38,141 nt of DNA. It comes from Verrucomicrobiota bacterium. GTDB lineage: Bacteria > Verrucomicrobiota > Verrucomicrobiia > Limisphaerales > SXTU01. The stretch lies in NCBI GenBank assembly GCA_016235545.1, contig JACRKB010000083.1, positions 1 to 38,141 of the forward strand, in the 5' to 3' direction. A program made the position numbers and the translations under genes. How positions within the stretch are numbered: position 1 is the first letter of the stretch; each line of letters starts with the position of its first letter. Below are positions 1 through 38,141 of the stretch, piece after piece. The notes beneath the pieces were generated by a model, which saw nothing but the letters and a program-made list of their open reading frames with translations, was not told the origin of the DNA and did not search any database.

Positions 1-656
1 AGCAGTGAGAGCAGGTCCTCGCGGTGGTAGAAATCCTCGCTCGTGGAGGCCAGCAGGTAGCGGAAGAGCACTGCACGGCGCGGCTCCTTGTTCCACACGA
101 TGCGGCGGGCCAGCGCCTTGAGCAGCGCCCGGTCCTGGGCGGGCGGGAGCGCGTGGAGGAGCTTGCCCAGCGGGTCGGGGATGAGGACATCCAGGTTTAA
201 CCGGGTGACGAAGCGTTCGAGGCTTACTTCGCGCAGCCTGATGGCATGCGTGGCGCCGTCCTCGGTGATGAGCCGCGCGTTCGTGGGCCGCTGGGCCAGC
301 TTGCGCAGGAGCACGGGCCACTCGCTCGATGGCAATGTCTGCCGGTCGAGCAATTCGGAGAAGGCCGCCTGCTGCGTGAGCGTGGGCGTGAAGAGCGGCG
401 AGAAGAGCAGGTCCACCTCGTAATCCTCCAGCGCGTCGAGCTGGCTGGTGAGGAACGCGCCCAGCTCGTCACGGCTCACCGAGTAGTGGGACGCGAGGTG
501 GTCCACCACCTGTTTGAGGAGCGCGCGGGGCTGTTCCAGCTCCGCCGCCACCGCGTCCACGAAGGCTTGCATGGCGCGGAGTATGCGGGCGGGCAGGTCG
601 TTTGCAACCGGGAAGCCCCCCGCCGCCGCCGCATTGCGGGCGCATCTCAATTTCAT
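1..656 (-). CDS. hypothetical protein, 3' end truncated by window edge
   Basis: Uninterrupted minus-strand reading frame from ATG (revcomp of 654-656) to base 1: MKLRCARNAAAAGGFPVANDLPARILRAMQAFVDAVAAELEQPRALLKQVVDHLASHYSVSRDELGAFLTSQLDALEDYEVDLLFSPLFTPTLTQQAAFSELLDRQTLPSSEWPVLLRKL... Absent from the ORF track because it is open at the edge. An internal ATG near 572 is an alternative start. Confidence 0.7.
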   Translation of the reverse strand, partial: MKLRCARNAAAAGGFPVANDLPARILRAMQAFVDAVAAELEQPRALLKQVVDHLASHYSVSRDELGAFLTSQLDALEDYEVDLLFSPLFTPTLTQQAAFSELLDRQTLPSSEWPVLLRKLAQRPTNARLITEDGATHAIRLREVSLERFVTRLNLDVLIPDPLGKLLHALPPAQDRALLKALARRIVWNKEPRRAVLFRYLLASTSEDFYHREDLLSL

Positions 657-735
657 GCGGGCCAAAGAGAGATTCGCTGAGGCGACTCCAGCCGGTCGTA
701 GTCCTGATCCAGTGCGGGGAAGGGCGGGATTTGCC

Positions 736-905
736 AACGATTCGTTAGCCACGGTTGGAACACGGATCAGACACGGATGGGGACGAGGAAACGCGGCCTC
801 CCAAGGAGACGAGCGCGCACACCAAACGGTGGTGGCGAACACGGCAGGCATCGTCAAGACAGTTGCCTGCTGTTCCGTGTTCCATCCGTGGCTAATGAAT
901 CGCTG
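736..905. repeat. imperfect inverted-repeat element, family A (CCACGGATGGAACACxGA), copy 1
   Basis: Left arm CGATTCGTTAGCCACGGTTGGAACACGGA near 738-766 pairs with right arm TTCCGTGTTCCATCCGTGGCTAATGAATCG near 872-902. Related to 3673-3823 and 15099-15151. Confidence 0.75.
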
Positions 906-994
906 TCCCAGGCTGTCTTGGCGCCCCGGCATGTGCGTTTGCAAAAGCGCGCTCGACAGCCGCGCGTGCTCCGTGCGACAAAACGCGCGACCAA

Positions 995-1840
995 ATGGCC
1001 GCCCTGACTCCCAGCGAAGAAGCCCAGTTGCAGCAGACGATCGAGATGTTCCGCGTGATCACTCAGTCGCAGCCGCTGGACTATCAGTCGCTGGAAATCC
1101 TCAAGGAAGCCTACATGAAGCTGGGGATGCAGAAGGACGTGGTGGACACGTCCAAGCGCATCGCCGAGGCCTACGTCCAGCTCGGCCAGCTCAGCTCCGC
1201 CATCATGGAGTATGAGACGATCCTCCAGCGGTTCCCCGATGACCCCGACGTGCGCAAGGCGCTCACCGAGATTGAGAACAAGACCAACAGCTTTGCAGGC
1301 CGCGGCACCGAGCCATCCCCGCCACCCAACGCGCTCGCCACCGAACCAGGCAAGGGCAGGCCCGGCAGCCTCGCCGCCAAAGTCGGCGCGGAGCAGGACG
1401 ACGGCAAGGCCGCGATGCAGCGCCTCTTCGTGGACAGCAAGCTGGTCAATGCCCAGGACTTCGGACGCCTCTGGTTCACCCCCGGCGCGGAGCCGCCCAT
1501 GCAGGTCAACGACCCGTTCCTCCAAGTCATGGCGGACAAGGGCGTGCTGGGCATGGACAAGTCTCTCAAACTCGTCATCGAGCGCGCCCGCATCGGCTAC
1601 CTGCCCCTCGACAAATACGAGATAGACAACGATCTCGGGAAGAGCTTCCCGCGCGCTGTCTGCCTCAAGTGGTGCATCCTGCCCTTCGACCGCATGAGCA
1701 AGTCCGTGCTCGTCGCCACAGCCAACCCCTTCAACAAGCAGGCCGCCGCGGAGCTGCAGGCAGCCACCCCCAGCCGCCTGCTCTGGTATATGACCTCGCC
1801 ACCCGACCTGGTGAAGGCCATCAAGAAAATCTTCCGCTAG
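995..1840 (+). CDS. TPR-containing protein with C-terminal MshEN/GspE-N-like domain
   Basis: 281 aa. TPR-like N-terminus (LDYQSLEILKEAYMKLGMQKDVVDTSKRIAEAYVQLGQLSSAIMEYETILQRFPDDPDV). C-terminus RIGYLPLDKYEID...LKWCILPFDRMSKSVLVATANPFNKQAAAELQAATPSRLLWYMTSPPDLVKAIKKIFR resembles the N-terminal domain of GspE/PilB ATPases. Ends 6 bp before pilB. Confidence 0.75.
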   Translation: MAALTPSEEAQLQQTIEMFRVITQSQPLDYQSLEILKEAYMKLGMQKDVVDTSKRIAEAYVQLGQLSSAIMEYETILQRFPDDPDVRKALTEIENKTNSFAGRGTEPSPPPNALATEPGKGRPGSLAAKVGAEQDDGKAAMQRLFVDSKLVNAQDFGRLWFTPGAEPPMQVNDPFLQVMADKGVLGMDKSLKLVIERARIGYLPLDKYEIDNDLGKSFPRAVCLKWCILPFDRMSKSVLVATANPFNKQAAAELQAATPSRLLWYMTSPPDLVKAIKKIFR

Positions 1841-1846
1841 TCCGCC

Positions 1847-3583
1847 GTGAGCCTCGCACCTGTCAAATCCTTCGGAGAACGCATCGCCGATGCCCTCGTC
1901 GAGGACAACCTCCTGACCGCACAACAGGTCGAGGAACTCGTAGCCCTCCAAAAAAAGGAAGGCACGCGCCTCCTGAAGCTCCTCATAGACAAAGCCTACG
2001 TCAGCGACGCCGACATGGTCGTCGCCATGGGCCGCGTGCTCAACACACCGCCAGTCAACCTCGCCCGCGTCGTCATCCCCCCAGAGATCGCCGGCCTCGT
2101 CCCCCGGGAAGTAGCCCTCAACTACAAAGTCCTCCCCGTCTCCCGCCTCGAGAACAAGCTTTTCCTGGCGATGGCCGACCCGCTCAACGTCCTGGCCCTC
2201 GACGACGTCAAACGGATCACCAAGCTCGAGGTGACGCCCATGATCGCCTCCGAACGGGCGATCCTCGACAAGATTAACAACCTCGAAACCTCCCAGGGCG
2301 GCGGGATGGAGGAGATCATCAAGAAGTCGGCCGAGATGGACGCCGACGCCGAGGGTGCCGAGCTCGTCGCCGAGGAGGCCGACAATGCCAGCGTGGACGC
2401 GCTCGCTGCCGCCGGTGAGGAAGCCCCCGTCATCAAGCTCGCCAACCTCATCCTCGTCCAGGCCATCCGCGACCGGGCCTCCGACATCCACATCGAGCCC
2501 TTCGAGAAATCCGTCCGCCTCCGCTACCGCGTGGACGGAGCGCTGATGGACATGCCACCGCCTCCCAAATCCATGCAGGGGGCGCTCACATCGCGCATCA
2601 AGATCATGTCGAACCTCGACATCGCCGAGCGCCGCCTCCCGCAGGACGGCCGCATGAGGATGCGCGTGTCCGGCAAGGACATTGACCTGCGCGTCTCCAT
2701 GCTCCCCGTCGTCCACGGCGAGAAGGTCGTCCTGCGCGTCCTCGACAAGTCGAACCTCACCGCGAGCATAGACAAGCTCGGCCTCGACGCCGACACCTTC
2801 AAACGCTTCAAGTCCGCCGTGGACGCCCCGCACGGCCTCATCCTCGTCACCGGCCCCACCGGCTCTGGCAAGACCACCACGCTCTACTCCGCCCTCAACG
2901 AGCTTAACAACCCAGACTATAACATCGTCACCGTCGAGGACCCCGTTGAATTCCAAATCCCGGGCATCAACCAGGTGCCGGTGAAGAAGGAGATCGGCCT
3001 CACCTTCGCCGCCGCGCTGCGCTCCATCCTCCGCCAGGACCCGGACATCATCATGCTCGGCGAAATCCGCGACGAGGAGACCGCCGAGATCGCCGTCGAG
3101 GCCGCGCTCACCGGCCACCAGGTGCTCTCCACCATGCACTGCAATGACGCACCCGGGGCCATCTCCCGCCTCGACGACATGGGCATCGCCCCCTTCCTCA
3201 TTTCCAGCTCGGTCATCCTCGCCTGCGCCCAGCGCCTCATGCGCCGCATCTGCCCCGGGTGCAAGGAGCCGGTCAACTACCCGGCCAAGATATTCGAGCA
3301 GCTTGATCTGGATCCCAAGTTCTTCGCCGGCGCCCAGCTGTTCAAAGGCAACGGTTGCGAGCGCTGCAAAAACTCCGGCTACACGGGCCGCTGCGCCATC
3401 ATTGAGGTGATGACTGTCACCGATGACATTCGCAAGCTCGTCATCGCCCGCTCCAGCGCGGCTGAGATCGCCAAGGTCGCCGTCTCGCAAGGCATGAAGA
3501 ACCTTCGCCACTGCGCCCTCGACAAAGTCCACGAAGGCATCTCCACCCTCGAACAAGTGCTCGTCCTCACATCAAGCCACTGA
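1847..3583 (+). CDS. pilB: GspE/PilB-family type II secretion / type IV pilus assembly ATPase
   Basis: 578 aa, GTG start. Walker A GPTGSGKTTTLYSAL, Asp/Walker B boxes (EDPVEFQ, LRSILRQDPDIIMLGEIRDEETAEIAVEAALTGHQVLSTMHCNDA), CPGC/CERC zinc site, N-terminal MshEN domain. Confidence 0.9.
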   Translation: MSLAPVKSFGERIADALVEDNLLTAQQVEELVALQKKEGTRLLKLLIDKAYVSDADMVVAMGRVLNTPPVNLARVVIPPEIAGLVPREVALNYKVLPVSRLENKLFLAMADPLNVLALDDVKRITKLEVTPMIASERAILDKINNLETSQGGGMEEIIKKSAEMDADAEGAELVAEEADNASVDALAAAGEEAPVIKLANLILVQAIRDRASDIHIEPFEKSVRLRYRVDGALMDMPPPPKSMQGALTSRIKIMSNLDIAERRLPQDGRMRMRVSGKDIDLRVSMLPVVHGEKVVLRVLDKSNLTASIDKLGLDADTFKRFKSAVDAPHGLILVTGPTGSGKTTTLYSALNELNNPDYNIVTVEDPVEFQIPGINQVPVKKEIGLTFAAALRSILRQDPDIIMLGEIRDEETAEIAVEAALTGHQVLSTMHCNDAPGAISRLDDMGIAPFLISSSVILACAQRLMRRICPGCKEPVNYPAKIFEQLDLDPKFFAGAQLFKGNGCERCKNSGYTGRCAIIEVMTVTDDIRKLVIARSSAAEIAKVAVSQGMKNLRHCALDKVHEGISTLEQVLVLTSSH

Positions 3584-3672
3584 GCCGGGCACAGGAGCGG
3601 AGGATTTGACAGGAAAGCAGGAGGGATTGCCGCGGATGGCCCCACTATATCCCGGACTCCGAGATGGGAATT

Positions 3673-3823
3673 GGACAACCACGGATGGACACCGATGCGC
3701 ATGGATGAAAACAAGCCCAAGGCCAGTGTTTGGTGTGTGCACGCAGCTCCTTGGGAGGATGCGTTTTCCTCGTTCCCATCCGTGTGCCTTCTGTGTTCCA
3801 TCCGTGGCTAAAGAATCGTTCCG
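3673..3823. repeat. imperfect inverted-repeat element, family A, copy 2 (inverted relative to copy 1)
   Basis: CCACGGATGGACAC (left) and GTGTTCCATCCGTGG (right). The reverse complement aligns with 736-828, including ACACGGATGGG.ACGAGGAAA and CCTCCCAAGGAG. Confidence 0.75.
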
Positions 3824-3912
3824 CCGGAGGCTGGTGCCACCCAGCCGGCTTCGGCGTTCGCGGCGTTCCGTTTGAATCGCCCTCACGCGGCCATCATCTA
3901 TCCTCCGCGTCC

Positions 3913-6096
3913 ATGAACCACCTGCGCCTTGCTTTGCCTGTCTCGCTCGCCCTCGCGGTGACGTGCGCCGTCATCAGCGCGGCGGCGGAAAAAAAGGCCC
4001 CGGCGAAGAAAGCCGCGCCACAGACGCCTTGGTCCTTCCTTCCGCTCCGCGAAACGCCGCCGCCCAAAGTCCGCAACACCAGGTGGCCGCAAACCCAGAT
4101 TGACCACTTCCTCCTCGCGAAGATGGACAAGGCCGGCGTGAAGCCCGCCCCGCCCGCCGACCCGCGCACGCTCATCCGCCGCCTTCACTTCGACCTCACC
4201 GGTCTTCCGCCCACACCCGAGGAGGTTGAGGCGTTCGTCCGCGACTTCTCACTTTCCCACTCTCCCACTTTCTCACCGGCAAGCGGCGCAGGTGCGAAAG
4301 TGAGCAGGCGAGAAAATGAGAGCCGAGCCATCACCGCAGCAGTCGAACGCCTCCTCTCCTCCCCCCACTACGGCGAACGCTACGCACGCTACTGGCTCGA
4401 CCTCGCGCGCTATGTGGACAAGACCGGCTCGTGGCTGGAGAAAACCACCTCCGCGCACCTCTACCGCGACTGGGTCATCAAAGCCTTCAACGACGACATG
4501 CCCTACGACCAGTTCGTCATGCGGCAGATCGCAGCCGACCGACTCATCGAAGAAGCCGAGTCCAAAGTCCAAAGTCCAAAGTCCAACGCCGACGCCGCCC
4601 CGGACAAGTCGCCCGCCTCTCAACTATCAACTATCAACTCTCAACCGTCGCGCAGCGACCTCCACGCCCTCGCCTTCCTCGGCCTCGCGCCGACTTACTG
4701 GAAGGAACTCCAGCTCCCGCCTGACCTCATCAAGGGCACCGTCGCCGACGAATGGGAGGAGCACGTGGACACCCTCAGCCGCACCTTCCTCGGCCTCACG
4801 CTCGCCTGCGCCCGCTGCCACGACCACAAGTCCGACCCCATCACCGCCGCCGACTACTACGGCATCGCCGGTGTCTTCGCGAGCGTGCGCCACGCCGAGG
4901 TGCCCACGATGGGCGACCAGTTCTGGCTGCCCGTGAAGAAAGCCCGCGAGTCCGTCGCCGCGCTGGAGAAGGAGCGCGACGAGTTGAAGAAGAAGAAGCC
5001 CGCGCCCGCCAACCTCACCAACCAGGTCGCCGTCATCGAACAGAAAATCACCACCCTCAAGACCAGCACGCCGCACTTCAACATGGCGATGGCCACCGCC
5101 GTCGAGGACGCCGCCCTCTTCGTCATCCCGGCCAGCAACAACAAAGGCACCGTCCTCGACTTCAAGCCCGGCCAGGCTCTCGACCTTGAGCTGATGAAGC
5201 GTGGCGACCCGAACAACACCGGCGATATCGTCCCGCGCCGCTTCCTCTCCGCCTTCCCCGCGAAGGACGGCCAGCCCCGCCGCTTCACCACCGGCAGCGG
5301 ACGCCTCGAACTTGCCCAGGCCATCGTGCAGGAGGCCGCCCCGCTCACCGCCCGCGTCATCGTGAACCGCATCTGGCGGCACCACTTCGGGCGCGGCATC
5401 GTGGACACGCCCAGCGAGTTCGGCGTCACCGGCGACCCGCCCTCGCACCCGGAGTTGCTCGACGACCTCACCGCGCGCTTCATCAAGAACGGCTGGTCCA
5501 TCAAGTGGCTGCACCGCGAAATCCTCCTCTCCGCCGCGTGGCAGCAAAGCTCCCTCGCGCCCGACTCCGAGAAGCGTGACCCGGAGAACCGGCTCTTCGC
5601 CCGCATGCCCCGCCACCGGCTCGACTTCGAGGCGTGGCGCGACACCACGCTCGCCGCCGCCGGCACGCTCGACCGCAGCTTCGGCGGCGTCGCCACGCTG
5701 CTCACCTCTGAGCAAAACCTCCGCCGCACGCTTTACGGCATCGTGGACCGCCACGAACTGGAGCCGATGCTGCGCATCCACGACTTCCCCGACCCCGCCG
5801 CCCACAGCGCCTCGCGCACCGAGACGGCCACCGCGCTGCAAATGCTCTTCTCGTTGAACAGCCCCTTCCTCCTCGCGCAAGCCGACGCCCTCGCCGCGCG
5901 CCTGGAAAAGGAAGCCGGTCCCGCGTTGAGCGACCGCGTCACCCGCGCCCACGCCGTCCTCTTCCAACGCCCGGCGACCGCGAAGGAACTCGCCATGGCG
6001 ACCCGCTTCCTCACCGGCCGCGAGACGGACAAGAAAGCCTGGTCCGAATACGCCCAAGCCCTGCTCGCCAGCAACGAAACGCAGTTTGTGGACTGA
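3913..6096 (+). CDS. DUF1549/DUF1553 domain-containing protein (PSD1-type, planctomycete/verrucomicrobial)
   Basis: ATG at 3913 followed by a signal peptide (MNHLRLALPVSLALAVTCAVISAAA). DUF1549 signatures (LIRRLHFDLTGLPPTPEEVEAFVRD, SPHYGERYARYWLDLARY, TFLGLTLACARCHDHKSDPITAADYYGIAGVFAS) and DUF1553 signatures (TARVIVNRIWRHHFGRGIVDTPSEFGVTGDPPSHPELLDDLTARFI). Confidence 0.9.
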   Translation: MNHLRLALPVSLALAVTCAVISAAAEKKAPAKKAAPQTPWSFLPLRETPPPKVRNTRWPQTQIDHFLLAKMDKAGVKPAPPADPRTLIRRLHFDLTGLPPTPEEVEAFVRDFSLSHSPTFSPASGAGAKVSRRENESRAITAAVERLLSSPHYGERYARYWLDLARYVDKTGSWLEKTTSAHLYRDWVIKAFNDDMPYDQFVMRQIAADRLIEEAESKVQSPKSNADAAPDKSPASQLSTINSQPSRSDLHALAFLGLAPTYWKELQLPPDLIKGTVADEWEEHVDTLSRTFLGLTLACARCHDHKSDPITAADYYGIAGVFASVRHAEVPTMGDQFWLPVKKARESVAALEKERDELKKKKPAPANLTNQVAVIEQKITTLKTSTPHFNMAMATAVEDAALFVIPASNNKGTVLDFKPGQALDLELMKRGDPNNTGDIVPRRFLSAFPAKDGQPRRFTTGSGRLELAQAIVQEAAPLTARVIVNRIWRHHFGRGIVDTPSEFGVTGDPPSHPELLDDLTARFIKNGWSIKWLHREILLSAAWQQSSLAPDSEKRDPENRLFARMPRHRLDFEAWRDTTLAAAGTLDRSFGGVATLLTSEQNLRRTLYGIVDRHELEPMLRIHDFPDPAAHSASRTETATALQMLFSLNSPFLLAQADALAARLEKEAGPALSDRVTRAHAVLFQRPATAKELAMATRFLTGRETDKKAWSEYAQALLASNETQFVD

Positions 6097-6156
6097 GGGA
6101 TGAACGCGCCCAACCACCAACCGCTCCCGTCTCCGGCCAATGGTTCCCGGCCTTTG

Positions 6157-6309
6157 CCGGGTGGAACGGGCCACCGGCCCGTTGCGGCGGGCGACCCGCC
6201 CGCCGCCCGTGCGTGCGCCGGGAACGCTGCAATTAATTCGAGCGTCTCCTGTGCCGAAGCTCGGCGGCAGGTTGCCGCCGAGAACGGCCAAGTTGGCCGT
6301 TCCACCCGG
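6157..6309. repeat. four-hairpin palindromic element, family B, copy 1
   Basis: 13-bp perfect terminal inverted repeat CCGGGTGGAACGG (6157-6169)/CCGTTCCACCCGG (6297-6309). Internal hairpins at 6165-6183, 6184-6206, 6260-6282 and 6283-6301. Confidence 0.85.
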
Positions 6310-6409
6310 GCAGAGTCCGCCCGCGCTCGTTTCAGTCGGGACGTCATCGCGACCGTGCCGGCGACTTCCAGTCGCCGTCCGTGGGCCGCGCCGGAGATGG
6401 GATGGCTAT

Positions 6410-6560
6410 GGAGTGCGGCGACTCGTCGCCGCTTTCTCCGCTTGGCCGACTTGTCGGCCAAGCAGGGCCGCGCGGAAGCGGCCCGTCGAGAACCCAGCGC
6501 GTGCAGCACTTCGACGGCGACAAGTCGCCTGCGGAAAGCGGTGACGAGTCACCGCACTCC
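6410..6560. repeat. multi-hairpin palindromic element, family C (GAC-NN-GTC cores)
   Basis: 27-bp terminal inverted repeats 6410-6436 and 6534-6560 with 2 mismatches that are compensatory within the arm hairpins. Further hairpins at 6440-6463, 6465-6484 and 6516-6529. Confidence 0.85.
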
Positions 6561-6608
6561 AAAGAGCCGCGCGCCCGCCCTGCCAACTGCGTGCGACGGT
6601 TGCGAGCC

Positions 6609-6823
6609 TTCGCCCTTCGCGGAGCGAGGGGAGAAGGTGGCCGGAGGCCGGATGAGGGGTTTCCTCCCCGTAGGAGACGACGTGAGGAGTCTCACTTCAA
6701 ATGCCGACTGCCGAGGGCGGGCTGCGGAACTCAGTGAGAGCCTCCTCACGTCGGCTCCTACCAGCCAAGGCAACCCCTCACCCCGGCCCTCTCCCCTTGC
6801 TCCGCAAAAGGAGAGGGAGAAGA
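6609..6823. repeat. nested inverted repeats: outer family D (6609-6660 / 6775-6823) around inner family E (6671-6695 / 6736-6762)
   Basis: Inner arms GTAGGAGACGACGTGAGGAGTCTCA and TGAGAGCCTCCTCACGTCGGCTCCTAC. Outer arms contain GCGGAGCGAGGGGAGA...GATGAGGGG and CCCCTCACCCC...TCTCCCCTTGCTCCGC. Confidence 0.75.
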
Positions 6824-6963
6824 CCTTCGGCGCAGTCGAGCTTCAGCAAAGCGAAACCGATTCGTGCGTAGGAACGCCCCCAGGTTCGGCGCGATGGCGT
6901 GCCGAACAGCAGCCGGGGCGGCTACGCTGCCACTACTCCTAAGCAACCATCCGCTCTCAAAGT

Positions 6964-7746
6964 ATGTCACGAGTTGTCCAACCTTCGGTTCGTGAAACAG
7001 CGTTTAGCTGTCCTCACTGCTCCGCGCTTACAACACAGTATTGGCACGCACTCTACGCGGCCGAAGTTGAAGGGGGTGACAAACTTCCATTGGTTCTTCG
7101 CGATGACCACAAAAGGAATGTTTTGGCCAATCGCGAGCTGAATGAAGTGGACAAGCAGCAGATGCTGAAGTTCTTCGAAAGGGTAAGACCTGGGCTCCCG
7201 CTGATTGAAGAGAATGAAGGAAAGTATGGGCAGCGTGTCCACAACTTGCACATTAGCAAGTGCTACAACTGCAAGAAAATCGCGGTCTGGCAGCATGAAA
7301 GGCTGCTGTTCCCGGTCACTAAAGGCGGAGTCCTACCAAACGCAGATTTGCCAGACGATGTCGCCCATGACTTCGAAGAGGCAAGAGAGATTGTAAACTC
7401 GTCACCTCGCGGCGCCGCTGCACTGCTTCGTCTTTGTGTCCAGAAGCTATGCAAGCACCTTGGTGAAGCGGGTAAGAACATAGATGACGATATTGCAAGT
7501 CTCGTAAGGAAGGGCCTCAATCCACTCGTCCAGCAGACTTTGGACATTGTGCGGGTAGTCGGAAATGAAGCCGTGCATCCAGGGACGTTAGACCTGAAGG
7601 ATGACACTGACACAGCACTTCGGCTTTTCGAACTGGTCAATGCGATTGCAGAGCAGATGATTTCGCACCCCAAAGTCGTAAGTCAGATGTATGCGAAACT
7701 ACCCGAATCCAAACGAAAAGCGATTCAGGCCCGGGACAAGAAGTAA
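6964..7746 (+). CDS. DUF4145-like domain-containing protein with zinc-binding Cys pairs
   Basis: 260 aa. CPHC and CYNC motifs, and a C-terminal segment DLPDDVAHDFEEAREIVNSSPRGAAALLRLCVQKLCKHLGEAGKNIDDDIASLVRKGLNPLVQQTLDIVRVVGNEAVHPGTLDL typical of DUF4145. Visibly lower GC than neighbours. Confidence 0.8.
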   Translation: MSRVVQPSVRETAFSCPHCSALTTQYWHALYAAEVEGGDKLPLVLRDDHKRNVLANRELNEVDKQQMLKFFERVRPGLPLIEENEGKYGQRVHNLHISKCYNCKKIAVWQHERLLFPVTKGGVLPNADLPDDVAHDFEEAREIVNSSPRGAAALLRLCVQKLCKHLGEAGKNIDDDIASLVRKGLNPLVQQTLDIVRVVGNEAVHPGTLDLKDDTDTALRLFELVNAIAEQMISHPKVVSQMYAKLPESKRKAIQARDKK

Positions 7747-7747
7747 C

Positions 7748-9145
7748 ATGAAGACCGACCTCCCCCTCTCCCTCTCCCGCCGCGCCGCCATCGCCCGCTT
7801 CGGTGGCGGGTTGGGCACGCTGGGCTTGCTGGCGTCGCTGCCGGGCGTGGCGTCGGCGTTGCCGAATGCCGCGTCGCCCCTGCGGGCCTTGCCGCACTTC
7901 CGCCCGCGCGCCAAGCGGGTCATCCACCTGTTCATGAACGGCGGCCCGTTCGGCCCGGACTTCTTCGACCCCAAGCCGGACCTGACCAAGTTCGCCGGGC
8001 AGCGGCCCGAGGGCGCGGACTTGCGCACCGAGCGGCCCACGGGTGGCCTGCTGCCGGTGCCGTTCAAGTTCTCGAACCACGGCAAGTCCGGCCTGCCCGT
8101 CAGCGACCTGCTCCCGCTCACCGCGCAGTTCGCCGACGACCTCTGCGTGCTGCGCAGCGTTTACACGGACAACCCGAACCACGGCCCCGCGCTGCTCCTG
8201 ATGAACAACGGCACGATGACGCCGCGCGTGCCCGCGATGGGTTCGTGGTGCAGCTACGGCCTCGGCACGGAGAACGCCAACCTCCCGAGCTACGTGGTGC
8301 TCTGCCCCGGCCGGCCCGTGCGGTTTTCCATCCTCTGGACCAGCGCGTTCCTGCCGTCGCAGCACGGCGGCAGCTACATCAACCACTCGAACCTCGACCC
8401 CAAGGCGATGATTCCGTGGCTGCACAATCCGCGCACCGCGCCGGACGCGCAGCGCAAGCAGCTCGACCTGCTCGGCGAAATGAACCGCGAGCATCTCGCC
8501 ACGCGCGGCGGCGCGGATGCAGCTTTGCAAGGCCGCATCGAGGCGATGGAGACAGCCTACCGGATGCAGTTCGCGGCGACGGACGCCTTCGACATCACGC
8601 GCGAATCGGCGGCAGTGCGCGAGACTTACGGCAAGGGGCATTTCGCGAACGGCTGTCTCATGGCGCGGCGGCTGGCGGAGCGCGGCGTGCGGTTCATCCA
8701 GGTCTATTACGGCAACGGCCAGCCGTGGGACACGCACTCGAACCACGACCCCTCGACGCGCACGCTGGGCAAGGACATTGACCGCCCCATCGCCGCCCTG
8801 CTCGGCGACCTGAAGCAACGCGGCCTGCTCGAAGACACGCTCGTCGTGTGGGGCGGCGAGTTTGGCCGCACGCCGGTGAGCGAGAACGGCAACGGTCGCG
8901 ACCACAACCCGCACGGCTTCTGCATGTTCCTCGCGGGCGGCGGCGCGAAGGGCGGCATGAGCTACGGCGAGACGGACAGCTTCGGCTTCAAGGCGGTTGA
9001 GAACCGGATGCACGTCCACGACCTGCACGCGACGCTGCTGCACCTGTTGGGCGTGGACCACGAGAAGCTCACCTTCCGTTATGCCGGCCGTGATTTCCGC
9101 CTGACGGATGTGCACGGAAACGTGGCGCGGGGGATTCTGACGTAG
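7748..9145 (+). CDS. DUF1501 domain-containing protein with Tat-like signal
   Basis: ATG at 7748. LSRRAAIARFGGGLGTLGLLASLPG, then RVIHLFMNGGPFGPDFFDPKPDLTKF, GRTPVSENGNGRDHNPHGFCMFLAGGGAKGG, ATLLHLLGVDHEKLTFRYAGRDFRLTDVHG. Confidence 0.9.
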   Translation: MKTDLPLSLSRRAAIARFGGGLGTLGLLASLPGVASALPNAASPLRALPHFRPRAKRVIHLFMNGGPFGPDFFDPKPDLTKFAGQRPEGADLRTERPTGGLLPVPFKFSNHGKSGLPVSDLLPLTAQFADDLCVLRSVYTDNPNHGPALLLMNNGTMTPRVPAMGSWCSYGLGTENANLPSYVVLCPGRPVRFSILWTSAFLPSQHGGSYINHSNLDPKAMIPWLHNPRTAPDAQRKQLDLLGEMNREHLATRGGADAALQGRIEAMETAYRMQFAATDAFDITRESAAVRETYGKGHFANGCLMARRLAERGVRFIQVYYGNGQPWDTHSNHDPSTRTLGKDIDRPIAALLGDLKQRGLLEDTLVVWGGEFGRTPVSENGNGRDHNPHGFCMFLAGGGAKGGMSYGETDSFGFKAVENRMHVHDLHATLLHLLGVDHEKLTFRYAGRDFRLTDVHGNVARGILT

Positions 9146-9236
9146 GCGGCCGAGTCCGTGTTTGCGCACAGTCTTCGCCTTCCACAGCGTCCTTGCCTCG
9201 ACCCGCGTGCGGCCTTAGCTTTCGCTTGTCCGGCGC

Positions 9237-10235
9237 ATGATTCGCTCCTTTGCCTTCACCACCCAGGGTCGCCTGCACACGCAGGATGTTGACGTCTTCC
9301 TGATGCCCACGCTGCTGGCGGACACGAACCTTTTCCTATGGGTGGACTTGGAGACACCCACGCCGGAGGAGGCCAAGACCATCTTGGAGGGAATTTTTCG
9401 TTTTCACCCGCTCTCCATCGAGGATTGCATCGCCGCCAGCCCGAATCCAAAGGTCGAGGAATACACGCCCAAGGAGGAGGACAAGTTCGCCCCCTATCTG
9501 TTCATGGTCATCCACGCGGTGGACTACAGCCGCAAGGACGGCGTGTTCGCCACCAGCGAGCTGAACTTTTTCCTCGGGAAGAATTTCCTCGTGACCTACC
9601 ACGACGCGCCCCTGCGCAGCGTCTCCGCCACCGCCGAGCGCGCCACCAAGAGCACCATGCACATCGCCCGCGCGCCCGACCGCGTCGCGCACACGCTGCT
9701 CGACTCGATCGTGGACAACTACAAGCCCGCGCTGGAGGAGCTTTCGCTGGAAATCGCCGAGCTGGAGAGCGATGTGGTGGAGCATCCGAACCAGCGGACG
9801 TTGAACAAGATCATCGGCATCAAGCGCGAGGTGCTCCACCTGCGGCAGATCATCGGCCCGCAGCAGGAGGTGCTGAAACGCTTTGCCGAGGGCGAGTTCA
9901 AGCTCATCCGCGCGCACCTCGTCCCCTACTTCCGCGACATTTACGACCGCCTCTTCCACATCGCCACGCTCGCGCAGAACTTCACCGACTCGCTCACCGG
10001 CATCCTGCACATCCACCTGAGCATGACCTCGAACAAGACCGGCGAGACGGTCAAGGCGCTGACGCTCATCACCATCGTCACCACGCCGGCCATGCTTGTG
10101 GGGACATGGTATGGGATGAACTTCGAGGGCATGCCGGAGCTGAAGTGGCTGCACGGCTACTCGTTTGTGTTCAGCCTCACCGCCTTCACCACGCTGGGAA
10201 CCTGGTGGTATGTGAAGAAGCGGAAATGGTTCTGA
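9237..10235 (+). CDS. corA: CorA family divalent cation transporter
   Basis: 332 aa with C-terminal YGMNFEGMPEL (GMN motif) between two TM segments. CorA-like cytoplasmic domain (HPLSIEDC...). Confidence 0.88.
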   Translation: MIRSFAFTTQGRLHTQDVDVFLMPTLLADTNLFLWVDLETPTPEEAKTILEGIFRFHPLSIEDCIAASPNPKVEEYTPKEEDKFAPYLFMVIHAVDYSRKDGVFATSELNFFLGKNFLVTYHDAPLRSVSATAERATKSTMHIARAPDRVAHTLLDSIVDNYKPALEELSLEIAELESDVVEHPNQRTLNKIIGIKREVLHLRQIIGPQQEVLKRFAEGEFKLIRAHLVPYFRDIYDRLFHIATLAQNFTDSLTGILHIHLSMTSNKTGETVKALTLITIVTTPAMLVGTWYGMNFEGMPELKWLHGYSFVFSLTAFTTLGTWWYVKKRKWF

Positions 10236-10237
10236 AG

Positions 10238-10300
10238 GTGACGGGTGACAAGTGGCAGGTGACAAGTGCCTGCCGCCCACTTGTCACCCGTCACCTGTCA
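10238..10300. repeat. heptamer array (GGTGACR-like) with an 18-bp perfect inverted repeat
   Basis: GGTGACG|GGTGACA|AGTGGCA|GGTGACA on the left. GTGACGGGTGACAAGTGG (10238-10255) pairs perfectly with CCACTTGTCACCCGTCAC (10277-10294). Confidence 0.85.
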
Positions 10301-10308
10301 CCTGTCCG

Positions 10309-11559
10309 ATGGCCACCCCAAAATCCAGCTTCCTCGACAAGGTCCTCGGCCGCATCGGGCGGCTCGATGCCGAGGGCCTGCAGACCGTCATCCAGCGGCT
10401 CGCGCGCGAGCGGAGTTTTCTGGAGACGCTCTTCGATGTGATCGAGGACGGCGTGCTGGTCGTGGACGAGCAGGGCCGCGTCCTCTACTTCAACCAGTCC
10501 GTCACCAGCCTGCTGGGCCTCAAGCACGACGCCGACGAGGGCCAGCACATCACCCGGTTCCTGCCGGGCCTCGACTGGAAAAAACTCGCGCGCTGGGACA
10601 AGGCCGGGGGCCCGCAAGTCCTGCGGCACGAGCTGGAAGTCGAGTGGCCGCGTCCGCGCTACCTCCGCCTCTACACCGCGCCGCTGGATGGCGAGGCCAC
10701 TGGCGCGTCCGGTTTCGCGCTGATACTGCACGACGCGACCGAGGCGAGGCAGCAGACCTTCGAGGCGATAGAGAGCGAGCGGATGCAGGCGCTCACGCTG
10801 CTGGCCGCGAGCGTGGCGCACGAGATTGGCAACCCGCTCAACGCCCTGCACATCCACCTCCAGCTCATGGAGCGCGAGCTGAAGAAGCTCCGCACGCCCG
10901 ACTCCGGCCCCAAGCCCGCGCGCCTCACCCGCTACCGCCAGTCCCGCCGCGCCGACGCCGACACGGCCAGCACGGTCGAGAAGCTGCAAAGCTACCTCGA
11001 CGTCGCGAAAGGTGAGATCACGCGGCTCGACTACATCGTCTCGCAATTTCTCCAAGCCCTCCGCCCCTCGCCGCCCAAGCTCCAGCCCGCGTCGCTCAAC
11101 GTGGCCATCCGCGCGTCCCTCGACCTGCTTGGCCCCGAGCTGAAGAACCGGCATCTCCACGTCGAGCCGAAGCTGGCCGCAAGCCTCCCGCTCGCGCCGA
11201 TGGACGGCGCGCAAATCCAGCAGGTGCTGGTGAACCTCATCAAGAACGCGATGCAGGCCATGACCAAGGGCGGCACGCTCACGCTCACGACAGGCGAAGG
11301 CGCGGGCGGCGTGTGGTTCAGCATCAACGACACCGGCGGCGGCATCCCGCAGGAGCAGATCAACCGCATCTTCGAGCCGTTCTACACGACGAAGGCCAAG
11401 GGCAGCGGACTGGGCCTGATGATCGTGCAGCGCATCGTGCGCGAGCACGGCGGGCGCATCGAGCTGGAGAGCCGCGTGGACGAGGGCACCCAGTTCCGCG
11501 TCTGGCTCCCGCTGCATGACCGCAAGCCAAAGCTGCTGGAGGCCAAGCTGCATGATTGA
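10309..11559 (+). CDS. PAS-domain sensor histidine kinase (NtrB-like)
   Basis: PAS-like VIEDGVLVVDEQGRVLYFNQSVTSLLG. H-box SVAHEIGNPLNALHIHLQLM. N box VLVNLIKNAMQAM. G boxes INDTGGGIPQEQINRIFEPFYTTKAKGSGLGLMIVQRIVREHGGRIELES. Confidence 0.9.
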   Translation: MATPKSSFLDKVLGRIGRLDAEGLQTVIQRLARERSFLETLFDVIEDGVLVVDEQGRVLYFNQSVTSLLGLKHDADEGQHITRFLPGLDWKKLARWDKAGGPQVLRHELEVEWPRPRYLRLYTAPLDGEATGASGFALILHDATEARQQTFEAIESERMQALTLLAASVAHEIGNPLNALHIHLQLMERELKKLRTPDSGPKPARLTRYRQSRRADADTASTVEKLQSYLDVAKGEITRLDYIVSQFLQALRPSPPKLQPASLNVAIRASLDLLGPELKNRHLHVEPKLAASLPLAPMDGAQIQQVLVNLIKNAMQAMTKGGTLTLTTGEGAGGVWFSINDTGGGIPQEQINRIFEPFYTTKAKGSGLGLMIVQRIVREHGGRIELESRVDEGTQFRVWLPLHDRKPKLLEAKLHD

Positions 11560-11685
11560 CTTGCTCCGGTGCTCTTCCGCGGCCCTTTCTTTCCCTCAGG
11601 CGCACGAGCCGGGGCCGGGCGCTTGACACCTCTTTTGCTTTCCAACAGCCTGCCGCCACTCGTTCAACGACACATTCACAACACC

Positions 11686-12999
11686 ATGATCCCACATCGC
11701 AGATTCCTTCTCGGCCTTGGCTCAATCGCCCTCGGCGCGGCGGTCTTCATGGGCTGCGCCACGACCAGCCGCGAGGCGGGCTTCCTCCCGATCTTCGACG
11801 GCAAGACGCTCAACGGCTGGAAACTTCTCGGCGGCAAGGGCGACGGCTACGGCGTGAAGGACGGCATCCTCTACTGCGCCAAGGGCGGCGGTGGCAACCT
11901 GCTTTCCGAGCGGCAATACGGCGACTTCATCTTCCGCTTCGAGTTCAAGCTCGAGCCTGGCTCCAACAACGGCATCGCCATCCGCTCGCCCTTCGCCGGC
12001 GGCAGCCTCGCCTACCTCGGCATGGAGGTGCAGGTCCTCGATGACACCGATCCCAAATACGCCAAGCTCAAGCCCGCCCAGTATAACGGCTCCGTCTATC
12101 TCATCGCCGCCGCCAAGCGAGGCGCGCTCCGCCCCGTCGGCGAATGGAACGAGGAGGAGATTTTCTGCCGGGGCCGCCACATCCGCGTGACGCTCAACGG
12201 CAAGGTCATCGTGGACACCAACCTCAACGACGTGACCGACCGCGAGACGCTCAAAAAGCACCCCGGCCTGCTCCGCGACCGAGGCCACCTCGGCTTCCTC
12301 GGCCACAACGACTACGTCGAGTTCCGCAACCTGCGCGTCAAGGAGCTGCCCACCGCGCAGGCCCACAACGTCCCGCCCGCGGGCTTCAAACGGCTCTTCA
12401 ACGGCGAGAATCTCGAAGGCTGGAAAGGGCTTGTAGCAGACCCGCTCCAACGCGCCAGAATGTCCAAGGAGGAGCTCGCCGCCGCCCAGGCCAAGGCAGA
12501 CGACCACATGGCCGCACATTGGGGCGCTGCCGACGGCATGCTCGTCTTCGACGGCAAGGGCCACAGCATCGCCACCGCGCGCGACTACGGTGACGTGGAG
12601 ATTCATTGCGACTGGAAGATCGAGCCGAAAGGCGACAGCGGCATCTACCTGCGCGGCACGCCGCAGATTCAGATTTGGGAGCGAGACACGCCCGGCAACC
12701 CCAAGCGCGCCGGCTCCGGCGGGCTTTATAACAACCTGAAGAACCCCAGCGTCCCCAGCACATGGGCTGACCACGCCCCCGGCCTCTGGAACCGCTTCCG
12801 CATCCTCTCCGTAGGCGACAAGGTCCATGTCTTCCTGAACGACGAACTCGTGGTCAACAACGTGACTTTGGAAAACTACTGGGACCGAAAGCAGCCGCTC
12901 TTCCCCTCCGGCCAGATAGAGCTTCAGGCCCACGGCAGCGTGCTCTGCTTCCGCAACCTGCACATCCGCGAGCTGGCCGCACCGCCGGTGACGAAGTAG
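11686..12999 (+). CDS. lipoprotein with two DUF1080 (3-keto-disaccharide hydrolase) domains
   Basis: Signal/lipobox AAVFMGCATT. Two DUF1080 units begin at FDGKTLNGWKLLGG and FNGENLEGWKGLV. SNNGIAIRSP and GDSGIYLRGTPQIQIWE are typical of the family. Confidence 0.88.
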   Translation: MIPHRRFLLGLGSIALGAAVFMGCATTSREAGFLPIFDGKTLNGWKLLGGKGDGYGVKDGILYCAKGGGGNLLSERQYGDFIFRFEFKLEPGSNNGIAIRSPFAGGSLAYLGMEVQVLDDTDPKYAKLKPAQYNGSVYLIAAAKRGALRPVGEWNEEEIFCRGRHIRVTLNGKVIVDTNLNDVTDRETLKKHPGLLRDRGHLGFLGHNDYVEFRNLRVKELPTAQAHNVPPAGFKRLFNGENLEGWKGLVADPLQRARMSKEELAAAQAKADDHMAAHWGAADGMLVFDGKGHSIATARDYGDVEIHCDWKIEPKGDSGIYLRGTPQIQIWERDTPGNPKRAGSGGLYNNLKNPSVPSTWADHAPGLWNRFRILSVGDKVHVFLNDELVVNNVTLENYWDRKQPLFPSGQIELQAHGSVLCFRNLHIRELAAPPVTK

Positions 13000-13016
13000 G
13001 CGGGGAGGGGGGAAAG

Positions 13017-13083
13017 TATTCAGTGTTCAGTATCCAGTGTTCAGAAAAGCACTGGTGTTCCTTTCACCGACTGAACACTGGAT
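13017..13083. repeat. heptamer array (TRTTCAG) with inverted partner
   Basis: TATTCAG|TGTTCAG|TATCCAG|TGTTCAG. GGGAAAGTATTCAGTGTTCAG pairs with CTGAACACTGGATACTTTCCC (1 mismatch). Confidence 0.85.
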
Positions 13084-13144
13084 ACTTTCCCCCACCCCCT
13101 CCCCCCCCTTGCTTCGGAGTCGCGCCTCCGGTATCCCTTCCGCC

Positions 13145-14248
13145 ATGACCATCGGCGTCCCAAAGGAAATCAAGGCCCAGGAGAACCGCGTCGCACTCCT
13201 GCCCTCGGCGGCTTACCAGCTCATCAAGCGCGGGCACCAAGTCATCGTTGAGCGCGGTGCAGGCACAGGCTCCGGCTATCCTGACAGCGATTACGAGCAG
13301 GCTGGCGCGAGGCTTGTCACCGAGCACGCAGCGGTCTTCGCCGAGGCCGACCTGATAGTGAAGGTGAAGGAGCCGCTCCCCGTGGAGTATCCGCTGCTGC
13401 GCCCCGGCCAGTTGCTTTTCACCTACCTCCACCTCGCCGCGAACCGCGACCTGACCGACGCGTTGCTCAAGTCCGGCGTGACGGGCATCGCCTACGAAAC
13501 CATCGAGGTCAACCGCCGCCTGCCGCTCCTCGAGCCGATGAGCGAAATCGCCGGACGCATGAGCGTGCTCGTGGGCGGCTACTTCCTCGCCAAGCACTGC
13601 GGCGGCAACGGCGTCCTGCTCGGCGGCGTGCCAGGCGTGCTGCCCGGGAAGGTCGTCGTGCTCGGTGGCGGCGCGGCGGGCGTCAACGCCGCGCGCATGG
13701 CGCAGGGCCTCGGCGCGGACGTGACCATCCTCGAAGTGGACGTGGAGCGGATGCGCTTCCTCGACATCACTCTCCACACCGCGCACACGCTCTACTCGAA
13801 CGAGGCCCACTTGATGGAACTCCTTCCCACCGTGGACCTGCTCATCGGCGCTGTGCTCGTGCCCGGCGCGAAGGCACCCAAGCTCATCCACCGCGAGATG
13901 CTCCGGCAGATGCGCCCCGGCAGCGTGCTCGTGGACATCGCGATTGATCAGGGAGGCTGCGCCGAAACCTCCCGCCCCACCACGCACCACGACCCCGTGT
14001 TCAACGAGGAAGGAGTGCTCCACTACTGCGTGGCGAACATGCCCGCCGCCTACGCCCGCACCGCCACGCAGGCGCTCACCAACGTCACCTACCGCTACAT
14101 CGAGCAACTCGCCGACCTCGGCCTTGCGGACGCCTGCGAGCGCCAGCCCGCGCTCTTGGGAGGCATCAACGTGCAGGCCGGACGCGTCACCTGCCGCGCC
14201 GTCGCCGACGCGCACGGGCTTCCGTTCAACTCCGCCGCCCCACGATGA
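13145..14248 (+). CDS. ald: alanine dehydrogenase
   Basis: [55 protein letters not shown]...[30 protein letters not shown]...[24 protein letters not shown]...[18 protein letters not shown]. Confidence 0.95.
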
Positions 14249-14263
14249 ACCCGGCCTTCCCCT

Positions 14264-15073
14264 ATGTCTGACAGCGCCCGGCAGGCCCGGCTCAAGGCCC
14301 GTTGCGCCGTGTTTTACGCCCTGCGAGTCTATTTGCCGCTTTCCCATCTGGCACGGGCGGTCCGAGCCAGGAGCCGCTCGCTGCGCGGCAAGCCCAGCCG
14401 CCACCAGCAGGACACTCAACTGCCCGACGCGCCGTGGCACCGCTTGTTCCCTTCGCAGCCCGCCTTCATCGTCGAGTCGGCCAAGGCCAACGGCAACGTC
14501 CGCGTGAGCGAGCTGGCCGTGCTCGCCAAGGCCGCCACCACCATCGCGCCGGGCCGGGAGATCGTGGAGATTGGCACCTTCGACGGGCGCACAACGCTCA
14601 ACCTGGCGGTGAACTCCGACCCTGCGACACCCGTGTTCACGCTGGACCTGCCGCCGGATGCGCCCACGAAGTTTGCGCTGGACCACGGCGAGCGGAAGTT
14701 CGTGGACAAGCCTGCGCCGGGCGAGCGGTATCGCCGGTGCGGCGCTCCGTGGAAGGACAGTGCCGGCAAGATCGTGCAGTTGCTCGGTGACTCGGGTTCC
14801 TTCGACTGGTCCGCCCATTTCGGCAAAGCGGGGCTGGTCTTCGTGGACGGCTCGCACGCCTACGACTACGCGCGGCACGACACGGAGATGGCGTTCAAGC
14901 TGGTGTCGCCCGATGGCGTGGTCATCTGGCACGACTACGGCGTGTGGCAGGGCGTCACGCGCGCACTGGAGGAGCTGGAGCGCGAGCGCCACCTCGGCCT
15001 GCGGCAGGTGCGCGGCACCAGTCTGGTTTTCTGGCGCGCGAACGGGCAGCACCTGGCGAAATCTCAAACCTGA
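14264..15073 (+). CDS. class I SAM-dependent methyltransferase
   Basis: REIVEIGTFDGRTTLNLAVN (motif I), VFTLDLPPDAP, GLVFVDGSHAYDYARHDTEMAFKLVSPDGVVIWHDYGVWQGV. Confidence 0.8.
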   Translation: MSDSARQARLKARCAVFYALRVYLPLSHLARAVRARSRSLRGKPSRHQQDTQLPDAPWHRLFPSQPAFIVESAKANGNVRVSELAVLAKAATTIAPGREIVEIGTFDGRTTLNLAVNSDPATPVFTLDLPPDAPTKFALDHGERKFVDKPAPGERYRRCGAPWKDSAGKIVQLLGDSGSFDWSAHFGKAGLVFVDGSHAYDYARHDTEMAFKLVSPDGVVIWHDYGVWQGVTRALEELERERHLGLRQVRGTSLVFWRANGQHLAKSQT

Positions 15074-15098
15074 TTCCGCGTTGACCCAACAGTTTTTT

Positions 15099-15151
15099 GG
15101 CCACGGATGGAACACAGATGGTGACGAAGCGAACGCATCCTCCAAGGGAGG
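15099..15151 (+). repeat. family A repeat, partial copy 3
   Basis: GGCCACGGATGGAACACAGATGGTGACGAAGCGAACGCATCCTCCAAGGGAGG, related to 736-828 and the reverse complement of 3728-3823. Confidence 0.65.
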
Positions 15152-15205
15152 TTGAACGGGCGCATCCCACTTTCTTGAGAGCCAGATATGGCAAGTGAGG
15201 CAGTC

Positions 15206-15453
15206 GGGCCGCTCCTCCTGCTCCTAATCCTGCTCCGCTGACCGAAACGCGAGGGGAGGGATTAGCCCGAACTCCGAAGTTCAGCCGCGAAAGGGCGCAA
15301 AGAGCACAGAGGAGCCGAGTCTGGGATGACTGGAGCGGGGACTGTTTCTAACCGCCCCGTTCTCCTGCCAGAAACTTGGCTTTGCGCTCTTTGCGCCCTT
15401 TCGCGGCCATTCCATTTCGGAGTTCGGGATTAGGATTACGAGCAGGAGCGGAA
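15206..15453. repeat. large gapped inverted repeat, family F
   Basis: ATTAGCCCGAACTCCGAAGTTCAGCCGCGAAAGGGCGCAAAGAGC (from 15261) pairs with GCTCTTTGCGCCCTTTCGCGGCCATTCCATTTCGGAGTTCGGGATTA (to 15432). Outer arms GGCCGCTCCTCCTGCTCCTAATCC and GGATTACGAGCAGGAGCGG. Confidence 0.75.
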
Positions 15454-15549
15454 AAGCCACTGCGTTGCAAGATGGCGAGATAATCCGCAGTTGTGATCGG
15501 TGACACCCGCAGGCTTGACCCGTCGCGCGCTTCACCGAACCCTGCGCGC

Positions 15550-16905
15550 ATGACCACCACGCAGTCGCGCCGGCGCTTCCTCCGCAATTCCGCCACGCTG
15601 TCCCTGCTCGGCCTGGGCGGCGGAATCTTCACGCCTCGCACACACGCCGCGTCGCCGGCTTCTCCGCTCTCGCCGCCGAACGAACGAATCCAGAAGGCCC
15701 GCGAGGTCGCGTTGTCCGTGCTCAAACCCAGCCAGCGCGACTTGGATTATGGCATGAGGCTGCACGCGGAATCCCTTGTCTTCGAAAGCTACGGCTTCGC
15801 CCCGCGCGCTGCTCTGGATGGCGCGAGGTTCGCCGAGTTCGCCAGCGGCGGCGCGACGGACCCGGAGCTGGCGGACTTGCGCGAGGAGATGGGCATGACG
15901 CGCTGGGCCACAGACGCGGGCGAGCGGAAGGAGTTTCTCGAAGCCTTCCGCGCCGCCGGGGTGACGTGCGTTTTCCAAAACACCGGCGAGGAGGGCAGCG
16001 ACCCGCTGCGGCTCATCAAGCGGCTGGCGCGCTTCACTTACGCCACGGACCTCGGCCGCGAGGACTGCTTCAAGGCCACGAAGCCCGACGACATCGTCGC
16101 CGCGAAGAAGGCCGGCAGGCAGTGCCTTTACTTCACGACGAACGGCGTGCCGCTGCGCCAGCAGTGGGAAAGCGTGCGCGACGAGCTGCGGCTCATCCGC
16201 ATTTTTCAGGAGCTCGGCGTGCGCATGATGCACCTGACCTACAACCGCCGGAACCCCATCGGCGACGGCGCGGGCGAGCCGAATGACGGCGGCCTCTCGG
16301 ACTTCGGCCACGCGGTCGTCGCGGAGATGAACCGGCTCGGCGTCATCGTGGACGTGGCGCATTCCGGCTGGCGCACCAGCCTCGAAGCGGCGAAGGCGTC
16401 GCGCAAGCCGATGGTCGCGAGCCACACGACGTGCGCCGGACTTTACAAACACTTTCGCGGCAAACCGGACGAGACGGTGAAGGCCATCTGCGACACCGGC
16501 GGCCTCATTGGCATCTGTTGCATCCCGCGCTTCCTTGGCGCGAACGGCGACCTCGGCGCGTTCCTCGACCACATTGATTACGCGGTTAAGAAGTTTGGCG
16601 CGGACCGCGTGGCCATCGGCGTGGACACTTCCTACACGTCGCGCAACGAGGAGGCCGAGCGAGCGAAGGTGCCCAAGCGCAAGGACGGCTCCTCGCCTGT
16701 CTCCGCCGCCAGCCCGCGCTGGGAACACCTCTGGCCCGCCGATGACTACCGCCCCAAGCCGCACGCAGACCAGAGCCTCGCGTGGACGAACTGGCCGCTC
16801 TTCACCGTCGGCCTCGTCCAGCGCGGCCACAGCGACGCGACGATCCGAAAGATTCTCGGCGAGAATGTCCTCCGCGTCGTGCGCGCAAACTTCACCGGCG
16901 TGTGA
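15550..16905 (+). CDS. membrane dipeptidase-like (peptidase M19 family), Tat signal
   Basis: MTTTQSRRRFLRNSATLSLLGLGGG (Tat-like). VRMMHLTYNRRNPIGDGAGEPNDGGLSDFGHAVVAEMNRLGVIVDVAHSGWRTSLEA...MVASHTTC...GLIGICCIPRFLG...GADRVAIGVDTSYTS. Confidence 0.88.
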   Translation: MTTTQSRRRFLRNSATLSLLGLGGGIFTPRTHAASPASPLSPPNERIQKAREVALSVLKPSQRDLDYGMRLHAESLVFESYGFAPRAALDGARFAEFASGGATDPELADLREEMGMTRWATDAGERKEFLEAFRAAGVTCVFQNTGEEGSDPLRLIKRLARFTYATDLGREDCFKATKPDDIVAAKKAGRQCLYFTTNGVPLRQQWESVRDELRLIRIFQELGVRMMHLTYNRRNPIGDGAGEPNDGGLSDFGHAVVAEMNRLGVIVDVAHSGWRTSLEAAKASRKPMVASHTTCAGLYKHFRGKPDETVKAICDTGGLIGICCIPRFLGANGDLGAFLDHIDYAVKKFGADRVAIGVDTSYTSRNEEAERAKVPKRKDGSSPVSAASPRWEHLWPADDYRPKPHADQSLAWTNWPLFTVGLVQRGHSDATIRKILGENVLRVVRANFTGV

Positions 16906-16961
16906 GCTGGCCGGCGAACTCCACGCGCCTCAACCGGAACCATGCAGTTGAAATGGTGGTC

Positions 16962-17090
16962 CGCGCGAAGACCGCGAAGGAGGCAAAGGAACGCGGGAAA
17001 ACCGTGTCCGTGCAAAATCCACTCGACGGTGGGTCGCATGAAGCGTCGCAGTGTCGCTGTTCACTTCGCCTCCTTCGCGGCCTTCGCGCG
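16962..17090. repeat. inverted repeat element with CGCGCGAAG(A/G)CCGCGAAGGAGGC arms
   Basis: 16962-16984 vs reverse complement of 17068-17090: 22 of 23 identical. Confidence 0.85.
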
Positions 17091-17121
17091 ACACACCTCT
17101 TTTCCACTGCCTCGTTCCGGC

Positions 17122-18138
17122 TCAACGCACCTTCGGCAGCGACAAGGCCAGCGCCGTCGTCGCCCAACTCGCCGCGCTGATCGAGATGAACTGGTTGGTG
17201 CCGTGCGGGTAGCCCGACTCGTAGTAGGACTGGATCGGCTTGCTGCGCGAAGTCACGAGCCACGAGCCGTCGGCGAGCTGCTTTTCGAGAAGGTAACGCA
17301 GCCCTTTGCGGTAAGTCGCGTCCGTGGTGGCGAGCCCACCGGCTTGATGCAACGCCACGAGCGCCGTGCTGGTCGCGTAGGAGTCCGTCTCCATCCCCGC
17401 GAGTTGCGCCCAGCCACCGTCCGCGCGCTGTGTCTGGAGCAACTCTTGCGCAGCCCTGCTCATGTCTGGCTCCGCTGCGCCCGCGATGTGCAGCGCGCGC
17501 AGGCGGAACACGCGGTCTTCGTTGTCCTGTGCCGGTGTCTTGAGCAGCCACGCGCGAACCTGCTCCGTGCGCTGGCGGATGCGCTCGCGCTGCTCCGGCG
17601 TGCCGAACGTCTTCAGCCCGCGCAGCGCGGCGTGCGTGGAGGTGAACAGGCTCTGCTCCGTCGGCGGCCGGCGCGACTGGGGCCGCCAGTGATCGAGGTC
17701 GCGCTGCCAGAGCAGCAGATATTCGGAGACGGCGGCGGTCGTGCCGTCGGGTTTCCAGCCGCCGTTCTCCAGTGCCCAGAGCGCATAACCGGCGGTATCG
17801 GTCTGGCCACCCTGCCCCTTGCCGGCGACGTAGTTCGTCCGGTTCTTGTCGAGGAAGTCAGCGGTGAACTTGAGCTGCTTCGCCAGCTCATCCGCATCAA
17901 TCTTGAAGCCGCGCGATTGCGCCGCGGCCAGCGCCATGATGGGCAGCCCCTGATTGTGGCAGGTAAAGCATCGTTCGCGCTTCTCCATCGAGCCGCGCGC
18001 TCCGGCGGTGAGCAGCGGCAGCGACTTCTCAACGGCGGCTCTGATGTTGCCGGCGGCGAGTGTCAGGTCTGCGGCGCTGGCTGGAGCGGCGGAGAACGCG
18101 AACGCAAGGCCGATGGCGGCGAGGAGGCGCTTGGGCAT
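17122..18138 (-). CDS. prenyltransferase/squalene-oxidase-repeat-like exported protein with a CxxCH motif
   Basis: Signal peptide MPKRLLAAIGLAFAFSAAPASA. Motif RCFTCHNQGLPIMAL. Repeats GYALWALENGGWKPDG, LLQTQRADGGWAQLAGMETDSYATSTALVALHQAG, GLRYLLEKQLADGSWLVTSRSKPIQSYYESGYPHGTNQFISISAASWATTAL. Confidence 0.8.
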   Translation of the reverse strand: MPKRLLAAIGLAFAFSAAPASAADLTLAAGNIRAAVEKSLPLLTAGARGSMEKRERCFTCHNQGLPIMALAAAQSRGFKIDADELAKQLKFTADFLDKNRTNYVAGKGQGGQTDTAGYALWALENGGWKPDGTTAAVSEYLLLWQRDLDHWRPQSRRPPTEQSLFTSTHAALRGLKTFGTPEQRERIRQRTEQVRAWLLKTPAQDNEDRVFRLRALHIAGAAEPDMSRAAQELLQTQRADGGWAQLAGMETDSYATSTALVALHQAGGLATTDATYRKGLRYLLEKQLADGSWLVTSRSKPIQSYYESGYPHGTNQFISISAASWATTALALSLPKVR

Positions 18139-18243
18139 GGCCGAAAGGTTGCCGTTTCTGAGCGGGCGTGAAAGCTGATTTTCAACCGGAGGCTTCGGGC
18201 TTGCCACTCGTGACTTCGTTGTTAGAGTCCGCGCACATTTCAG

Positions 18244-18264
18244 CCGCCGGCAGGGCGGTTTTTT
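18244..18264 (+). terminator. short hairpin plus T-tract upstream of prs (terminator- or attenuator-like)
   Basis: CCGCC-GGCAG-GGCGG followed by TTTTTT. Confidence 0.45.
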
Positions 18265-18296
18265 GTTCCACCAAACCCAACGGGCACAGCGCACTT

Positions 18297-19241
18297 GTGA
18301 AAATCTTCAGCGGCACCTCGAACCGGCCCCTCGCTCAGGCGATTTGCGACTCCATCAACATGCCGCTGGGCGCGTGCACGTTGGACGCCTTCCCCGACGG
18401 CGAGACATTTGTGAAGATCGATGAGAACGTGCGCGGCGAGGACGTGTTCGTGGTGCAGTCCACCAGCCCGCCGACGAACCACAATCTGATGGAGATGTTC
18501 ATCATGATTGACGCGCTGCGCCGTGCCAGCGCCAAGCGCATCACCGCCGTGCTGCCCTTCTACGGCTACGCGCGCCAGGACCGCAAGGACCAGCCGCGCG
18601 TGCCCATCACCGCGAAGCTCGTTGCGAACCTCATCGTCGCCTCCGGCGCGAACCGCGTGCTCACGATGGACCTTCACGCGCAGCAGATTCAGGGCTTCTT
18701 CGACATCCCGGTGGACCATCTCTACGCCGCGCCGGTGATGTATGACTACCTGAAGACGCTGAACCTGACCGACCTCGTCGTGGTCAGCCCGGACGTGGGC
18801 GGCTTGAAGATGGCGCACGCCTACTCGGAGGTGCTTGGCTGCGGTCTGGCCATCGTGGCCAAGCGGCGCAAGAGCGCGACGGAGGTCGAGTCGATCGCGG
18901 TCATCGGCGAAATTCGCGGCAAGAATGTGCTGCTGGTGGATGACCTGACCGAGACAGCGGGCACGATCACCACCGCCGCGAAGCTCCTGAAACGGAAAGG
19001 GGCGAAGAAGATTTACGCCTGCGTCTCGCACGCAATCCTCAATCCGATGGGCATTGACCGGCTGCGAAATTCGAGGATTGACGAACTTATCACGACTGAT
19101 ACGGTCCTCCGCCCCGCCCTGGACAGGGTGCCGATAAAGACACTGTCCGTGGCGGCGTTGTTGGGCGAAGCCATCAAACGGATTCACAGCAATTCGTCGG
19201 TGACCTCGCTCTTTGAATTTAAGGGCGGACGGACGAGCTGA
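18297..19241 (+). CDS. prs: ribose-phosphate pyrophosphokinase
   Basis: VKIFSGTSNRPLAQAICDSINMPLGACTLDAFPDGETFVKIDENVRGEDVFVVQS, RQDRKDQPRVPITAKLVANLI, VDDLTETAGTITTAAKLLKRKGAKKIYA. GTG start at 18297 chosen by homology to family N-termini; the ORF extends upstream to 18168. Confidence 0.92.
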   Translation: MKIFSGTSNRPLAQAICDSINMPLGACTLDAFPDGETFVKIDENVRGEDVFVVQSTSPPTNHNLMEMFIMIDALRRASAKRITAVLPFYGYARQDRKDQPRVPITAKLVANLIVASGANRVLTMDLHAQQIQGFFDIPVDHLYAAPVMYDYLKTLNLTDLVVVSPDVGGLKMAHAYSEVLGCGLAIVAKRRKSATEVESIAVIGEIRGKNVLLVDDLTETAGTITTAAKLLKRKGAKKIYACVSHAILNPMGIDRLRNSRIDELITTDTVLRPALDRVPIKTLSVAALLGEAIKRIHSNSSVTSLFEFKGGRTS

Positions 19242-19276
19242 ATGAATCAGCCCGACGATCCGAAGTAGAATCTGAC

Positions 19277-20014
19277 ATGAAATCTGTTGCCATGAATGCG
19301 CAGGCGCGCACGGCGGTGAAGCACGCCGCCGTAAAGAAACTCCGCTCCACCGGTGTCATCCCCGCTGTCATCTATGGCCGCCTCGCGCCGCCTCAGAATC
19401 TCCAACTGAGCTCCCGCGAGTTCGGTGACGCCATCGCCCACCACGCCAGCGAGAACATTCTCATGGATGTCACTGTCGTGGGTGACGCGCGCCCGCAGCG
19501 CCTGGCGCTCGTGCAGGAAATCCAGCACCACCCGGTGTCCCGCCACATCCTCCACGTGGACTTCCACGAGGTGGCCCCGGACGAGAAGGTGACGATTCAG
19601 GTGCCCGTCGAGACCACTGGCGAAGCCGTCGGGGTCAAGACCGGTGGTGGCGTGCTCGGCCACGTCCTGCACCGCCTCAAGGTTCACGCTCTCCCGAAAG
19701 ATTTGCCCGAAGTCATCATCGTGGATGTGACCGCGCTGGAAATCGGCAAGGCCATCCACATCGGCGAGATCGTCCCCCCCGCCGGCTGCGAGATCCTCGG
19801 CAACAAGGAACTCACCGTCCTGGCCGTCTCCGCTCCGATCACGGAAGCTCAGGAAACCGCAGCAGCAGCGGCTGTCGCCGACGCTCCGGCCCAGCCAGAA
19901 ATGCTCAAGGAGAAGAAGGAAGAAGGCAAGGAAGGCGCGGCTCCCTCAAAGGAAGGCGACAAGAAGGCGGACAAGAAGGGGGACGAGAAAAAGCCCGCCG
20001 AAAAGAAGAAGTAA
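19277..20014 (+). CDS. rplY: 50S ribosomal protein L25 / general stress protein Ctc
   Basis: L25/CTC pattern (GVIPAVIYGR...NLQLSSREF, HHPVSRHILHVDFHEVAPDEKVTIQVPVETTGEAVGVKTGGGVLGHVLHRLKVHALPKDLPE). Lys/Glu-rich tail. Confidence 0.88.
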   Translation: MKSVAMNAQARTAVKHAAVKKLRSTGVIPAVIYGRLAPPQNLQLSSREFGDAIAHHASENILMDVTVVGDARPQRLALVQEIQHHPVSRHILHVDFHEVAPDEKVTIQVPVETTGEAVGVKTGGGVLGHVLHRLKVHALPKDLPEVIIVDVTALEIGKAIHIGEIVPPAGCEILGNKELTVLAVSAPITEAQETAAAAAVADAPAQPEMLKEKKEEGKEGAAPSKEGDKKADKKGDEKKPAEKKK

Positions 20015-20041
20015 GCACGGGCGCGGAGCCCGTCCCCGCAC

Positions 20042-20653
20042 ATGGAGAATTGGTATCTCATCGTGGGACTGGGCAACCCGGGGCCGGAATACGCCCAGAC
20101 CCGCCACAACGCCGGGTTCCTGCTGGTCGAGCGGTTGGCAGAGCGGTGGCGGGCGAGTTGGGAGCTGGAACGCAAGTTCCAATCCCGTGTGGCGAAGGCC
20201 GAGCGCGACGGACGGCGCGTGTTGCTGGTCCAGCCGCAGACGTTCATGAATTTGAGTGGCGAGGCGGTCGGGGCCGTGAGCGGTTTTTTTCGCGTGCCCC
20301 CCGCGCAGGTGCTGGTGGCAGTGGACGATGCGGATTTGCCCATGGGCGAACTCCGGCTGCGGCCCGGTGGCAGCAGCGGTGGCCATCACGGACTCGAGTC
20401 CGTGGAGCAGCACCTCGCCACGCGGGAGTATCCGCGTCTGAGGATCGGCATCGGCCGGCGAGACGCGGAAGTGCGGGAAATCACCGGGCATGTGCTCGGG
20501 AAATTTGGCGCGGACGAGCGAGAGCTCTTCGCGCAAGTGCTCGCGAAAGCGGGCGAACAAGTCGGGTGCTGGCTCAGTGCCGGCATCCAGAAGGCAATGA
20601 GTCAGTTTAACGGGCAGGCCACAAACCAGCCCCAGCAGAAAGACAAACCGTGA
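20042..20653 (+). CDS. pth: peptidyl-tRNA hydrolase
   Basis: YLIVGLGNPGPEYAQTRHNAGFLLVERLA, LVQPQTFMNLSGEAV, VAVDDADLPMGELRLRPGGSSGGHHGLESVEQHL. Confidence 0.95.
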   Translation: MENWYLIVGLGNPGPEYAQTRHNAGFLLVERLAERWRASWELERKFQSRVAKAERDGRRVLLVQPQTFMNLSGEAVGAVSGFFRVPPAQVLVAVDDADLPMGELRLRPGGSSGGHHGLESVEQHLATREYPRLRIGIGRRDAEVREITGHVLGKFGADERELFAQVLAKAGEQVGCWLSAGIQKAMSQFNGQATNQPQQKDKP

Positions 20654-20958
20654 AACGTTACGAAGGCCTGTTCATCCTGAACACCGTTGGAAAAGAAGAA
20701 GGCGTGACCGAGCTCATCGAAAAGGTGCGCGCGGAAATCAATGCCGCTGGCGGAAAAGTCGAAACCGTCCAAAAGATGGACAAGCGGCCGTTCTCTCGCG
20801 TCGCTGACAAGAAGCACTCCTCCGGCTTCTACATGAACGTCATCTTTGAGGCATTGCCCGCAGCCATTGCGCCGATGCGCGCCAAACTGGCATTGAACGC
20901 CGACGTGTTCCGCGTCTCCTTCACTCTCGCGCCCGCCCCCGTCCCCGAGAAGAAGTAA
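20650..20958 (+). CDS. rpsF: 30S ribosomal protein S6
   Basis: GTG start overlapping the pth stop (GTGA). MKRYEGLFILNTVGKEEGVTELIEKVRAEINAAGGKVETVQKMDKRPFSRVADKKHSSGFYMNVIFEA. Confidence 0.92.
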   Translation: MKRYEGLFILNTVGKEEGVTELIEKVRAEINAAGGKVETVQKMDKRPFSRVADKKHSSGFYMNVIFEALPAAIAPMRAKLALNADVFRVSFTLAPAPVPEKK

Positions 20959-20976
20959 CCTCCACCGCCACCGCGT

Positions 20977-21447
20977 ATGGCCAGCTTCAACAAAGTCATC
21001 CTTGCCGGGAACCTGACGCGCGACCCTGAGTTGCGCTACACCCCGAAGGGCACGGCCATCGCGAAATTCGGCATCGCCATCAACCGCAAATGGACCGGCG
21101 AGGACGGCCAGAAGCGTGAGGAAGTCACATTTGTGGACGTGGACGCCTTCGAGAAAAAGGCCGAGCTCATCGGTCAGTATTTCCGCAAGGGCAGCCCCAT
21201 CCTCGTCGAAGGCCGCCTCAAGCTCGACCAATGGGATGACAAGCAGACCGGCCAGAAGCGCAGCCGCCTTGGCGTCATCCTCGAATCCCTCTCCTTCCTC
21301 GACAGCGGCAACCGCGACGCCACCGCCGGTGGCGGGGCACCCGCCCCTTCGGCACCTGCTGCGCGTCCAGCCCGCCCCGCAGCCAGCGCCCCGGCCGCCG
21401 AGCCTGGTCCTGATGAACCACCCCAGGGAGACGACGTTCCCTTCTGA
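20977..21447 (+). CDS. ssb: single-stranded DNA-binding protein
   Basis: MASFNKVILAGNLTRDPELRYTPKGTAIAKFGIAINRKW...DVDAFEKKAELIGQYFRKGSPILVEGRLKLDQW, acidic tail DEPPQGDDVPF. Confidence 0.95.
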   Translation: MASFNKVILAGNLTRDPELRYTPKGTAIAKFGIAINRKWTGEDGQKREEVTFVDVDAFEKKAELIGQYFRKGSPILVEGRLKLDQWDDKQTGQKRSRLGVILESLSFLDSGNRDATAGGGAPAPSAPAARPARPAASAPAAEPGPDEPPQGDDVPF

Positions 21448-21494
21448 ATGCGGCCCGACTCGTAACTCAAAACCCAACGCACAAAACACATTTT

Positions 21495-22088
21495 ATGGCC
21501 AAAGTTGAAGTCATCCTCATCCACCCCATCGTCGGCCTTGGCGCAGAATCCGACCAGGTCAAGGTCGCCGCCGGCTTCGCCCGCAACTACCTCCTCCCGC
21601 AGGGCCTGGCGATCCCCCTCACGCAGAGCAACAAGCGCCGCCTCGAAGCCCTCCGCCAGCGTCGTGCCGAGCGCGAATCGCACGAGTTGAACGCGATGAC
21701 CGAACTGGCCAAGAGCCTCGGCAAAATGACGCTCACCATCGCCGTGAAAACCGGCGATGACGGGAGGATGTTTGGCAGCGTCACCAACGGCACCATTGCC
21801 GACGAGTTGAAGAAACAGTTCGAGGTCTCGCTCGACAAGCGCAAGATTCACATCGAGAAGCCCATCAAGGGCGTCGGCGAGCACGAGGTCGAGATGCGCC
21901 TTCACCAGGGTGTCCACACGATGCTCAAGGTCGTAATCAACAGCAGCAACCCGCTGCCCACGACCGAACCCGCCCCGTCTGCCACCGCCCCCGTGACCGA
22001 GAAGCGCGGCAAGCATCGCGCCGCCGAGGTTGCCGCGCCCGCTGCCGAGGCCAAGCCGGAGCGCAAGGGCAAGACCACGAAGGGCTGA
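21495..22088 (+). CDS. rplI: 50S ribosomal protein L9
   Basis: MAKVEVILIHPIVGLGAESDQVKVAAGFARNYLLPQGLAIPLT, FGSVTNGTIADELKKQFEVSLDKRKIHIEKPIKGVGEHEVEMRLHQGV. Extended Ala/Lys C-terminus. Confidence 0.93.
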   Translation: MAKVEVILIHPIVGLGAESDQVKVAAGFARNYLLPQGLAIPLTQSNKRRLEALRQRRAERESHELNAMTELAKSLGKMTLTIAVKTGDDGRMFGSVTNGTIADELKKQFEVSLDKRKIHIEKPIKGVGEHEVEMRLHQGVHTMLKVVINSSNPLPTTEPAPSATAPVTEKRGKHRAAEVAAPAAEAKPERKGKTTKG

Positions 22089-22110
22089 GACCCACTTCCA
22101 GATCTCACTC

Positions 22111-22142
22111 AAAGGCAGGCCTCGCGCCTGCCTTTTGATTTT
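22111..22142 (+). terminator. rho-independent terminator after rplI
   Basis: AAAGGCAGG-CCTCGCG-CCTGCCTTT followed by T-rich TTGATTTT. Confidence 0.75.
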
Positions 22143-22243
22143 CAGGGGCTGTCAGTTTGCCTGAGATCGGAGCTGTCTGCCTGCCTGGCACCTTGACATC
22201 TCCGCAGTGACCCCGCGACATTCGCCAGCCGACCGACTTCATC

Positions 22244-22963
22244 ATGCCTCCCAACCTCACCGAGCGCCTGCTCACCTTTGCCCCATTCCGTTGGCTCTAC
22301 CTGCTTCGCAAGGTTTTTCTCACGCAATCCTCGCGGCGCTACTGGTCCCAATACGGCGAGGACATCGTGCTGGACCGCGTGCTCAACCTCCGCAAGCCCG
22401 GCTTCTACGTGGATGTGGGCTGCTACCACCCGGTCAAGAACAACAACACCTTCAAGCTCTATCGCCGGGGCTGGCGCGGCATCAACCTGGACATTGATGA
22501 TTTGAAGATTGCCGCGTTCCGTCTGCGCCGGCCCCGTGACCTCAACCTGGTGTGCTGCGTCTCTGAACGGGAAGGAACAACCCGTGTCTTCACTCCCGGC
22601 ATCTACTCCCTGAACCAGACAGCCGACCCGGCAACGGTCGAAAAAATGCGGAAACGCGGAGCCAGTCTGAGAGAGCGCGAGGTGCCGACCCGCACTCTCA
22701 ACAGCATCTTGGATCAGTCTGAATTCCGCGGCCAGGCCATTGACGTGTTGAGCATCGACGTGGAAGGGCACGAGCTGGCGGTGCTTCGGTCGCTCGACTT
22801 CGATCGTTACCAGCCACGTGTCGTCATCATCGAGTCGCACCTCCGGTCGCTGGAGGAGCTGATGGTTTCGGAGGAGTTCAAGCTGCTGCTCGGGAATGGC
22901 TACTCCATGTTCAACTGGACCGGGCCATCCGTCCTGTTCCTGCGCAAGGAAGCAGGGGAGTAG
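22244..22963 (+). CDS. FkbM-family methyltransferase
   Basis: YGEDIVLDRVLNLRKPGFYVDVGCYHPVKNNNTFKLYRRGWRGINLDID...LNSILDQSEFRGQAIDVLSIDVEGHELAVLRSLDFDRYQPRVVIIE. Confidence 0.88.
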   Translation: MPPNLTERLLTFAPFRWLYLLRKVFLTQSSRRYWSQYGEDIVLDRVLNLRKPGFYVDVGCYHPVKNNNTFKLYRRGWRGINLDIDDLKIAAFRLRRPRDLNLVCCVSEREGTTRVFTPGIYSLNQTADPATVEKMRKRGASLREREVPTRTLNSILDQSEFRGQAIDVLSIDVEGHELAVLRSLDFDRYQPRVVIIESHLRSLEELMVSEEFKLLLGNGYSMFNWTGPSVLFLRKEAGE

Positions 22964-23854
22964 TCAGCGTGGCGCGACCACGCGCAGCACACCGGGCAGG
23001 ACGCTCAATTCCACCGGCAGCATTCCGCACAAGTCGCCCTCCACCTCGAACGGCACGGAGGCCGCCGTGAGGCGAGCGCGAGGCGCGCGCAGCATCTTCA
23101 CGTCGCGCGGGACGAGCGGGTGGCCCGTCACGAAGCCAAGCGCGTAGCGCGCGATGAGTCCCCACTCGACGCGGGGGAAGACGCACAAGTCCAGCAGGCC
23201 GTCATCCAGCTTGGCGTCGGGGAAAACCGGCAGGCGGCCGCCGTAGAAGCGTCCGTTGCCCACCAGCACCAGCTCGCCCGTCACCGTTCGCCCGTCTGCC
23301 TCGACCGTGATGGGCGGATGCGGCCCGCGCATGGCCTTCATGCCGGCGAGCACGTAGGCGAATTGCGAGAATCGCTTTTTGGTTTCCCAGTCCACGAGGC
23401 TGATGGCCCGGGCATCGAGGCCCGCTCCCGCCATTTGGGCGAAGAAGCGGCGGTGCGATCCCGCCGCGTTCGTGTAATCCGCGAAGGGCACGTCAATCAT
23501 GCGCTCAGTGCCGTTGAGAATCGCCTGCCACGCCGAGCGCAAATGCAGCGGCAGGCCCAGCTCTCGCGCGAAGACGTTCACCGTTCCCAGCGGCAGCACG
23601 GCGAGGCGCGCGCGCGTGAATCCCTCCGGCGCATCGGCCATTCCGTTGAGCACCTCGTTCACAGTGCCATCGCCGCCGGCGGCGACCAGCGTGTCAAACC
23701 CATCACGCACCGCCTCGGCGGCGAGACGGCGGCCGTCACCGGGGGCCTGCGTGGGCTTGAGCGCCACCGCGCCCGCGAACTCGGCAAGGTGTCTGCGAAA
23801 GTGTCGCGCCTTGTCGCCCTTCGCGGTGGGATTGAAAATAATGCAGGCGCGCAC
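22964..23854 (-). CDS. diacylglycerol kinase-family lipid kinase (YegS-like)
   Basis: VRACIIFNPTAKGDKARHF, LVAAGGDGTVNEVLNGMA, LAVLPLGTVNVFARELGLP, GELVLVGNGRFYGGRLPVFPDAKLDDGLLDLCVF. GTG start at 23854 inferred; the ORF extends to 23890. Confidence 0.88.
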   Translation of the reverse strand: MRACIIFNPTAKGDKARHFRRHLAEFAGAVALKPTQAPGDGRRLAAEAVRDGFDTLVAAGGDGTVNEVLNGMADAPEGFTRARLAVLPLGTVNVFARELGLPLHLRSAWQAILNGTERMIDVPFADYTNAAGSHRRFFAQMAGAGLDARAISLVDWETKKRFSQFAYVLAGMKAMRGPHPPITVEADGRTVTGELVLVGNGRFYGGRLPVFPDAKLDDGLLDLCVFPRVEWGLIARYALGFVTGHPLVPRDVKMLRAPRARLTAASVPFEVEGDLCGMLPVELSVLPGVLRVVAPR

Positions 23855-23928
23855 GGCAGCGCAGTCTGCCCAAGAAGGAATTGAACGCAATCACGGGGCT
23901 GGAAAAACCGCGGCCTCACCACCCGCCT

Positions 23929-23956
23929 GCTGTTCGCTGACCGCTGCCTGCTGTCC
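23929..23956. repeat. heptamer array GCTGNNN x4
   Basis: GCTGTTC|GCTGACC|GCTGCCT|GCTGTCC, with GCTG at 23929, 23936, 23943 and 23950. Confidence 0.75.
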
Positions 23957-23959
23957 CCT

Positions 23960-24754
23960 CTACTGCGGCCTGTAGTTCACCTTCGCCTCCGGCAGCCACT
24001 GTTGGATCTGCTGGATGCGCACCGTGTCGAGCGGGTGCGTGCGGAGGAAGGCCGGGGTGCCGCTGCCGCCCTGATTGCGCGAGTGATCCGCGAAGCGTTG
24101 CCAGAAGCCCACCGCTGCCTCCGGGTCGTAGCCCGCTCGCGCCATGTAAATCAGCCCAATGTGATCCGCCTCGGATTCCTGCCCGCGGCTATGTGGCAGC
24201 TCCCGGCCCAACTTCGCGCCGAGTCCGTAAGCAGTCATCACCAACACCTGCGTGCGCGGGTCGGCGCTCGACAGGCTCGCGCCCAGCAACCCGCCACCGG
24301 TCTGGAGCAAAATCCCCTCGCTGACGCGCTCCGCTCCGTGCCGCGCGACCGCGTGCGCGATCTCATGGCCGATCACCGTGGCCAGGCCGGCCTCGTCCTT
24401 CGTGATGGGCAGGATGCCTGTGTAAATGCCCACCTTGCCGCCGGGCAGGCAGAAGGCGTTGGCCTCCTTGCTGTCGAACACGACGAACTCCCAGTTCGCA
24501 CCGGGCAACTCCGCCACCGCCGCGATGCGCCGGCCCACGCGCTGCACCATCACGTTGATTGCGGGATCGCGGCTGATGGGCGTGTCCTTCTTCATCTGCT
24601 GGAACGCGCTCAAGCCAAGCTGCATTTCCTGCGACGAGGAAATGAGCATGACTTGCCGGCGGCCCGTCTCGGGGACGGTCAGGCAGCCGGTGAGGAGCAG
24701 GAGTCCCAGCAGGAGCGGGACGTGGTGCACGAACGATCTCAGAGGTGATTTCAT
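23960..24754 (-). CDS. M48-family metallopeptidase lipoprotein
   Basis: Lipobox LLLLTGCLTVPETGRRQ. Zinc motif GHEIAHAVARH, ESEADHIGLIYMARAGYDPEAAVGFWQRF, FLRTHPLDTVRIQQIQ. Confidence 0.92.
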   Translation of the reverse strand: MKSPLRSFVHHVPLLLGLLLLTGCLTVPETGRRQVMLISSSQEMQLGLSAFQQMKKDTPISRDPAINVMVQRVGRRIAAVAELPGANWEFVVFDSKEANAFCLPGGKVGIYTGILPITKDEAGLATVIGHEIAHAVARHGAERVSEGILLQTGGGLLGASLSSADPRTQVLVMTAYGLGAKLGRELPHSRGQESEADHIGLIYMARAGYDPEAAVGFWQRFADHSRNQGGSGTPAFLRTHPLDTVRIQQIQQWLPEAKVNYRPQ

Positions 24755-24815
24755 TGCAAACCTACTCTCGCAAAAAGCACTCAACCGAATCCATGGAGTT
24801 GGAGATGGACTTCCT

Positions 24816-24942
24816 TTGACGCAGAGACGCGGAGGACGCGGAGGAACGCAGAGTTGAGCCAGGCAGCTTGTGTTCACGATTTTTTCCTTCGCCGATGGCT
24901 TCTGCGCGCATCGTTGCGTCCTCTGCGTCGCTGCGTTGAACC
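24816..24942. repeat. inverted repeat element with ACGCAGAGACGCGGAGGACGC-type arms
   Basis: TTGACGCAGAGACGCGGAGGACGC (24816-24839) pairs imperfectly with GCGTCCTCTGCGTCGCTGCGTTGAACC (24916-24942). Confidence 0.7.
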
Positions 24943-24985
24943 GAAGCCATCTGGGTTCAATTGCATGGTCCTGGCTCCGGCTCGC

Positions 24986-25792
24986 TTACGGTGCCTTCAA
25001 ATTCCTCAGCGCGTCCCGCACGCGCGCCGCCTGCTCGTAGTCCTCGCGCGACACCGCTTCCTGCAACGCTCGCTCCAGCTTCTGCCGTTCGGAGAGTTGC
25101 AGCGGCTCGCCCTCGGGCTTGTCCCCCCGCTTCTCGCGGTTGTTGCGGAGGTTCTCCAGCCATTGTTCGAGCGAGTGGATTTCGCCCGACTGCTCGGCGA
25201 GGTCGGGCCGCTCGAAGGCGTTGTAAAACTCGCGCAGCGCCGCAATGCCGTTCTCCACCTCGCGGGCCGTGGCGGCGAACTCCTTCTTCTCGAGCGCGAT
25301 CATCCCCTTCGCACGCGTCAGCATCAGAAGAAGCTGCGGGCGGAATTGTTGCAGCGCCCAGGACAGCTCGTCGGTCTCGGCGAACTCATCCACGAAGTCG
25401 AACGCCTCAAGGTTCCGCTCCGCGTCGCGGATGACCGCCGTGTAGTCGCCGAGCTGGTAGAAGCAGATGTAACGGTGGTGATACTGGATGCCCTCCTGCT
25501 GAAGCCGCGCGCAGTCCTCGCCTGTCAGGATGAACTCCTCATCGCTGCCGTCATGCGCCGCGCGGTGCTTCTCCAACTGGCTGACGAGGTGATGGAAGAA
25601 GGACTCGTGCCCGAGCGGGCGTTTGCCGTCGGGGCGACCCTCGGCATCCATCTGAAGCACGCCAAGATCGAGGCGCAGCTGGATTTTTTCCGGGCCGCCC
25701 TTGGGTTTGAAGCGACGGACGAGCACCTGGCCGGGCTTGTATTCCCAAGAGTCGAGCAGGCGCGTGATGTCGAACTTCATCGAGGCGAACAT
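24986..25792 (-). CDS. UvrB/UvrC (UVR) motif-containing protein
   Basis: C-terminal LSERQKLERALQEAVSREDYEQAARVRDALRNLK is a UVR motif. MFASMKFDITRLLDSWEYKPGQVLVRRF N-terminus. Start at 25792 or 25780. Confidence 0.8.
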   Translation of the reverse strand: MFASMKFDITRLLDSWEYKPGQVLVRRFKPKGGPEKIQLRLDLGVLQMDAEGRPDGKRPLGHESFFHHLVSQLEKHRAAHDGSDEEFILTGEDCARLQQEGIQYHHRYICFYQLGDYTAVIRDAERNLEAFDFVDEFAETDELSWALQQFRPQLLLMLTRAKGMIALEKKEFAATAREVENGIAALREFYNAFERPDLAEQSGEIHSLEQWLENLRNNREKRGDKPEGEPLQLSERQKLERALQEAVSREDYEQAARVRDALRNLKAP

Positions 25793-25840
25793 GGCAGTGG
25801 CGTTGCGAGGCGTCAATTGCCGGAGCGGCAAAACAATCTT

Positions 25841-25956
25841 GGCAGGGTGAGACTCTGTCGAACCCCATTTTGCGCCGGGTTTGGAGTGAATGCCGAGATG
25901 CGTCTGGCTCGCCTCGCTGCGCTCGAAATGGCGGCTCGACCGAGTCACGCCCTGCC
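25841..25956. repeat. imperfect inverted-repeat element (GGCAGGG ... CCCTGCC)
   Basis: GGCAGGGTGAGACTCTGTCGAACCCCATTTTGCGC vs the reverse complement of the right arm, GGCAGGGCGTGACTCGGTCGAGCCGCCATTTCGAGCGC. Confidence 0.7.
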
Positions 25957-25960
25957 ACGA

Positions 25961-26176
25961 TCAGTCGCCCCCGCCGCCGTCTCCTCCTCCACCTCCGTCA
26001 CTGCCGCTGTCGCTGTTGCCGGAATCGGAGCCGTCATGCAAGTGGCCGGAGTCGCTTCCGGAAGACGAGGAGCCACCTGAGTCGCGTTTGTTGCTGGCAC
26101 GCATCGCCGCCACGATGAGCCACACGAGGATGCCGAGCGCGCCGACGGCAACGAAGATGACGATGAGAGAGTTCAT
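25961..26176 (-). CDS. small single-TM protein with Ser/Gly/Asp low-complexity tail
   Basis: MNSLIVIFVAVGALGILVWLIVAAMRASNKRDSGGSSSSGSDSGHLHDGSDSGNSDSGSDGGGGGDGGGGD: one strong TM helix, Arg/Lys after the membrane, then repetitive tail. Confidence 0.6.
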   Translation of the reverse strand: MNSLIVIFVAVGALGILVWLIVAAMRASNKRDSGGSSSSGSDSGHLHDGSDSGNSDSGSDGGGGGDGGGGD

Positions 26177-26199
26177 GCGGGGTCACGTTTCAGCCAACC

Positions 26200-26377
26200 A
26201 TGCCGTTGATGTCTGGGTGGAACGGGCCACCGGCCCGTTCTCGGCGGCAACCTGCCGCCGAGTTTGTTCACACGCAACGCCCAAACCAAATGGTGTGCGC
26301 TTTACGCACCACGAGCGGCGGGCGGGTCGCCCGCCGCAACGGGCCGGTGGCCCGTTCCACCCAGACTCCAACGGCAT
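26200..26377. repeat. four-hairpin palindromic element, family B, copy 2 (inverted relative to copy 1)
   Basis: About 40-bp terminal inverted repeat ATGCCGTTGATGTCTGGGTGGAACGGGCCACCGGCCCGTT with 2 mismatches. Hairpins at 26221-26239, 26240-26262, 26315-26337 and 26338-26356. Confidence 0.88.
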
Positions 26378-26391
26378 CGTTCCGGTTCAGC

Positions 26392-27522
26392 TCACCCATA
26401 CACCGACTGCAGCTTCAGCTCGAAGGCCGGGAACACCTTCGCCAAGTCCACCTGCGGGCTGTGGCGTTGCAGGATGGGCGCGAGCACGTCGCGGTAGTTG
26501 ATGGTCACGGGCAAATCGCCAGGGCCTTCGAGCACGTCCTTCGTCAAGCCCGGCCACTTTGCCACCACGCGACCGCCCTTCACGCCGCCACCCATCAGGA
26601 ACATCACGCTGCCGCGCCCGTGGTCCGTGCCGAACGCGGAGTTCTCGGCGAGCCGCCGGCCAAACTCCGTCATCACCACCACGGTGACATGCGCCATGTC
26701 CGCCTTGCCCATGTCGCGGTAGAACGCGCTGAGGCCTGCGTTCAGCTTGCGCATCTCCGGGTCCATGACTGCGCTCTGCGTGATGTGCGAGTCCCAGCCG
26801 CCGATGTCCAGCGACACCGCTTCGAGGCCGACGCGCGCCTTGATGAGCCGCGCGACCTGCTTCAAGCCCTGAGAGAAGTCGTCGCGCTCGTAGTTCGCGC
26901 CGTGGGCCGGGGAGTAAGTGGCGTTGCGCAACTTCTCGATGCGGCGGAGGGCTTCGAGCGTGTCTTTGGCGGACGCGCCGAGGGCGTCGTGCTCCTTCGC
27001 GTAGAGTTTCTTCAGGCTGTCCTGGAGCGGGCCGCCACCCTTGCCGAGCGTGAAATCCTCCAGCGACCGCATCACCGTGGCGGAGGGAGCGCCGCGCAGG
27101 CTCTCGGGCAGCGCGCGGCTCACGGCGATGGCCGAGAGCGCGCCGGAGGTCGTCGCGCCACGGAAGCGCAGGTAGCGCCCCAGCCAGCCGCCGGCCACGT
27201 CGCCCGCGCGCTCCATCAAGTCCTGCGCCTCGAAGTGCGACCGCGTGGAGTCCTCGGACCCGACGGCGTGGACCACCGCGAGCGCGCCGTCGTGGTAGGG
27301 CGCGGCGAGGTCTTTGAGAATCGGGTTGAGGACGAAACCGCCGTGGAGCTTCGCAGCGCCGGTGTCCGTGTCCTTGATGGCGATGCGGGGGCGGGCGCGG
27401 TGATAGCCGTCGTCGTGCGCGGGCGCGACCATGTTCAACCCGTCCGCGCCGCCGCGCAGGAAGACGACGACGAGGGTCTTGAGATTGTCGCCGTTGCCGG
27501 TGAGGGAGGCTTTGGTGCTCAT
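26392..27522 (-). CDS. DUF1501 domain-containing protein
   Basis: NLKTLVVVFLRGGADGLNMVAPAHDDGYHRARPRIAI, HVTVVVMTEFGRRLAENSAFGTDHGRGSVMFLMGGGVKGGRVVAKWPGL. Confidence 0.88.
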   Translation of the reverse strand: MSTKASLTGNGDNLKTLVVVFLRGGADGLNMVAPAHDDGYHRARPRIAIKDTDTGAAKLHGGFVLNPILKDLAAPYHDGALAVVHAVGSEDSTRSHFEAQDLMERAGDVAGGWLGRYLRFRGATTSGALSAIAVSRALPESLRGAPSATVMRSLEDFTLGKGGGPLQDSLKKLYAKEHDALGASAKDTLEALRRIEKLRNATYSPAHGANYERDDFSQGLKQVARLIKARVGLEAVSLDIGGWDSHITQSAVMDPEMRKLNAGLSAFYRDMGKADMAHVTVVVMTEFGRRLAENSAFGTDHGRGSVMFLMGGGVKGGRVVAKWPGLTKDVLEGPGDLPVTINYRDVLAPILQRHSPQVDLAKVFPAFELKLQSVYG

Positions 27523-27609
27523 GGGCGAGGAAAGGTTTGGTCCGGCGGAAGGGATTTATTAGGAGAGCAGGAGGGCAGGAAAGAAACCGGTGTGCGGATG
27601 AAACGCATC

Positions 27610-27839
27610 GCGCTGGAGGCGCGGTTGAAGGTAGCCGGTGGGAAGCCGCGACCCACGGGAGCGGCGCACCCACCGGACCCAATGCGAAACGCCACGCGCC
27701 CCGGAGGGGCGAATGAGGGCCGTGAAAAGGTGGCGTTCATGCGCCCCTCCGGGGCGCGGGAGATTCGCGGACGTGGACCGGTGGGTGCGCCTGCTGGCGC
27801 AGGCTTCCCACCGGCTACCATCATGCGCGCCTCCGGCGC
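27610..27839. repeat. nested palindromic element with 38-bp arms
   Basis: 27610-27647 vs reverse complement of 27802-27839: 34 of 38 identical. Inner inverted repeats CGCCCCGGAGGGGCG / CGCCCCTCCGGGGCG. Confidence 0.85.
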
Positions 27840-27849
27840 GAGGCGAATC

Positions 27850-28062
27850 GAATCCCCACGGGATTCCGGCGCAAAGCCCAAGGTTGGGGCGAAGCACCTG
27901 CCTTGGGAACGCGGGGCCGAGGACGACAACCCCAACGGGGTTGTGGCGCGTGCGGCGGATGGGCCGCAACCCCGTTGGGGTTGGGCGGGGTTTTGAATCG
28001 TGTTCCCAGGGTAGCTCGTGCCTCGCAACCCTGGGCTGGAGGCCGGAATCCCATTGGGATTC
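27850..28062. repeat. nested palindromic element with 61-bp imperfect arms
   Basis: GAATCCCCACGGGATTCCGGCGC...CCTTGGGAAC (27850-27910) vs reverse complement of 28002-28062, GAATCCCAATGGGATTCCGGCCTCC...CCCTGGGAAC. Inner ACAACCCCAACGGGGTTGTGGC / GCCGCAACCCCGTTGGGGTTG. Confidence 0.8.
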
Positions 28063-28131
28063 AGAGGCAGGCCGTTGCCGGTGATGGAGGTTTGGGTGCT
28101 CATGTGATTGGCAGATGGTGCTGCGCGACTT

Positions 28132-28455
28132 TCACCAGTTTAGATTGATGGAGCCGCATTTCTTGCACTCTGCCCGTGTGCTCTCGGCCAGCGGTGTTGA
28201 ACATCTGTGACAGATGCGATTGCTCCGAGAGAGGTGCTGCATCACAGCTTTGGCGTCTCCGAGTTCGACACCAGACAACTCTCGGATGAAACGAATTGCC
28301 TCAATTTGCCGGTTATTCCTTACCAACTGAGCGAACTCAGTTTGTTCGGACTCTAAAACGTGGGGCACGCGAAAGGATGCACCGCACCGTTGGCAGAACA
28401 CCGGCTCCGCCTCCTCACGTCGGCGGCTACGGACGTCGTGTGTATCCGGGTTCAT
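28132..28455 (-). CDS. small zinc-ribbon protein with ribosomal L7/L12 C-terminal-like segment
   Basis: VFCQRCGASFRVPH ... QLVRNNRQIEAIRFIRELSGVELGDAKAVMQHL ... ICHRCSTPLAESTRAECKKCGSINLNW. ATG at 28455 or GTG at 28401. Confidence 0.65.
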   Translation of the reverse strand: MNPDTHDVRSRRREEAEPVFCQRCGASFRVPHVLESEQTEFAQLVRNNRQIEAIRFIRELSGVELGDAKAVMQHLSRSNRICHRCSTPLAESTRAECKKCGSINLNW

Positions 28456-28471
28456 CAGTGTCCATCCGTGG

Positions 28472-29998
28472 TTAGCACTTCTGGAAACGTGGCGAGGCCA
28501 GCAGCAGGGCGAGCGGGGCACCGGATTCCTTGCACGCGGTGATTTCGTCGGCACTCGGGGCGCGGCCGAGCAGGTGGGCCATCTGGTTTTCCTCGGTCGC
28601 GAAGCTGGCGCGGAGCTTGTCGGCGTCGAGCTTGGTTTCCTTGCCGAGTTCGTTCTTGGTCAGCGCGACGGCGAAGTTCCAGCGCCATAGCAGCGTGCCC
28701 AGCCACGGGGCGGCTTCCTCCGGGTAGCCGTCGGGCGTCGGGTAGTGGAAGGGCGCGTGGCCCATGCGCAGGAGGTAGTCCTGAATCGCGTGGCCCGCGT
28801 CGGTGGTGGCGTGCGTGGCGCGCAGCGTGGAGACGATGTAGTGGAACGGGCGCTTGAGCTTGTTGCCGCGCGTGGTGAGGAAGGCGTCGGTGGCGAAGAG
28901 CGCGCGCAGCGTGGCCGGGATGTCGCCACCGGACGCGATGAACTTCTCCGCGACCGTGCTGACGGCGGCGGCGGGCGGGGCGTCCGCGATGAAGCGCTGG
29001 CAGAGCTTGGTGGCGATGAACTTCGCGGTGGCCGGATGCAGGCCCACGATGCCGAGCACGGTGTCCAGTTCGGCGCGGCCCAGCTTCTCGATTTCCGCCG
29101 CGTTGGCCTTCTTCGGAATTGCCGGGATGACGTGACCGAGAACCACCTTTTCACCGCGGTCGTGCTGGAAGGGTTTGAACTCGACGCTGCCGAGGTTGAG
29201 CTTGCTGCGGTGCGTTTCCTGCACGGCCCAGCCGGTGAGGCAACGCGCGACTTCCATCACGTCCTTCTGCGAGTAGCCGCCGTGGACGCCGAGGGTGTGC
29301 AGTTCCAGCAGCTCGCGCGCGTAGTTTTCGTTGGGCTTGTCGGCGTCGTTGGCCTTCTTGTTCACGCGGCCGTCGAGATACCAGAGCATCGCGGGACTGA
29401 GCGCCGAGGCGCGGAGCATGGCGGGGAACTTGCCCAGCGCGTGGGCACGGATGACGTCGCGGTCGTCGGCGACCTTGAGCCACTTGGCGTCGCCCTTGGA
29501 GGGGTCAATGTTGAAGTGGTCGCTCCAGAAATTCACCATCACTTCGTAGAGCTGGCGTTCGGTGAAGACGGCGCGCAGCACGGTGCTGCGGACGAGGGCG
29601 TCGAGCAGGTGCTTCTCCTGATACTCGAAGAGTTCGCCGAGCGGCTCGTTGAGCAACTCGAAGCGGCGGGTGGCGTTCTCGCAGTTCGGGTCGTCAATCT
29701 TCTCGTGCGCGAGCTGCTGGTCGAGGAACGCGGCGAAGGCGGCTTCCTCGGTCACGCCGAGCTTGCGCGTGCGGTGGTAGTCCCAAGGCCGCGCGCCGAA
29801 GGTGAGGCGGTTCAACGCGTGCGAGACGAGGTCAATGTCCTTGCCGGTGGGCGTGGTGTAAGGGCCATCCGGCGGCGCGGCGGCGCGGCGTCCGGGCAGC
29901 AGCGCCGCGGGGACTTCGAGCTTGTCACAGCCGACGGCGACGGCGGCGAGCGACGCGGCGGAACCGGTCTGGAGGAAGTGGCGGCGGGAGAAGTTCAT
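28472..29998 (-). CDS. DUF1800 domain-containing protein with Tat-like signal
   Basis: MNFSRRHFLQTGSAASLAAVAVGC, VSHALNRLTFGARPWDYHR, MVNFWSDHFNID, ENYARELLELHTLGVHGGYSQKDVMEVARCLTGW. Confidence 0.9.
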   Translation of the reverse strand: MNFSRRHFLQTGSAASLAAVAVGCDKLEVPAALLPGRRAAAPPDGPYTTPTGKDIDLVSHALNRLTFGARPWDYHRTRKLGVTEEAAFAAFLDQQLAHEKIDDPNCENATRRFELLNEPLGELFEYQEKHLLDALVRSTVLRAVFTERQLYEVMVNFWSDHFNIDPSKGDAKWLKVADDRDVIRAHALGKFPAMLRASALSPAMLWYLDGRVNKKANDADKPNENYARELLELHTLGVHGGYSQKDVMEVARCLTGWAVQETHRSKLNLGSVEFKPFQHDRGEKVVLGHVIPAIPKKANAAEIEKLGRAELDTVLGIVGLHPATAKFIATKLCQRFIADAPPAAAVSTVAEKFIASGGDIPATLRALFATDAFLTTRGNKLKRPFHYIVSTLRATHATTDAGHAIQDYLLRMGHAPFHYPTPDGYPEEAAPWLGTLLWRWNFAVALTKNELGKETKLDADKLRASFATEENQMAHLLGRAPSADEITACKESGAPLALLLASPRFQKC

Positions 29999-30019
29999 CC
30001 TGATTTCGGTAGTTGAAAC

Positions 30020-30165
30020 TTAACGCAAAGACGCAATGGCGCAGAGCTGCAAAGGAAACCGGCTTGGATGGTTGCCCTCCCACACTCTCCGCGCAGGTGA
30101 ACGGGGTTCCGCTTGGCGACACAAACAAATTTCTTCCCCTCTGCGTCTATGCGTCTTTGCGTTAA
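30020..30165. repeat. inverted repeat element with TTAACGCAAAGACGCA arms
   Basis: TTAACGCAAAGACGCAATGGCGCAGAG (30020-30046) vs reverse complement of 30139-30165, TTAACGCAAAGACGCATAGACGCAGAG. Confidence 0.85.
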
Positions 30166-30180
30166 CTGCGGTTTCTAGGT

Positions 30181-30717
30181 TCATGCGGTTACGGGGACGG
30201 CGGTCGGTTCTGTCGTGGGCAGCGCGGGAGTCGCAGTGTTTGCCGCCTTCGCCTCGCGGATAGCGAAGACCAGCGCCGCGAAGCCGCTCACCAGCGTCCA
30301 GATGCTCAGGCCCATCCAGCCGATGAAGGGCAGCAGATACGTGAGCGTGAGCACGATGCCGCCGCGCAGCACGCGCCGCCACGGCTGCGACTCGTCAATG
30401 GGCGAGGGGAGGCCGGCGCCGATGCGCTTGGCGAAGCCGGCGGAGCCAGCGAGGCCACCGATGACCACGACGCCCAGGATGCTGATGGCGGCGATGTTCA
30501 TCAGCGGATTGTTGGCGGCCTTGGAGAGCGCGAGCGCGAGGCCGAGGAGCGGGGCGCACATGGCGAGCCCGGCGAAGGTGAGCTTCCACGGGCGGCGGTA
30601 TTGGTCACGCGCGCGCTCGACGAGGGCGGGGAAGAGCGCCTCGGACGCGAGCCAGAAGGCAAGGTAGATGAGCAGGCCGCCGAGGATGGAGAGGAAGTAT
30701 TTGAGGATGTCTGCCAT
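30181..30717 (-). CDS. hypothetical multi-pass membrane protein
   Basis: MADILKYFLSILGGLLIYLAFWLASEALFPALVERARDQYRR...LTFAGLAMCAPLLGLALALS...IAAISILGVVVIGGLAG...GIVLTLTYLLPFIGWMGLSIWTLVSGFAALVFAI. Several hydrophobic helices. Confidence 0.65.
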   Translation of the reverse strand: MADILKYFLSILGGLLIYLAFWLASEALFPALVERARDQYRRPWKLTFAGLAMCAPLLGLALALSKAANNPLMNIAAISILGVVVIGGLAGSAGFAKRIGAGLPSPIDESQPWRRVLRGGIVLTLTYLLPFIGWMGLSIWTLVSGFAALVFAIREAKAANTATPALPTTEPTAVPVTA

Positions 30718-31114
30718 TATCATAGGTCAGGTGTGCTGAGGTGACGTTCATGGCAGCCGGTTGTTACGAACTGAGCTAGGGCTGCGCTACGCAAGATACG
30801 ACACGGGGGTTGTGTGGGAAGTTTCAAGTTTGTGCCGGACGCGGCGGGGCGCATCTGCGTTTTCTTTCATCCCGAACTCTGAAGCAGAGGCTGAAGGCCT
30901 GCCGCATAACAGCCCAGAGCGACACCCTGTGTATAAGGAATCAATGCTTCGCCGCCTGAAGGGGCGGGACATTTTTGAGCCGCCCTTTCAGGGCGTTGCC
31001 ATTCGTGGTCGCGTGTCCCGGCGCGTTGCCGCGGGCCGGCATGTGATGCTCCTTCGGAGCGCCGACTTCGGCCCTTGGGCATGGGAGGTGGAATCCGCTT
31101 CGTGAACCCGCCGG

Positions 31115-34100
31115 CTATGGGCGGCGCAGACGAAGGAAGAACGGCCCGCTGCCGAGCGAGTTCGTGGTCACGAAGTCGCTGTTGACGATGGACAGCGTGT
31201 TGGTCGCGTCCACCCAGTTTTGAAGGCCCAGATTTGTCGCTGTCTGGAGGATGAAAGCGGACGCGCTCACGGGCCAGGAGATGACCAGCTTTCCGCCGGA
31301 CAGGGAAAAGCTGAGCGTGGGCGTGACCGCGCCACCGATGAAGGAGTTGAACCGCATCACGAACAAATCCTCACCGCCCGCGCTCGTGGGAGTTCCGTTG
31401 CCCAGCGTGCCGGTGCCGGTGAAGTAGCCGGTCACGACCGCGTTGCCCGCTGCGTCGGCAGCGATGCCCAGGCCGGAGTCGCCGTTCAGGTCCGTGCCGC
31501 CCGCCTGCTGGGCGAAGGTGAAATTCCCGCTCGCGTCCAGCCGTGTCACGAAGGCGTCGAAGGTGCCGATGATGCCGCTCAAGTTGATTGCGCCAAACGA
31601 CGCGGCGCCGCCGAAGTAGCCGGTGACGTGGACGTTGCCGGAGGGGTCCACCGCCACGCCGCGCGCGGCGTCCGCGCTCTGGCCGCCGGCAGACCGCGCC
31701 CAGAGCGCGGAGCCGCTGGTGTTGAACTTGGCGATGAAAATGTCGGACGCCCCGCCGGCACTGGTTAGATTCGTGACGCCAAATGCAGCGGTGCCGCCAA
31801 ACTCGCCGACGATGTGCGCATTGCCGGCGGCGTCCACGGCGAGGCCGTTGGGCCGTTCATCGCCGGTGCCGCCTGCCTGGCGCACCCATAGCAGCGTTCC
31901 GGCTGGGTCAAGCTTGGAGAGGAAAACATCGCCGGAGCCGCGGTTGGTGAGCAGCACGCCGCCGAAGTCCGCCAACGGGCTGAGGAAGGTGCCGGTGACA
32001 TACACGTTGCCGGCCGCGTCCGAGCCGATGCCGGTGCCGGTGTCGTAAGTGCCGCCGCTGAAGCTGCCGGACTTGCGCGCCCACACGGGGTTGCCGGCGT
32101 TGTCATACTTGGCGACCAAGATGCGGCCCAAGTTCGTGAGCGCCGCCGTGCCGAAGGTGTCCTGCACGGAGCGCCCGGTGATCAGCACGTTGCCCGCCGG
32201 GTCCAGCGCGATGGCCTCGCCCGTGTCTGAGGTGAATTCCGCGCCAGTGCCGCGCACCCAGACCAGGTTGCCGGCGGAGTCGTATTTCGCGACGAAGATG
32301 TCCGCGTAGGAAGATGGGCTGCTGTTGCTCAGAGAAGTGGTGGAGAAGGTGGCGACGGCCTCGAAGCTGCCGGTGATGTAGCAGTTGCCGCTGGCATCCA
32401 CGGCGATGCCGGCCCCGGTGTCGAACCCGGGGCCGCCGGCCCTTCGAGCCCAAAGCAGTTGGCCGCTCCCGTCATGCTTGGCCACGAAGATGTCGCTCTG
32501 CCCGGCGCTGGTCAGCGTGGTCGCGCCGAAGGTGGCGGTGCCGTTGAAGGTGCCGGTGACGAAGGCGTTGCCCGCAGGGTCCAGCGCGATGGCGCGGCCG
32601 ACGTCAGAGCCGGAGCCGCCGGCGGTCGAGGCCCACGGCACTGTCACGCTCAGAGGCAGGACGGTGAGCACTGCGGCGGCGCTTGTGCGCTGGCCCAGCG
32701 CGTTGGCGACAGCCAGGGAATAGAGGCCGCTGTGCGAGGCGGCGGCGCTGGCGATGCTGAAGGCGGTGTTGGTCGCGCCGGGCAAATCCGCGCCGTTGAA
32801 GCGCCACTGGTAGGTGAATGGCGCGTTGCCCAGCACCGTGGCTGTGAAGGAAACCTGCGCGCCGGAGGTGACGATCCGGCTGGCCGGCGGGACCACGAAG
32901 AAGGGCGGCGAGTCCACCGTCAGCGTGGCGATGGAGCTGGTGACGGAGCCAAGCGAGTTGGTCACCACGACGGTGTAGCTGCCGGCGTTGGTGATCTGTG
33001 TCACGGGCAGGAACAGTGTGGAGCTGATCGCGCCGGGGACGGTGTTGCCGTTCAACAGCCAGCGGTAGGCCAGCGGTTCGGAGCCGGTGGCGGTGACGCT
33101 GAAGGTCACGGGGTCGCCCGCGACTGCGGCGATGCTTGCCGGCTGCGCTGTGATGGCCGGGGCCGAGTTGACGCCCAGCGTGGCGGTGGCGCTGAAGGTG
33201 AAGCCATTGGAGTTGGCGACGCGCGCGGCGTAACCGCCGGCCTGGGCGAGCTGGACGTTCGTGACGGTGAGCGTGATGTTGGTCTCGCCGGGCAGATTGA
33301 AGCCGTTGAAGCGCCACTGATATGTGAGCGGCGCGGCGCTGAAGGCAGTCAGGCTGAAGGTGGCGGTGGCGCCGGGATTGACTGTCACGTTCAACGGGTT
33401 GGCGGTGATGCGCGGCGGCAGAGTGTCACCGAGCAACTGGACTGCGGCGTTGGGCAGGAGCCAGACGCCCCGGCCCATCGTGCTGACGACCAGCGCGTCC
33501 GTGGCGGCATCGTAGTCCGTGTCCCAGACCAGCGCGTTGGGGAAGGTGCTGCTGACGCGGCTCCACACTCCGGGCTGGTCCGTGCGGGACAGGAAGATGC
33601 CCACGTCCGTGCCGACGAGGATTCCGTTGACGCCGAAGCCCGGCAGATAGCGCAGGCACCAGATGCGGCCCACGCCGGTGAGGTTGCCGGTGAGGTTGCT
33701 CCACGATGTGCCGCCGTTGGCCGTGCGATGGACGGACTGGCTGTCGCACACATACGCGGTCATGAAGTCGGCGGAGTCCAGTGCGATGGCGGTGACGGAA
33801 GTGCCGGGGAAGGGCGAGGTGGTCGGGTTCAGCGCGAGCGAGTTGTTGGTGCGCAGGAGCACCACGCTGCCTTCGCCGACGTAGAGCACGTCAGGATTGG
33901 CCGCGCCGTTGCGACGCCCGCCGTAGGCGAGCGGGGTGGGCGTGGCGTTGGCGAAAATGTTTGTGCCGACCACACGCAAGGTCTCGCCCTGGTCGAATGA
34001 TTCATACACGGCGACGGCCCCCACGAAGACGAGCCGCAGTGGGTCCACCGTGTTGATTTGCGCGGGGTTCACAAAATTTGGGAACTGGCGGAGGGAAACC

Positions 34101-35911
34101 CCATTCGTCACATTCAGCGCCGGAAAATCCACCTGCACCGCGTTGTTGGCCGCATCGAAGACCGTCCTCCGGAACCCGCCGATGTTTTGAAAGCTCGTGT
34201 AAGCCACGGAGAAGCCGGGCCGGCTGCGAGTCTCCACCGCCACGTCGCCACCGTCGCCGTTGTGCATCGCCAGCCACGCCTGCCCGCCGGGCGCGAGCTG
34301 GCGCGTCGTGCCGGTGTCCTGGTTGCCGGACATCACCACGCGCGCGTTGCCATCATAGGCCACGTCATGCGCCTCGGTGATCTGCAAGCCGGAGCCGTTG
34401 AGGGAAAACCAGTCGCCTGTGTTTGTGCGGGCGTTGGTGCGCTTCCAGATGCCGCCGTCGTCGCCCTCGAGCAGATTGCCCGCGGCGTCGAACGCCATGT
34501 CGCGCGAGTCCGCGTGCGGCGCGCTGCTGCTGGCCGTGCCGCCGCCCGCGGCACCGAGGTTGCGGGAGTGCGTGAGATGCACCCACTGGCTGCCGGGCGG
34601 CCGCGATGCATCACCTCGGAAGAGCCGGCCTGAAAAGTCCGTCGCGCCAATGGCGTTGGGGAAACCGAAGAAGTCATTGAAGCCCGCTGGCTGCCGGTCG
34701 CCGCCGACATACACGATGGTCGCGGTGGTCGGGTCCGCCGCGATGGAGAAGTGGATGGTGCCCTGGCTGCCGGGTCCGCCATCGCCCTTGGGCTTGGGAT
34801 GCACGCCCACGGAACCGCCGGCCTCATTCGTCTGCGGCGTGTCCATCAGCGTCCACGTCGTGCCACCGTCGGGCGAGAAGAACAGCCCGGCGAGCTGCCC
34901 ACGGTTGATGATGCCGACGAACACGTTGTTGTTCCGGCCCACGGCGATCTCGATGTTGCTGGTGGTGCCGGCGAGGATGAGCGCGTCCATCGCCGCGCTG
35001 CTCACGCGCGTCCACGTCGCGCCCGTGTCGCTCGATTTGTAGATGCCGTTGTTGGTGGAAAAGTTCAACGGCGCGTAGAGCACCGACTGGTTGACAGGGT
35101 CGGCGGTCAGGTCGTTGCAGACGCCGCCGGGCAGGCCGGTGCCCGCGCCTCCGGAGATTTGCGTGAAGGACGCGCCTCCGTTGACGCTGCGGAAGATGCC
35201 GGTGTTGGGCAGGGAGAAGATGTCGGCTGTGTTGACAGCGACGACGAGCGTGTTCCCCCGCGCCACCACGCCAGAGATGTTCTTGCCCGTGAGCAGGCCG
35301 CCGCCGTTGATCTCTGACCAGGTGCTGCCGCCGTTGACTGTGCGCTGGAGGCCAGTTCGGGGACCGCCCTCCTGCCCGAAACTGCTGAACCGGCCTATGC
35401 CAGCGACAATTGTGTTGTTCGCCCCGTCTGTCGGGTCGAACACCAGCGCGCCGATCGACAGGGAGCCGAGTTGGTCCGTCAGCGGAGTCCACGAGGGCGA
35501 GGCCGACTGAGCGTTGAGCGTGCGCCAGACGCCGCCGTTGACGGTGCCGATGAAGAGCGTGTTCGCATTGGCCGGGTGCGGCGCGACCACATGGACTGCG
35601 CCAGACACTGCATTGCTGAGTGCTGCGTTCTCCGATTGCCCGCCGAATGCCGGGCTGGGGCCTTGGGGAAGCCATGTGATGCTCGTCGAAAACGCGGGCG
35701 GCAGCGCACCCAGTGGAACTTGGTAAGCGGACGCTGCGACCGGCAGGCGTGCCGTGGCCGGCCCTTCGCCCGGTGGTGGAGCGAGCGGCTGCGTCCGGGC
35801 CACCCCTGCGAAAGCGCAAACCAAAGCTCCTGCGAGCCACCACCCGCCGCCGCGCCGCCAGTCAGAACAACGTTCTCGTCTGAGGCGGAATGTCAGCGAT
35901 GGGAAGAGCAT
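31115..35911 (-). CDS. large secreted BNR/VPS10-like, Ig-like and SBBP-repeat protein
   Basis: 1598 aa. Signal-like N-terminus. Repeated GGVWRTLN / GIFRSVNGGASFTQISG / GIYKSSDTGATWTRVSS units. Three Ig-like domains (TYQWRFNGFNLPGETN, AYRWLLNGNTVPGAIS, TYQWRFNGADLPGATN). About seven SBBP repeats (AIALDPAGNAFVTGTFNGTATFG...DIFVAKHDGSGQLLWARRAGG). C-terminal LVISWPVSASAFILQTATNLGLQNW...FFLRLRRP. Confidence 0.88.
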   Translation of the reverse strand: MLFPSLTFRLRRERCSDWRRGGGWWLAGALVCAFAGVARTQPLAPPPGEGPATARLPVAASAYQVPLGALPPAFSTSITWLPQGPSPAFGGQSENAALSNAVSGAVHVVAPHPANANTLFIGTVNGGVWRTLNAQSASPSWTPLTDQLGSLSIGALVFDPTDGANNTIVAGIGRFSSFGQEGGPRTGLQRTVNGGSTWSEINGGGLLTGKNISGVVARGNTLVVAVNTADIFSLPNTGIFRSVNGGASFTQISGGAGTGLPGGVCNDLTADPVNQSVLYAPLNFSTNNGIYKSSDTGATWTRVSSAAMDALILAGTTSNIEIAVGRNNNVFVGIINRGQLAGLFFSPDGGTTWTLMDTPQTNEAGGSVGVHPKPKGDGGPGSQGTIHFSIAADPTTATIVYVGGDRQPAGFNDFFGFPNAIGATDFSGRLFRGDASRPPGSQWVHLTHSRNLGAAGGGTASSSAPHADSRDMAFDAAGNLLEGDDGGIWKRTNARTNTGDWFSLNGSGLQITEAHDVAYDGNARVVMSGNQDTGTTRQLAPGGQAWLAMHNGDGGDVAVETRSRPGFSVAYTSFQNIGGFRRTVFDAANNAVQVDFPALNVTNGVSLRQFPNFVNPAQINTVDPLRLVFVGAVAVYESFDQGETLRVVGTNIFANATPTPLAYGGRRNGAANPDVLYVGEGSVVLLRTNNSLALNPTTSPFPGTSVTAIALDSADFMTAYVCDSQSVHRTANGGTSWSNLTGNLTGVGRIWCLRYLPGFGVNGILVGTDVGIFLSRTDQPGVWSRVSSTFPNALVWDTDYDAATDALVVSTMGRGVWLLPNAAVQLLGDTLPPRITANPLNVTVNPGATATFSLTAFSAAPLTYQWRFNGFNLPGETNITLTVTNVQLAQAGGYAARVANSNGFTFSATATLGVNSAPAITAQPASIAAVAGDPVTFSVTATGSEPLAYRWLLNGNTVPGAISSTLFLPVTQITNAGSYTVVVTNSLGSVTSSIATLTVDSPPFFVVPPASRIVTSGAQVSFTATVLGNAPFTYQWRFNGADLPGATNTAFSIASAAASHSGLYSLAVANALGQRTSAAAVLTVLPLSVTVPWASTAGGSGSDVGRAIALDPAGNAFVTGTFNGTATFGATTLTSAGQSDIFVAKHDGSGQLLWARRAGGPGFDTGAGIAVDASGNCYITGSFEAVATFSTTSLSNSSPSSYADIFVAKYDSAGNLVWVRGTGAEFTSDTGEAIALDPAGNVLITGRSVQDTFGTAALTNLGRILVAKYDNAGNPVWARKSGSFSGGTYDTGTGIGSDAAGNVYVTGTFLSPLADFGGVLLTNRGSGDVFLSKLDPAGTLLWVRQAGGTGDERPNGLAVDAAGNAHIVGEFGGTAAFGVTNLTSAGGASDIFIAKFNTSGSALWARSAGGQSADAARGVAVDPSGNVHVTGYFGGAASFGAINLSGIIGTFDAFVTRLDASGNFTFAQQAGGTDLNGDSGLGIAADAAGNAVVTGYFTGTGTLGNGTPTSAGGEDLFVMRFNSFIGGAVTPTLSFSLSGGKLVISWPVSASAFILQTATNLGLQNWVDATNTLSIVNSDFVTTNSLGSGPFFLRLRRP

Positions 35912-36184
35912 GAAGATGGGGTCGGATGTCGGCGCAGCCTACCGAGCCGCTGCGTGGAAAGTCAAAACTTTCAAGGCCGACAACGGATCCGCAGGTGCAC
36001 CTGAGTTTCGAGCAGCGCGAAGCGCAGGGTGCGGGCAGGCAACGGAGTTGCAACAGAAAACAACCCGCAACGTGAGTCGTGGGCAGATGGGGCCTGCATG
36101 GGGGAGCCGCAGCGCGGCTGCAGAGGAACCGCCATCCATTCATGTCGCAGTCGGAGTCTGCCGCCCCGCTGGGGCTCAGTTTTG

Positions 36185-36472
36185 GGGCGCATCTCAGTTT
36201 CTTGCAGGCGGAATGGTGCGAGCGATACAGTTGGGCCGCTCCTCCTGCTCGTAATCCTGATCATAATCCTGCTCCAGTGCGGGGAAGGGCTGGAAGAGCA
36301 GGATTACGAGCAGGAGCGGAACAGCCTCTGCGTTGCTAGAAACTGAGATGCGCCCCTCAGTTGGGGCGCTGCCACCCAGGGCTTGCGCCAGGGGCTACTC
36401 TCTGCCGCTGCTCCGCAGCTGGGAGAATTCACCTCGTCCAGAGCCATTTGCAGGAAAGTGAGATGCGCCCGG
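36185..36472. repeat. cluster of GAAA(C/G)TGAGATGCGCCC motifs in both orientations with an internal inverted repeat
   Basis: GGGCGCATCTCAGTTTC (36186-36202), GAAACTGAGATGCGCCCC (36341-36358), GAAAGTGAGATGCGCCC (36456-36472). Inverted repeat GGGCCGCTCCTCCTGCTCGTAATCC near 36234-36257 with GGATTACGAGCAGGAGCGG at 36301-36319. Confidence 0.7.
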
Positions 36473-36692
36473 TTCACGGCGCGGAAGGAGAAAGCCCTTG
36501 TCAGCCACAGCACGCCCGCTACTGTCCGCCCGCCTGAACGCCGTGAGTGCGGCTGTTCATTAGGGCTGAGAAATGTCGGTCAACACGCAACCTAACCTTC
36601 AACCTCCGTTGCCCTGCAACGCCGGTCGTTAGGCAATGGAGTCTTCGCAGGGCCTTCGCCCGCCGAGCCTCCCGCAGTCACACACGCACAGT

Positions 36693-38141
36693 ATGCTAAC
36701 CATGGAAGAAGCCATGCGCGCGAGCTCCAAGCGCTTCGCCGCAGGTGAAATCGTCAAAGGCCTCATCCTAGAGGTCCGTAACAAGGAAGTCCTCGTGGAC
36801 ATCGGCTACAAGTCCGAGGGAGTCGTCTCTCGCGGCGAGTTCATCGATCCCGAGGCCCTCAAGGTCGGGGACGAGATTGATGTCCTCATCGAGAAGCTCG
36901 AGGACAAGGAGGGCATGGTCATCCTCTCACACGAGCAGGCCGAGTTCCGCAAGAACTGGGACCGCATCAAGACCATCTGCCAGGAGGGCGGCACCATCTC
37001 CGGCAAGGTCAAGGCCGTGGTCAAGGGCGGGCTCATCGTCAACATCGGCGTCGAGGCGTTCCTGCCCGCGTCGCAGATCGACGTCGTCCCGCCCAAGAAC
37101 GTCGCCGCCATGGTCGGCAACCTGTATGACTTCAAGGTCGTCAAAATCAACGAGGACCGCCGCAACATCGTCCTCTCCCGCCGCGAGCTCATCGAGGCCG
37201 AGCGCGCCGGCCGCCGCGCCAAGCTCTTCTCCGAGATGACTCCGGGCGACATCCGCAAGGGCACCGTCAAGAACCTCACCGACTTCGGTGCGTTCATCGA
37301 CCTCAACGGCCTGGACGGCCTGCTGCACATCACCGACATGAGCTGGGGCCGCATCGGCCACCCGAGCGAGATACTCAAGGTCGGCCAGGAGATCGACGTC
37401 GTCGTGCTCGACGTGAACAAGGAGAAGGAACGCGTCAGCCTCGGCCTCAAGCAGAAGCTCGCCAACCCGTGGGAAGCCATCGAGGGCAAGTTCCCCATCG
37501 GCACCAAGGTCAAGGGCAAGGTCGTCAACCTCGTCGCCTACGGTGCGTTCATCGAACTCGAACCCGGCGTCGAAGGCCTCGTCCACGTCACCGAACTGTC
37601 ATGGACCAAGCGCATCGCCAAGCCTTCCGACGTGCTCAAGCCCGGCCAGGAAGTTGAGGCCGTTGTGCTGGGCATCAACCGTGAGGAGCAGAAAATTTCC
37701 CTCGGCATCCGCCAGCTCGAATCCAACCCGTGGGAAGCCGCGCAGGCCAAGTATCCTCCCGGCACCAAGATCAAGGGCAAGGTCCGCAACCTCACCAGCT
37801 ACGGTGCCTTCGTCGAGCTCGAAGAGGGCCTCGATGGCATGGTGCACGTCTCCGACATCTCGTGGACGCGCAAGATCAACCACCCCTCCGAAGTCTTCCA
37901 GAAGGGCGACGAAGTCGAGGCGGTCGTGCTGGAGATCGACAAGGCCAACCAGCGCATTTCGCTGGGCATGAAACAGCTCGGCACCGACCCGTGGTCGGCC
38001 ATTGACCAGTTCTACAAGGTCGGCGACCTCGTCACCGGCAAGGTCAGCAAGCTGGCCAGCTTCGGCGCCTTCATCGGCCTGCAGAACGAAATCGACGGCC
38101 TCGTCCACATCTCCCAGGTGAGCGAGGACCGGGTGGAGAAA
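36693..38141 (+). CDS. rpsA: 30S ribosomal protein S1, 3' end truncated by window edge
   Basis: Open frame of 483 codons from ATG 36693 to the edge, not in the ORF track. Six S1 domains, e.g. GDIRKGTVKNLTDFGAFIDLNGLDGLLHITDMSW, GTKVKGKVVNLVAYGAFIELEPGVEGLVHVTELSW, GTKIKGKVRNLTSYGAFVELEEGLDGMVHVSDISW. Confidence 0.94.
   Translation, partial: MLTMEEAMRASSKRFAAGEIVKGLILEVRNKEVLVDIGYKSEGVVSRGEFIDPEALKVGDEIDVLIEKLEDKEGMVILSHEQAEFRKNWDRIKTICQEGGTISGKVKAVVKGGLIVNIGVEAFLPASQIDVVPPKNVAAMVGNLYDFKVVKINEDRRNIVLSRRELIEAERAGRRAKLFSEMTPGDIRKGTVKNLTDFGAFIDLNGLDGLLHITDMSWGRIGHPSEILKVGQEIDVVVLDVNKEKERVSLGLKQKLANPWEAIEGKFPIGTKVKGKVVNLVAYGAFIELEPGVEGLVHVTELSWTKRIAKPSDVLKPGQEVEAVVLGINREEQKISLGIRQLESNPWEAAQAKYPPGTKIKGKVRNLTSYGAFVELEEGLDGMVHVSDISWTRKINHPSEVFQKGDEVEAVVLEIDKANQRISLGMKQLGTDPWSAIDQFYKVGDLVTGKVSKLASFGAFIGLQNEIDGLVHISQVSEDRVEK

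Follow-up and report, generated by a model that had tools for sequence, protein, structure and literature searches.

The 150-bp cluster of hairpins near position 6410 of the window (the whole 38,141-nucleotide stretch from a Verrucomicrobiota bacterium analysed here) is, with high confidence, a REPIN/BIME-like non-autonomous mobile palindrome that would be mobilised in trans by a cognate REP-associated tyrosine transposase (RAYT). The element spans 155 bp (6408-6562), with an inverted hairpin at each end and three more between; its mobility is inferred from this anatomy. The decisive finding for its identity is a cognate transposase in its own genome (G000; 5.0 Mb, 95% complete), and the puzzling cluster is thereby explained as a member of a mobile family with an identified transposase. 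The element is composed of the following features.

6408-6562, no strand assigned: whole element of the 155-bp class, DTGGAGTGCGG...CCGCACTCCAH, with bounds set against 21 further complete copies from the genus
6410-6432, plus strand: left REP, tag GGAG, then T and hairpin GCGGCGAC-TC-GTCGCCGC (6415-6432), an exact match to the family pattern
6440-6463, no strand assigned: inner hairpin GCTTGGCCGAC-TT-GTCGGCCAAGC, covarying in short-class copies as GCTTCGCC/GGCGAAGC and GCTTGGCG/CGCCAAGC
6465-6484, no strand assigned: inner hairpin GGGCCGC-GCGGAA-GCGGCCC, with GGGCC/GGCCC in the window copy and GAGCC/GGCTC in most others
6516-6529, no strand assigned: subterminal inner hairpin GGCGAC-AA-GTCGCC, from sequence inspection and copy comparison
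6538-6560, minus strand: inverted right REP, tag GGAG, then T and hairpin GCGGTGAC-TC-GTCACCGC in the minus-strand reading, an exact match to the family pattern

In each REP, a single base separates the 5' GGAG tag from a hairpin of 8 bp whose loop is 2 nt long, and the end hairpin has the consensus GGAGTGCGG-YGACTNGTCR-CCGC. The right-end stem reads GCGGTGAC-GA-GTCACCGC in the forward direction (6538-6555). All five stems described in the first-pass annotation are present, their coordinates slightly refined to 6415-6432, 6440-6463, 6465-6484, 6516-6529 and 6538-6555, and its statement that just two positions, which pair with each other, distinguish arm 6410-6436 from arm 6534-6560 is correct (position 10, C/T; position 19, G/A). 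The concentration of GACNNGTC at the hairpin tips, also described there, was borne out: this palindromic core, common to four of the five hairpins, occurs 12 times in the 38-kb window, and the four occurrences with stems of 6-11 bp all fall inside the array, the other eight having stems of 3-5 bp. Folding of the element strand against shuffled sequences gave z -8.9 for DNA and z -10.4 for RNA; in the predicted fold the arms pair with one another, and each can alternatively form its own hairpin. GC-rich hairpins followed by TTT are found on both strands.

The element belongs to a dispersed family. A DNA search of its own genome returned 34 matches, and the pattern GGAGTGCGGYGASTNSTCRCCGC found the 23-nt end hairpin in 23 exact copies, with 0 for the reversed control pattern; the background frequency that the first-pass annotation had named as grounds for doubt was not observed. 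The family occupies about 13 places, with contigs C98 and C122, whose ends match, contributing a single place. Its copies are inverted pairs of two size classes, about 155 bp (the window, C15, C258) and about 188 bp. Across 15 long-class genus copies, identity is 93% in the first 48 columns, 90% in the last 48 and 43% in the middle; among seven short-class copies, the corresponding values are 87% and 95% for the ends and 77% for the middle. The two inverted REPs are thus the conserved ends, with 87-95% identity across the 22 complete genus copies. Variation within the end hairpin is paired, YGAC/GTCR appearing as TGAC/GTCA or CGAC/GTCG and the tip GAC-GTC also as GAG-CTC, and the inner hairpins of the short class likewise vary by compensatory changes. 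In the long class, the middle (e.g., L331:3282, L030:1499) varies in length by only a few bases and retains a GCTYGCGCNAGC-like core at its centre, the rest being about 35% identical between copies. No target-site duplication was found at the flanks of the 22 complete copies, which change from copy to copy. A rule of copy lengths in multiples of three was rejected, since lengths differ by single bases. The window copy is intergenic; gene calls in this G+C-rich genome are too unreliable for scoring every copy as extragenic or not, and the elements, being themselves open in several frames, defeat a count of intergenic copies from plain ORF predictions.

The cognate RAYT gene lies at G000:C4:10153-10689, flanked by a REPIN (9925-10107) and a REP (10758-10780) with the same hairpins as the window element, and the same REP-RAYT-REP layout recurs in two congeners (G004:C264, G007:C582). 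Beyond the genus, taking the Y1 genes of hairpin-bearing genomes led to a Terriglobia RAYT (L258) whose gene has exact copies of this hairpin on either side in inverted orientation, at distances of 40 and 33 bp. Identical hairpins, again as inverted REP copies, flank a Blastocatellia RAYT (L304), and close variants flank RAYTs in Blastocatellia (L303, L316) and Planctomycetota (L305, L314). The RAYT of a further congener, G005, has a different stem beside the gene.

It took a profile of the Terriglobia RAYT plus two relatives to find the RAYT of the own genome, which a Pfam search of the genome did not report. The protein is intact, with HYH and YVHQNPV motifs, and H70, H72 and Y131 are invariant in the clade alignment. 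Against the NCBIfam model for REP-associated tyrosine transposases (NF047646, cut-off 80), four relatives from other phyla scored 86.4, 86.9, 90.2 and 83.1 (the Terriglobia protein, 86.4 bits), and the own RAYT scored 76.9, just below the cut-off. A PDB search with the clade profile gave one match, 4ER8, the E. coli TnpA-REP (E 3.8e-8).

Other Y1 genes were encountered along the way. Pfam Y1_Tnp matches in the own genome are three short IS200-like proteins; this hairpin flanks none of them, a pair of GTAG hairpins flanks one, and an HMM built from them revealed no association of the hairpins with Y1 genes. A short IS200-like Y1 protein in the same genome (L011:1395-2001, on G000:C272) lies between inverted GTAG hairpins (GTAGCCGAGGGCAACGCCCTCGG), forming a second REP/transposase pair. 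A second same-clade RAYT of the own genome (L267, G000:C136:11878-12402) is preceded, at about 200 bp, by a long hairpin of different sequence (GGAGTGCGGCGGG...CCCGCCGC). A Methylococcaceae RAYT (L302:421-1399) is flanked by direct and inverted GGAGTGCAAGGCCTGCCTTGC hairpin arrays, closely spaced and in part regularly so (one run at 39 bp).

The end hairpin occurs in six of ten congeners and in contigs labelled Verrucomicrobia, Planctomycetes, Acidobacteria (Blastocatellia, Terriglobia), Chlamydiae, Chloroflexi, Sumerlaeota and Methylococcaceae; absence from relatives, which the first-pass annotation had listed as a contrary outcome, was not found. The hairpin-bearing relatives are mostly metagenome-assembled genomes in which single contigs may be misbinned, so that many-copy genomes (e.g., BJHT, CAIKLQ, JABDBB, CAIZPP, JAIBAN) are the safer evidence. 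The distribution is patchy, as only 4 of 289 sampled genomes of the phylum carry the exact hairpin. Genomes with a close RAYT contain 23 (G000), 5 (G004), 10 (G005) and 8 (G007) hairpins, and the seven genus genomes without one contain 0, 0, 0, 0, 9, 1 and 2. Loss of the RAYT or incomplete assembly would explain the nine hairpins of G003 without a close RAYT. A literature text search returned no paper with the 21-base hairpin forms; only the 9-base GGAGTGCGG matched, in 108 papers, and the matches listed are unrelated.

Comparison across the RAYT clade separated constant from variable parts of the REP. A GGAG[TC]GC hairpin lies within 300 bp of the gene at 22 of 35 clade RAYT loci, the remaining 13 lacking one under the rule used; the background for this rule, more than 500 bp from the gene, is 3 matches in 61 kb. 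The clade keeps the tag GGAGTGC and the closing GC throughout, and the intervening stem varies by RAYT lineage (GGCAGCTTGCTGCC, GGGACTACAGTCCC, GGTGTTTCAACACC and others, with GGAGTGCGGCAGCTTGCTGCCGC as a further example). Among 54 distinct RAYT-flanking sequences, chosen solely by tag and closing GC and thus with two closing pairs fixed, stem base pairs hold in 80% of cells versus 19-36% for slid pairings. In the end hairpin, GAG-TT-CTC replaces the core in 14 of 58 contexts; in many copies, then, it is the pairing and not the core that is conserved. The GACNNGTC core, which the first-pass annotation had taken as the common basis of the array, is accordingly a lineage-specific stem tip and does not define the element.

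A maximum-likelihood tree joined Verrucomicrobiota, Acidobacteriota and Planctomycetota RAYTs whose stems are of GAC type into one group with support of 86/81, and 60/85 in a second tree with the longest branch removed, which is only moderate support. The GAC state requires two changes on the RAYT tree versus 4-9 in 500 shuffles, or 4-7 with three congeners counted once, so that RAYT lineage and REP stem covary. Within the GAC group, the BJHT RAYT (L223/L301) is an exception, being flanked by a CCGGC stem though its genome has many GAC-type copies.

Surveys describe GTAG/GTGG, CGTC and CnGA as REP tags (PMC2817692, PMC3733652, PMC6006769). The present tag is GGAG, one nucleotide from the stem, where the canonical GTAG (or GTGG) stands 0-2 nt 5' of the hairpin; GTGG appears in a minority of contexts (40 of 209) but 3 nt from the stem, and the tag is not CGTC either. 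Almost all contexts have DTG-like bases (A, T or G, then T) ahead of GGAG, so the guide may alternatively read DTGG. In E. coli TnpA-REP, the guide-region residues are W94, Q95, E100, H101 and R104 (PMC6006769). Profile and clade alignments against 4ER8 showed that the W is kept and the E is replaced by D in most members; the H101 position is mostly threonine, and the R104 position is a threonine invariant in ten clade members (T117 and T120 of the RAYT align to H101 and R104). Such changes at GTAG-contact positions would fit an altered guide. It is tentatively proposed, at a little short of even confidence, that this multi-phylum RAYT clade reads a GGAG guide instead of GTAG, its guide pocket having been rebuilt and its stem code being specific to each lineage, and that the REP GGAGTGCGG-YGACTTGTCR-CCGC and its transposase came to be common to Verrucomicrobiota, Acidobacteriota and Planctomycetota either because RAYT and REPs moved together between phyla or because their pairing has been conserved for an unusually long time.

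The window element lies between a DUF1549/DUF1553 gene and a DUF4145 gene, in a stretch (6097-6963) that is a nest of repeat families (6157-6307, 6353-6391, the present element, the halves 6602-6660 and 6770-6819, and 6875-6931). The DUF4145 gene (6964-7746) had no match at E 1e-20 in ten congeners. The segments 6157-6307 and 26215-26362 are two window copies of a palindromic repeat of about 150 bp (GGTGGAACGG...), present in about 28 genome copies with 77-93% identity, and 6353-6391 is a separate short repeat containing CGGCGACTTCCAGTCGCCG, with about 13 genome copies. The upstream hairpin CGGCGACT-TCC-AGTCGCCG, which the first-pass annotation had put beside the array, does exist at 6359-6377 but belongs to this other repeat. 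The halves 6602-6660 and 6770-6819 are about 20 bp apart in other copies and are split here by a GTAGGAG-tagged inverted pair (6670-6761), which looks like another REPIN family inserted into an older repeat.

One family copy lies inside a gene. The copy at G000:C4:7783-7966 (L007, L331:3282-3469) is in frame within an FtsX-type ABC permease gene, contributing about 62 codons (MECGEFSPLSAGDLSPS...DGDKSPAESGDKSPHS) to a protein that has two FtsX stretches and is about 990 residues long. The ortholog in the congener G004 (70% identity over the alignment) is without the REPIN and has an unrelated linker there rather than a clean empty site; the FtsX-gene copy is a presence/absence difference in an orthologous gene. 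REPs inside genes are known (PMC3733652).

The first-pass annotation had left open a protein-binding array, a structured RNA or a mobile palindrome, of which the mobile palindrome is favoured by the dispersed copies, the conserved ends with a variable middle, and the cognate RAYT with these hairpins on either side. A structured RNA, or a bidirectional terminator or mRNA-stability element kept for a host function with its spread secondary, would account for the very stable RNA fold (z -10.4), the compensatory changes, the GC-rich hairpins with TTT on both strands and the intergenic position of the window copy. Such an origin is nevertheless quite unlikely: no Rfam match in the window exceeded the gathering threshold, the middle varies freely (43% identity), one copy is read in frame in the FtsX permease gene, and a host RNA function does not predict that the same hairpins bracket RAYT genes in several phyla.

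The size and inverted ends also resemble a classical MITE of a DDE transposon, with terminal inverted repeats recognised as duplex DNA and a target-site duplication, and several left flanks read TA. The flanks of the 22 complete copies nevertheless hold no direct repeat, each end is itself a covarying hairpin, as HUH enzymes need, and the gene between such ends is a Y1 RAYT, leaving the MITE reading highly improbable. Hardly more credible is an array whose GACNNGTC motifs are recognised by a DNA-binding protein or methylase of the host, suggested by the presence of this palindromic motif in four of five hairpins; the frequent GAG-TT-CTC end hairpins keep the pairing and lose the core, and relatives retain tag and pairing with unrelated cores. 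Protein binding holds only in the sense of a transposase substrate.

On the favoured reading as a RAYT-mobilised palindrome, the RAYT would bind the hairpins when the DNA is single-stranded, for instance in the lagging-strand template. The enzyme, an HUH/Y1 nuclease related to E. coli TnpA-REP, would be guided by the tag to cut at the foot of each hairpin, and the stretch between two inverted REPs would be excised or copied and re-inserted elsewhere without target duplication. The cognate RAYT would work in trans from contig C4 of the same genome, and the gene-free window copy is probably a passenger between the DUF1549/DUF1553 and DUF4145 genes. The hairpins may incidentally act in RNA, for instance as a terminator or stability element. 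Small ORFs of the type MECG(D/E)LSPLSAGDLSPS in these genomes are explained as created by such elements. A RAYT series with a constant tag and differing cognate stems makes the recognition code testable, in terms of residues reading the tag versus the stem.

The REP/REPIN kind is already known, and the GGAG tag with its RAYT clade looks like a variant absent from the surveys compared, extending REP/RAYT biology to a further tag. REPINs (Bertels and Rainey 2011, PMC3116915) likewise have two inverted REPs as conserved ends around a variable spacer, fold to one hairpin as a unit, are dispersed and are linked to RAYTs. The present element differs in its GGAG tag, its length of 155-188 bp with extra inner hairpins and its low copy number (about 13), and REPIN excision was evidenced by population sequencing, whereas the present case is known from sequence anatomy. 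GTAG REPs and REPtrons (Nunvar 2010, PMC2817692; Di Nocera 2013, PMC3733652) share the tag and hairpin, the RAYT gene between inverted REPs, the co-variation of RAYT and REP, the complementary changes that keep palindromicity and the occasional intragenic copy; these surveys report GTAG/GTGG (or CGTC) tags, and their main text yielded no REP tagged GGAGTGC. The copy read in frame in a protein gene, unlike the window copy between genes, resembles Rickettsia palindromic elements and other intragenic REPs. TnpA-REP subclasses (PMC6006769) have the same HUH-Y1 core; the NHYH and YxHxNP motifs resemble those of subclasses 2.6 and 2.8, and some subclasses are flanked by atypical hairpins, as here. 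The own RAYT clade appears set apart by the subclass descriptions, none of which joins NHYH, YVHQNP, a length of about 180 aa, an N-terminal WPHAP, GGAG REPs and a range covering Verrucomicrobiota, Acidobacteriota and Planctomycetota.
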